Assembly (NCBI GenBank): GCA_903890485.1
Contig: CAITBM010000139.1
Span: 1 to 45,612 of the forward strand
Source: an uncultured Opitutaceae bacterium
Lineage (GTDB): Bacteria > Verrucomicrobiota > Verrucomicrobiia > Opitutales > Opitutaceae
Length of the DNA stretch: 45,612 nt
Direction: 5' to 3'
Shown here: piece by piece, positions 1 to 45,612 of the stretch
Numbering within the stretch: position 1 is the stretch's first letter
Layout of the letters: every line of letters begins with the position of its first letter
Notes under the pieces: generated by a model
What the model saw: only the letters and a program-made list of their open reading frames with translations
Databases searched by the model: none
What the model was told of the DNA's origin: nothing
Program-made: the position numbers and the translations under genes

Positions 1-1010
1 ACGAACGAATGCCGGAGTGCGTTCCTGGGCCAAGAGTCGAGGTTCGCACTGGGCTTGCCCTCGCCCTGTAGCAACGCCACGGCCTTCTTCTTGGCCTGCT
101 GGTAGAGGAGGTAGGTCGTTCGTTGCGTGGGGCGCACAGGGCCGCTCCTGTCCTTTGCGGGCCCCATCCACGCTCGGAGGTTGTCCAGTATCGGCACGAT
201 TCTTCGACTGTCGGTCTTCGCAGCCTGAGCATCGATCACGATGTGACCCTCCGCAAGGTTCACCTTGTCCCATGTCAGACGCCCGACCTCGGCATCCCTG
301 ATTCCCGCGAACGCCGATAGGGCAATCGATACGACGATCCTGCTGTCAGCCACAGAGAGGAGGGCTGCAACCTCGGTGGGGGTGAGGATCCCGGGTGCCG
401 TTACCGCACGGACTCTGGCCGTCTTAACGACAGGGTTTTCGCCAGCATAGCCCCTGGAGATGGCAAACGCGAACGCCGTCATGAGGACCTTCCGGTAATT
501 GCTGCGGCTGGTTGGGGAAAGCGTGAGTGCACGAAGCCAGTCGTCGATCTCTCGGGTCTCGATGGATGCGACCGGTCGGCCGTCGAAGGCCTGCCCGAAC
601 CCAGAAAGCCGTGTGCGGAGGTCCGCAACGTACGAGGTGGAATTGCGGTCTGCCTTTTTCGCCGCGATCATCTGCTCGCGAAGGACTCCGAAAGTCACCG
701 TCTTTTTGAGCATCAGGGCCCGCTTATGAAACGCCTCGGCTGCGACTGTGAGGTTGACCTGATGCTCAGCCAGAATCGCCAGAGCCCGCACCGCATCGAC
801 TCGCTGGGCGTCGTTCAGGTCCATCGCCGCCCTTCCCTGTTGGCTCAACTCGACGCGCTTCTTCCTGAGCCATTCGTCGCCCTCGTCGCGCGTCCCGAAG
901 AATTTGCGGATGCGGGCACCCTTCTGGTCACGGAGGCCCTCAACAACCCACTTGGACCCGGGCGTTTTCGCCGTATTGTTCGGGATGACCCGGGGTTTTG
1001 CGGTCTTCAC
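1..1010 (-). CDS. Tyrosine recombinase/phage-type integrase, C-terminus cut by window edge
   Basis: Tyrosine site-specific recombinase that would integrate or excise a mobile element at the neighbouring tRNA gene. I translated the minus strand by hand. An uninterrupted frame runs from GTG at 1010 to the window edge (336 complete codons). Residues 19-60 read like an arm-type/AP2-like N-terminal region rich in basic and aromatic residues. Residues about 115-200 fit a SAM-like core-binding domain. The catalytic domain starts near 210, with the first catalytic Arg at 238 (AFAGIRDAEVGRLTW), Lys265 (KTDSRRIVPI) and the second Arg at 333 (WPRNALRHSF). The final Tyr, probably some 40-60 residues further on, lies outside the window. 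GTG is the only usual start codon after the upstream in-frame TAA. In the usual HxxR box the first position is Asn330, with His following Arg, as I recall for some integrases of this type. The start lies about 100 bp from the 3' end of tRNA-Arg(CCG), the classic position of an integrase beside its attachment site. Confidence 0.9.
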   Translation of the reverse strand, partial: MKTAKPRVIPNNTAKTPGSKWVVEGLRDQKGARIRKFFGTRDEGDEWLRKKRVELSQQGRAAMDLNDAQRVDAVRALAILAEHQVNLTVAAEAFHKRALMLKKTVTFGVLREQMIAAKKADRNSTSYVADLRTRLSGFGQAFDGRPVASIETREIDDWLRALTLSPTSRSNYRKVLMTAFAFAISRGYAGENPVVKTARVRAVTAPGILTPTEVAALLSVADSRIVVSIALSAFAGIRDAEVGRLTWDKVNLAEGHIVIDAQAAKTDSRRIVPILDNLRAWMGPAKDRSGPVRPTQRTTYLLYQQAKKKAVALLQGEGKPSANLDSWPRNALRHSF

Positions 1011-1135
1011 GGGCCTTAGAAAAGCATCTTCCGGCCCTTAACGTCAATATAATGCCAATGAAGGTAGGTCCCAAATCCAGAATAAACCCGTAAACTCTTG
1101 TACATCAGGTGGTGCGAGTGCCGGGAGTCGAACCC
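1011..1135. other. Probable attachment-site region at the 3' end of tRNA-Arg(CCG)
   Basis: The interval between the integrase start and the tRNA holds no gene. The encoded CCA end and T-arm of tRNA-Arg(CCG) face the integrase. Integrases of this kind usually recombine inside the T-arm or 3' end of a tRNA gene, so the crossover is probably within about 1110-1135. Only one element end is in the window, so the direct repeat that would prove it cannot be seen. This is inference from position. Confidence 0.4.
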
Positions 1136-1184
1136 GGATCAATGGCTTCGGAGGCCACTACACTATCCATTGTGCTACACTCGC
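1110..1184 (-). tRNA. tRNA-Arg (anticodon CCG)
   Basis: The reverse complement folds as a full cloverleaf. The acceptor GCGAGTG pairs with CACTCGC, the D-stem is GCAC/GTGT, the anticodon stem GTGGC/GCCAT encloses loop CTCCGAA (anticodon CCG, reading CGG), and the T-arm carries the TTCGA sequence. Discriminator A and an encoded CCA follow. It lies downstream of gltX in the same direction, after a run of six T on the sense strand. Its 3' end faces the integrase. Confidence 0.95.
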
Positions 1185-1228
1185 AAAAAACCCGAGGGAG
1201 GACAGCAAACCGCCCGTCAAACGGGAGG

Positions 1229-2545
1229 TCAAGCCGTAGCGAGGAACCGCTGAAGTCGCTGGGTGACCCGGTCGCGGCCAAGCACGCGAAGGAGCCCGTA
1301 GAAGCTGGGCCCGACAGGGGTGCCAGAAAGCGCTAGGCGTGCGGGATGGATATAGTCGCCCGTAGAAGCCCCGTGGGACGCGGCCAGCTGCTGGACAAGC
1401 GCCTCAAGGGCCGCATCGGTCGCGAAGTCCGCCGCGGGAAGTGCTGCGACTAGTTCGCCCAGGCGCACCTTGGGGTCGCCCTTTGAGAACACCTTCTCGC
1501 GCGCCTTCTGGTCGATCGCGTAGTCGTCGCTGAAGAAATACCCGATGAACCCGGGCAGGTCCTCAAAGGACCGTATCTTCGGCTGGCAAAGCAGGACCAC
1601 CTCGCGCAGGTAAGCGTCCTCGGGCGCATTCTCGCCAAACACTTTCCTCTTGGCGAGGAAGTCCCTGGCAAAGGCGAAGCACGCGTCAGGCGCCATGGCG
1701 TGCAGGTACCCCATGTTCATGTGCGAGAGCTTCTTCTCGTCGAAGCGCGCATTGCTCTGGTTGATGCCGGGCAGGTCGAACAGGCGGATGACCTCCTCGA
1801 TCGGGAGCTTCTCCCGGTCGTCCTTCGGCGACCAGCCGAGGAGGCACAGGAAGTTAACGAGCGCCTCGGGCAGGAAGCCGCGGTTCTGGTATTCCTCGAT
1901 CAGCGCCCCCTGGTCCCTCTTGGACATCTTGCCCGGGCCGTTCTGCTTAAGGATGAGCGGGATGTGCGCGTAGATGGGAAGCGGGGCCCCGAAGGCCTTG
2001 AAGAGCTCCGTGTGCTTGCTCGTGTTGGAGAGGTGGTCCTCGCCGCGGATCACGTGGGTGACCTTCATCGCGATGTCGTCAACGACGTTCACGAAGTGGA
2101 AGACGGGATTTCCGTCCGACCGCACGATCACAAAATCCTTCTCCTCTGTGCGCTCGACGCGGCCGCGGATCGCATCCTCGATCACCTGGGGCTCGCCGCT
2201 GATCTTGAAGAACAGGGCCCCGTCCTTCTCGTAGGTCCTGCCCGCAGCCTTCAGGCGCTCCAGGTATTCCTTGTAGATGGCCGAGCGCTCGCTCTGGCGG
2301 TACGGGCCAAAGTCGCCCCCGATCCCGGGACCCTCGTCCCAGTTCATCCCGAGCCAGCGCAGGCTGTTGTAGATCAGGTTCAGGAACTCCTCGCTGTTGC
2401 GGGTCTGGTCCGTGTCCTCGACCCGCAGGATGAACACTCCGCCGGTGTGGCGGGCATAGAGCCAGTTGAACAGGGCCGTCCGGGCGCTCCCGATGTGGAA
2501 GAATCCGGTCGGGCTTGGGGCGAATCGAACTCGGACTTGGGACAT
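1229..2545 (-). CDS. gltX: Glutamyl-tRNA synthetase
   Basis: Class I aminoacyl-tRNA synthetase that charges tRNA-Glu with glutamate in the cytoplasm. The chosen ATG at 2545 gives 438 residues beginning [20 protein letters not shown], which places the HIGH-class signature (HIGS, residues 17-20) at the conserved distance from the N-terminus. A further upstream start would add about 24 residues without family similarity. The second signature, KMSKRD, is preceded by GPG as usual and followed by the anticodon-binding region (VNFLCLLGW). At 438 residues it is a little short for GltX (often 460-500), mostly at the C-terminal end. The gene diverges from the M14 peptidase-like gene with 58 bp between starts. 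tRNA-Arg(CCG) follows in the same orientation. Confidence 0.95.
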
Positions 2546-2603
2546 GGTTGGGTTTAAGGATTGCGGCTTGTGATTTGGGCGAGGGGCAAGCAAGAACCAT
2601 CCC

Positions 2604-3365
2604 ATGACTGCTGTCAAAGCCGCACCCTTGGACCCCGCCGGCCTTGCCGCCCAGTTCCGCGAGGCCGGGGAAAAGGCCGGGTTTCGGTACGAAGCCTATG
2701 GCGCCGCCGGGGACCTCCCTCTCTTTGCCCTCACCAAGCGCACGCCCGGGCCCCGCCCGAGGATCTACCTTTCCGCGGGGATCCACGGGGACGAGCCCGC
2801 ACCTCCGCTTGCGCTCCTCTCCCTGATCGAGTCGGGCCAACTGGACAAGCGCGCCGTCTGGTTCCTCTGCCCGATGCTCCACCCCGGCGGACTTGCCCGC
2901 GGGGTCCGCGAAAACGAGGCCGGCGTGGACCTGAACCGCGACTACCGCCACCTCGAGACTCCCGAGGTGAAGGCCCATGTGGCTTGGCTAAGCCACCAGC
3001 CGAGCTTCGACCTGGCCATTTGCGTCCACGAGGACTGGGAATCCAAGGGATTCTACCTCTATGAGCTCAACCCCGACGACCGGCCGAGCCTGGCCCCTGC
3101 GATGCTGAAGGCAGCCGGCAAGGTCTGCCCGATTGACCTGAGTCCCGAGATCGAGGGCCGCGAGGCCAAGGGGGGCGTCATCCGCCCGAAACTTGCCCCC
3201 GAGGAACGGGAGAAGTGGCCCGAGGCGATCTACCTCCAGGTCAACCACACCCGGCTCTCATACACGACGGAGACCCCCTCCTCGCTCCCCCTGAAGACCC
3301 GGGTCGCGGCGCACCGCTCGGCGCTGTTTGCGGCGATCGACGGCGTCGTCAAACGACGCGGCTAG
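2604..3365 (+). CDS. M14-family zinc carboxypeptidase/deacylase-like protein
   Basis: Predicted zinc hydrolase of the M14 carboxypeptidase / succinylglutamate desuccinylase fold, 253 residues, apparently cytosolic since there is no signal peptide. Zinc ligands are visible as His61 and Glu64 (GIHGDEP) and His142 (CVHED). Asn112-Arg113 (VDLNRDY) is the substrate carboxylate-binding pair of the family, and Glu223 (YTTETPSS) fits the catalytic glutamate. A complete catalytic set argues for an active enzyme. The substrate cannot be told from sequence: murein-peptide amidases (MpaA-like) and N-acyl amino acid deacylases share these motifs. The stop codon overlaps by four bases the convergent end of the pseudouridine synthase gene. 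Confidence 0.8.
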
Positions 3366-4177
3366 TCGGGCAGGGCCCTTCGTGCGTCGAGGCCCACCCG
3401 CGCGCAGAACCCCGCCATGTCCGCCGGAAGGGGTGCGTCAAACACGTGCTCCAAGCCCGCGGGCCTCAGGTCTATCCGCGCGCAGTGCAGCGCCTGGCGC
3501 GGCAGAAGCAGGCGGCTTTCAAGGGCGGGCCCCCACCCCTTGTCGATGAACTCCAGGTAGAGCCGGGCGTCGGGCCCGTAGATCTTGTCGCCCACGATCG
3601 GCATCCCGAGCCACTGCGCATGGGCGCGGATCTGGTGCTTGCGGCCCGTTTCCGTGGTGACCCGAACGAGAGTGAACCCGCCGGCAGAGGAAACCGGCTC
3701 AAATCGAGTGACTGACTTCTGCCCGTCGGGGGTCACCGCGGATTTCATGAATACCGGGCTCGCCGTATCGGCGCCCAGCGGTTGGTCCACGACGACCGCC
3801 TCTCCAAGGGACCCGGTTAGGATTGCGGCGTAGGCCTTGCCCACTTTCCGGTCCTGCATGGCCTTCTGAAGCCGGCTCGCCATCTTGGGGTCCTTCGCAA
3901 GGACCACAACTCCGCTCGTTTCGCGGTCGAGGCGGAACACCAGGTGGATCGTTTCCAGGTTCGAGCGGGTTCGCGCGGCGCCCACCAGGCTCGACCACGG
4001 CCCATGCTTCGAGGGATGGCACACGACGTCGCCCGGCTTGTTCACCACGACCAGCCGCGCATCCTCGTAAACCACCCACGAGGCCAGTTCCTCGGGCGAG
4101 ATGATCCGCGCGGGACCCTGTGCAAGGCGCCTCGGCCACGCCGAGGCCCGGGGTCCCTCCTGACCCGGCTCCTTCAC
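3362..4177 (-). CDS. RluA-family RNA pseudouridine synthase
   Basis: Isomerises uridine to pseudouridine in rRNA or tRNA. The protein has 271 residues. The family motif RLDRETSG is at residues 82-89, with the catalytic Asp84. In many RluA proteins the motif begins HRLD; here it is FRLD. Other family blocks are VVVNKPGDVVCHP (near residue 44), KAYAAIL and a GRKHQIRAHAQWLGMPIVGD block. No separate S4 domain is present, so it resembles the shorter RluA/TruC-like group rather than RluC/D. The target site is not predictable. The start ATG overlaps the stop of the SDR gene by four bases (ATGA), which indicates translational coupling. Confidence 0.9.
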   Translation of the reverse strand: MKEPGQEGPRASAWPRRLAQGPARIISPEELASWVVYEDARLVVVNKPGDVVCHPSKHGPWSSLVGAARTRSNLETIHLVFRLDRETSGVVVLAKDPKMASRLQKAMQDRKVGKAYAAILTGSLGEAVVVDQPLGADTASPVFMKSAVTPDGQKSVTRFEPVSSAGGFTLVRVTTETGRKHQIRAHAQWLGMPIVGDKIYGPDARLYLEFIDKGWGPALESRLLLPRQALHCARIDLRPAGLEHVFDAPLPADMAGFCARVGLDARRALPD

Positions 4178-4989
4178 GTCTTCACCTGCTTCAAACGGTA
4201 GCGCAAAAGCACCGCCGCCGCCAGGCGTGCGATCACGGGCTTAGGTATTATCGACACAAACGAGGTCATGATTTTATTTTTCCACCCGCTCACGACCATC
4301 GAGCGCCCTGATGCCAGTGCCTTAAGGGAGGCCTCCACGACCTTCTCGCTCGTCTCGCCGAACATGTTGGGGACGGACCCCTCGGCAAGTCCCGCACGCC
4401 TGAAGAAATCGGTCGAGGTGGGCCCGGGGCAAACGGCCAGGGCGCTCACTCCCGTCCCCCGCAACTCCTCGTTCAAGGCTAGGCTCCAATTCAGGACGAA
4501 GGCCTTTGTCGCCCCGTAGGTTCCCAGGTAGGGCGTGGGCTGGAAGGCCGCCGTCGAGGCGATCGTGATGATGGCCCCGCCACGGGCCTTAAGGATCGGC
4601 AGGAGATCCGCCGTCATCTGGACCACGGCCCGGACGTTCAGGTCGATCATCTCCAACTGCTGGGCGGCCCCCGGCTCCGGGAATACGCCGTAGATGCCGA
4701 ACCCGCTGTTGTTTATGAGGAGCACCTTCCCCTGGGGGACGTTCTGGAGGAAGTCCCTCACTTCGAGCAGTCCCTTTAATACCTGCTCCTTGTCGGAAAG
4801 ATCGCAGGGCACATGGCGCAGATTAAGCTTTTTGTTAATTATGTCCGGTTTGCGCCGAGATAGGTTGCAAAATGCCAATTCGGGGCAAAGTTTTGCCAAC
4901 AGTTCGATGTATGATTTTCCAATCCCGGAAGATCCGCCCGTGATGACGACCGCTCGGAAATCTTTAATAGCGGCAAAGGGCGAAGGCAT
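4174..4989 (-). CDS. Short-chain dehydrogenase/reductase
   Basis: NAD(P)-dependent oxidoreductase of the classical SDR family, 271 residues. The Rossmann motif TGGSSGIG is at residues 17-24, NNSG at about 93-96 replaces NNAG, and the catalytic Ser145, Tyr158 and Lys162 (YGATK) are all present. CPGPTSTDF follows, as in the DltE-like and acyl-ketoacyl reductase-like branches. The C-terminal tail after residue 225 is hydrophobic and ends in a basic stretch (RYRLKQVKT), suggesting peripheral membrane attachment as in 17-beta-HSD-like SDRs. The substrate is unknown. The first 150 bases of the gene are less GC-rich than the rest. It is upstream of and coupled to the pseudouridine synthase gene; no functional link between the two is evident. 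Confidence 0.85.
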   Translation of the reverse strand: MPSPFAAIKDFRAVVITGGSSGIGKSYIELLAKLCPELAFCNLSRRKPDIINKKLNLRHVPCDLSDKEQVLKGLLEVRDFLQNVPQGKVLLINNSGFGIYGVFPEPGAAQQLEMIDLNVRAVVQMTADLLPILKARGGAIITIASTAAFQPTPYLGTYGATKAFVLNWSLALNEELRGTGVSALAVCPGPTSTDFFRRAGLAEGSVPNMFGETSEKVVEASLKALASGRSMVVSGWKNKIMTSFVSIIPKPVIARLAAAVLLRYRLKQVKT

Positions 4990-5067
4990 CGGTGTTAAGA
5001 ATCTGAATTTTCCGCAGCAGGGATTAACTCTGGCTGCGCAGGTATAACCAAAATCAAAGGCTCATCC

Positions 5068-5439
5068 ATGAACAGACAAAATCATCCGGAACTGATCGTG
5101 TCAGGCATTCACTTGGATCTCACCCCTTCCCTTAAGATCTTTGTGCAGGAGAAAGCCGACCGATTGTTCCGACATGAGGAGAGGATACTTCGTCTGCGCG
5201 TGGAGCTCGAGTGCGACCCGAAGGAAAAGTTCGGCGCCCGCTTCAAGGCCAAGGGCCACATGACGATCGACGGACCCGCGCTCAACGCATCCGTGGAATC
5301 GGACGAGTGCCACAAGGCCGTGGCGCTTCTGGTGGACAAGCTCGACCGGATGCTCAGCCGCCGGGCGCAGCTCTACAAGGTTAAGCGCCACCACCCGCAC
5401 GCCATCGAGCTCGGTGCGGCACTTCCAAAGGCGATCTAG
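5068..5439 (+). CDS. hpf: Ribosome hibernation-promoting factor, short form
   Basis: Small ribosome-associated stress protein of the HPF/RaiA (YfiA) family, 123 residues. The beta-alpha-beta-beta-beta-alpha core is recognisable: an opening strand (LIVSGIHLDLTPSLKIFV), helix (EKADRLFRH), central strands with RLRVELECD and a final helix (CHKAVALLVDKLDRMLSRRAQLYKVKRH). It lacks the C-terminal dimerisation domain of long HPF, so by family rule it would need a partner factor to form 100S ribosomes or act as a RaiA-like 70S stabiliser. The upstream interval of 78 bp is AT-richer than the surroundings, and no Shine-Dalgarno sequence stands out. It converges on the subunit-3 gene, with only three bases between stops. 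Confidence 0.88.
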   Translation: MNRQNHPELIVSGIHLDLTPSLKIFVQEKADRLFRHEERILRLRVELECDPKEKFGARFKAKGHMTIDGPALNASVESDECHKAVALLVDKLDRMLSRRAQLYKVKRHHPHAIELGAALPKAI

Positions 5440-5442
5440 CGA

Positions 5443-6117
5443 CTACCACTTGACCTCGTCCACTAGACCGAGCTTGGCGACAAGCTCGGCGGGTGGGCCG
5501 TCAAAGGTGGCAAGGGGCACGTTCCCGACGTAGCCCAGGTCCTTCATCCCCACCGGGGTCGTGAAATAGCCGACTCCCACCAGGTCCCGGACCAGCCTGA
5601 AGAACGCCTGCGAGCTTCCCGCGTCCGGTTCCGCCTTTTGCGACCGGGACATCTCCTCGACGAGGACCAAGCGGTCGGCTTCCGAGGACTCCGCAAACCT
5701 CCGCCCGAAGCGCCTGACGGACTCCTCGTCCAGCCAGGCCATGCCGTCCAGGATGATCTTCCTGTCCCGAAGGTTGTCGGGATAGGGAGCGCTCACCCAC
5801 TCGTCCACGAAGTCCACCACTCCGACGGAGGTGGCGCTCGGGTTCTTCCCGTCGTCGGGGATGATGATGTCGGCAAGGACGGCGGCCTGCCGACGCTGAA
5901 GCTCGGTGAACGTGAGCGGCCAATAGTCGCCCGGCTTGCTCGCCTTCATCAGGTTCGAGTCCTTCCCGTAGCCAAACGGGGGCTCCGGTTCGGCGATCCC
6001 GGGGGGATTGGAGGCCCCCAGCATCGGGTTCCTCGCCATCACCACTCCGGCGCTCGCAGCCAACATCCACTTGATCGCCAGGCGGCGGTCCATTCTCGGG
6101 GGAAAGGGGGTGTTCAT
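5443..6117 (-). CDS. Gluconate 2-dehydrogenase subunit 3-like protein (downstream copy)
   Basis: Small subunit of a periplasmic or membrane-linked FAD dehydrogenase, 224 residues from the ATG at 6117. That start puts a twin-arginine-like leader at the N-terminus (MDRRLAIKWMLAASAGVVMA), so export through Tat together with its flavoprotein partner is likely. The body matches the subunit 3 family (PF13618-type): LTFTELQRRQAAVLADIIIP early, DFVDEWVSAPYP in the middle and a DLGYVGN-VPL block near the end. It lies 16 bp downstream of a GMC flavoprotein gene and is clearly paralogous to the product of 8030-8692; both end DEVKW. In characterised complexes the subunit assists export or maturation of the GMC subunit. 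Confidence 0.85.
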   Translation of the reverse strand: MNTPFPPRMDRRLAIKWMLAASAGVVMARNPMLGASNPPGIAEPEPPFGYGKDSNLMKASKPGDYWPLTFTELQRRQAAVLADIIIPDDGKNPSATSVGVVDFVDEWVSAPYPDNLRDRKIILDGMAWLDEESVRRFGRRFAESSEADRLVLVEEMSRSQKAEPDAGSSQAFFRLVRDLVGVGYFTTPVGMKDLGYVGNVPLATFDGPPAELVAKLGLVDEVKW

Positions 6118-6133
6118 CGGTGTATCCTCGGGT

Positions 6134-7936
6134 TCAGAGGTTGCCCTGGCGCATCTGGTCAAGGATCCGGTCAGCGGTCCGCCAGGCGAGCGCCATGATC
6201 GTGAGCGTGGGGTTCTTGTCGGCGTTCGAGGCAAACACCCCGCCATCGGCCACGAAGACGTTGGGGACGTCCCAAGTCTGGGACCAGGAATTGGTGACGG
6301 AGGAGGAAGCCTTGTCACCCATGATCGTTCCCCCGACCTCGTGGATGATCGCGCCGCCCGGCTCGATGGCCTTGCTCCCGTCGGGACTGGGCGTGCCTTT
6401 GCTTGTTCCGCCCATGGCCGCAATCCAGTCGGCAAAGGTCCGCTGCATGTGGGCCACCTGCTTGAACTCGTGGTCCGACCACTTCCAGGTAAACCTGAGG
6501 ACCGGAATCCCCCACTTGTCCACGGCCTTCGGGTCGATCTCGCAGAACGAGTCGGCGTTGGGGATCATCTCTCCGCGGCCGGTGAACCCGACATAGGAGC
6601 CGTAGTAGCGGCGAGCCTCCTCGCGGAGCCTCCTGCCATAGGAGGTGTTGCCGTCGGCGTTGGGTCCAAAGCTGGAGAAGCCCTGGGGCATGGTCTTTCC
6701 CGTGCCGAATTCAACATGGTAGCCGCGCGCAAAGCCAAGCTTGCCGGCCCGCTGCTCCTTGTAGAGCCACCACGGGGCGTACACGTGCCCGCCCCCGGCG
6801 CCGTCCTCGTTGTGGGGCGGCAGGGATTCGAGGAGGGGAATCTGCCCGTTCCAGGACGCGCCTACGGTGTCCATGATGTACTTCCCCACCAGTCCGCTCG
6901 AATTGGCGAGGCCGTTCGGGAAGAGTGCGGACTTTGAGTTGAGGAGGATGCGCACGGACTCGCAGGCGCCGGCCCCGAGCACAACGACCCGGGCCGACAC
7001 GTGGTGCTCCGTGCCGGTGGTCTTGTCGATGTAGGTGACACCGGTGGCCTTGCCCGCGGCGTCAACCGTCACCTCCCGGACCATGGCCTGGGTGAGTATG
7101 TCGAGGTTGCCGGTCGCCAGGGCCGGCGGGATGTGAACCGTGGTCGACTGATAGTTGGCGCGGATGGCGCAACCCCTGCCGCAATCCGTGGCCCAGAAGC
7201 AGGCCGCGCGATTCTGCATGTCCTCGGCGAGGATGCGCTGGGCCTTGGCATTGCCGGGATGAATCTTCGCGGGCAGGTTCTTGCTGTCGAGCGGACGCGA
7301 CAGGACGGCGCGGTGGGCCGCGATCACGGGGATCCCGAGCGGCCTGCCGCGCTGGCGGGCAAGGAGTTCCCCGATCCGCGCGCGCGGAGGAGGCAAGAGG
7401 ACCCCCTCGGGTGAGTTCGGGGTGTTCTCAAGGCCCTCGTTCGTCCCGTAGACCCCGACCAGCATCTCGACCTTGTCGTAGTATGGGGACACGTCCTCGT
7501 AGGAGATCGGCCAGTCGAACCCGAGGCCGTCCCGGCTCCTGGGCTTGAAGTCATAGGGTCCGTTCCGGAGCGAGATCCGGCCCCAGTGGTTCGTCCTTCC
7601 GCCGAGCATCCGGGAGCGCCACCACGTGAACTTCCGGTTCTTCTCCGTGGACACGTTTGTGTACGGCTCGCCAGGGACGGTCCAGCCTCCCCCAACGGTT
7701 GCATCGAAATACCCGAAGTATTTCTCCGGGGTACCCGATCCACGAAGGGGTGCCGTGTCGGGCGTGTTGAACATCGGGCTTTCCGTCCTCGGGTCGTAGT
7801 TGCGGCCGGCCTCCAGCATGAGGACCCGCGCCCCCTCCATGGTCAGCGTGTAGGCGGTCTGCCCGCCCGCTGCGCCCGACCCCACCACGATCACGTCGTA
7901 ACTCTTTGCGGTCGATCCGGAGTCAATGAGGGGCAT
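6134..7936 (-). CDS. GMC-family FAD oxidoreductase (downstream copy)
   Basis: Predicted FAD-dependent sugar or alcohol dehydrogenase, 600 residues from ATG 7936. An alternative ATG at 7981 would add 15 residues absent from the paralogue. The dinucleotide-binding motif VVGSGAAGG covers residues 17-25 and is followed by VLMLEAGRNYDP. GRTNHWGR near residue 125 is the second GMC block. The C-terminal substrate domain carries HEVGGTIMG (probable catalytic His) and SNADKNPTLTIMALAWR (partner Asn). This type pairs with subunit 3 and often a cytochrome c, as in fructose, gluconate and glucoside-3-dehydrogenases. No cytochrome gene is in the window, so the electron acceptor is unknown. The substrate cannot be assigned; a 3-keto-glycoside route is one possibility. 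It is probably cotranscribed with the upstream copy. Confidence 0.9.
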   Translation of the reverse strand: MPLIDSGSTAKSYDVIVVGSGAAGGQTAYTLTMEGARVLMLEAGRNYDPRTESPMFNTPDTAPLRGSGTPEKYFGYFDATVGGGWTVPGEPYTNVSTEKNRKFTWWRSRMLGGRTNHWGRISLRNGPYDFKPRSRDGLGFDWPISYEDVSPYYDKVEMLVGVYGTNEGLENTPNSPEGVLLPPPRARIGELLARQRGRPLGIPVIAAHRAVLSRPLDSKNLPAKIHPGNAKAQRILAEDMQNRAACFWATDCGRGCAIRANYQSTTVHIPPALATGNLDILTQAMVREVTVDAAGKATGVTYIDKTTGTEHHVSARVVVLGAGACESVRILLNSKSALFPNGLANSSGLVGKYIMDTVGASWNGQIPLLESLPPHNEDGAGGGHVYAPWWLYKEQRAGKLGFARGYHVEFGTGKTMPQGFSSFGPNADGNTSYGRRLREEARRYYGSYVGFTGRGEMIPNADSFCEIDPKAVDKWGIPVLRFTWKWSDHEFKQVAHMQRTFADWIAAMGGTSKGTPSPDGSKAIEPGGAIIHEVGGTIMGDKASSSVTNSWSQTWDVPNVFVADGGVFASNADKNPTLTIMALAWRTADRILDQMRQGNL

Positions 7937-8029
7937 GGGGGATGGGGATAATGATAGCGGTTCCCGGCTCGAGTTGTCCAATCTTAAGGCGGACTGGGGG
8001 AACGAAATATTGGAGGAAGAGCCTGGGCG

Positions 8030-8692
8030 TCACCATTTGACCTCGTCGGTGAGACCCAGCTTCTCGATCAGGTCAGCCGGCGGGCCCTCAAAGCGAGGAA
8101 GGGGAACATTTCCGATATAGCCCAGGTCCGTCATCCCGACCGGGGTCGAGAAGAACCCGGCTGCGGCGAGGTTCCTGAAGCGCTTGAAGAAGCGGGACGC
8201 GACCTCCAGTTGCGAGCCGGCCGGGGCTTCGGGCGCCATCTCCTCGCAGAGCGAGATCTGCTGCTCCGGCCTCGCCTCGGAAAACGCCCGTCCGAATCGC
8301 GCCCTCGACTGGGTGTCCACCCAGGCAAGCCCGGGAAGGATCACCGCCCTGTCCTTCACCTGCGCCGGATAGGGTGCGCTCACCCACTCGTCGATAAAGT
8401 CGTGGACGCCAAGCGCCGAAGCGCTCGGCGAACGGTCGTCTGCGGGCAGCACCTGGTCGCAGAGGGCTGCGACGTCCCTGCGCACCGCGTCCGTGAACGT
8501 GAGCGGCCAGAACTCGCCCGGCTTGTGGGCCTTCAGGAGATCGGCGTCCTTGCCGTACCCCTCACTCGCGGAGCCCGGGGGCGTTGCCTCGGCAAACGAG
8601 AGCGGGTGGACCAGGAGCGTCCCGGCCCCGGCGGCCAGCATCCATTTGATCGCGACCCTGCGGTCCATGCGCGGGGAAAGTTCTGGGTTCAT
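8030..8692 (-). CDS. Gluconate 2-dehydrogenase subunit 3-like protein (upstream copy)
   Basis: Partner subunit of the GMC enzyme encoded 11 bp upstream, 220 residues. It starts with a twin-arginine-type leader (MDRRVAIKWMLAAGAGTLLV) like its paralogue at 5443-6117. It shares the KPGEFWPLTFTDAVRRDVAAL region, HDFIDEWVSAPYP and the terminal TDLGYIGNVPLPRFEGPP block. The middle part (residues about 130-160) differs most between the copies. The function is inferred from the family: export and assembly partner of a membrane-attached FAD dehydrogenase. A 93-bp gap separates it from the next GMC gene; no terminator hairpin with a T-run is apparent there, so all four genes may form one transcript. 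Confidence 0.85.
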   Translation of the reverse strand: MNPELSPRMDRRVAIKWMLAAGAGTLLVHPLSFAEATPPGSASEGYGKDADLLKAHKPGEFWPLTFTDAVRRDVAALCDQVLPADDRSPSASALGVHDFIDEWVSAPYPAQVKDRAVILPGLAWVDTQSRARFGRAFSEARPEQQISLCEEMAPEAPAGSQLEVASRFFKRFRNLAAAGFFSTPVGMTDLGYIGNVPLPRFEGPPADLIEKLGLTDEVKW

Positions 8693-8703
8693 GCTCTTTG
8701 CCC

Positions 8704-10506
8704 TCAGAGGTTGCCCTTTTTCATCTCATCAAGGATCCGGTCGGCTGCGCGCCAGGCGAGCGCCATGATCGTGAGGGTCGGGTTCTTGTCGGCATTCGAG
8801 GCAAACACCCCGCCGTCGGCAACGTAGACATTCGGGACGTCCCAAGTCCGCGACCAGGCGTCCGTGACGGACTTCCCCGGCTCGGTCCCCATGATGGTTC
8901 CACCCACCTCGTGGATGACCTTGCCGCCCGGGTCGATCACCTTGGCGCCGTCATTCAAGGGCTTCTTCAGGTTCACGCCCCCCATCGCCTCGATCCAGTC
9001 GGCGAAGGTCTTCTGCATGTGGGCCGCCTGGCGCGTCTCATGGTCGGACCACCTCCAGTGAAACCGAAGGACCGGCAGACCCCACTTGTCGACCACCTTC
9101 GGGTCCAGCTCGCAAAAGGAATCGTCGTTGGGGATCATCTCGCCCCGCCCGGAAAAGCCCACGTGCGAGCCGTAGTAGCGCCGCGCATCCTCCTTGAGCT
9201 TCGCTCCAAAGGTCGTCCGGCCACCCGCGTCGGGAACATAGGGCGCGAAGCCCCCGGGCATCCCTCTCCCCGTGCCGAACTCGACGTGGTATCCCCGGGC
9301 AAATCCGAGCGTGCCGGCCAGTTGCTCCTTGTAGAGCCACCACGGCGCGTAGACGTGGAGGCCCCCGGCCCCGTCCTCGTTGTGGAGCGGAAGGTTTTCC
9401 AGGAGCGGGATTTGGCCGCCCCAGTTCGCGCCCACGGTGTCCAGGATGTACTTGCCGACCAGGCCGCTCGAGTTGCCGAGGCCCTCCGGGAATCGCTTGG
9501 ACCTGGAATTGAGCATCAAGCGGACCGTCTCACAGGCGCTGGCCGCGAGCACCACCACCCTCGCCTTCACGCGGTGCTCACTGCCCGTTCGCTTGTCGAT
9601 ATAGATAACCCCCGTGGCCTTGCCCGCCTCGTCGACCGGGACCTCCCGGACCATCGCGTCGGTGAGGATGTCCAGGTTGCCTGTGGCCAGGGCCGGGGGG
9701 ATGTGGACGGTGGTCGACTGGTAATTGGCGCGGATCGCGCATCCCCTTGCGCACTGGGTGGCCCAAAAGCAGGCGGCCCGGTTGCGCATGTCCTCGGCGA
9801 GAATCCTCTGGGCCTTGGCGTTGCCGGGATGAAGCTTTGGCGGTATCCCCACGTGGTCCAGGGGACGCGTGAGGACGGCGCGGTGGATGGGCACGACGGG
9901 GATCCCGATCCGCCTCGCCCGCTGGCGCGCCAGGAGCTCCCCGATCCTCGCCTTGGGCGGCGGCAGGAGGACTCCGTCCGGGGAGTCCGGGGTGTTCTCC
10001 AGGCCCTCCTTGGTCCCGTAGACCCCGATCAGCATCTCGACCTTGTCGTAATACGGAGCCACATCCTGGTAGGAGATCGGCCAGTCGAAGCCCAGGCCGT
10101 CGCGGCTCCTGGGCTTAAAGTCGTAGGGCCCATTCCTGAGGGCGTGGCGCGCCCAGTGGTTGGTCCGGCCCCCGAGCATCCGAGAGCGGTACCACATGAA
10201 CTGGCGGGCAGGATCCTCGCTGGCGTTGGTGTACGGCTCACCGGGCACGGTCCAGCCACCCCCCACCGTTGCATCGAAGAACCCGTACGGCTTGTCCGGC
10301 GTCGCGGTCCCCCTGAGCGGCGCCATGTCAGGGGTCTGGAACATCGGGGTTTCCGTGCTCGGGTCGTAGTTGCGGCCGGCCTCAAGCATGAGGACCCGGG
10401 CCCCGTCCATGGTCAGTGTGTACGCCGCCTGCCCCCCCGCCGCTCCGGACCCGACCACGACAACGTCATAGGCATCCGCTGTGGTCGATGGGGTGATAAA
10501 CGCCAT
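8704..10506 (-). CDS. GMC-family FAD oxidoreductase (upstream copy)
   Basis: First gene of the duplicated dehydrogenase cluster, 600 residues from ATG 10506 (MAFITPS...). A longer frame exists, but its extra N-terminal residues have no counterpart in the paralogue. It carries the FAD motif VVGSGAAGG, the GRTNHWAR block, a central FWATQCARGCAIRANYQST region with two cysteines, and the C-terminal HEVGGTIMG and NPTLTIMALAWR catalytic blocks. It has no evident signal peptide of its own, which fits co-export with the Tat-leader subunit-3 partner. It diverges from the TonB-dependent receptor gene, with 110 bp between starts. A shared link to uptake of the dehydrogenase substrate is possible but unproven. 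Confidence 0.9.
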   Translation of the reverse strand: MAFITPSTTADAYDVVVVGSGAAGGQAAYTLTMDGARVLMLEAGRNYDPSTETPMFQTPDMAPLRGTATPDKPYGFFDATVGGGWTVPGEPYTNASEDPARQFMWYRSRMLGGRTNHWARHALRNGPYDFKPRSRDGLGFDWPISYQDVAPYYDKVEMLIGVYGTKEGLENTPDSPDGVLLPPPKARIGELLARQRARRIGIPVVPIHRAVLTRPLDHVGIPPKLHPGNAKAQRILAEDMRNRAACFWATQCARGCAIRANYQSTTVHIPPALATGNLDILTDAMVREVPVDEAGKATGVIYIDKRTGSEHRVKARVVVLAASACETVRLMLNSRSKRFPEGLGNSSGLVGKYILDTVGANWGGQIPLLENLPLHNEDGAGGLHVYAPWWLYKEQLAGTLGFARGYHVEFGTGRGMPGGFAPYVPDAGGRTTFGAKLKEDARRYYGSHVGFSGRGEMIPNDDSFCELDPKVVDKWGLPVLRFHWRWSDHETRQAAHMQKTFADWIEAMGGVNLKKPLNDGAKVIDPGGKVIHEVGGTIMGTEPGKSVTDAWSRTWDVPNVYVADGGVFASNADKNPTLTIMALAWRAADRILDEMKKGNL

Positions 10507-10616
10507 GGGGTCGGGGTCCGCGGAACATAGGTGGGGACCCGCAGTCTTCAACGCCCATTTCAATTTTCTCCTATGCCTGTTGATTTTTTCAGGCGAGCAC
10601 GGTACGAAGGGCGCCC

Positions 10617-12677
10617 GTGCGGATAATCCCCACCCTTGCGCTCCTTTCAGCCCTCGCCGCGAAGGCCCAGGTCTCGACCCTGGCGCCGCTCACGGTGACC
10701 GCGACGCGCGCGCCGGAACCGCTTTCGGCCGTACCCTTCACGGTCGACACGGTACGGCAGGACGCGCTGGGCGACTCTGCCTCGTTCACCGTGGACGATG
10801 CGCTCCGCGGCTCGGCCGACTTTAGCCTCTTTAGGCGGAGCGACAGCCTGACCGCAAACCCGACAACCCAGGGCGTGTCGCTCCGCGGCCTAGGGCCAAG
10901 CGGGGCCAGCCGCTCCCTGGTCCTCCTTGACGGCGTGCCCCTTAACGACCCGTTCGGGGGTTGGGTGCCGTGGAGCTCCGTTCCCGCCGATTCCCTCCAG
11001 GAGGCCGAGGTGGTGCCTGGCGGTGGGGCTGCCGCCTGGGGAAACGAGGCCCTCGCCGGAGTGATTCAGCTCTTTTCAAAGGACCCCCAGCCGGGAAACG
11101 GCAGTGCAGCCCTTCGCCTGGGTGATTTTGGGACGGCAAGCGCCGAACTGTCCCAGGCAGTCCGCGCGGGTCCCGGCACGCTCGACCTCCGGGGTGAGAC
11201 CTTCACGACCGAGGGCACCGGGCTGGTCGCCGCCTCCAACCGCGGCCCCGTGGACACCGATGCCTCGATGCGCCACAACGCGGAGTCGGCCCGGTGGCTG
11301 GGGAAAGTGTCCCCTCTTGTCGGCATGACCGTCACGCTGCGCCGCTCCGAGGAGTGGAGGGACAATGGAACCCCTTACCAGCAGAACCACCTGAGGCTCT
11401 CCTTCGGTTCGGTCATCCTGCGCGGCGTCGTGGGCCCCGACCTGTCCTGGACTCTGGCCACATATGCCCAGGACCAGAACTCCTCCCAGGCCTTCAGCTC
11501 GGTGAACGCCGCGCGGACCTCCGAGACTCCTGCCAGCCTCCAGTTCGCAGTGCCGGCATCGGCATTCGGGGTTTCGGGCTCCGCCAGGGTCCAGGAACCC
11601 TCAGGGGCATCGACCACCTTCGGCGGGGATTTGAGATCCGTCGCAGGCGAGACGCGGGAGGACTTCCTCTATTCCAAGGGCGCCTACACCGAGCAGCGCT
11701 TTGCCGGCGGCCGCCAAGCCTTTGCCGGGCTCTTCGCCGAGCGCCTCCAGCCCCTCGCGCCGGGCCTAAGCGCTATGGTTGGCGCCAGGATCGACCGCTG
11801 GCAGGATACCGATGGCCACCTGAGGACCACGGCTCTCGCAACCGGGGCCCTCCTCACGGAGAGCCTCTACCCCGACCGTTCAGGCACGGAGTTGAGCCCC
11901 AGTGCGGGCCTCACCTGGGCACCCACGCCAGAGTTGAGCCTCCACATGGCCGGCCAGCATGCGTCCCGCCAGCCCACCCTGAACGAGCTCTACCGGCCGT
12001 TTCGCCAGGGAAACACCACGACTCTGGCCAATCCCCTCCTCCTGACAGAGCACGCCGACACAGCCGAGCTCGGCGCCCGGTGGGACCGGGGCCGCCTTTC
12101 CCTCTCGGTGACCGCATTTGCCGCGCGCCTGGACGACCCCGTGTCCAACGTGACCCTGGCCCAGGGCCCTGGCTCGTTCCCCCTCTTCGGCATTCTGGCC
12201 GCGGGCTCCACGGGCCAGGAGCGACTGAACCTTGGGCGGGTCGATACGAAGGGGCTTCAGCTTGGGGCCCGCTGGAGCCTTGCCCGTTGCCTCGATGTCG
12301 ACGCCTCCGCGGTGTGCGAGTCGGCCACGGTCGGGTCCGCGCCGGTTGCGCCGGGCCTTGTGGGACGATCCGTTCCCGAGGTGCCCCGCTGGAACGCGTC
12401 GCTGCGGGTGAGCTGGCAGCCGGTGGCGCGGGTATTCCTCGTCCTTCGGGCGCGGGCCGCGAGCTCCCAGTATGACGACGACCAGAACCTCCTTAGGCTC
12501 GCACCCTATGCGGTCGCCGACGCGTCCGTCCGATTCCTTCTCTCCGAATCCTTCGAACTCTTTGGCGCCGTCGACAACCTCGGCGACGCGAGGGTCGAGA
12601 CCGCCCGGAGCGCACTGGGTGTCTTTAACGTCGCGCCGGGCCGGGCAGGCTCCGCAGGGGTGCGCCTAAGCTGGTAA
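10617..12677 (+). CDS. TonB-dependent outer-membrane receptor
   Basis: Outer-membrane active transporter, 686 residues from GTG at 10617. A signal peptide occupies about residues 1-18 (hydrophobic core ending ALAAKA). A TonB-box-like LTVTATR follows directly. The plug domain is clear: TTQGVSLRGLGPSGASRSLVLLDGVPLND, then AWGNEALAGVIQLFSK near residue 150. The rest alternates beta strands and loops, with the usual TonB-dependent ending in an aromatic residue (VRLSW). At under 700 residues it is BtuB/vitamin-B12-receptor sized and lacks an N-terminal SusC-type or signalling extension. No cobalamin riboswitch or Fur-like box could be recognised in the 110-bp upstream interval, so the ligand is left open. 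Confidence 0.9.
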   Translation: MRIIPTLALLSALAAKAQVSTLAPLTVTATRAPEPLSAVPFTVDTVRQDALGDSASFTVDDALRGSADFSLFRRSDSLTANPTTQGVSLRGLGPSGASRSLVLLDGVPLNDPFGGWVPWSSVPADSLQEAEVVPGGGAAAWGNEALAGVIQLFSKDPQPGNGSAALRLGDFGTASAELSQAVRAGPGTLDLRGETFTTEGTGLVAASNRGPVDTDASMRHNAESARWLGKVSPLVGMTVTLRRSEEWRDNGTPYQQNHLRLSFGSVILRGVVGPDLSWTLATYAQDQNSSQAFSSVNAARTSETPASLQFAVPASAFGVSGSARVQEPSGASTTFGGDLRSVAGETREDFLYSKGAYTEQRFAGGRQAFAGLFAERLQPLAPGLSAMVGARIDRWQDTDGHLRTTALATGALLTESLYPDRSGTELSPSAGLTWAPTPELSLHMAGQHASRQPTLNELYRPFRQGNTTTLANPLLLTEHADTAELGARWDRGRLSLSVTAFAARLDDPVSNVTLAQGPGSFPLFGILAAGSTGQERLNLGRVDTKGLQLGARWSLARCLDVDASAVCESATVGSAPVAPGLVGRSVPEVPRWNASLRVSWQPVARVFLVLRARAASSQYDDDQNLLRLAPYAVADASVRFLLSESFELFGAVDNLGDARVETARSALGVFNVAPGRAGSAGVRLSW

Positions 12678-12742
12678 TCCGGGTTCGGCGTTGCAGCAGA
12701 GGCGGTTAGGCGCAATCGGCCTAAGGGCCTTAATGCACATTT

Positions 12743-12834
12743 AGCGGTTTTGGGGGGCTAATTAACTGAGCGGATTTCCGGGCAGGTGCTACCATGGGCG
12801 CCGCCAAAACGAACCGCTTCGCCGCTGGGTGGCG
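12743..12834 (+). promoter_or_regulatory. Structured leader of the kdp operon with competing helices
   Basis: The gene-free 194 bp between the receptor gene and the first small kdp ORF can form two stems that cannot both form in a simple fold. AGCGGTT (12743-12749) pairs perfectly with AACCGCT (12812-12818) and is extended by TTGG/CCAA. CGCCGCC (12799-12805) pairs with GGTGGCG (12828-12834), one G-T. The second stem places the partner of the first in its loop. A separate hairpin TTAGGC/GCCTAA occupies 12706-12724 and could help end receptor transcription. I do not recognise the c-di-AMP (ydaO) motif or any other named riboswitch. Confidence 0.35.
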
Positions 12835-12871
12835 AGGACTCTCCCTCTACCGACCTAAAAACACGACATCC

Positions 12872-12958
12872 ATGAGCGACGCCTTCTTCATCGTACTCTC
12901 CGTAGTCTTCTTCGCCGTCTCGGTGGCCTATGCGCACTTCTGCGAGAAGGTGCGCTAG
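12872..12958 (+). CDS. 28-residue membrane peptide at the head of the kdp operon
   Basis: ATG at 12872 opens a 28-codon frame with a single hydrophobic segment (FFIVLSVVFFAVSVAYA) and a short tail HFCEKVR. It begins 30 bp after the leader structure and ends 25 bp before kdpF. From memory, a peptide of this form (hydrophobic helix, then Cys-Glu and a basic residue) commonly precedes kdpF/kdpA in diverse bacteria. It may be a small accessory subunit of the KdpFABC pump; this is inference. It is too short for most gene finders. Confidence 0.65.
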   Translation: MSDAFFIVLSVVFFAVSVAYAHFCEKVR

Positions 12959-12983
12959 AGCCCGTCCCCTCTCACCTCCTACC

Positions 12984-13067
12984 ATGGAAACCTTCATCAT
13001 CAGCCTGATCGCCGTGGCGTGCCTCATCTACCTCGTGGTCGCGGTCCTTCGTCCCGAAAAATTCTAG
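12984..13067 (+). CDS. kdpF: Potassium-transporting ATPase small subunit KdpF
   Basis: A 27-residue peptide that stabilises the KdpFABC complex at the inner membrane. It has one transmembrane helix (FIISLIAVACLIYLVVAVL) and ends with the family's hallmark tail LRPEKF. It lies 10 bp upstream of kdpA. The reading is secure despite the length because both tail and position match. Confidence 0.9.
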   Translation: METFIISLIAVACLIYLVVAVLRPEKF

Positions 13068-13077
13068 GCCCTCCGAA

Positions 13078-14895
13078 ATGAACATTCCCAATTCCTGGCT
13101 CCAGCTGGCCCTCTACGTGGGCCTCCTCCTCCTGATCACCAAGCCGCTCGGGCTCTACCTGATGCGCGTCCTGGACTCCCGCGGGGAGACATTCCTCGAC
13201 CGGCTGGTGAAGCCCTTTGAGCGCCTCACCTACAAGGTGAGCGGGATCAACCCGAACCTGGAGCAGGACTGGATCGGGTACACCGTGAGCCTCCTCGCCT
13301 TCAGCCTGGTCGGCATGCTGATGACCTACTTTATCCTCAGGTACCAGGACCACCTGCCCCTCAACCCGCAGGGTTTCCCGGGGCTCGCGCCCCACCTCGC
13401 CTTCAACACGGCGGCCAGCTTCACCACGAACACCAACTGGCAGAGCTACGCCGGCGAATCGACGATGTCGTACTTCTCGCAGATGGTGGCGCTCACGATC
13501 CACAACTTCACCTCGGCCGCCTCGGGCATCGCGATCGCGGCAGCACTGGTGAGGGGCATCGCCCGCCAATCGGTCACGACCATCGGCAACTTCTGGGTCG
13601 ATACGGTCAGGGTCACGTACTACCTGCTCGTGCCCGTCTGCATCCTCTTCGCCCTGTTCCTGGTCTCCCAGGGGATCGTGCAGAATTTTAAGCCCTACAC
13701 GGTCGCGAAGACCTACGAGCCCTATACGATCCAGGTCCCGAAGGTGGACCAGGCCGGCAAGCCGGTCATGGCCGCGGACGGAAAGACTCCCGTCATGGTC
13801 GACCAATCCGTCGACACCCAGACGATCGTCCAGGGGCCCATGGCTTCGCAGGTCGCGATCAAGATGCTGGGGACAAACGGCGGCGGATTCGTGAACGCGA
13901 ACGCGGCGCACCCCTACGAGAATCCGACCCCCCTCTCCAACTTCATCCAGATGCTCTCGATCTTTGCGATCCCGAGCGCCCTCACCTATTACCTGGGACG
14001 GATGATCAAGAACCAGCGCCACGGCTGGGCCGTATGGGGCGCGATGTTCGTCATGTTCATGGCCGGGGTCCTGGTGTGCTGGAAGGCCGAGTCGAGCGGC
14101 AACCCGATCCACCACGCTCTCGGGGTCAGCGCCTCGGGGGGCAACATGGAGGGCAAAGAGGTGCGCTTTGGTATCTTCAACTCGGCGCTCTTTGCCACCA
14201 TCACGACGGACGCGTCGTGCGGCGCCGTGAACGCAATGCACGATTCCTTCACCCCGATTGGCGGCCTGGTTCCCCTCTTCAACATCCAGACCGGCGAGGT
14301 CATCTTCGGGGGAGTCGGGGCCGGACTCTACGGCATGCTGATCTTCGTCGTCCTCGCGGTCTTCATTGCCGGCCTGATGGTCGGGAGGACCCCCGAGTAC
14401 GCGGGAAAGAAGATCGAGGCCTACGACGTTAAGCTCGTCATGATGGTCCTGATGGTGCTCTCCGCCACCATCCTTGGCTTTACCGCGTGGGCCAGCATCG
14501 CGGACTGGGGCCTGGCGGGCCTCAACAACTCAGGCCCCCACGGCTTCAGCGAGATCCTCTACGCGTATAGCTCGGCCGTCGGCAACAACGGCAGCGCGTT
14601 CGCGGGGCTTACTGCCGCCCCGGCGGACGGCAACCCGCACTGGGACACGACGCTCGGCATCGCGATGCTGATAGGCCGCTTCCTGATGATCGTCCCGATC
14701 CTCGCCCTGGCGGGAAACCTCGCGGGCAAGAAGCTGATCCCGGCGAGCGCGGGAACGTTCAAGACCGAGGGGGTCACCTTCATCGCACTATTGATCGGTA
14801 CTGTGGTCCTGGTCGGCGCCCTCACCTTCCTGCCCGCTTTGGCAATAGGCCCGATCGTCGAGCACTTCCTGATGGGCGCTGGAACCCTGTTCTAA
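13078..14895 (+). CDS. kdpA: Potassium-transporting ATPase channel-like subunit KdpA
   Basis: The potassium-selective, channel-like subunit of the ATP-driven KdpFABC pump, with multiple membrane spans and 605 residues. The four selectivity-filter segments are visible: the region around [10 protein letters not shown] (weakest), [27 protein letters not shown], and the later NNGSAFAGL. The protein is longer than the usual 550-600. A hydrophilic stretch of roughly 50 residues between VQNF and GPMASQ (near residues 205-257) contains [19 protein letters not shown], more than in the E. coli protein. It would be a periplasmic loop. The gene follows kdpF by 10 bp and is followed by kdpB after 37 bp. 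Confidence 0.97.
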
Positions 14896-14932
14896 CCGGC
14901 TGGTTAAACGCACCCACTTTTTCAAAGGCACC

Positions 14933-16975
14933 ATGAGCTCAAAAACCATTTCCCTCTTCGACCGCGACATCATGCAGAAGGCTGTCGTGGACTCCTTCAC
15001 GAAGCTCAACCCGAGGCAGCAGATCAAGAACCCGGTGATGTTTGTCACCCTGATCGGCGCCCTCCTCACCTTCCAGCAGCTGTTCACCTCAAAGGAGCCC
15101 TTCAGCTATGTGCTCCAGATCGCCCTCTGGCTCTTGTTCACCGTTGTCTTCGCCAACTTCGCGGAAGCGGTGGCGGAGGGTCGCGGCAAGGCCCAGGCCC
15201 GCGCGCTTCGCGCCTCGCGCAAGCAGCTCGTCGCCCGGCGCAAGGCGCAGGACGGCTCCCTGGAGTCGATCGACGCCTCCCTCCTCCGTAAAGGGGACTT
15301 GGTCTTTGTGAACGCTGGCGAGCTTATCCCCGGCGACGGCGAGGTTGTGGAAGGCGCCGCCTCGGTCGACGAGTCGGCGATCACCGGGGAGTCCGCCCCG
15401 GTAATTCGCGAGGCTGGCGGCGACCGGAGCGCGGTAACCGGGGGCACGGGGGTCCTGTCCGATCACCTGCTCATCCGGATCACCACGAACCCCGGCGAGG
15501 GGTTCCTCGACCACATGATCAGCCTTGTCGAGGGCGCCACGCGCCAGAAGACGCCCAATGAGATTGCCCTCACAATCCTTCTCTCGGCCCTAACCTTCAT
15601 CTTCCTCCTTGTCATCATCGCCCTGAAGCCCTTCGGGATCTACTCGAACGTCGCCTTCACGATCACCGCCCTGATCGCACTCCTGGTGTGCCTCATCCCG
15701 ACCACGATCGGCGGGCTCCTGAGCGCCATCGGGATCGCCGGCATGGACCGCCTCTTGCAGAAGAATGTTCTCGCGATGAGCGGACGCGCCGTCGAGGCCG
15801 CCGGCGACATCGACGTCCTCCTGCTGGACAAGACCGGGACCATCACGCTCGGCAACCGCATGGCGACGGCGTTTCTGGCCGCTCCCGGGGTTCCCGCCGA
15901 GCGCCTCGCCGAGGCCGCTCAGCTCGCATCGCTCGCGGACGAAACGCCCGAGGGCAGGAGCGTCGTCGTTCTCGCGAAGGAGCGGTACCAGCTGCGCGCG
16001 CGCGACCTCTCCGCGAGCCGCGCCACCTTCGTCCCGTTCACGGCACAGACCCGCATGAGTGGAGTCGACCTGGCGGCCGCAGATGGCCACGAGGCACGCT
16101 CCATCCGAAAGGGCGCCGCCGCAAACGTCCGCTCATGGATCGAGGTCCAGGGAGGGTCTTTTCCCGACTCGGTGTCGGCCACCGTGGATGACATCTCCAG
16201 GCAGGGGGGAACCCCGCTCGTCGTGGCCGAGGGTCGCGAGGCCCTGGGAGTCATCTTCCTGAAGGACGTCGTAAAGGGCGGAATCAAGGAGCGCTTCGCC
16301 CAGCTCCGGGCCATGGGTATTCGGACGGTGATGATCACCGGCGACAATCCCTTGACCGCCGCCGCGATCGCCGCGGAGGCCGGTGTCGACGACTTCCTGG
16401 CCCAGGCCACGCCTGAGATGAAGCTCGCCAGGATCCGCGAGGAACAGGCCGCGGGCCACCTGGTGGCCATGACCGGCGACGGGACAAACGACGCCCCGGC
16501 CTTGGCCCAGGCGGACGTCGGGGTCGCCATGAACACCGGCACCCAGGCTGCAAAGGAGGCCGGCAACATGGTGGACCTGGACTCCAACCCGACGAAGCTC
16601 CTGGACATCGTGGAGATCGGCAAGCAGCTGCTGATCACCCGGGGCGCCCTCACGACTTTCAGCATCGCCAACGATGTCGCGAAGTACTTTGCGATCATCC
16701 CGGCCATGCTCGTCGGCGCGTTTCCGGCGATCGCCCCCCTCAACGTGATGCATTTGGTCTCACCCCTGAGCGCGATCCTGAGCGCCGTGATCTTCAATGC
16801 CCTGGTGATCATCGCCCTCATTCCCCTCGCCCTGCGGGGCGTCGCCTACCGGCCGATCGGGGCCGCCGCCATGCTCCGGCGCAACCTCTTCATCTACGGC
16901 CTCGGCGGAATCCTAATCCCCTTTGTCGGCATCAAGCTGATCGACCTGATCGTGAACGCGGTGCACCTCGTCTAA
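14933..16975 (+). CDS. kdpB: Potassium-transporting ATPase ATP-binding subunit KdpB
   Basis: P-type ATPase subunit that couples ATP hydrolysis to potassium uptake, 680 residues. The phosphorylation motif DKTGTIT begins at Asp299. The actuator motif is TGES ([12 protein letters not shown]), and the hinge region reads [21 protein letters not shown]. Membrane segments flank these domains, including the IPTTIGGLL segment typical of KdpB. Length and motifs are those of a functional enzyme. The kdpC start follows after four bases. Confidence 0.97.
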
Positions 16976-16979
16976 ACCC

Positions 16980-17579
16980 ATGAAGACTATACTCAAGGAT
17001 CTCGCGACTGCCCTGCTCGTAACGGCGGTCCTTACCATCCTCCTCTGCGGCGCCTATCCGGCCGCGGTCTGGGCCGCAGGGCAGGCCCTCTTCCCCGCGA
17101 AGGCCAACGGGAGCCTCGTGGTGGGCGCCGACGGGACCGTGCGCGGGTCCACGCTCCTCGCGCAGAATTTCTCGAGCGACAAGTACTTCCAGCCCCGGCC
17201 TTCCGCCGCGGGCACCGGCTACGACGCCACGAGCTCCGGGGGCACGAACTTCGGGCCGACCAGCCAGAAGCTCTCCGACAGCATCAAGGCGGCCGTCAAG
17301 GCCTACCGGGACTCGAACGGCCTCGCGGCCGACGCAGCCGTGCCGGCGGACGCAGTCACGTCGTCGGCGAGCGGCCTTGACCCGCACATCAGCCCCGAGA
17401 ACGCCCAGATTCAGGCCGCCCGTGTCGCCAAGGCGCGCGCGCTTCCCCTGGAAAAAGTGACCGCCCTGGTGACAGCAGCCACAGAAGGCCGTGACCTGGG
17501 TATCCTGGGCGAGGCCGGGGTCAACGTCCTCCGCCTCAACCTGGCCCTTGATGCCATCAGCCCGGCTGCTGGGAAGTAG
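16980..17579 (+). CDS. kdpC: Potassium-transporting ATPase subunit KdpC
   Basis: Single-span subunit of the Kdp pump, 199 residues. An N-terminal transmembrane helix (TALLVTAVLTILLCGAYP) is followed by the family blocks ANGSLV, GSTLLAQNF, YFQPRPSAAG and FGPTSQKL, then a conserved SGLDPHISPENAQIQAARVAKAR region. It is translated just after kdpB, with a four-base gap, so coupled expression and assembly are likely. Confidence 0.96.
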   Translation: MKTILKDLATALLVTAVLTILLCGAYPAAVWAAGQALFPAKANGSLVVGADGTVRGSTLLAQNFSSDKYFQPRPSAAGTGYDATSSGGTNFGPTSQKLSDSIKAAVKAYRDSNGLAADAAVPADAVTSSASGLDPHISPENAQIQAARVAKARALPLEKVTALVTAATEGRDLGILGEAGVNVLRLNLALDAISPAAGK

Positions 17580-17584
17580 GGACC

Positions 17585-17749
17585 ATGCACCCCACCTTGG
17601 AGCGGGCGAGACTGTGGGCGTACGCGCTCGTGGCCGCCGCCGGGTTCATCGCGGGCATGGCGATGGGGCAGCTGTGCGCAATCCGCGAGCCTGGACATTC
17701 GCGGATAGCCTGGCCCGAGCCCGCCCATCCGCGCAAGATCCAGCCGTGA
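17585..17749 (+). CDS. Possible 54-residue single-span membrane protein between kdpC and kdpD
   Basis: ATG at 17585, five bases after the kdpC stop, opens a frame of 54 residues (MHPTLERARLWAYALVAAAG...). One transmembrane segment spans about residues 11-30 (AYALVAAAGFIAGMAMGQL) and a Pro-rich tail follows. I do not recognise it. The operon spacing and the clean membrane helix argue for a real gene. Against it, the composition is simple and no homologue is known to me. It ends 73 bp before kdpD. Confidence 0.45.
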   Translation: MHPTLERARLWAYALVAAAGFIAGMAMGQLCAIREPGHSRIAWPEPAHPRKIQP

Positions 17750-17822
17750 CGCGACCGTTGAGGCGCCGCGGGTTTCGGGCGGCTTGCGCCCCCGATAAGG
17801 GCGTCCACACTGGAAGCCGCCC

Positions 17823-20492
17823 ATGAACGACCAGCGCCCCGACCCCGACGCCATTCTGGCGTCGCTTAACCGCGAGGAGCAGCGCGCGCGCCGGGGCAAA
17901 CTCAAGGTGTTCTTCGGGATGTGCCCTGGCGTCGGCAAAACCTACGCCATGCTCCGCTCTGCCCAGCAGGAGCTTCACGACGGGGTCGACTTGGTTGTCG
18001 GGGTGGTTGAAACCCACGGCCGCACGGAGACCGAGGCCCTGCTCGTCGGGCTGCCCCTCATTCCCCGCAAGCAGATCGAGTACAAGAATATCAAGATAAC
18101 CGAGATGGATCTTGAGGCCATCCTGGCCCGGAAGCCGAAGCTCGTCCTCGTCGATGAGTTCGCGCACACCAACGCACCGGGCTCGCGCCATCCCAAGCGT
18201 TTCCAGGACGTGGTCGAGCTCCTGGATGCCGGGATCGACGTCTTCACGACCCTCAACGTCCAGCACATCGAAAGCCGGGCCGATGCCGTCCGCCAGATCA
18301 CGGGTGCGACCGTGCACGAGACCGTGCCCGACTCCGTGTTCGGGATGGCGGACCAGATCGAACTGGTCGACCTGACGCCGGAGGCTCTCCGGGAGCGCCT
18401 GAGCGAGGGAAAGGTCTACATGGAGGGCCGGGCCGCGGCCGCGGCGGAGAATTTCTTCAAGGACACTCACCTTACGGCACTCCGCGAGCTGGCACTGCGC
18501 TTCGTAGCCGAGCACGTCGACAAGCGCCTGAGGGAGATGCGCTCGGTGGGAACCTTTAAAACCGTGTGGCGGTCAGGAGAGCGCCTCCTGGTAGCCGTGG
18601 GACCGAGCCCCTCCTCGACACAGCTCGTCCGGTGGACGCGCCGGATGGCGGCCTCCCAGGGTGCGTCCTGGATTGCCGTCAGCGTAGAGTCCTCGACGCC
18701 CCTGGACCCCGAGGCCCAGCGCCGCCTAGAGAAGAACCTCTCCCTTGCACGCGAGCTCGGGGCCGAAATCGTGGTGACCCACGACAACGACGTGGCCGAG
18801 GCCCTGGTGCGGGTCGCACTCCAAAACAACGCAACACAGATCGTCGTCGGCAAGTCGCGAAGCCCCTGGTGGCTTGACGCCTTCAGGGGAGGAAACCTCG
18901 TGGACCGCCTCTTGCGGATCGGGGGCTCGATCGACATTTACGTCGTCCCCGCCGAGCGGGCCTCGGAAAAGCCCACGACATGGCTCGACTGGCGGCCCAC
19001 AGCCGCCTCCCCCGCCCGCGAATACGCGGAGGTCTTCGGGGTCCTGGCTGCGCTCACTCTGGTGAGCTGGTTCATCGTGCCCCACTCGGGCTACCTTTCC
19101 GTCGGCCTCTTCTTCCTCCTTGCGATCATCGTGCTCAGCCTGCGGGTCGGCCCGGGACCTGTCTTCGTTGGCGGCGTGGTGAGTGCACTCACCTGGAACT
19201 TTCTCTTCATCCCGCCCATATTCACGTTCGCTATCGCGCGCTTTGAGGACGGCCTCATGTTCTTCACGTACTTTGTGGTGGCGTTCATTTCGGGCCAGCT
19301 GACCGCGCGCGTCCGGGCCCAGGAGCGAAACGAGCGTATGAGAGAGGACAGGGCCACCGCCCTCTTCCACCTCACGCAGGCGATCAGCGCCGCCCGGACC
19401 CTTGACGACGCGGTCTTTGCCGCCCTCCGCCAGGCCGACAAGTACTTTGGAGCGAAAACGGCGCTCCTTCTAGGAGACGGCAATGGCTCGGGTCTCATGC
19501 CCCACTTTGCCGGCTCCTTCGTCATCAACGACAAGGAGCGAGGCGTAGCCGACTGGGCCTGGAGGAACCGGAAAAAGGCAGGGCGATTCACCGACACCCT
19601 CCCCTCGAGCGAGGGTTTCCACCTTCCGCTCGTCCGGGAAGACGTGGCGATCGGCGTCCTGGTGCTGAAGATGCCGCCCGAGGCGAACCTCTCGCTGGCC
19701 CAACGGGACCTGGCCGAGAGCTTTGCCGACCAGCTCGCCCAATTGGTGGAACGCGAGCAGCTCCGGGCCGCCGGCGAGCGCGAGAAACTCCTCGGGGAAT
19801 CGGAAAAACTTCACCGCACGCTCCTTGACGGCGTCTCCCATGAGCTGAAGACACCGCTCGCTGTCCTGAGTGCGGCGGTCGAGAACCTGGCGACGGCCGA
19901 CGAGTCCATGAAGGCGAACTTGGCCGACGAGATCAAGACCGCGACCCGAAGACTCAACCGGCTCGTCAACAACCTCCTCGACCAGACCCGGCTTGAGTCC
20001 GGGGCCCTGCGCCCGAGGCTCGACTGGTGCGACGGGCATGACCTGGTCAACGCGGCCGTGGACGGCGTCAGCGAATTCCTGATCGACCATCCCTTCGAGA
20101 CAAACATCCCCCAGGATCTCCCCCTTTTCCGCGCGGACTCAGCCCTCATGGAGCAGGTGATCGCCAACCTCCTGCTCAACTCGGCGTTGCACACACCTTC
20201 CGGAACGCCCATATTCCTGGCGGCGGGCCTGGACCGGGCGAAGTCACGCGTGTATTTCACCGTGGCGGACCGCGGTCCGGGGCTCCCGGCGGCCATGCGT
20301 GAACGACTCTTCCAAAAATTCCAGCGGGGCGACGCCGCAAAGGCCGGGGGCCTAGGCCTTGGCCTGTCGATCATCCGGGGCTTTGTCACGGCCCAGGGGG
20401 GCGATGTCGTGGCGGGCGAGAACCCTGGCGGGGGCGCTGTTCTCACCGTTTACCTCCCCTACAAGGCGCATGGCGACGTGCCGGCGGAATGA
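17823..20492 (+). CDS. kdpD: Osmosensitive potassium-channel sensor histidine kinase KdpD
   Basis: Membrane sensor kinase controlling kdp transcription, 889 residues. In order: the N-terminal KdpD domain with Walker A GVGKT at residues 36-40 and VDEFAHTNAPGSRHPKR; a universal-stress-protein-like domain (about 250-370); four clustered transmembrane helices of the DUF4118 type (about 400-500); a GAF-like region; then the HisKA dimerisation helix with phospho-acceptor His673 (SHELKTPLAVL) and the ATPase domain (NLLLNSALH, DRGPGLP, GLGLGLSI). All functional parts are present. By family knowledge it responds to potassium limitation and may bind c-di-AMP in the USP domain in some species. kdpE follows after four bases. 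Confidence 0.96.
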   Translation: MNDQRPDPDAILASLNREEQRARRGKLKVFFGMCPGVGKTYAMLRSAQQELHDGVDLVVGVVETHGRTETEALLVGLPLIPRKQIEYKNIKITEMDLEAILARKPKLVLVDEFAHTNAPGSRHPKRFQDVVELLDAGIDVFTTLNVQHIESRADAVRQITGATVHETVPDSVFGMADQIELVDLTPEALRERLSEGKVYMEGRAAAAAENFFKDTHLTALRELALRFVAEHVDKRLREMRSVGTFKTVWRSGERLLVAVGPSPSSTQLVRWTRRMAASQGASWIAVSVESSTPLDPEAQRRLEKNLSLARELGAEIVVTHDNDVAEALVRVALQNNATQIVVGKSRSPWWLDAFRGGNLVDRLLRIGGSIDIYVVPAERASEKPTTWLDWRPTAASPAREYAEVFGVLAALTLVSWFIVPHSGYLSVGLFFLLAIIVLSLRVGPGPVFVGGVVSALTWNFLFIPPIFTFAIARFEDGLMFFTYFVVAFISGQLTARVRAQERNERMREDRATALFHLTQAISAARTLDDAVFAALRQADKYFGAKTALLLGDGNGSGLMPHFAGSFVINDKERGVADWAWRNRKKAGRFTDTLPSSEGFHLPLVREDVAIGVLVLKMPPEANLSLAQRDLAESFADQLAQLVEREQLRAAGEREKLLGESEKLHRTLLDGVSHELKTPLAVLSAAVENLATADESMKANLADEIKTATRRLNRLVNNLLDQTRLESGALRPRLDWCDGHDLVNAAVDGVSEFLIDHPFETNIPQDLPLFRADSALMEQVIANLLLNSALHTPSGTPIFLAAGLDRAKSRVYFTVADRGPGLPAAMRERLFQKFQRGDAAKAGGLGLGLSIIRGFVTAQGGDVVAGENPGGGAVLTVYLPYKAHGDVPAE

Positions 20493-20496
20493 ACTT

Positions 20497-21186
20497 ATGA
20501 GCTCAGCGAAAATGACAGTCCTGGTGATCGACGACGAGGTGCAGATCCGGCGCCTGCTTAAGATCACCCTGGAAGCTGCCGGCATTGCCGTGGTCGAGGC
20601 CGACACGGGCAGGATCGGCCTGGAGGAGGCCGCCCGCGCCCACCCCGATGCGGTCGTGCTCGACCTCGGTCTTCCCGACATGGGCGGCCTCGAGGTGCTC
20701 AAGCTTCTCAGGGAATGGTCGAAGGTGCCGGTCTTGGTCCTCACCGTCTTGGCTGCGGAGGCTGACAAGGTCTCGGCGCTCGACGCGGGGGCCGACGACT
20801 ACCTCACGAAGCCCTTCGGCTCGGCCGAGCTCCTGGCGCGCATCCGCGCCATCCTGCGGCGGATGCCCGAGGAGAACGAGCCCTCGTCGGTCAAATTCGG
20901 GGACATCGAGGTGGACCTGAGCGCCCGCATCGTGAAGAAGGCCGGAACCGAGGTGAGGCTGACGGCCAAGGAGTACGCGATGGTGCGGCTCCTAGTCGTG
21001 CACAGGGGAAAGGTGGTCACTCATGGACAGATGCTCAGGGAGCTCTGGGGACCGAAGGCAGAGGACAACACCCACTACCTGCGCGTGCACATGACCCATA
21101 TCCGCCAGAAATTGGAGGCCGAGCCCCACAAGCCCAGGCACCTTCGCACGGAGTCCGGGATCGGCTACCGCCTGGTCGAGGACTAG
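20497..21186 (+). CDS. kdpE: Response regulator KdpE
   Basis: OmpR-type DNA-binding response regulator, 229 residues from the ATG at 20497; a second Met follows at residue 6. The receiver domain has the acidic pair Asp12-Asp13, phospho-acceptor Asp56 (VLDLGLPD) and Lys in LTKPFGS. The winged-helix domain ends YLRVHMTHIRQKLE ... TESGIGYRL, diagnostic for KdpE-like OmpR proteins. It receives phosphate from KdpD and should activate the operon that begins near 12.87 kb. No KdpE binding site could be identified with confidence. Confidence 0.96.
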   Translation: MSSAKMTVLVIDDEVQIRRLLKITLEAAGIAVVEADTGRIGLEEAARAHPDAVVLDLGLPDMGGLEVLKLLREWSKVPVLVLTVLAAEADKVSALDAGADDYLTKPFGSAELLARIRAILRRMPEENEPSSVKFGDIEVDLSARIVKKAGTEVRLTAKEYAMVRLLVVHRGKVVTHGQMLRELWGPKAEDNTHYLRVHMTHIRQKLEAEPHKPRHLRTESGIGYRLVED

Positions 21187-21308
21187 TCCCTCCAAGGGCC
21201 CCTATAACTGCCCTAACTGGGTGACCTGCCGATCCTTTGATCCGCGCAGCCCCCTGGGCAAGATATTGGGGGTCGTGTTGCCGGGTCTGTGCCTGTAGAA
21301 TTGCTGCA

Positions 21309-21521
21309 ATGAGAGACGCTTACGTAAAAGAGGCCCTGAAGGTGATCGATGACCCGAACATCCTGGTGAACGTGGTCTCGCGCCGCGTGAAGCAGCTTAA
21401 ACGCGGAAATCGTCCCCTGGTCGAGTCCCTGGAGAAGCTCTCCGCCGAGGATACCGCTCTGCGCGAGATCATCGAGGGCAAGATCAGCTACGAGTTGGCC
21501 AGCACGACGGCCCGCAGCTAG
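21309..21521 (+). CDS. rpoZ: DNA-directed RNA polymerase omega subunit
   Basis: The omega subunit assists assembly of the beta' subunit into RNA polymerase. It has 70 residues from ATG 21309; a longer frame from 21237 adds residues unlike the family. The core reads NVVSRRVKQLKRGNRP, then LREIIEGKISYEL near the C-terminus, matching the conserved omega signature. The gene is monocistronic. It follows kdpE by 122 bp in the same direction, and a hairpin at 21555-21569 lies downstream. Confidence 0.88.
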   Translation: MRDAYVKEALKVIDDPNILVNVVSRRVKQLKRGNRPLVESLEKLSAEDTALREIIEGKISYELASTTARS

Positions 21522-21554
21522 GCGGGCTGACCTGGCCCGGTGGACGGACGCCCT

Positions 21555-21569
21555 GGGCGCCTCGCGCCC
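21555..21569 (+). terminator. Weak hairpin after rpoZ
   Basis: GGGCGC and GCGCCC form a perfect 6-bp stem with a three-base loop. The T-run (five T) comes about 20 bases later and not directly after the stem. It could slow or end rpoZ transcription. It falls short of a canonical intrinsic terminator. Confidence 0.3.
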
Positions 21570-21664
21570 GACGCTCTGGAGGTGTGTTTTTGGGGAAGAT
21601 TCTGCGTGCTTGTGCCGTAGACTAAAGGTGACAATCGTCATCCCTCCTTCGCCTAAGGGCACGC

Positions 21665-22232
21665 ATGACCCCATCCGTCCCTTCTCCCTCCCCCCGCTGA
21701 AATCGCGCGCCTGAAGGCGCTGCGAGAATATGGAGTCCTGGACGCGCCCAGGGATAGCGTCCTGGACGGGATCGCAGCCCTTGCCGCCCAGATTTGCGGC
21801 ACCCCGATATCGCTGATCACGATGATCACCGAGGATCACCTGTGGCTTAAGGCCGCCCACGGCACGACGCTCACGCAACTGCCCCGGAAGGGATCGTTCT
21901 GCGCGCATACGATAGCCGCCCAAACCGAGCCGCTCTCAGTCCACGACGCGTCGATCGATCCCCGTTTTTCCCACAACCCCCTGGTCTCGGGCGAGCCCGG
22001 AATCCGGGCCTATACCGGCGTCGCCCTCGTCACGCCCCACGGCCACGCCATCGGGACGCTTTGCGTGGTGGACCTGAAGCCGCGAACGCTGGGAGCCGAA
22101 CAGCTTAGGGCGCTCCTTAAGGCCGCGCAGGGTGACCCACCGCCCTCACGCGAGCGGGGCCAACCTGACCTTCAGGTACTCGTACCCGGAGGTTCGCGAG
22201 TAGCTCGCCTCCTCCTCGACCTGGGCCTTTGA
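21665..22232 (+). pseudogene. GAF-domain protein, frameshifted near its N-terminus
   Basis: Starting at ATG 21665, the frame stops after eleven residues at a TGA just beyond a run of six C (about 21690-21700). If one C is removed, reading continues as PAEIARLKALREYGVLDAP, the standard opening of cytoplasmic GAF-domain sensors. It then continues through ISLITMITEDHLWLKAAHG, FCAHTI, VHDASIDPRF and GTLCVVDLKPR. The domain is therefore complete apart from the shift. After about 22125 the sequence departs from the family and runs antisense over the 3' end of the P450 gene. It could be a true pseudogene, a phase-variable tract or a sequencing error in the homopolymer. Confidence 0.7.
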
Positions 22233-23291
22233 GTCCAGGATGGTGACCGCCCCAACCCGATCGATGCAGCTCTGCAGGAGCGTGCGGACCAGAAGGCGTG
22301 CATGGGGAGCGCCCAGGCACACGTGGGCGCCGAAGCCGAAAGCCACGTGGGGGTTGGGCTTCCGGTCGAGGCGAACCTCCTCGGGGGCATCAAAGGCGGC
22401 CTCGTCCTGGTTGGCCGACGCCCAGCACAGGCTCACGCGGTCGCCCGCCTTGACGGGCACCCCCTGGACCACGGTGTCGACCGGGCACACGCGACCGATG
22501 TGGGTGAGTGGCGTCACGACCCTGAAGAATTCCTCCACAGCGTGGACGATGCGCGACGGGTCCTTCCTCAGGAATTCAAGAGCCGAGGGGTTCTTCCCGA
22601 GGTAGGCCAAGACGGAGGACACCGTGTGGATCACCGTGTCGCGTCCGCCCGCAAAGGTCAGGTTCGCAAACCCCATCATCTCGTCGCGCGTGAGCGGGCG
22701 CCCGCGGAATTGGGCCCGGGTGAGCGCGCTGAAGAAATCCTCCCCGGGGTTCCTTGCCGCGCGGTCCAATTGCTCGGTCAGATAGACCTCCAGGCCCTTG
22801 CCCTTTTGCTCCCCGGAGCCCCCGTCATGGAAAACGTGGGTACCCCAGCTGATCCAGGTCTTCGCCTCCGACTCCGGCACGTTGAGGAGGAACGTGAGGG
22901 CGCGGGACTGGAGTGGGAGCGCAAACTCGCGCACAATCTCCACCGACTCCCTGCCGAGGGCCTCCACCACTAGGCTGTCGATCATGGCCTCAACCTGGGA
23001 AACAACCGCGGGGTCCTTGGCCCGCTTGAAGAACGGCTCCACGATGTCCCGGTACTCCGTGTGGTCGGGCGGATCCGTCTCGATCGGCAGCTGCCTGACG
23101 GTGCGCACGGCCTCCTCCGACGGGATAGGGACCCGGAACGGGGCGTCATTGCTGTAGGTCTTCCAGTCCTTGGCCGCCTTGCGGACATCCTCATGGCGCA
23201 GGATCATCGGGAGCGTGTCCCCCTGGAACTTGGCCCTCAATACTCCGGCCTTCTCGCGGGGTTCTTTGAAGGGATCGTTCGGCGCGCTCAT
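22146..23291 (-). CDS. Cytochrome P450
   Basis: Haem-thiolate monooxygenase, soluble bacterial type, 381 residues. The haem-binding loop FGFGAHVCLGAPHAR contains the proximal Cys325. The I-helix oxygen-activation motif reads FAGGRDTVIHT and the K-helix ExxR is EEFFR. DPPDHTEYR near residue 75 is typical of the CYP1xx group. There is no membrane anchor. No ferredoxin or ferredoxin reductase gene is adjacent, so electrons must come from elsewhere in the genome. The substrate is unknown. The gene stands alone between the damaged GAF gene and the broken-gene scar near tRNA-Arg(ACG). Confidence 0.93.
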   Translation of the reverse strand: MSAPNDPFKEPREKAGVLRAKFQGDTLPMILRHEDVRKAAKDWKTYSNDAPFRVPIPSEEAVRTVRQLPIETDPPDHTEYRDIVEPFFKRAKDPAVVSQVEAMIDSLVVEALGRESVEIVREFALPLQSRALTFLLNVPESEAKTWISWGTHVFHDGGSGEQKGKGLEVYLTEQLDRAARNPGEDFFSALTRAQFRGRPLTRDEMMGFANLTFAGGRDTVIHTVSSVLAYLGKNPSALEFLRKDPSRIVHAVEEFFRVVTPLTHIGRVCPVDTVVQGVPVKAGDRVSLCWASANQDEAAFDAPEEVRLDRKPNPHVAFGFGAHVCLGAPHARLLVRTLLQSCIDRVGAVTILDSKAQVEEEASYSRTSGYEYLKVRLAPLA

Positions 23292-23373
23292 GGAATCGCT
23301 CTTGGGGGGGGGCTTTGCGGGGTTGCCTTCGAAGCTGAGGGCCTTGCCGGGACCTCCGGACCCGCGAAGGAGA

Positions 23374-23398
23374 CTCGGGTCGTTCCGAGGCTGTTTTT
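23374..23398 (+). terminator. Possible hairpin with T-run upstream of the broken cytidylyltransferase
   Basis: CTCGG and CCGAG form a 5-bp stem with a six-base loop, followed by GCTG and five T on the plus strand. No plus-strand gene ends nearby in its present form, so it may be a relic. The support is weak. Confidence 0.25.
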
Positions 23399-23500
23399 AT
23401 CGGGAGAGAGGGGCCTGTCCACGAAATAGCCGCATGCACGCTATTCTTCCGGAAAAATTTGCACGTGCACCGGTGCCCCGGACCTCCATAAACAGGGATC

Positions 23501-23619
23501 ATGGTTCATGTCTTTGTCTCCGGCTGCTACGACATCCTGCACGCCGGGCACGTCCAATTCTTCCGCGAAGCCAAGGCCCTGGGCACCCACCTGACGGTCT
23601 CCTTTGCCTCAAGCGAATG
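23501..23619 (+). pseudogene. Cytidylyltransferase-like gene, 5' fragment only
   Basis: ATG at 23501 encodes about 40 residues of a nucleotidyltransferase of the glycerol-3-phosphate cytidylyltransferase/RfaE2 fold: VFVSGCYDILHAGHVQFFRE, containing the HxGH catalytic motif, then ALGTHLTVSFAS. Immediately afterwards the sequence stops resembling the family and becomes the antisense of an unrelated minus-strand frame. The normal protein would have 130 or more residues. The break near 23615 is therefore a recombination junction that removed the rest of the gene. The remnant cannot bind substrate fully. Confidence 0.75.
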
Positions 23620-23962
23620 CGCTGCAAATACTGCCCGGGCGTCGCCGGCACGAAAATCGGCTCCCCAGTCTCAAGATCAACCGTATAACCCGCACAGTCC
23701 CATTTCGTGAACTTTCGCCATCTTTTCGCCTCCTCAATGAAGGAGACGTCGTGTTCACGGCCGCCCTTCCTGTCCGGATCTATTTCCGATTTTTGGAGAT
23801 AACCGGATTCGGCACACCAAGCTTTGAGCAATCGCCACTCTTGGCCTGAACGATCTCCTTCGCCGAGGCCGCGAGCATCCTTCCCATCTGGGCATAAGCC
23901 TCGCTCGATGGCCTGGATGGCTGCGTCGAGCGCAGTTGGCGGAACTGAGTTGGAGACGTCAT
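23615..23962 (-). pseudogene. Frameshifted, 3'-truncated remnant of an unrecognised protein
   Basis: Two minus-strand frames read as protein. From ATG 23962: MTSPTQFRQLRSTQP ... EAYAQMGRMLAASAKEIVQAKSG, stopping at 23780. In a second frame from about 23850: EWRLLKAWCAESGYLQK, then VSFIEEAKRWRKFTKWDCAGY, VDLETGEPIFVPATPGQYL. Joining them at the AKSG/EWRLL point would give one continuous small protein, so a frameshift near 23850 is likely. The C-terminus is lost at the junction with the cytidylyltransferase fragment. I do not recognise the family. The 3' end of tRNA-Arg(ACG) lies 61 bp upstream, which suggests cargo of a decayed integrated element. Confidence 0.5.
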
Positions 23963-24022
23963 TCTCGATGGGAAAAAATCAGGACAAGACGGGCTTAGAG
24001 TCAAGAAGGCGACGGCGTAAAG

Positions 24023-24099
24023 TGGCGCACCCGTAGGGAGTCGAACCCCAAACCTTCTGATCCGTAGTCAGATGCTCTATCCAATTGAGCTACGGGTGC
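24023..24099 (-). tRNA. tRNA-Arg (anticodon ACG)
   Basis: The reverse complement forms a complete cloverleaf: acceptor GCACCCG/CGGGTGC, D-stem GCTC/GAGC, anticodon stem TCTGA/TCAGA with loop CTACGGA (anticodon ACG, wobble A expected to become inosine), and a T-arm with TTCGA. Discriminator G and CCA are encoded. It lies downstream of recJ on the same strand, and its 3' end faces the broken-gene scar. Confidence 0.95.
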
Positions 24100-24157
24100 G
24101 TGTAGAGTCCGTCAAAAGAGCAGGCCGGGCCTCGTATCGCAAGTGCGAATTGAGCCG

Positions 24158-25882
24158 TTAGGAGGCCGTCCGCCAGTCGATCAGCTCAAGCTGCAGCATC
24201 TTGCGGTCGTTGAAGAAATTCCAATTGAGCTCCACGGCCAGGTCGAGTGGGACCCCCACCGGTGGAATGCGGTCAGCCATCTTCCATGCCACTCCCCCCA
24301 GGGCCCGGCCCCGGCCGTCCTCGACCCAGAAGCGGAAGTGCCGGAACTTGAAGATCTCGGGGCGCCGGCGCAGGACCACCTTGGCGAGCCCGAACACGGG
24401 CTCCGGATTGCCCTGGCCGTAGGGATGGAGCGTATCGAGCTCGTCCATCAGGCCCTCGTTGATCTGCTCCGGCGTGAGCCAAGCGGAGATTGCAAGCTGG
24501 GCCTCGGTGACCCCGGAGCCCACCTGCTCCCGGACCGTATTCGCGAACCGGGAGCGGAAGCCCTCGAGCTCCACCTTCGGAAGCGAGACACCGACCGCCA
24601 TGGGGTGCCCGCCCCAGCTCGCAAGGCCCTGCGGGCAGCGCGAAAGGATCTCCACCAGATTGATCCCGTCGACGCTCCGGCCCGAGCCCTTGGCCAGGTC
24701 CCCCTCGTTGCCGAGGACGATGCACGGTCGGTTGTACAGCCGGGTCACGCGTCCTGCGACGATCCCGACCACCCCGGGGTGCCAGGCCTCGCTGAAGAGC
24801 ACGATGCCCGCGTCGGCGATATAGTTCTCCTCGATCATCCGCTCGGCCTCCTCGGTGATCTTGCGTTCGATGTCCTGGCGCTCGCGGTTGAACTGGTCGA
24901 GCTGCTGGGCTGTCTCGCGGGCGAAGTCCGGGTCCTCGGTAAGGAGAAGCTCCACCGAGAGGGCGGCGTCGGCCAGGCGGCCGGAGGCGTTGATCCGGGG
25001 GCCCAGGCGAAACGAGATGTCGACCGGCTGGATGAGCTGCGTGTTCGTGATTCCCGAAACCTCCATCAAGGCCCGGAGGCCCGGTCGCGCCGTCTCCTGG
25101 AGGATGCGGAGTCCCGTCTTCGCGAGGATCCGGTTTTCGCCGAGGAGGGGGACCAGGTCCGCAATGGTGCCCATCGCGACCAAATCCAGGTGCTCCCGGA
25201 GCTTCACGCGGGCCGCCACGGGGTGGTTCTCAATCCGGAGCTGTTTCAAGAGCCCGTGCATGAGCTTAAAGACGAGGCCCACCGTGCAGAGGTGCTGCCA
25301 GGCCGGCTGCGGGGCCTCTCCGTTGGGACCGGTCACATGGGGGTTAATGAGGAGGCCTTGATCGAGCGGCTTTTCCTTCGAGCGGTGGTGGTCCACCACG
25401 AGGACGTCGATCCCCTGCCCCACCAGGTACGCGACCTCGTCGTGGGAGTTTGTGCCGCAGTCGAGCGCGATGAAGAGGTCCGGGCGGCCGACCTCGAGCG
25501 CCCGGTCAATCGCGCTTCGGGAGAGCCCGTAGCCGTCCTCCGAGCGCCGGGGGACCACGAAAGTAGGGTCGAGGCCAAAGCGCCGGAGGACCAGGACCAG
25601 GAGCGCCGTGCTTGAGACGCCGTCGACGTCGTAGTCTCCGAGGACGATCACCTTCTGGCGGCCCGCGATCGCTGTTTTAAGGCGTTCGACGGCGGGGACC
25701 ACGTTGCCGACAAGGAATGGGTCCTCCAGGCGCGAGAGATCGGGATTTAGGAACTCGGCGGCAACGGCCGGATCCTCGTAGCCCGCGCGGACCAAGAGCT
25801 CCGCAATCACGGGCCCGATGCCCGCGCTCTTGCTCAGGGTCTCGGCCTGGGGGGCCGAGACCGGCTTGTAGACCCAAAGCAT
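24158..25882 (-). CDS. recJ: Single-stranded-DNA-specific exonuclease RecJ
   Basis: 5'-3' single-strand DNA exonuclease of the DHH superfamily, active in recombination and mismatch repair. It has 574 residues. The metal-binding motifs appear in order: VLGDYDVDGVSSTALL (motif I), ALDCGTNS, VVDHHRSKEKPL (the DHH motif) and the DHHA1 region near GSGRSVDGINLVEIL ... GGHPMAVG. A C-terminal OB-like segment follows (KFRHFRFWVEDGRG). It is full length. It lies 20 bp downstream of secDF on the same strand, an arrangement known in several phyla, and precedes tRNA-Arg(ACG). Confidence 0.95.
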   Translation of the reverse strand: MLWVYKPVSAPQAETLSKSAGIGPVIAELLVRAGYEDPAVAAEFLNPDLSRLEDPFLVGNVVPAVERLKTAIAGRQKVIVLGDYDVDGVSSTALLVLVLRRFGLDPTFVVPRRSEDGYGLSRSAIDRALEVGRPDLFIALDCGTNSHDEVAYLVGQGIDVLVVDHHRSKEKPLDQGLLINPHVTGPNGEAPQPAWQHLCTVGLVFKLMHGLLKQLRIENHPVAARVKLREHLDLVAMGTIADLVPLLGENRILAKTGLRILQETARPGLRALMEVSGITNTQLIQPVDISFRLGPRINASGRLADAALSVELLLTEDPDFARETAQQLDQFNRERQDIERKITEEAERMIEENYIADAGIVLFSEAWHPGVVGIVAGRVTRLYNRPCIVLGNEGDLAKGSGRSVDGINLVEILSRCPQGLASWGGHPMAVGVSLPKVELEGFRSRFANTVREQVGSGVTEAQLAISAWLTPEQINEGLMDELDTLHPYGQGNPEPVFGLAKVVLRRRPEIFKFRHFRFWVEDGRGRALGGVAWKMADRIPPVGVPLDLAVELNWNFFNDRKMLQLELIDWRTAS

Positions 25883-25902
25883 CGGGCCGGGGGCCTTCTA
25901 GG

Positions 25903-28467
25903 CTAGTGAGAGGCCTTGCTTGAACCCGTCCACTCGTACTTGGGCGCCACATCCGAGTGGGCCTCGACGTGCTTCCGGTCCCCCTTGTGCCACCAGTAGA
26001 ACACCTGGGCGGCGACGAAGATCGCCGAGAAGGTGCTGGTCACGATGCCGACCAAGAAGGTGAAGGAGATGTCCTTCAGGACGCCGCTGCCAAAGAGGTA
26101 GAGGGAGAGGGCCGCCAGGAAGGTCGTCGACGACGTCATGATCGTCCGGGCGAAGACCTTGTTGATGGCCGAGTTCACGATGTCCTTCAGCGACCCCGAG
26201 GGGTTGAGCTTCAATTCCTCGCGGATACGGTCGAAGACAACGACGGTCTCGTTGATCGAGTAGCCGGCGATACAGAGGATCGCGGCCACCATGGGCGCCG
26301 AGAACTTGTGGCCCGTGAGGACGAAGATGCCGATCGTCATCAGGATGTCGTGGAGGGTGGACACCATGGCGCCCACGCCGAACCCGAACTCAAAGCGGAA
26401 GGCGATGTAGACCAGGATCGTGAGCATGGAGACGCCGACCGCGAGCGCCGCGTTCTGCATGATCTCCCGTCCGATCGAGGCGCCGACATGGTCCTCGCCG
26501 GCCTTCGTGTAGCCGGCCGCGGGGTAGCGCTTCTGAAGGGCGTCGACCAGGTCGGCCGACTTGCCGGCCGGGGTCTCGATCTTCAGCTGCTCGCCGCCGC
26601 CGCCGAGCGCACTCTCGTAGTTCACGTTCACCTCGCCCACGCGGGCCTGGTCGGCCACGTCGCGGATCTTCGAGACATCCAGCTTCTCGTGGTAGCGGAG
26701 CGTCACGACGTCGCCGCCGGAGAAGTCGATACCGAAGATCTTGTTGCCCTGGTAGAACACGACGCCAAGGCCCAAAAGGACGATGAACCAGGAACCGGCA
26801 AAGGCCGGGACGCCAAACTTGACGAAGTCCACGTGGATCGCCTTCAGGAGGTGGCGCATCGTGATCTTCTTCACGGTGCCGGAGTCGATCAGGAGCTCCA
26901 TGATCAAGTGCGCGGTGATCAAGACCGAGAACATCGTCGAAAGGACACCGATCGCGAGTGTCACGCCGAACCCGCGGATGGGGCCGGTGCCGAGCCAGAT
27001 CATGATGGCGCAGATGATGAGCTGGACGATGTGCGCGTCGATGATCGTCATCAGGGCCTTCGTGTAGCCCATCTGGTTTGAGGTGGAGAGGGACTTCCCG
27101 AGGGCGATCTCCTCCCTCATGCGCTCAAAGATCAGGATGTTGGCATCGACGGCCATGCCGATCGTGAGCACGATACCGGCCAAGCCCGGGAGGTTCATCT
27201 TGGCGCCGATGTTGGCCATGACGCCCAGGATAATGACCAGGTTGACCGCCAAGGTCGCGACCGCGACGAGTCCCCCGGTCGTGTAGAAGGTGAGCATGAA
27301 GGCGGCTACCAGCGCCAGGCCGATCACGGAGGCGCGGACGCCGCTGTCGACCGCGTCCTGGGCCAGCGAGGGGCCGACCTCGTACTGGGTCATGATCTTA
27401 AGCGGGACGTCGAGCGGGTTGTTCAGGTCGTTCGCCAGGCGGAAGGCCTCGCGCTCGGTGAAGTAGCCCGTGATCTCGGCGTTGTCGGAATCGATCTCCT
27501 CCTTGACGGTCGGGACCGAGCAGAGCTCGCCGTCCAGGACGATGGCGAGCTGGCCCAGGCGGCCGTTCGCCTTGTCGCCGCTGGCGGCGATGTCGCGGGT
27601 CACGGCGGCGAACCGCTTCCGGCCCTCGGGGGTGAAGCGCATCGCAATCAAGGGCTTCCCGTAGGAGTCATGCTGGACGGTCGAGTACGAGATCGCATCG
27701 CCGGTCATCTCGGGGATCCGCTTCACAAAGTATTCCTGGGCGAGGTCCGTGCCGTCGGGCCTCTCGTAGTCGTAGGATTTGACCTCGTAGCCCGGGGGCG
27801 TTTCGCCGGGGCGGACGGTGTCGGGGGTGGCAAAGGGGTACACCATCCGGAAGTCCAGGCGGGCGGGCTTCTTCACCTCGTCCAGGACGTCGGGGTTGTC
27901 GCGGGTGTTGATGTTCGGGATCTCGACCTCGATCCGGTTCGTGCCGACGGCGCGGACCAGGGGCTCGGCCACGCCGATCGAGTTGATGCGGGCGCTGATG
28001 ATGTCGATCGCCTTCGTGAGCTTCTCCTTGCGGGCGCTCTCCTCGTCGTAGCCGGCGGTCTTCGTGCCGAGGTCGGCCTCGAGCGTGAAGCCGATGCCGC
28101 CGCGGAGATCGAGACCCATCTGGAGGCGGCCCTTGGAACTGTCCAGGAGGTACTTCATCAGGATGTCGTTCCGCTTGCCGATGTTCTTCAGGGACTCCTC
28201 CAGGCGGAGGTCGGGGAAGAACTGGGACAGGTCGATCCGCTGGTCGCGGCCGATCTGCTTCAGGGCCACGAACTCGCTCGGGGCGGCCCCGCTCTTCTTC
28301 AACTCCGCGGCCTTGGCGAGGAGGGCACTGAACTCCTCCTTCTTGGCGGAGGCCTTGGACCGGGCGTAGTCGGGGAACGGGATGTCCTTAAGGGGCAGGA
28401 GCGCGAAGACGGCCCAGCCCAGGATGAGGAGGCTTAGGGCTATCTTCCAAAGGTTGCGTTTGAGCAT
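25903..28467 (-). CDS. secDF: Fused protein translocase subunit SecDF
   Basis: Proton-driven membrane component that helps pull proteins through SecYEG. SecD and SecF are fused into one 854-residue chain. The first half has an N-terminal span, the large periplasmic P1 domain with DLRGGIGFTLE, and the SecD membrane block with VLTIGMAVDANILIFERMREE. The second half opens near GIDFSGGDVVTLRY, the SecF hallmark, and has a second six-helix block including GYSINETVVVFDRIREEL. The fused form is common in Verrucomicrobia, Bacteroidetes and some Firmicutes. The C-terminus is cytoplasmic and basic. It is cotranscribed with yajC; the 82-bp gap between them carries two GC-rich hairpins. Confidence 0.96.
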   Translation of the reverse strand: MLKRNLWKIALSLLILGWAVFALLPLKDIPFPDYARSKASAKKEEFSALLAKAAELKKSGAAPSEFVALKQIGRDQRIDLSQFFPDLRLEESLKNIGKRNDILMKYLLDSSKGRLQMGLDLRGGIGFTLEADLGTKTAGYDEESARKEKLTKAIDIISARINSIGVAEPLVRAVGTNRIEVEIPNINTRDNPDVLDEVKKPARLDFRMVYPFATPDTVRPGETPPGYEVKSYDYERPDGTDLAQEYFVKRIPEMTGDAISYSTVQHDSYGKPLIAMRFTPEGRKRFAAVTRDIAASGDKANGRLGQLAIVLDGELCSVPTVKEEIDSDNAEITGYFTEREAFRLANDLNNPLDVPLKIMTQYEVGPSLAQDAVDSGVRASVIGLALVAAFMLTFYTTGGLVAVATLAVNLVIILGVMANIGAKMNLPGLAGIVLTIGMAVDANILIFERMREEIALGKSLSTSNQMGYTKALMTIIDAHIVQLIICAIMIWLGTGPIRGFGVTLAIGVLSTMFSVLITAHLIMELLIDSGTVKKITMRHLLKAIHVDFVKFGVPAFAGSWFIVLLGLGVVFYQGNKIFGIDFSGGDVVTLRYHEKLDVSKIRDVADQARVGEVNVNYESALGGGGEQLKIETPAGKSADLVDALQKRYPAAGYTKAGEDHVGASIGREIMQNAALAVGVSMLTILVYIAFRFEFGFGVGAMVSTLHDILMTIGIFVLTGHKFSAPMVAAILCIAGYSINETVVVFDRIREELKLNPSGSLKDIVNSAINKVFARTIMTSSTTFLAALSLYLFGSGVLKDISFTFLVGIVTSTFSAIFVAAQVFYWWHKGDRKHVEAHSDVAPKYEWTGSSKASH

Positions 28468-28495
28468 GTCGGATGTGGGTTTAAAGGGGGGTTAA

Positions 28496-28541
28496 GCCGG
28501 CTCCCATGCCGGCTCGGGCCCGCCCTTTGGAGGGGGCGGGC
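28496..28541 (-). repeat. Two GC-rich hairpins between yajC and secDF
   Basis: GCCGGC (28496-28501) pairs with GCCGGC (28508-28513) over a six-base loop. GCCCGCCC (28518-28525) pairs with GGGCGGGC (28534-28541) over an eight-base loop. Neither is followed by a T-run on the transcribed strand, so they are unlikely to terminate. They could protect or process the mRNA and so set the ratio of YajC to SecDF. Confidence 0.55.
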
Positions 28542-28549
28542 GGGGCGGC

Positions 28550-28882
28550 CTAGGAGGACTTCTTCTCGTCGGTGGAGGGCTTCTTCACCACGGAGAGGAC
28601 GAAGCCCTTGCCGATCTCGATCTTGGTCTGGTCGCCGATCCGGACCACGAAGCGGTCGTCCTTCACGTTCGTGATGGTGCCGTAGATGCCGCCGGTCGTG
28701 ATGATCTCGTCTCCGGACTGGAGGGCGGCGAGCATCTTGTCCTGCTCCTTTTGCTTCTTCCTCTGGGGGGCAATAAAGAGGAAATAGAAGCCTGCGATGA
28801 ACAGCAGCCAGACGATGATCATGGACGGCGGGAATCCGCCTTGGGCGGCGGGGGCGGCTGCTTGGGCAATGTAGGGTGTCAT
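28550..28882 (-). CDS. yajC: Preprotein translocase subunit YajC
   Basis: Small inner-membrane protein associated with SecDF, 110 residues from ATG 28882. A much longer frame through this region is an antisense artefact of speA. A short periplasmic Ala/Gln/Pro stretch is followed by one transmembrane helix (MIIVWLLFIAGFYFLFI), then the conserved APQRKKQKEQDKMLAALQSGDEI and TTGGIYGTI blocks and a charged tail. The first gene of yajC-secDF-recJ, it is divergent from speA with 93 bp between starts. Confidence 0.93.
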   Translation of the reverse strand: MTPYIAQAAAPAAQGGFPPSMIIVWLLFIAGFYFLFIAPQRKKQKEQDKMLAALQSGDEIITTGGIYGTITNVKDDRFVVRIGDQTKIEIGKGFVLSVVKKPSTDEKKSS

Positions 28883-28975
28883 TTCGTGTTGCGTTATGAT
28901 AAAGAGAAAACACGCATCTAACTGAATCCACGCTCGGGATGGCAAGCCCACAGTGGCTGGCCCCCTCCAAATACC

Positions 28976-30921
<1,946 letters not shown>

Positions 30922-30925
<4 letters not shown>

Positions 30926-33393
30926 GCCTAATCCTGACGCGCGCCCTCCTTGCGGCGCTCGGTGTCGGAATTGCCGCCCGAGCGGCCCAAGCCCAAGAGG
31001 CGGTGGTCAAGGACACCCAGGCCCCCCTTGAGGCACGGGTGGAGTCCCTCCTCTCGAAGCTCACGCAGGACGAGAAGCTGTCGCTTCTCGGCGGCGACCG
31101 GGACTTCTACATCCGGCCGATCCCCCGCCTGGGGCTCCCCGAGATCAAGATGGCGGACGGCCCCCAGGGGGTCCGCAACTACGGCCAATCGACCGCCTAC
31201 CCGGCCACGATCTCGCTCGGGGCCTCCTGGGACCCGGAGCTGGCCCGGGAATTCGGGGCTGCGGTCGGAAGCGACGCCCGGGCCCGCGGGGTCGGGATCA
31301 TGCTGGCCCCCGCCGTGAACATCAACCGGGTGCCCCAGAACGGCCGCAATTTCGAGTACCTCTCGGAGGACCCGTACCTGGCGGCCTCGCTCGCCGTCCC
31401 GATCGTCCAGGGCCTCCAGGCGCAGGGGGTCGTGGCCACCGTGAAGCACTTTGCCGCCAACAACCAGGAGACCGAGCGGGGAACGATCGACGCCCGGGTC
31501 AGCGAAACGGCGCTCCGGGAGATCTACCTGCCGGCCTTTGAGGCGGCGGTGAAGCAGGGGCACGCCTGGGCGGTCATGTGCGCCTACAACCGGCTGAACG
31601 GCACCTACTGCAGCGCAAACGCTTGGCTCAATAACAAGGTTTTGAAGGGGGACTGGGGATTCAAGGGGGTCCTCATGTCGGACTGGGGTGCGGCCCACGA
31701 CACGCTCGGGGCCGCCAACGGCGGGCTCGACCTGGAGATGCCCTCGGGCGTCTACATGAACCCCGCCTCGCTCGCGCCGCTCCTCGCCTCGGGCCAGGTC
31801 TCGCAGGCGACGATCGACGACAAGGTGCGGAGGATCCTCAGGCTTGAGGTCGGAGGTGGATTTCTGGACCGGCCGCAGCAGACCGGGACCCCTAAGGACG
31901 ACCCGAAGAGCGACCAGACGGCGCTCAAGATCGCGCGGGAGGCGATCGTCCTCCTGAAGAACGAGCACGGCACCCTCCCCCTCACGGGCAAGAAGCTGAA
32001 GCACATCGTGGTCCTGGGGCCGAACGCGCTCGCCAATCCCGCCGGGGGCGGCTCGGGCCATGTGGACCCCTTCCATTACGTGAGCCTGGCCGAGGGCCTG
32101 GCCAAGGCCGCCGGAAAGAAGGTGCACGTGGACGTGATCACCGGGTCGGGACCGGGACTCCTCGGGGCGTTTGCCAAGAACTCAGTCTACGAGGGGCCCC
32201 TGAAGCTCGAATTCCTCTCGGGGAAGAAGGTGCTGGCGACCCAGGCGGACGCGCAGATCGATCACGCCTTTGACTCGGGGGCCCCAGCTCCCGGGGTCCC
32301 CCTCGCCGACTTGAACGCCCGGTGGACCGGGACGATCCGGCCCGCGGTCTCCGGCACCTACCTCTTCCTGGCCCAGAACCACGGGAACCTCTATGTGGAA
32401 CTCGACGGCAAGGCGATCGAGGGGACCTGGTTCAACACCGGGGACGTGCTTTACGCCTATGTGGCCCTGGAGGCCGGCCGCTCCTACGCGCTCACGGTCG
32501 CGGCCAAGTACGACAACGTGGGGTCGCCCGCGGTGCGCTTTGGCTATGGGCTCGCCCCGGAGGCGATCTCCGCCGCGGACGAGGCGAAGGTCCGGGCCGC
32601 GGACGCGGTGGTGGTCTCGGTGGGCTTTAACCAGATGCTGGAGGGCGAGGGAAGCGACCGGAGCTTCGACCTGCCGGCTGAGCAGCGGGACCTGATCCGG
32701 AAGGCGGCGGCCTTGAACCCACGAACCGTGGTCGTGATCGACTCGGGCGGCGTCGTGGGCACGGAGGATTGGATCGGCAAGGTGCCGGCCGTGGTGCAGG
32801 CCTGGTTCCCCGGACAGGAGGGCGGCAGGGCCCTGGGCGAGATCCTGACCGGGAAGGTGAACCCGAGCGGGAAGCTTCCGATCAGCTACGCGAAGAAATT
32901 CGAGGACACGGCCCCCTACGGGAACTTCCCGGGCAAGAACGGGAAAGTCGACTATGCGGAGGGGCTCCTCGTGGGCTACCGCTGGTTCGACACGAAAGGC
33001 GTGGCCCCCCTCTACCCCTTCGGCTACGGGCTCTCCTACACGACCTTCAGCTACGCCAAGTTCCACGTGGAGCCCAATCCCGACGGCACCTGGTCGGTGA
33101 CCTTCGATGTCTCGAACAACGGGACCATGAACGGGGACGAGGTCGCGGAGCTCTACGTGAGCCCCCCGGTCAATTCCAAGGTGCACCGGCCGGTCCGGGA
33201 ATTGAAGGCCTACAGCCGCTTCACGCTCGCGACCGACCAGACGATCTCGGTCACGATCATCCTCGACCGGAAGGCGTTCTCGCACTGGGACGAGAACAAG
33301 GGGGACTGGGCGGTGGAGCCCGGAACCTATACGATCCAGGTGGGCTCCAACTCCCGGAAGCTCCTCCTCTCGGGGCCGGTCGAAGTGGATTAG
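30922..33393 (+). CDS. Secreted GH3 beta-glycosidase with PA14 insert
   Basis: Glycoside hydrolase family 3 enzyme, probably beta-glucosidase-like, exported to the periplasm or beyond. It has 823 residues with a signal peptide over about 1-24 (cleavage near AQAQ). The N-terminal barrel contains KMADGPQGVR, VKHFAANNQE and the nucleophile Asp254 in VLMSDWGA. The second domain continues at IVLLKNEHGTLPL. A PA14 insert occupies roughly residues 420-560 (WTGTIRPAVSGTYLFLAQNHGNLYVELDGK). The domain after it holds VVSVGFNQMLEGEGSDRSFDLP, and a fibronectin-III-like C-terminus follows. PA14-containing GH3 enzymes act on a range of beta-linked glucosides and other glycosides, so the exact substrate is open. 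The ATGA overlap with speA implies shared transcription and coupling. Confidence 0.93.
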
Positions 33394-33418
33394 CGCCAAG
33401 GCGTGCGGAGGGATCAGA

Positions 33419-33441
33419 GCGGGCCTGACGCGGGGGCCCGC
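33419..33441 (+). terminator. GC-rich hairpin after the GH3 gene
   Basis: GCGGGCC and GGCCCGC form a perfect 7-bp stem with a nine-base loop, 26 bp after the GH3 stop and before the convergent toxin gene. It lacks a T-run, so it may act as a weak or bidirectional boundary only. Confidence 0.35.
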
Positions 33442-33469
33442 CAAAAGAGTCCGAAACGAGTCGTCGAAT

Positions 33470-33790
33470 TCAAGAAGGGTGCGGGGTAATTGCCACTATG
33501 GTGATGACCGGGATGCGTTTCTTCTCGGCGTCGTGCTCATCGGGTCCGTAGTGCCAAAATATGCGGGTGGCTCCTGGGGTCTGGTTCTGAGCATACGCCT
33601 CGAACATCTTCCTCTCGGGTGTTGAGAGTGAGGTAAACTCGTGAGTGTTGAGACCGGGATGGGCAGGATTCATCTGCAGGAATCCAAGGGCCTTGCGCAC
33701 CTGTTTGAGTGCGCCGTGCCGCGCTGGAGCCGCTTCCAGTTCGGCGAGCTGCGCCTTTGCCTCCGTGGTGAATCGAAGCACCCGCAGCAT
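33470..33790 (-). CDS. RelE/ParE-like toxin of a type II toxin-antitoxin pair
   Basis: A 106-residue basic protein resembling the ParE/RelE fold: an opening strand (VLRFTTEAKAQLAELE), a helical hairpin (LKQVRKALGFLQMNP), then beta strands with ARIFWHYGP and a final strand RIPVITIVAITPHP. The central LNTHEFTSLSTPERKMFEAYAQNQ block recurs, as I recall, in a group of hypothetical ParE-like proteins. It follows the antitoxin-like gene by five bases. Whether it inhibits gyrase (ParE) or cleaves mRNA (RelE) cannot be told. Confidence 0.65.
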   Translation of the reverse strand: MLRVLRFTTEAKAQLAELEAAPARHGALKQVRKALGFLQMNPAHPGLNTHEFTSLSTPERKMFEAYAQNQTPGATRIFWHYGPDEHDAEKKRIPVITIVAITPHPS

Positions 33791-33795
33791 GACCG

Positions 33796-34089
33796 CTAGT
33801 CCTGCGTATATTGGGTGAAATCACCCAGGTCATGGACCTCGCCTTTGGCGGACTGCTCCATTCCGCGACGGACTGAGGCCAGCGCCTTAGGGCGTTCATG
33901 GATCCACGCCTCCGAAGCCGGAACGGCCTTCACGGGATCGAGGATAAGTTGCCCAAGCGTGTTGCGGTAGACGTTGAACGCTCCGGCCCCTGCCAACGCC
34001 GATCCTAGCGAGAGCCGCTTCTTGGCATCAGGCTGCACAAACTCGGTGATGAGTTGGAAGTCGGAGTTCTTGATGACGGTCGAGGACAT
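33796..34089 (-). CDS. Antitoxin-like protein upstream of the ParE-like toxin
   Basis: A 97-residue protein from ATG 34089 (MSSTVIKNSDFQLITEFVQP...). The N-terminal half, KKRLSLGSALAGAGAFNVYRNTLGQLILDP, looks like a swapped-hairpin AbrB-type or related DNA-binding fold, although I cannot name the family. The C-terminal half (ERPKALASVRRGMEQSAKGEVHDLGDF) has the helical, charged look of a toxin-binding tail. The start is chosen because a well-formed promoter places transcription initiation at the ATG itself; a longer frame would run through that promoter. A 19-bp palindrome over the -35 box suggests autorepression, as in other type II systems. Confidence 0.7.
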   Translation of the reverse strand: MSSTVIKNSDFQLITEFVQPDAKKRLSLGSALAGAGAFNVYRNTLGQLILDPVKAVPASEAWIHERPKALASVRRGMEQSAKGEVHDLGDFTQYTQD

Positions 34090-34095
34090 GAGGGT

Positions 34096-34142
34096 AATGT
34101 ACCCAACACCAGGGAGCATCGTCAAGTGGGATTGTCCCACTT
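34096..34142 (-). promoter_or_regulatory. Promoter and palindromic operator of the ParE-like module; leaderless mRNA
   Basis: On the minus strand, -35 TTGACG (34125-34120) and -10 TACATT (34101-34096) are 18 bp apart. The expected transcription start is about seven bases on, at or within a base of the antitoxin ATG (34089), so the mRNA would be leaderless. The palindrome AAGTGGGA-TTG-TCCCACTT (34124-34142) overlaps the edge of the -35 box and is perfect over 8 bp per arm. Confidence 0.6.
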
Positions 34143-34334
34143 TAGGCAATAGGGGCTTTGGAATCTATGTGAACCCGACAAGCGGGCCCAAAGATCAAAC
34201 GTTCGCACGTAATTGGCATCCTATATCTTATCCGTTAATACTCCCCCTATGCACCACATCATTGCGGCATTTAAACCTTCACATTCGCCGCAGCATTGAG
34301 GGATTCGTGGCCGCTCGCCATTGTTTAAGCTGCC

Positions 34335-34733
34335 CTACCAAACAACCGAAACGAGCGCCGACGCGCCGCTATTCGCGTCCCTCGTGATTAGCGGCAACCG
34401 GTGCACCTTCGCCGTTGCCGTGATGATCCGGTCAAACTGATCGCCGTGGGGAAGCGCCAGCTCGGGCGCCGCTAGGGCGATCTCCAACGTGATGGGGAGC
34501 ACCGTCACATAGTTGAGCATGCCCCCAAGGATGGTCGCCGGGGACCCGTTAAACGAAATGCGCCCCGAGTGGGCCAGGAGGCCGACCTCCTGGAGCGTCA
34601 CGTCGGAAATGGCCAATTGTTCGTAGGGGGTCGTGCCAATCGCGCGCGCGGCCTTGTTGCTCAACCGGTCGTCGTCAATCGCCGCCCATAGGAAAGCGTG
34701 GGTATCCAGAAGGTATTTGAGCTGCCGCTTCAC
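34335..34733 (-). CDS. PIN-domain toxin, VapC-like
   Basis: Predicted ribonuclease toxin of the PIN fold, 132 residues. Conserved acidic residues are visible in YLLDTHAFLWA (first Asp), SDVTLQEVG (Glu) and HGDQFDRIITATA (third and fourth acids), the last followed by PLITRD as in COG3744-type PIN proteins. The start overlaps the antitoxin stop by four bases (ATGA). Homologues cleave RNA, often tRNA or rRNA. The target here is unknown. Confidence 0.85.
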   Translation of the reverse strand: MKRQLKYLLDTHAFLWAAIDDDRLSNKAARAIGTTPYEQLAISDVTLQEVGLLAHSGRISFNGSPATILGGMLNYVTVLPITLEIALAAPELALPHGDQFDRIITATAKVHRLPLITRDANSGASALVSVVW

Positions 34734-34951
34734 AGGGAAGGCCTCCAGCCCTCCTTCGGGAGCGTCGGCTTAGTCAGGTCATCCTGGAATTCAATCTTAC
34801 CCTTAGCGGAACCCAACAGCGACTTTCGAGGCACCGTGGCCGTAAAGAGGTACTCACATTCCTTCTCCTGGACGCGAATCGTCTCACCCTTGCGCGCCTT
34901 GGCCTTGTAGACGGTAAAGGAGCGAAGAAAATCTCGCGTGTTGGTAACCAT
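34730..34951 (-). CDS. Phd/YefM-like antitoxin
   Basis: A 73-residue protein beginning MVTNTRDFLRSFTVYKAKARKGETIRV. This matches the N-terminal DNA-binding part of Phd/VapB-type antitoxins, where a helix is followed by a strand with KGE-I-V. The C-terminal half is charged and probably embraces the PIN toxin. Start 34951 is preferred to the in-frame ATG 34987, because the latter lies inside a perfect -35 box. It is upstream of and coupled to the PIN gene. Confidence 0.75.
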   Translation of the reverse strand: MVTNTRDFLRSFTVYKAKARKGETIRVQEKECEYLFTATVPRKSLLGSAKGKIEFQDDLTKPTLPKEGWRPSL

Positions 34952-34958
34952 GTCCAGA

Positions 34959-34987
34959 GTTTTGTCTGACAATCCAGTAATTGTCAA
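34959..34987 (-). promoter_or_regulatory. Promoter and operator of the VapBC-like module
   Basis: A perfect -35 box TTGACA lies on the minus strand at 34987-34982. A weak -10 (CAAAAC, 34964-34959) is 17 bp away. Initiation would fall at about 34952, next to the antitoxin ATG, so again little or no leader. An inverted repeat TGACAAT-six bases-ATTGTCA (34967-34986) overlaps the -35 box and fills the spacer, a natural site for antitoxin autorepression. Confidence 0.5.
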
Positions 34988-35149
34988 ACGGGCCTAGTGA
35001 CTCTGCAGGCAAAGGGGCACTGCGAGGCGCTGGGGAGGGAGCAGCAAGGTGATATTCTTTGGAACCAGAACCCAGGGGTTGCTGGTTTTGCTCGAATCCC
35101 CAAGCGAAAACCGAAAGGAGCGAGACGCTTAGGAACGTCGAAAACAACT

Positions 35150-35190
35150 TAAAGGTTGAATATTAAAGATCATTATCTACTTATAGCTTT
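35150..35190 (+). promoter_or_regulatory. AT-rich probable promoter of the HTH/Fic pair
   Basis: The last 40 bp before the HTH gene are sharply AT-rich compared with flanking DNA and contain TTGAAT (35155-35160), TATCTA (35174-35179) and TTATAG (35181-35186). No pair has ideal spacing, so I cannot fix the promoter. The rest of 34988-35150 shows nothing I can support as a gene. Confidence 0.3.
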
Positions 35191-35589
35191 ATGACTAAGG
35201 CCGATATTAAATCTTTACGTTTAATTCAGCTCGGAGAGCAGCTCTCGCCGGAACGGACAATCATTGGGCTGGAACGCCCATCGGCGGGCTGGCTACGTGC
35301 CATCCGCCAAGCCCTCGGACTGAGCCTTAAGGCCGTGGCCGTCCGCCTTGACCAGACGCCCCAGGCGGTAAAACAGGCTGAGGAGTCGGAAGCCGCCCGC
35401 ACGATCTCACTTAAGCGACTGGAAGCGGTGGCGGAGGCGATGGGCTGCCGCCTGGTTTACGCCCTTGTCCCCAGGCAGGGCTCGTTATCGGCACTGGCAC
35501 GGACCCATGAGACCGCCGCCCTTAACTCGGTTCAGCGCACGATGGCGTTGGAAGGACAGCCCGTGGCAAACCCACGCGAGCCGTCATGA
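35191..35589 (+). CDS. Helix-turn-helix protein, 'mobile mystery protein A' type
   Basis: A 132-residue DNA-binding protein. A central XRE-like helix-turn-helix is visible at GWLRAIRQALGLSLKAVAVRLDQTPQAVKQAEESEA, followed by TISLKRLEAVAEAMGCRLVYALVP. This arrangement is characteristic of the TIGR02612 'mobile mystery protein A' family, which travels with a Fic protein (TIGR02613) in scattered genomes. The stop overlaps the Fic start (ATGA). It probably represses the pair and may act as antitoxin. Confidence 0.85.
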   Translation: MTKADIKSLRLIQLGEQLSPERTIIGLERPSAGWLRAIRQALGLSLKAVAVRLDQTPQAVKQAEESEAARTISLKRLEAVAEAMGCRLVYALVPRQGSLSALARTHETAALNSVQRTMALEGQPVANPREPS

Positions 35590-36215
35590 GCGACCTGTAC
35601 CGTGCGGATTTTGGGGACACCCCCCTTACTGCCGACGAAATCCAGGGGCTCATTCCGAGCCTAACGACGCAGAGCGAACTCAACGAGGTCGAGTTTGCAA
35701 ACATCATGTCGGGGCGCAGGTGGGCTCTGAGCCCGCGAAGGCTCGCCAAGGCCGACGTGCTCACAGTCTCCTACCTCATGGAGCTGCACCGGCATATGTT
35801 TGATGCTACGTGGCGCTGGGCAGGAAAGGTGCGGACGACCGAGAAGACCATCGGGGTCCCTCCCCATCGGATACTCTCGGACCTGGGTGCGCTTCTTGGG
35901 GATGCAGATTATTGGGTGAAAAATAAATCCTATCAGCCTGACGAGCTGACACTCCGCTTCCACCACCGGCTTGTGTTCATTCATCCGTTCTCCAACGGCA
36001 ACGGGCGTCACGCGCGCCTCGCCGCCGACATCCTCGCCCTGAAGCTTGGCCGCCCGATTTTCCCCTGGGGAGGAGCAGCCTCCCATGACGAGGCAAGGCG
36101 CCAGGAGTATCTCTCTGCGCTCAGAAGCGCTGACGGCCTCGACTATGCACCCCTGATCAAGTTTGCACGCGGGACAGGCGGGAGCGAGATCACACCAGAG
36201 CCGGCGACCCCGTAG
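35586..36215 (+). CDS. Fic-family protein, 'mobile mystery protein B' type
   Basis: Fic-domain enzyme, 209 residues. Typical Fic proteins transfer AMP from ATP to target proteins. The full active-site motif HPFSNGNGRHAR begins at His133 and has the phosphate-binding Gly-Asn-Gly-Arg, so catalysis should be possible. An N-terminal segment near residues 30-45 (TTQSELNEVEFAN) sits where class II Fic proteins have the inhibitory (S/T)xxxE(G/N) helix. Here Thr-x-x-x-Glu is followed by Leu-Asn, so a degenerate intramolecular inhibitor is possible. The first residues (MSDLYRADFGDTPLTADE) are typical of the TIGR02613 family. The stop is 56 bp from the convergent hrpB end. Confidence 0.85.
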   Translation: MSDLYRADFGDTPLTADEIQGLIPSLTTQSELNEVEFANIMSGRRWALSPRRLAKADVLTVSYLMELHRHMFDATWRWAGKVRTTEKTIGVPPHRILSDLGALLGDADYWVKNKSYQPDELTLRFHHRLVFIHPFSNGNGRHARLAADILALKLGRPIFPWGGAASHDEARRQEYLSALRSADGLDYAPLIKFARGTGGSEITPEPATP

Positions 36216-36271
36216 CCGCAGGTCGGGACGGTCCGGTTAGGGAGAGGACACTCTTCGGCGCAGGATCTGGG

Positions 36272-38815
36272 CTAGCGCCATTCGTGCCGCGGGTAGCGCC
36301 GGGAAAGCTCAGGCTTGATCTTGGGATAGATCTCCCGCCAGAAACTTGAAAGGTCATCGGTCACCTGCAGCGGGCGCTGGTTGGGCGCCAGGACCTCTAT
36401 CTTCACCGGCACCCTCCCCTGCCCAAGCGTGAACCGTCCCTCGATCCCGTAGAGCTCCTGGATGCGGGCGCTGAGGACCGGGGGGCCCTCCTTGCTGTAG
36501 GTGAGCCGGGACTTGCGGCCATTGCCCATGGTGAGGCGCTCAGGGACCACCTGGTCCATGGCTGCAAGCTGCTCGGCCGTGAGCCAATCGCGGAGGGTTG
36601 GCATGACGTCCCGGCCCTTCACCCCCCGGGCGGAGGTTTCGCCGTAGACCACCTGCTCGATCAGGGTCAGGCGGTCCGCCGGCGCAATCGGGTTCACCTC
36701 GTACTCCGGGAACCACTCGGCCATGCGGTTCACCCTAAGGATCCACTGCTCGACCGACTCGTCCCAGGCGTCGATCGAGAGCCGGCCGGCGACGACCTCC
36801 TTGGCGAGAAGCGCCGCGGCCTCCGTCGAGGGCACGTCGTCCGAGCCCGACTTGGACTCGAGGACCAGGTCCCGGAAGCGCTTGTCCCTTCGGGCGACGA
36901 CGCGCTTGGCCTCCGCATCGTAGGTCACCTCCCGGACGTCCTTTAATTCCCCGGGGAAAAGCTCCTTGAGCCACGGCTCCTCGATCGACGTGGCAATATT
37001 GAGGAGGACGTTCACCTCCCCGCCCCGGCCGCCCACCTCCGTGATCTCGGCCGCCACCAGGAGCGTCGCCTTCCCGACCGCGCTTTCCCGGGCGAGGAGC
37101 CCCCTTCGGCCGTGGACCAGGTCGCAGCGGAGGGTGCTCGACTCGAGCCGCTTCGCCAGGTGGTCCGGGAATCCCGCCAGGACGCATTTGCGGACCGCGA
37201 CCCCGTCTACCCGTTTCTCGGAGATGTCCAGGCCCTCGGCCTTCGCGACCTCGAGAAACTGCTCAAAGAGGGGGCCCACCTGGCGGGCCGCCTGGGCGTG
37301 GACTCCTATCCTGCGGCAGGCGTCGAGACTGTAGTTCGCGCGGTCGGCGTAGCGCCACGCCCGCATGAGGAGAAAGAAGTCGCTCTCGTGCTCCTCGCCC
37401 AGGAGCTCCTCGCGGGCCTCCTCGACCCCTCGCGGCACGCCGCGCAGGAGGAAGTTCCTTCCCTGGGTCAAGGCCGCCATCATCGCGACCGGGCGGACGG
37501 AGCCCCGCTCCTGGGCCTCGAGCAGCATGCGCGCGTAGCGCGGGTGCACGGGGAACCGCAGCATGCGGCGGCCGATCTCGGTGATGGAGCTGGTCGGCCC
37601 CGCCAGGGCCGCCAGGTCCCTTAAGAGCGCCTCGGCCCGGTCGAGACCCTTGGGGTCGGGCCGTTCAAACCAGGTGAACGCCCGCAGGTCCTCGATCCCC
37701 GAGGCCTTGAGCGTCAGGACGACCTCCGAGAGGTCGAGCCGCTTCACCTCGGGGAGCTCGTGGAGGGCACGTTGGCCATGCTCCCGCTCGCTCCAGAGGC
37801 GCACACAGATCCCGGGGGCCGTGCGGCCGGCCCGGCCCGCCCGCTGGTCGGCCGAGGCGGCCGCGATCTTCTCCACGAGGAGCGTGTTGATGCCCCGCTC
37901 CGGGTCGAAGCGCGCCATGCGCGCCAGACCGCTGTCCACGACCGCCGTCACGCCGTCGATCGTGAGCGAGGTCTCGGCCACGTTCGTGGACACGATGATT
38001 TTCCGCGTGTTCGTGCGCGTGACCGCAAGGTCCTGCGCCTCCGGGGGAAGCTCGCCGTGGAGCGGGAGGGCGGCAAAGCCGCGCAGCGCCCGGCTTCCCT
38101 GGATCCCCTGGATCGTGCGGCTGATCTCATAGGCCCCGGGCATGAAGACCAGCATGTCGCCCGCGCTCTGGTCGGCGATCCGCTCGCACTCGCGGACGGC
38201 CACCTCCCACACGGGCTCCGCCTCGAAGCTCACGGCCTTCGGCAGGTACTCAATCGTCACGGGGTGGGCCCTCCCCTTGGAGACCAGGGTCGCGCAGGGA
38301 GCGAGGTAGTCCTTGAGCGCCCCGGCGTCCAAGGTCGCCGACATGACGACGATCTTAAGGTCTGGCCTCGACTCCCTCTGGACCTTGAGCGCCTTCGCGA
38401 GCGAGATGTCCCCGTAGAGGTGCCTCTCGTGGAATTCGTCGAAGACGAGCACGTTCACGCCGCGGAGCCCCGGATCAAACGTCATCTGCCGGAGTAGGAT
38501 TCCCTCGGTCACGAAGCGAATCCGGGTCGCCCGGCTGACGCGGGACTCGAGCCGGATCTGGTAGCCCACGATGTCGCCAAGCTGCGTGCCCACTTCCTCG
38601 GCGACGCGCTTCGCCAGCATGCGGGCGGCGAGCCGCCTCGGCTGGAGCACCACGACCTCGCCCCCGTCGAGAAACCCGTGGCGGAGCAAGATCTGCGGGA
38701 TCTGCGTCGACTTGCCCGAGCCGGTCGGCGCCTGGACGACGACGCGGCCCTCGCCCCTAAGGGAGGCGAGGAATTCGGTCTCCAGCTCGTAGATCGGAAG
38801 GTCCTTGGGCGACAT
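36272..38815 (-). CDS. hrpB: ATP-dependent RNA helicase HrpB
   Basis: DEAH-type helicase, 847 residues, family HrpB; it probably acts on RNA, and its cellular role is poorly known. Motif I is GSGKSTQIPQ near the N-terminus, motif II DEFH (DEFHERHLYGD), motif III SATLD, motif VI region DQRAGRAGR. The HA2 helical bundle and the HrpB-specific C-terminal domain follow, ending RRYPRHEWR. It is of full family length. The gene starts 8 bp below the DnaA-box inverted repeat at 38824-38865, so its promoter overlaps those sites. It separates two clusters of toxin-antitoxin-like genes. Confidence 0.95.
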   Translation of the reverse strand: MSPKDLPIYELETEFLASLRGEGRVVVQAPTGSGKSTQIPQILLRHGFLDGGEVVVLQPRRLAARMLAKRVAEEVGTQLGDIVGYQIRLESRVSRATRIRFVTEGILLRQMTFDPGLRGVNVLVFDEFHERHLYGDISLAKALKVQRESRPDLKIVVMSATLDAGALKDYLAPCATLVSKGRAHPVTIEYLPKAVSFEAEPVWEVAVRECERIADQSAGDMLVFMPGAYEISRTIQGIQGSRALRGFAALPLHGELPPEAQDLAVTRTNTRKIIVSTNVAETSLTIDGVTAVVDSGLARMARFDPERGINTLLVEKIAAASADQRAGRAGRTAPGICVRLWSEREHGQRALHELPEVKRLDLSEVVLTLKASGIEDLRAFTWFERPDPKGLDRAEALLRDLAALAGPTSSITEIGRRMLRFPVHPRYARMLLEAQERGSVRPVAMMAALTQGRNFLLRGVPRGVEEAREELLGEEHESDFFLLMRAWRYADRANYSLDACRRIGVHAQAARQVGPLFEQFLEVAKAEGLDISEKRVDGVAVRKCVLAGFPDHLAKRLESSTLRCDLVHGRRGLLARESAVGKATLLVAAEITEVGGRGGEVNVLLNIATSIEEPWLKELFPGELKDVREVTYDAEAKRVVARRDKRFRDLVLESKSGSDDVPSTEAAALLAKEVVAGRLSIDAWDESVEQWILRVNRMAEWFPEYEVNPIAPADRLTLIEQVVYGETSARGVKGRDVMPTLRDWLTAEQLAAMDQVVPERLTMGNGRKSRLTYSKEGPPVLSARIQELYGIEGRFTLGQGRVPVKIEVLAPNQRPLQVTDDLSSFWREIYPKIKPELSRRYPRHEWR

Positions 38816-38823
38816 GGGCGGGT

Positions 38824-38894
38824 TGTGAATAACCGGTGAGTTACTTTGCTCTCAGGTTATTCACAGCATCTTTTTGTGAGGGAATTGTGGATAA
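38824..38894. promoter_or_regulatory. Cluster of three DnaA-box-like 9-mers, two within an 11-bp inverted repeat
   Basis: Minus-strand TTATTCACA lies at 38824-38832 and plus-strand TTATTCACA at 38857-38865. Together they form a perfect 11-bp inverted repeat (TGTGAATAACC ... GGTTATTCACA) around a 20-base centre. A consensus DnaA box TTATCCACA is on the minus strand at 38886-38894. The first two differ from the consensus at one position. The sites lie in the hrpB promoter region and just before the large RNA region. Alternative readings are a plain stem-loop or an operator for another factor. Confidence 0.5.
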
Positions 38895-38993
38895 GAAAAG
38901 CTTCACCCTTTCGTAACCCTGCCGCAACGTCTGCTCGTTCCTTGATAGAACAGTCGCAGCGCGAAGGCCTGAAAAACCCTTCGAAAGCACGAC

Positions 38994-39002
38994 TGAGATA
39001 AT
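38994..39002 (+). promoter_or_regulatory. Candidate extended -10 promoter for the structured RNA
   Basis: TG-A-GATAAT is an extended -10 element (TGn plus five of six consensus bases) with no clear -35 box. Transcription would begin near 39009, just before the first large helix of the RNA region. This is a sequence match only. Confidence 0.35.
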
Positions 39003-39008
39003 CCCGGG

Positions 39009-39800
39009 CGACCGGGGAAAGGACGGTGGCAGCTGGTGCCGCCATCCCCTCACCGCAGCAATGTGGAGCGAGGCAATATCACCAGTTCCTCTGGTCGGTG
39101 TCATGACCGATCAGTAACATGAACACAGGAGCTGAGCGGCAAGGCGTGATTAGAAACCGCGTCCGAGCCGAGTCAGGGATCCGGGAGGTTTCGAACCGGG
39201 TTCCGACGCAGTTACCCAGAGGGTATGGTTGCTACTGCGCAGACCAGAACGCAGTCGCGTTTCCCGGCGGGACGACCCCGCCAAAAGGCCTGGACCGGTA
39301 AAAACGGACCAGACGCGCAAGGGAGACGGGACGGCGGGGAGCGAGCGGGCCAGGCAAATCCCGTGAAAACTCCTCAATTGGGCGGCGTGTAAATCCGCGT
39401 CACCCAACTGCAAAGCGAACGCAACCTGAGAGTTAAGAGGTCAGACCCGTAACGCGGGGCAAACGACCGGCCAAAAGCCGGTGCCGTCCCCGTGGCAACG
39501 GTGCCGACGCGAAAGATCCGCTACTTGTAGGCGTGTCTGCACCACGTCCGGCGTGCCGTCCCTGGCAGGGGGTGGCCGAACTGGGCGAAGAGGCCTCACT
39601 CGATAGACTCCAACCGGCAACGGTAGGAGCGATCCCGCCATGAGATCGAAATCTTCGCATGCCGCGGAGAGTGGCGTCGGGGAGCATACGGCCCGCGAAA
39701 GCGAGTGCGCCCAACGTATGTGATGGGAAAGAGCGCGTGGCGAGCGCCCACCCCCAAATTTGGCCCCGGAACCGAAAGGTTCCGGGGCCTTATTTTTTTA
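39009..39800 (+). ncRNA. Large, highly structured non-coding RNA of unrecognised class
   Basis: About 790 nt without a credible protein, but with stable helices throughout: 39025-39031/39037-39043 inside GGGG/CCCC (39014-39017/39046-39049); 39081-39085/39091-39095; 39235-39239/39250-39254; GGCGGG/CCCGCC 39266-39282; 39290-39297/39305-39312 (one A-A mismatch); 39378-39382/39403-39407; ACCGGC/GCCGGT 39466-39482 inside CGGGG/CCCCG (39455-39459/39488-39492); 39494-39505; 39506-39511/39532-39537; 39608-39629 with a GCAA loop; GCATACG/CGTATGT 39684-39721 enclosing a GAAA-capped stem. It ends in a perfect intrinsic terminator, so it is probably an independent transcript. Conserved cores of RNase P RNA, tmRNA, SRP RNA, cobalamin riboswitch and group II domain V were sought and not found. 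The 5' end is uncertain. Confidence 0.7.
39762..39800 (+). terminator. Strong intrinsic terminator of the structured RNA
   Basis: GGCCCCGGAACC (39762-39773) and GGTTCCGGGGCC (39778-39789) form a perfect 12-bp stem capped by GAAA, followed by TTATTTTTTTA (39790-39800). This is the strongest terminator in the window. No plus-strand protein gene precedes it for more than 3 kb, so it must serve the RNA. Confidence 0.92.
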
Positions 39801-39884
39801 CGGATTTGGAGCTAATTGGCCGGTCCGTGTCCCTTGGGAGATATGCCTGACGCGAGCGTCCGTTCCAACGACCGGTGAGAGGTA

Positions 39885-40121
39885 TTACGGTTCATCTCCC
39901 AGTTCCGGGGGTACCGCGGGTACTTTTGAAAGGACGCGCCGGAACTTCGAACCGCTTGCACGAGAGCTGCGCTCAGAAAGGTAGCGCTCGGTATCGATCG
40001 CCGAAAGTTTTTCCGCCACCGCGGTGCTAATGAGTTGATTGATCGAAATGCCTTCCGTTTCGGCAAGGCGTTTCGCGTGCCGATGTATAGAGTTCGGAAG
40101 TCTGAGGCTTAGGGTGCTCAT
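39885..40121 (-). CDS. Ribbon-helix-helix antitoxin (HicB-like, PF05534 type)
   Basis: A 78-residue protein: MSTLSLRLPNSIHRHAKRLAE, then GISINQLISTAVAEKLSAI. This is the classic ribbon-helix-helix layout (a beta strand with alternating residues, then two helices) of short HicB-family antitoxins. The tail (YLSERSSRASGSKFRRVLSKVPAVPPE) is basic and proline-rich. It is second in its operon, after the PIN toxin, and overlaps it by four bases. It is the likely ligand of the palindrome at 40534-40553. Confidence 0.82.
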   Translation of the reverse strand: MSTLSLRLPNSIHRHAKRLAETEGISINQLISTAVAEKLSAIDTERYLSERSSRASGSKFRRVLSKVPAVPPELGDEP

Positions 40122-40531
40122 AGTTTAATTTCCTCTATCAATTCTCGTGGGCTGATCACTCGGATGCCAAATTTGTCACAGCCAATGAAGTCTCGTTGGT
40201 TGAAGGTCACTATTGCATCGGCGTTCCCTGAAACGGCTAATTCCAGGATTAGGTCGCCATCTGGATCAGGAAGCTGTGGGCGCCACAGGAAATTTATCCG
40301 TACATGATCACACTCCGATGCGATGAAATCGAGAAAGTCCTCGATGTCCTGGGATGTGAGATGAGGAAACTGCTTTGGACGACGTAATACCTCTTCATAT
40401 TCGAAAAAAACAGGGGTTGAGACCATTGGGCGAAATCTTGAATTTGGCAGCGAACCTATGACTCTGTGGGATGCGCCAATCGAGGAGCGCAACGCGGAGT
40501 AGAGTATGCAGGTGTCGAGAACGACGCGCAT
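40118..40531 (-). CDS. PIN-domain toxin, COG1569 type
   Basis: A 137-residue PIN-fold ribonuclease: VVLDTCILYSALRSS (first Asp), FFEYEEVLRRP (Glu), LPDPDGDLILELAVSGNADAIVTFNQRDF (the remaining acids). The LPDPDGDLILELAV...A-IVTFN signature belongs to COG1569 putative toxins, distinct from the VapC-like protein at 34335-34733. The toxin precedes its antitoxin, a reversed order seen also in HigBA and HicAB systems. The start codon is three bases from the operator palindrome. Confidence 0.85.
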   Translation of the reverse strand: MRVVLDTCILYSALRSSIGASHRVIGSLPNSRFRPMVSTPVFFEYEEVLRRPKQFPHLTSQDIEDFLDFIASECDHVRINFLWRPQLPDPDGDLILELAVSGNADAIVTFNQRDFIGCDKFGIRVISPRELIEEIKL

Positions 40532-40533
40532 CG

Positions 40534-40565
40534 TGGTATCATGGGCGATACCATCGTTCGGTCAA
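40534..40565 (-). promoter_or_regulatory. Promoter and operator of the PIN/RHH module
   Basis: The minus-strand -35 TTGACC (40565-40560) and -10 CATGAT (40543-40538) are 16 bp apart. Initiation would fall at or near the toxin ATG (40531), so leaderless again. The perfect inverted repeat TGGTATC-six bases-GATACCA (40534-40553) covers the -10. The 7-6-7 geometry equals that of the VapBC-like operator. Confidence 0.5.
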
Positions 40566-40583
40566 GCCCACCGTACGAAAACC

Positions 40584-40608
40584 TATAATGCACCTTTTAA
40601 TTTGCATT
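40584..40608 (+). promoter_or_regulatory. Consensus -10 box and inverted repeat upstream of the hipB-like gene
   Basis: A perfect TATAAT occupies 40584-40589; no good -35 box is visible at 17 bp. AATGCA (40587-40592) and TGCATT (40603-40608) form an inverted repeat overlapping the -10 box, a plausible HipB-type operator. The intergenic space (40532-40640) is shared with the divergent PIN/RHH promoter. Confidence 0.45.
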
Positions 40609-40640
40609 GTATCACTTCTTTGCCGTTAGTGCTCACTTTA

Positions 40641-40964
40641 ATGAGTCTTACTCCATTTGGAGACCGTGAAGCGATGGAACACTTGGGAGAACGCCTGAGG
40701 CGCGAACGGCTGCGCCGCAATCAGACGCAAGGTCAGGCGGCGGCATGGGCTGGGGTCTCGAGGAATACCTATGCCAAACTGGAGACGGGCGATGGGTCGG
40801 TACAGCTTCGCGTACTCGCGCGGGTTCTTGGGCAATTCGGATTTGTAAACCGCTTGGTAGATTGTGTGCCCGAGGCGCCAGCCGTGATCGACTTCGACGC
40901 GGAGGCTCGGATTGCCGATCGCCAGCGGGCTCGCCCAAGCAAACCCAATACCCCACCCCGATGA
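40641..40964 (+). CDS. HipB-like helix-turn-helix antitoxin/regulator
   Basis: An XRE-family DNA-binding protein, 107 residues from ATG 40641; a second in-frame ATG at 40674 (MEHLGERL) would also serve. The helix-turn-helix reads RRNQTQGQAAAWAGVSRNTYAKLETGDGSVQLRVLARVLGQFG, typical of HipB-like partners. The C-terminal tail (ADRQRARPSKPNTPPR) is basic and flexible. The stop overlaps the hipA start (ATGA). It is expected to repress the operon and bind HipA. Confidence 0.82.
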   Translation: MSLTPFGDREAMEHLGERLRRERLRRNQTQGQAAAWAGVSRNTYAKLETGDGSVQLRVLARVLGQFGFVNRLVDCVPEAPAVIDFDAEARIADRQRARPSKPNTPPR

Positions 40965-42196
40965 ATGCGCTTCGAGCACCCAAGCGCCTCGATGTCGTGT
41001 GGCACGACGGCCGCTTGATCGGAGAACTCCTTCACAGCGGCCCCATTTACTTCCGCTATGCGCCGGCGTGGCTTGAAACCGCGCACAATCTTTCCCCGCT
41101 CAATCTGCCTTTTGATGCACGGCCGATCAATTGCTCCGCGGCCGACGACGGGGTCCCTGGCATCATTTCCGATGCGTTGCCGGACGCGTGGGGCCGCCGC
41201 GTCGCCGAGTCGGTATTCGCCCAAAAACAACTGGGGAAACCAACGCCCTTGAAGCTCATGGCCTGGGTCGGCGCCCGAGGACTGGGGGCCATCGGCTTTC
41301 AGCCCAGCCTATTTGTCGAGGAACGATCACACGACTTGGGCCACGAAATCCACGCTTCCGCGCTGGAGCGGGAAGCGCGCGCCGTCATCGAAGGCGACAT
41401 CTCCTTCGTGCTGGAAAACCTGACGGGTGGCCTCACGGGCGGGGGAGCCCATCCCAAGGTTCTGGCGGTGGCAAAGCCCGACAACACGCTTCGCCTAAGA
41501 GGCGGGATAAGGTCCCTCGCCCCAAGGGAAGTTCCTTCAATCCTAAAGCTCAACGTGGGCGGGAGCTATCGGCACAGGGCCGAGCTCGCCTACCTTCAGA
41601 TGGCCGCTTGCGCGGGCATCGCGACTCCCCGTGCCCGAATCCTCACGGACGAGAGCGGGCACGACCACCTCCTCATCGGGCGATTCGACGCGGATGCCAA
41701 GGGCCGGAAAAGCCATGTTCACAGCCTCTCAGGACTCCTCCATAGGCCCAAGGGCGATCTCGACTACGCGGACCTGATCCAGGCGTGTGCCCGACTCAGA
41801 TGCCCCCGTTCGGATCTTCTCGCCGTCGCTCGCCGGCTGATCTTCAACCTGCGAGCCGGAAATCAGGACGACCATGGGAAGAACCATGCATTCCTCTACG
41901 ACGAGGACGCCCGGACGTGGAGTTTGGCCCCTGCCTTCGACCTCACCCATAGTCCCGGATTGGACAGGGGCATGAAGATCGCCGGCGAGGTGATTCCCGA
42001 GTGGCGGCGGCTGAAGCCGTGGTTGTTGGGTGCCGGTATTGCCCCAGATGAAATCCAAGCGGCTGCAGTGGCGGTAGATGACGCCCTGGCGGCCTGGCCA
42101 AAAATCGCCGCAGAGGCCGCGGTGCCCGTAGGCCAGATTTCCGAGATCGCGGCGACCCATACCCGTATCTCAAGCCAGATGGGTCCGCTCTGTTAG
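40961..42196 (+). CDS. HipA-family Ser/Thr kinase toxin
   Basis: HipA-type protein kinase, 411 residues from ATG 40961, close to the full length of E. coli HipA (about 440). The N-terminal subdomain has DGRLIGELLHSGPIYFRYAPAWL. LPDAWGRRVAE and ARGLGAIGFQP are family blocks. The nucleotide-binding strand is SILKLNV, the catalytic loop is NQDDHGKNHAF (residues 301-311) and the metal-binding Asp327 is in APAFDLTHS. All catalytic residues appear intact. In E. coli the target is glutamyl-tRNA synthetase; gltX is in this window, but that does not show the same target here. Confidence 0.88.
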   Translation: MNALRAPKRLDVVWHDGRLIGELLHSGPIYFRYAPAWLETAHNLSPLNLPFDARPINCSAADDGVPGIISDALPDAWGRRVAESVFAQKQLGKPTPLKLMAWVGARGLGAIGFQPSLFVEERSHDLGHEIHASALEREARAVIEGDISFVLENLTGGLTGGGAHPKVLAVAKPDNTLRLRGGIRSLAPREVPSILKLNVGGSYRHRAELAYLQMAACAGIATPRARILTDESGHDHLLIGRFDADAKGRKSHVHSLSGLLHRPKGDLDYADLIQACARLRCPRSDLLAVARRLIFNLRAGNQDDHGKNHAFLYDEDARTWSLAPAFDLTHSPGLDRGMKIAGEVIPEWRRLKPWLLGAGIAPDEIQAAAVAVDDALAAWPKIAAEAAVPVGQISEIAATHTRISSQMGPLC

Positions 42197-42294
42197 CCGT
42201 CCCTTGGTTGGAGAGAACCCGGGCCTCTTCGGGTGCCAAACCCTTGGAAACGGGTCGTCTACGGGTGGAATTGTCCCCCAAAGCCCCTTAGCCC

Positions 42295-44172
42295 TTGCAT
42301 TGGGCCCGGGCCAGTGGGAGGATTGCGCTCTTTTTCAAGATTCCTGCCCTTATCCGAGACATAAACCAGAACATCCGAAACATCGCCATCATAGCCCACG
42401 TTGACCACGGCAAGACGACCCTGGTCGACAAGCTCCTCAAGGAGGGCGGCGTCTACCGCGCCAACCAGCAGGTCGAGGAGCGCGCCATGGACTCCATGGA
42501 CCTGGAGAAGGAGAAGGGCATCACGATCAAGGCGAAGAACACGTCGGTGCACTGGCACGACAAGACGATCAACATCGTCGACACCCCCGGCCACGCCGAC
42601 TTCGGCGGAGAGGTCGAGCGCGCGCTCCGGATGGTGGACGGGGTCCTCCTTTTGGTGGACGCCTACGACGGCCCCCAGGCCCAGACCCGCTTTGTCCTCA
42701 GGAAGGCCCTGGCCCACGGCCTGAAGGTCGTGATCGTGATCAACAAGATCGACCGCGAGAACGCCGAGCCGAAGCAGATGTACGACAAGGTGCAGGAGCT
42801 CCTCCTGGAGCTTAACGCCACCGAGGAGCAGTTCGACGCCCCGGTCGTGTTCGGATCCGGCCGCGACGGCTACATGATGTACAAGCTTGAGGATGAGCGT
42901 AAGGACATGGGACCCCTCTTCCAGACGATCCTGGACCACGTCCCGCCCCCGTTCGCCAAGCCGAACGAGCCCTTCCACATGCTGGTCTCCAACATTGACT
43001 GGAGCGACTACGTGGGCCGTATCGCCGTCGGCAAGATCCTGGGCGGCGAGGCCCGCCTGGGCGACCAGGTCTTCGTGATCCGCAATTCCGACGGCAAGAA
43101 GGTCCGCGCCAAGATCACCAAGGTGAGCGAGTTCACGGGGCTCGGCACCGTGGAGACCGAGGTCGGCACCGCCGGCAACATCGTCGGCCTCTCCGGGTTC
43201 GAGGACATCGACATCGGCGACACGATCGCCGCCAGCGAGGACCAGCACGCCCTCCCCTTCACCCAGATCGACCCTCCCACGCTCGAGATGCAGTTCTGCG
43301 TGAACGACGGGCCGCTCGTCGGGCGCGAGGGCAAGCTGGTGACGAGCCGCCAGCTGCGCGACCGGCTCTTCCGGGAGCTGAAGACCAACGTCTCGATCAA
43401 GGTCGAGGACACGAACGCGGCCGGCGTCTTCAACGTGAAGGCCCGCGGCGCCATGCAGATCGCGGTCCTGGTTGAGACCATGCGCCGCGAGGGCTTTGAG
43501 CTCCTGGTCTCCCGCCCGACCGTGATCGAGAAGATCGACAACGGCACGCGCCTGGAGCCCTATGAGACGGTCTGGATCGAGATCCCCGACGAGTGCGTCG
43601 GCTCCATCGTCCAGAACCTCGCGAACCGGAAGGGCATCATGACCAACATGCAGAAGCTCTCCCACTCGACCATGATCGAGGCCACGATCACGACCCGGGG
43701 CCTGATCGGCTTCGAGATCGACGTCGTGAACGCCACGAGCGGCCGGGGCGTCATGAGCCACCTCTTCAAGGAGTACGGCCCGTACGCGGGCGAGGTCTTG
43801 ACCCGCCTGACCGGCACGATCATCGCGACCGAGGCCGGCACCACAACGGGCTACGCGCTCGAGATGGTGCAGGAGCGCGGGAAACTCTTCGTCGGCCCCG
43901 GCGAGGACGTCTACGAGGGCATGATCGTCGGCGAGAATCCCCGCAACGAGGACATCTCCTGCAACGCCGTCCGCGCCAAGGCGCTCACGAACTTCCGCTC
44001 GCAGGGCTCCGGGGTGGCCACCGGCCTCACCCCTCCCACGAAGCTTTCGCTCGAGCGCGCGATCGAGTACATCGCCGCCGACGAGTTCGTCGAGGTGACG
44101 CCGAAGAGCCTGCGCCTAAGGAAGCGGATCCTCCGCGCCACCGAGCGGCGCAAGGTGGAGCGGAAGGGCTAA
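42295..44172 (+). CDS. typA: Ribosome-associated GTPase TypA/BipA
   Basis: Translational GTPase of the EF-G-like superfamily. It binds the ribosome and aids 50S assembly and stress growth. G1 is [10 protein letters not shown]2 region [12 protein letters not shown]3 [12 protein letters not shown]4 NKIDR. The EF-G domain III/V-like regions and the TypA-specific C-terminal domain (ending ERRKVERKG) follow. It is full length, about 600 residues from the conserved region. The start is unusual: no ATG or GTG precedes the conserved block, and the only standard codon in frame is TTG 42295, 22 codons earlier than homologues would begin. Homologues normally start just before NIRNIAII, where this gene has ATA (42361). 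Gap to hipA: 98 bp. Confidence 0.93.
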
Positions 44173-44194
44173 GGCCCCTCCCCCCGAAATTCCA

Positions 44195-44225
44195 AGCGAC
44201 GGACCTTTTTAGGCCGTCGCTTTTT
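44195..44225 (+). terminator. Intrinsic terminator of typA
   Basis: AGCGACGG (44195-44202) and CCGTCGCT (44214-44221) form a perfect 8-bp stem with an 11-base loop, followed by four more T. It lies 23 bp after the typA stop and overlaps the convergent end of gcvH, whose stop codon is inside the loop. Confidence 0.8.
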
Positions 44226-44592
44226 CGTAGGCCGCGGCGTCCAGGAGGGCGCCCACTTCGGCAGGGTCGGAGGGCTTGAGCTTCAGGATCCAGCCGTCCC
44301 CGTAGGGGTCGCGGTTCAGGGTCTCCGGGGCCCGGTCCAGGGCCGTGTTCACGGAGAGGACGGTCCCCCCCACCGGGGCATAGACGTCGGAGGCGGCCTT
44401 CACGCTCTCCACTACCCCGAAGGCCCCGGCCTGTTTCAGGACCGCACCCACCTTCGGCAGCTGCACGTAGGTGATGTCGCCCAGGGAGGCCTGCGCGTAG
44501 TCGGTGATCCCGACCGTGACGGACCCGTCCGGGTCGCTCTTCAGCCATTCGTGGCTCTTGGCGTAGCGCAGGTCGCTCGGTACGGTGCTCAT
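44209..44592 (-). CDS. gcvH: Glycine cleavage system H protein
   Basis: Lipoyl carrier of the glycine cleavage complex. It shuttles the aminomethyl group between the P, T and L proteins. It has 127 residues, with the lipoylation site Lys65 in GVVESVKAASDVYAP and the usual N-terminal YAKSHEWLK and GITDYAQASLGDI blocks. The start overlaps the gcvT stop by four bases. Length and motifs indicate a functional protein. Confidence 0.96.
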   Translation of the reverse strand: MSTVPSDLRYAKSHEWLKSDPDGSVTVGITDYAQASLGDITYVQLPKVGAVLKQAGAFGVVESVKAASDVYAPVGGTVLSVNTALDRAPETLNRDPYGDGWILKLKPSDPAEVGALLDAAAYEKATA

Positions 44593-45612
44593 GGTGACTT
44601 CTTTTTAAGGTCGATGAAGGGAGGTTTGACGAGATGCAATTGGAGGAGGGTGCCGCGGACGTCGACCCGGAGGAGCCCCCCGGCGGCCGGGGTGGCGACG
44701 AGCGCCGAGCCGATGGCCTCGGAGAGGATCGGGGAGAGGGTTCCCGAGAGGACGCGGCCGACCGGGGCGCCGTCCTCGCCCAGGACCGGGGTCTCCGGGC
44801 GGATGATCCGGCGGTCGCCGGTCTTGAAGAAGACGACCTTGTTCGGCGCCCCACCCTCCTTCTCCTTGAGGAGCGCCGCCCGCCCGTTGAAGTCCGAGCC
44901 CTTGTCCAGTTTCACGGTCCAGCCGAGCCCGGCCGTGAGCGGCGAGATCTCGCGGGTGATCTCGTGGCCGTAGAGGGGAAAGCCGGCCTCCAGGCGGAGG
45001 CTGTCGCGGGCCCCCAGGCCCGCGAGCTCGAGGCCCTGGGGCGTCCCGGACGCGAGGAGCGCCTTGGCGAGCGCCAGGTCGTCGGCGTTGTTGTGGTAGA
45101 GCTCAAAGCCGTCCTCCCCGGTGTAGCCGGTGCGGCTGATCACGCAGGGGATCCCGGCCACCTCGCCGTTCGCGAAGTGGTAGTACTTGATCTGGTCCAG
45201 CCGGGTCGCGGTCAGGGGCTGAAGGATCGAGAGGGCCTTGGGGCCCTGGAGCGCCAGGAGCGAGCAGGCGGCGGAGCGGTCGGCCACCTTGACCTCGAAG
45301 CCCTTGGCCTCGGCCGTAATCCAGGCCAGGTCGGTGTCGATGTTGCCGGCGTTGATGCAGAGGAAATAGTCGTTCTCCCCGCGCATGTAGACCAGGAGGT
45401 CGTCGACCACGCCGCCGTCCGGGGCGCACATCGGGGAGTAGATGACCCTGCCCGGGTACATCTTGGAGACGTCGTTTGTGACCAGGTGGTTCAGGAAGGC
45501 CTGGGCCCCCGGTCCGGCGACGTCCACCTCGCCCATGTGGCTCACGTCAAAGAGGCCGGCCGCGCGGCGGACGCTCTTGTGCTCCTCCAGGATACTCCGG
45601 TACTGGACCGGC
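44589..45612 (-). CDS. gcvT: Aminomethyltransferase (glycine cleavage T protein), N-terminus cut by window edge
   Basis: Folate-dependent T protein of the glycine cleavage system. It releases ammonia and passes the one-carbon unit to tetrahydrofolate. The frame runs without a stop to the window edge; the first residues seen are VQYRSILEEHKSVRRAAGLFDVSHMGEV, which normally start about 25-30 residues after the true N-terminus. An internal ATG at 45545 is therefore not the start. Further blocks are YSPMCAPDGGVVDDLLVY, CINAGNIDTDLAWI, RTGYTGEDGFELY and the C-terminal GRVLSGTLSP. The gene is upstream of and coupled to gcvH. Confidence 0.95.
   Translation of the reverse strand, partial: PVQYRSILEEHKSVRRAAGLFDVSHMGEVDVAGPGAQAFLNHLVTNDVSKMYPGRVIYSPMCAPDGGVVDDLLVYMRGENDYFLCINAGNIDTDLAWITAEAKGFEVKVADRSAACSLLALQGPKALSILQPLTATRLDQIKYYHFANGEVAGIPCVISRTGYTGEDGFELYHNNADDLALAKALLASGTPQGLELAGLGARDSLRLEAGFPLYGHEITREISPLTAGLGWTVKLDKGSDFNGRAALLKEKEGGAPNKVVFFKTGDRRIIRPETPVLGEDGAPVGRVLSGTLSPILSEAIGSALVATPAAGGLLRVDVRGTLLQLHLVKPPFIDLKKKSP

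Follow-up and report, generated by a model that had tools for sequence, protein, structure and literature searches.

Features of the locus

The window, by which we mean the whole 45,612-nucleotide stretch of DNA that was analysed, carries hrpB on the minus strand (36272–38815), a structured RNA on the plus strand, and a PIN/RHH pair on the minus strand (39885–40531), with the start of typA approximately 2.6 kb away from the RNA. The interval between hrpB and the PIN/RHH pair is gene-free, as the original prediction had it: only short ORFs are present and none of these is convincing. In a cmscan search of the whole window against all Rfam models, MISL RNA (RF03079) was found at 38996–39748 of the plus strand with a score of 528.1 bits (E value 1.5e-159; gathering score 274.6 bits). 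The match spans the entire model (positions 1–751 of 751), and the only other window matches at the gathering threshold are two tRNAs. A permissive scan of 38700–40100, to an E value of 10, returned nine matches, and none of the eight besides MISL approached its own cut-off. The original prediction, that the RNA was of an unrecognised class so long as it did not confidently match a known family, does not stand: the full-length, above-cut-off match to RF03079 rules out a novel RNA class and, judged by this match, the RNA is a full-length copy of the already catalogued MISL RNA. This class was reportedly first described by Weinberg and colleagues in 2017. The genome to which the window belongs (144 contigs, 97% complete) has a single MISL copy.

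OLE, GOLLD and ROOL are large ornate RNAs with complex architecture, and MISL is similar to them in size and in this complexity, as far as their descriptions go; unlike them, it is chromosomal in Verrucomicrobiota and has no Rfam match to their models. Neither these three RNAs nor RNase P, tmRNA and SRP RNA were matched at the gathering threshold in the window or at an E value of 10 or less in 38700–40100, in agreement with the earlier failure to identify any of them here. No biochemical function of MISL RNA was found in the literature searched. MISL RNA does appear among the probed sequences of the Ribonanza study, as that study is described in PMC10925082.

The limits of the RNA had been placed at 39009–39800. 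This stretch is real, but it begins too late: the Rfam core starts at 38996, conservation reaches back to approximately 38937 (a boxA-like element), and DnaA-box-like sites are present from 38824 onwards. The window gene resembles the RF03079 model in its nested helices, in being a stand-alone gene and in its verrucomicrobial host, whereas its boxA-like element, 5' helix (P0), DnaA-box-like sites and terminator all lie outside the 751 positions of the model.

Core fold, covariation and pseudoknots

The stretch 38937–39800 has a minimum free energy of −392.8 kcal/mol, which corresponds to z = −8.1 relative to 20 dinucleotide-shuffled sequences. The window accommodates 172 of the 177 Rfam consensus pairs; they are arranged in 27 helices, and 164 of them are canonical. 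The many stems first noted in this stretch are thus borne out, with a fold far better than that of the shuffled sequences. A helix had been placed at 39455–39459/39488–39492 around an ACCGGC hairpin; it is indeed found around that hairpin (39466–39471/39477–39482), but its true extent is 39453–39459/39488–39494. In the Rfam consensus structure a long-range closing helix is formed by the strands at 39430–39440 (GAG....GAGG) and 39594–39601 (CCUC.CUC) of the plus strand.

For covariation analysis, the 153 MISL loci collected were reduced to 123 distinct sequences by leaving out 23 that are not full length and seven that are identical to others. The sequences (effective number 82) were aligned with MAFFT, and 20 null alignments were simulated on a FastTree tree. 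Many non-canonical pairs score highly in a pair scan without such a null, and only pairs above the null maximum were used. The homologues do covary, a point on which the original prediction had proposed that they be examined: 27 column pairs exceed all null scores, comprising 24 of the 172 Rfam pairs and three further pairs (39229–39424, 39636–39671 and 39104–39119).

Two pseudoknots, PK1 and PK2, lie outside the nested structure line of the cmscan output. PK1 pairs GGUUGC (39227–39232) with GCAACC (39421–39426), and its pair 39229–39424 is one of those above the null maximum: TA in 89 sequences, CG in 25, AT in five and non-canonical in four, so that it is canonical in 119 of 123. The two strands change together from GGUUGC/GCAACC to GGCUGC/GCAGCC, GAAUGC/GCAUUC and GAAGAC/GUCUUC. 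PK2 pairs GCCAU in a hairpin loop (39637–39641) with GUGGC (39671–39675), all strands being on the plus strand, and is seen in the pair counts of the 123 sequences. Both 39639–39673 (TA 55, CG 50, TG 18) and 39640–39672 (AT 107, GC 16) are canonical in 123 of 123 with two-sided changes; 39641–39671 is canonical in 100 of 123. The statistically strongest pair of PK2, 39636–39671, exceeds the null yet is off the PK2 register, and could reflect either tertiary contact or an effect of clade.

Distribution

MISL matches were found in 31 of 387 sampled Verrucomicrobiota genomes (E value 0.001), in 28 cases exceeding the cut-off, and in none of 14 control genomes. In the window's own family, 130 of 252 genomes have a match under strict filters (94 of 165 among good-quality genomes). 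Presence is patchy, with about half of the family lacking a match. A single match is found in 119 of the 130 positive genomes and two matches in the other 11, some of which are pieces of one copy. When 16 family genomes without a match were searched again more sensitively, nothing exceeded the cut-off; one 43-nt match had an E value of 0.17. G422 and G457 have strongly diverged or shortened MISL sequences (103 and 40 bits in G422; 610 nt in G457), which are perhaps decaying genes. By eye, a number of MISL copies sit no more than a few hundred bases from the start of a contig or are cut by its end, positions that would be expected if the conservation of the stretch interrupts metagenome assembly.

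A highly conserved core segment of approximately 31 nt (39435–39465, plus strand), written as the pattern AAGAGRNNAGRCCCGTN{5,8}GGCMAACG, was used as a probe against 84,980 species genomes. It matched at least 118 genomic stretches and, besides these, two viral contigs, and all 120 loci listed match a MISL profile. The titles of 117 of the 118 genomic stretches listed name lineages recognised as Verrucomicrobiota. The sole remaining genomic stretch among the matches listed, L074, branches beside a Limisphaerales copy. Among the matches listed MISL appears confined to Verrucomicrobiota, which falls short of proving its absence from other phyla.

The leader: boxA-like element, P0 helix and promoter region

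In an alignment of the regions upstream of 43 hrpB-linked copies, conservation extends well ahead of the Rfam start. The consensus sequences of boxA, the DnaA box and the −35 and −10 elements used here are those that we take to be standard, or were judged by likeness. At 38937–38951 of the plus strand lies a boxA-like antitermination element, GTTCCTTGATAGAAC, whose counterparts in other clades are GTTCATTGAAAGAAC, GCTCTTTGACAGAAC and GATCTTTGACAGAA. The motif GHTCHTTGANA is present within 130 nt upstream of MISL in 111 of 118 distinct loci (the 123 less five that have no upstream sequence), where the flanks predict 0.0009 per locus; in 86 of the 111 it lies 58–62 nt before the Rfam start. Six of the seven loci lacking the exact motif have near-matches by eye; the seventh, in G366, is without the element. 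In 19 genomes there are 12 occurrences of a stricter version, GTTCNTTGANAGAAC, all of them immediately ahead of a MISL copy; 12 of the 16 MISL-bearing genomes have it and none of the three MISL-less ones.

The same boxA core is found in 17 of 32 16S rRNA leaders, for example as GCTCTTTGAAAATTGA and GTTCCTTGAAAACTGA, where 0.05 would be expected in each from the rest of the loci; 15 of the 32 have no exact match. It is also present in L216, which by position is a probable 16S–23S spacer and was left out of the leader count. These leaders are mainly from other families of the class, since a 16S search of the 19 chosen genomes gave only three, none from the family of the window. MISL and rRNA operon leaders (boxB–boxA, NusB–S10) thus have the boxA core in common. 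In some MISL clades a hairpin such as ATTCCTTCGGGAAT precedes boxA and TTGAC promoters are present; this order of promoter, hairpin and boxA is also that of rRNA operon leaders, for which PMC10250234 describes the order boxB–boxA–boxC and the role of boxA. The boxA list in PMC5725501, by its own account, leaves noncoding RNAs out of consideration. Unlike an rRNA operon, MISL does not encode rRNA, no leader–trailer helix was noticed, and its exact DnaA-box-like sites are absent from 33 rRNA upstream regions.

Between boxA and the Rfam core, at 38951–38995 of the plus strand, a 5' helix designated P0 is predicted that is absent from the Rfam model (38951–38956/38990–38995, with an inner part at 38962–38967/38978–38983). 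Two-sided changes are found at seven of its 13 predicted pairs among 52 Opitutaceae-type leaders, in which 96.7% of pairs are canonical against a shuffle maximum of 92.7%. For the two other leader sets, RNAalifold returned no consensus P0. The three sets comprise 52 of 65, 25 of 32 and 18 of 26 leaders, these being the distinct ones with a boxA match.

The region at 38895–38936 of the plus strand is a probable promoter, a reading drawn from relatives: in other clades boxA is immediately preceded by −35/−10-like elements. In the window's own genome no plus-strand sigma-70 match was recognised upstream of MISL. The Pedosphaerales set has, by eye, a TGATAA-like −10 element just upstream of boxA, and the pattern TTGAC-N15-19-xAxxxT is found in none of 65 Opitutaceae-type loci, none of 28 Pedosphaerales-type loci and 13 of 25 other loci.

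The likeness to boxA is our own reading of the motif, and the GTTCNTTGANAGAAC module might instead be a promoter element or a small structural RNA hairpin (a GUUC/GAAC stem). The ends of the motif are palindromic in most Opitutaceae- and Pedosphaerales-type copies, the TTGACA within the GCTCTTTGACAGAAC version resembles a −35 box, and the rRNA boxA differs in that it mostly continues as AATTGA, AACTGA or AACTTT. We nevertheless regard such a role as unlikely. In the GATCTTTGACAG versions the GUUC/GAAC pairing is gone but the boxA core is kept, separate −35/−10-like elements lie upstream in two of the three sets, and the 16S leaders share not only the core but also the first-position variants GTTCC, GCTCA and GATCT. 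A boxA-like antitermination element remains our preferred reading, and it would probably lie inside the MISL transcript.

Terminator and genomic neighbourhood

The predicted intrinsic terminator, a 12-bp stem capped by a GAAA loop, was found at 39762–39789 and is followed by TTATTTTTTT, the whole site occupying 39762–39797 of the plus strand. Also as predicted, no protein-coding gene appears to use it, there being no convincing plus-strand gene that ends there. Of 123 relatives, 97 have a terminator-like site after the core, as against four of 123 shuffled sequences and two of 116 in a control region further downstream. The original view of this RNA as large, structured, free-standing and equipped with a terminator is supported by the RF03079 homology, by the tree-aware covariation, and by the presence of MISL in three RNA-phage contigs, the RNA origin of which we infer (see below).

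HrpB matches lie upstream in 52 of the 153 loci and TypA matches downstream in 51, with both in 39, counts that are limited by contig ends and by the 8-kb stretches used. Opitutaceae-type copies of MISL often lie between a divergent hrpB and a downstream typA. An M23 peptidase and cysK–rho are the chief neighbours in the Pedosphaerales/marine branch (16, 17 and 14 of 153). Neighbour contexts are clade-specific on the MISL tree; the neighbouring genes vary between clades and give no clue to function. In six of 16 MISL-less family genomes (G345, G207, G289, G223, G310 and G339) hrpB and typA are directly adjacent without MISL. From the clade-specific contexts and this adjacency, the MISL gene appears to be mostly inherited at stable places and to be missing, through loss or original absence, from many relatives. 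Two genomes, G330 and G155, have two MISL copies each (L031, L032, L047, L048), and one copy of each pair, without an HrpB match nearby, falls in a separate branch with L097, L128 and L135. Among the neighbours of these five loci there is one protein match (38% over 127 amino acids).

A role of MISL as a 5' leader that regulates a gene in cis, such as typA, is in our view very unlikely. Same-strand downstream matches are admittedly to TypA in those 51 loci and to CysK in 17, but a terminator-like site comes immediately after the core in most copies, the downstream genes vary by clade, and typA stays beside hrpB in the six MISL-less genomes. In the window itself the next genes (RHH and PIN) are antisense to MISL, with typA starting beyond them.

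Two other features were observed downstream. The RHH/PIN pair, which is toxin–antitoxin-like and lies between MISL and typA, has matches near MISL in one of 153 loci, namely its own. The translation of an ORF at 40745–42196 resembles, by eye, HipA-type kinases, and a short helix-turn-helix-like stretch lies upstream of it.

DnaA-box-like sites

Three exact DnaA-box-like sites lie within 71 bp between hrpB and MISL, and these are the only ones in the window: TTATNCACA, the outermost, at 38824–38832 (minus strand), TTATTCACA at 38857–38865 (plus strand) and TTATCCACA at 38886–38894 (minus strand). We take TTATNCACA to be the DnaA box consensus. The second and third sites form an inverted pair (38857–38894), the only such pair found in this genome.

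Sites of this kind are also found ahead of the MISL copies of other clades, whose loci are unrelated. There are 46 exact sites in 36 of the 118 loci, 190–60 nt before the Rfam start (approximately 0.6 in shuffles), and when one mismatch is allowed the sites are found in 100 of 118 loci (approximately 11 in shuffles). Exact sites are present in only 14 of the 65 Opitutaceae-type loci. The reversed motif occurs once upstream of MISL. No exact site was found in 33 rRNA upstream regions (one of them a spacer) or in 16 MISL-less hrpB upstream regions. The background is six exact sites in 1.16 Mb sampled from three genomes, a figure that excludes two stretches of G128 selected on account of their DnaA clusters (five boxes), and one in 47.7 kb of ORF-free DNA as defined by a crude ORF filter. 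Among these three genomes, the hrpB–MISL interval of G018 is without an exact site, and G319 and G128 have one each upstream.

These sites could serve replication rather than MISL if the gene sat at a replication origin, and an inverted pair that is the sole one found in the genome would suit such a place. This is hardly credible. In 27 of 29 loci the GC skew keeps its sign across MISL, and in the other two it switches from + to − rather than from − to +. In G018 the skew origin is near 0 Mb and MISL is at 2.45 of 4.32 Mb (two of 20 samples being out of line); the sampled skew origins of G319 and G128 are near 2.4 and 0.8 Mb, and MISL is at 4.09 and 1.44 Mb, respectively. In addition, MISL has such sites at loci that are unrelated to one another, and all 16 MISL-less hrpB upstream regions lack them. 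For DnaA-linked expression, CcnA, a noncoding RNA tied to cell-cycle control in Caulobacter, is a possible analogy and no more; it is likened to MISL here by its description in PMC8959179.

RNA-phage contigs and transcription

The two viral contigs found with the MISL pattern are IMG/VR sequences, L181 and L182, in which MISL adjoins ssRNA-phage genes; a third such contig, L407, was found through a phage protein. L181 encodes a replicase (PF03431, E value 3e-42) and a maturation protein (PF03863, E value 7.6e-5, below the Pfam cut-off), and L182 a maturation protein (PF03863, E value 7.1e-28). One sequence pattern looked for in L407 was not present there. The junctions are at MISL profile positions 737 (L181), 617 (L182) and 272 (L407), each upstream of the phage genes. 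Over 1854 nt of phage sequence another contig, L263, matches L182 at 99.4% identity, but upstream of the same point its sequence is unrelated. Given these junctions and the divergence of L263 from L182, the three fusions look like chimeras formed at the phage 5' end by template switching during reverse transcription; this can be seen for the L182 phage and is extended by analogy to L181 and L407. In 20 phage contigs with long leaders, no Rfam match was found at the gathering threshold. L181:1-5357, L182:1-2347 and L407:1-480 are probable chimeras that could mislead virus catalogues.

That MISL is a phage or mobile RNA, or part of RNA-phage genomes, is an idea to which the three contigs, the patchy presence and the double matches of 11 among the 130 positive genomes of the family (in part fragments of a single copy) might lend themselves, but we give it almost no credence: three different junction positions and the unrelated sequence in L263 are what template-switch chimeras would produce, and the chromosomal copies retain clade-specific neighbours. 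On the chimera reading, because RNA-phage genomes come only from sequenced RNA, the fusions indicate that MISL is transcribed and exists in the environment as RNA; that such fusions recur suggests a high abundance.

Proposed role of the MISL gene

Taking these features together, the MISL gene is, on balance, probably a stand-alone unit of rRNA style, linked to growth or replication, that makes a trans-acting structured RNA of approximately 800 nt. Transcription would begin immediately ahead of boxA and would be tied to replication or growth by DnaA or by another factor that shares the DnaA motif. NusB–S10 would load on boxA and make RNA polymerase resistant to Rho, and this resistance would allow the untranslated RNA to be completed and to fold co-transcriptionally, as rRNA does. 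The RNA may then act in trans as a ribonucleoprotein scaffold or a ribozyme. Its absence from many close relatives suggests that it would be useful but dispensable.

The control region and the extra pairings appear to be undescribed as far as the literature searched goes; among the matches listed there, no title or abstract opening reports boxA or a DnaA box in combination with MISL. Constructs trimmed to the Rfam limits would lack both the leader and helix P0. The leader offers several handles on this RNA, namely possible NusB–S10 antitermination, possible DnaA control, a longer 5' end and, with the core, two pseudoknots; its natural presence and absence in relatives and the indirect evidence of transcription offer others. 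More tentatively, and with somewhat more doubt than confidence on our part, the gene may be built like an rRNA operon (promoter, boxB/boxA leader and terminator) and placed under DnaA control, in which case it would couple the output of a ribonucleoprotein or ribozyme on the scale of rRNA to chromosome replication in Verrucomicrobiota.
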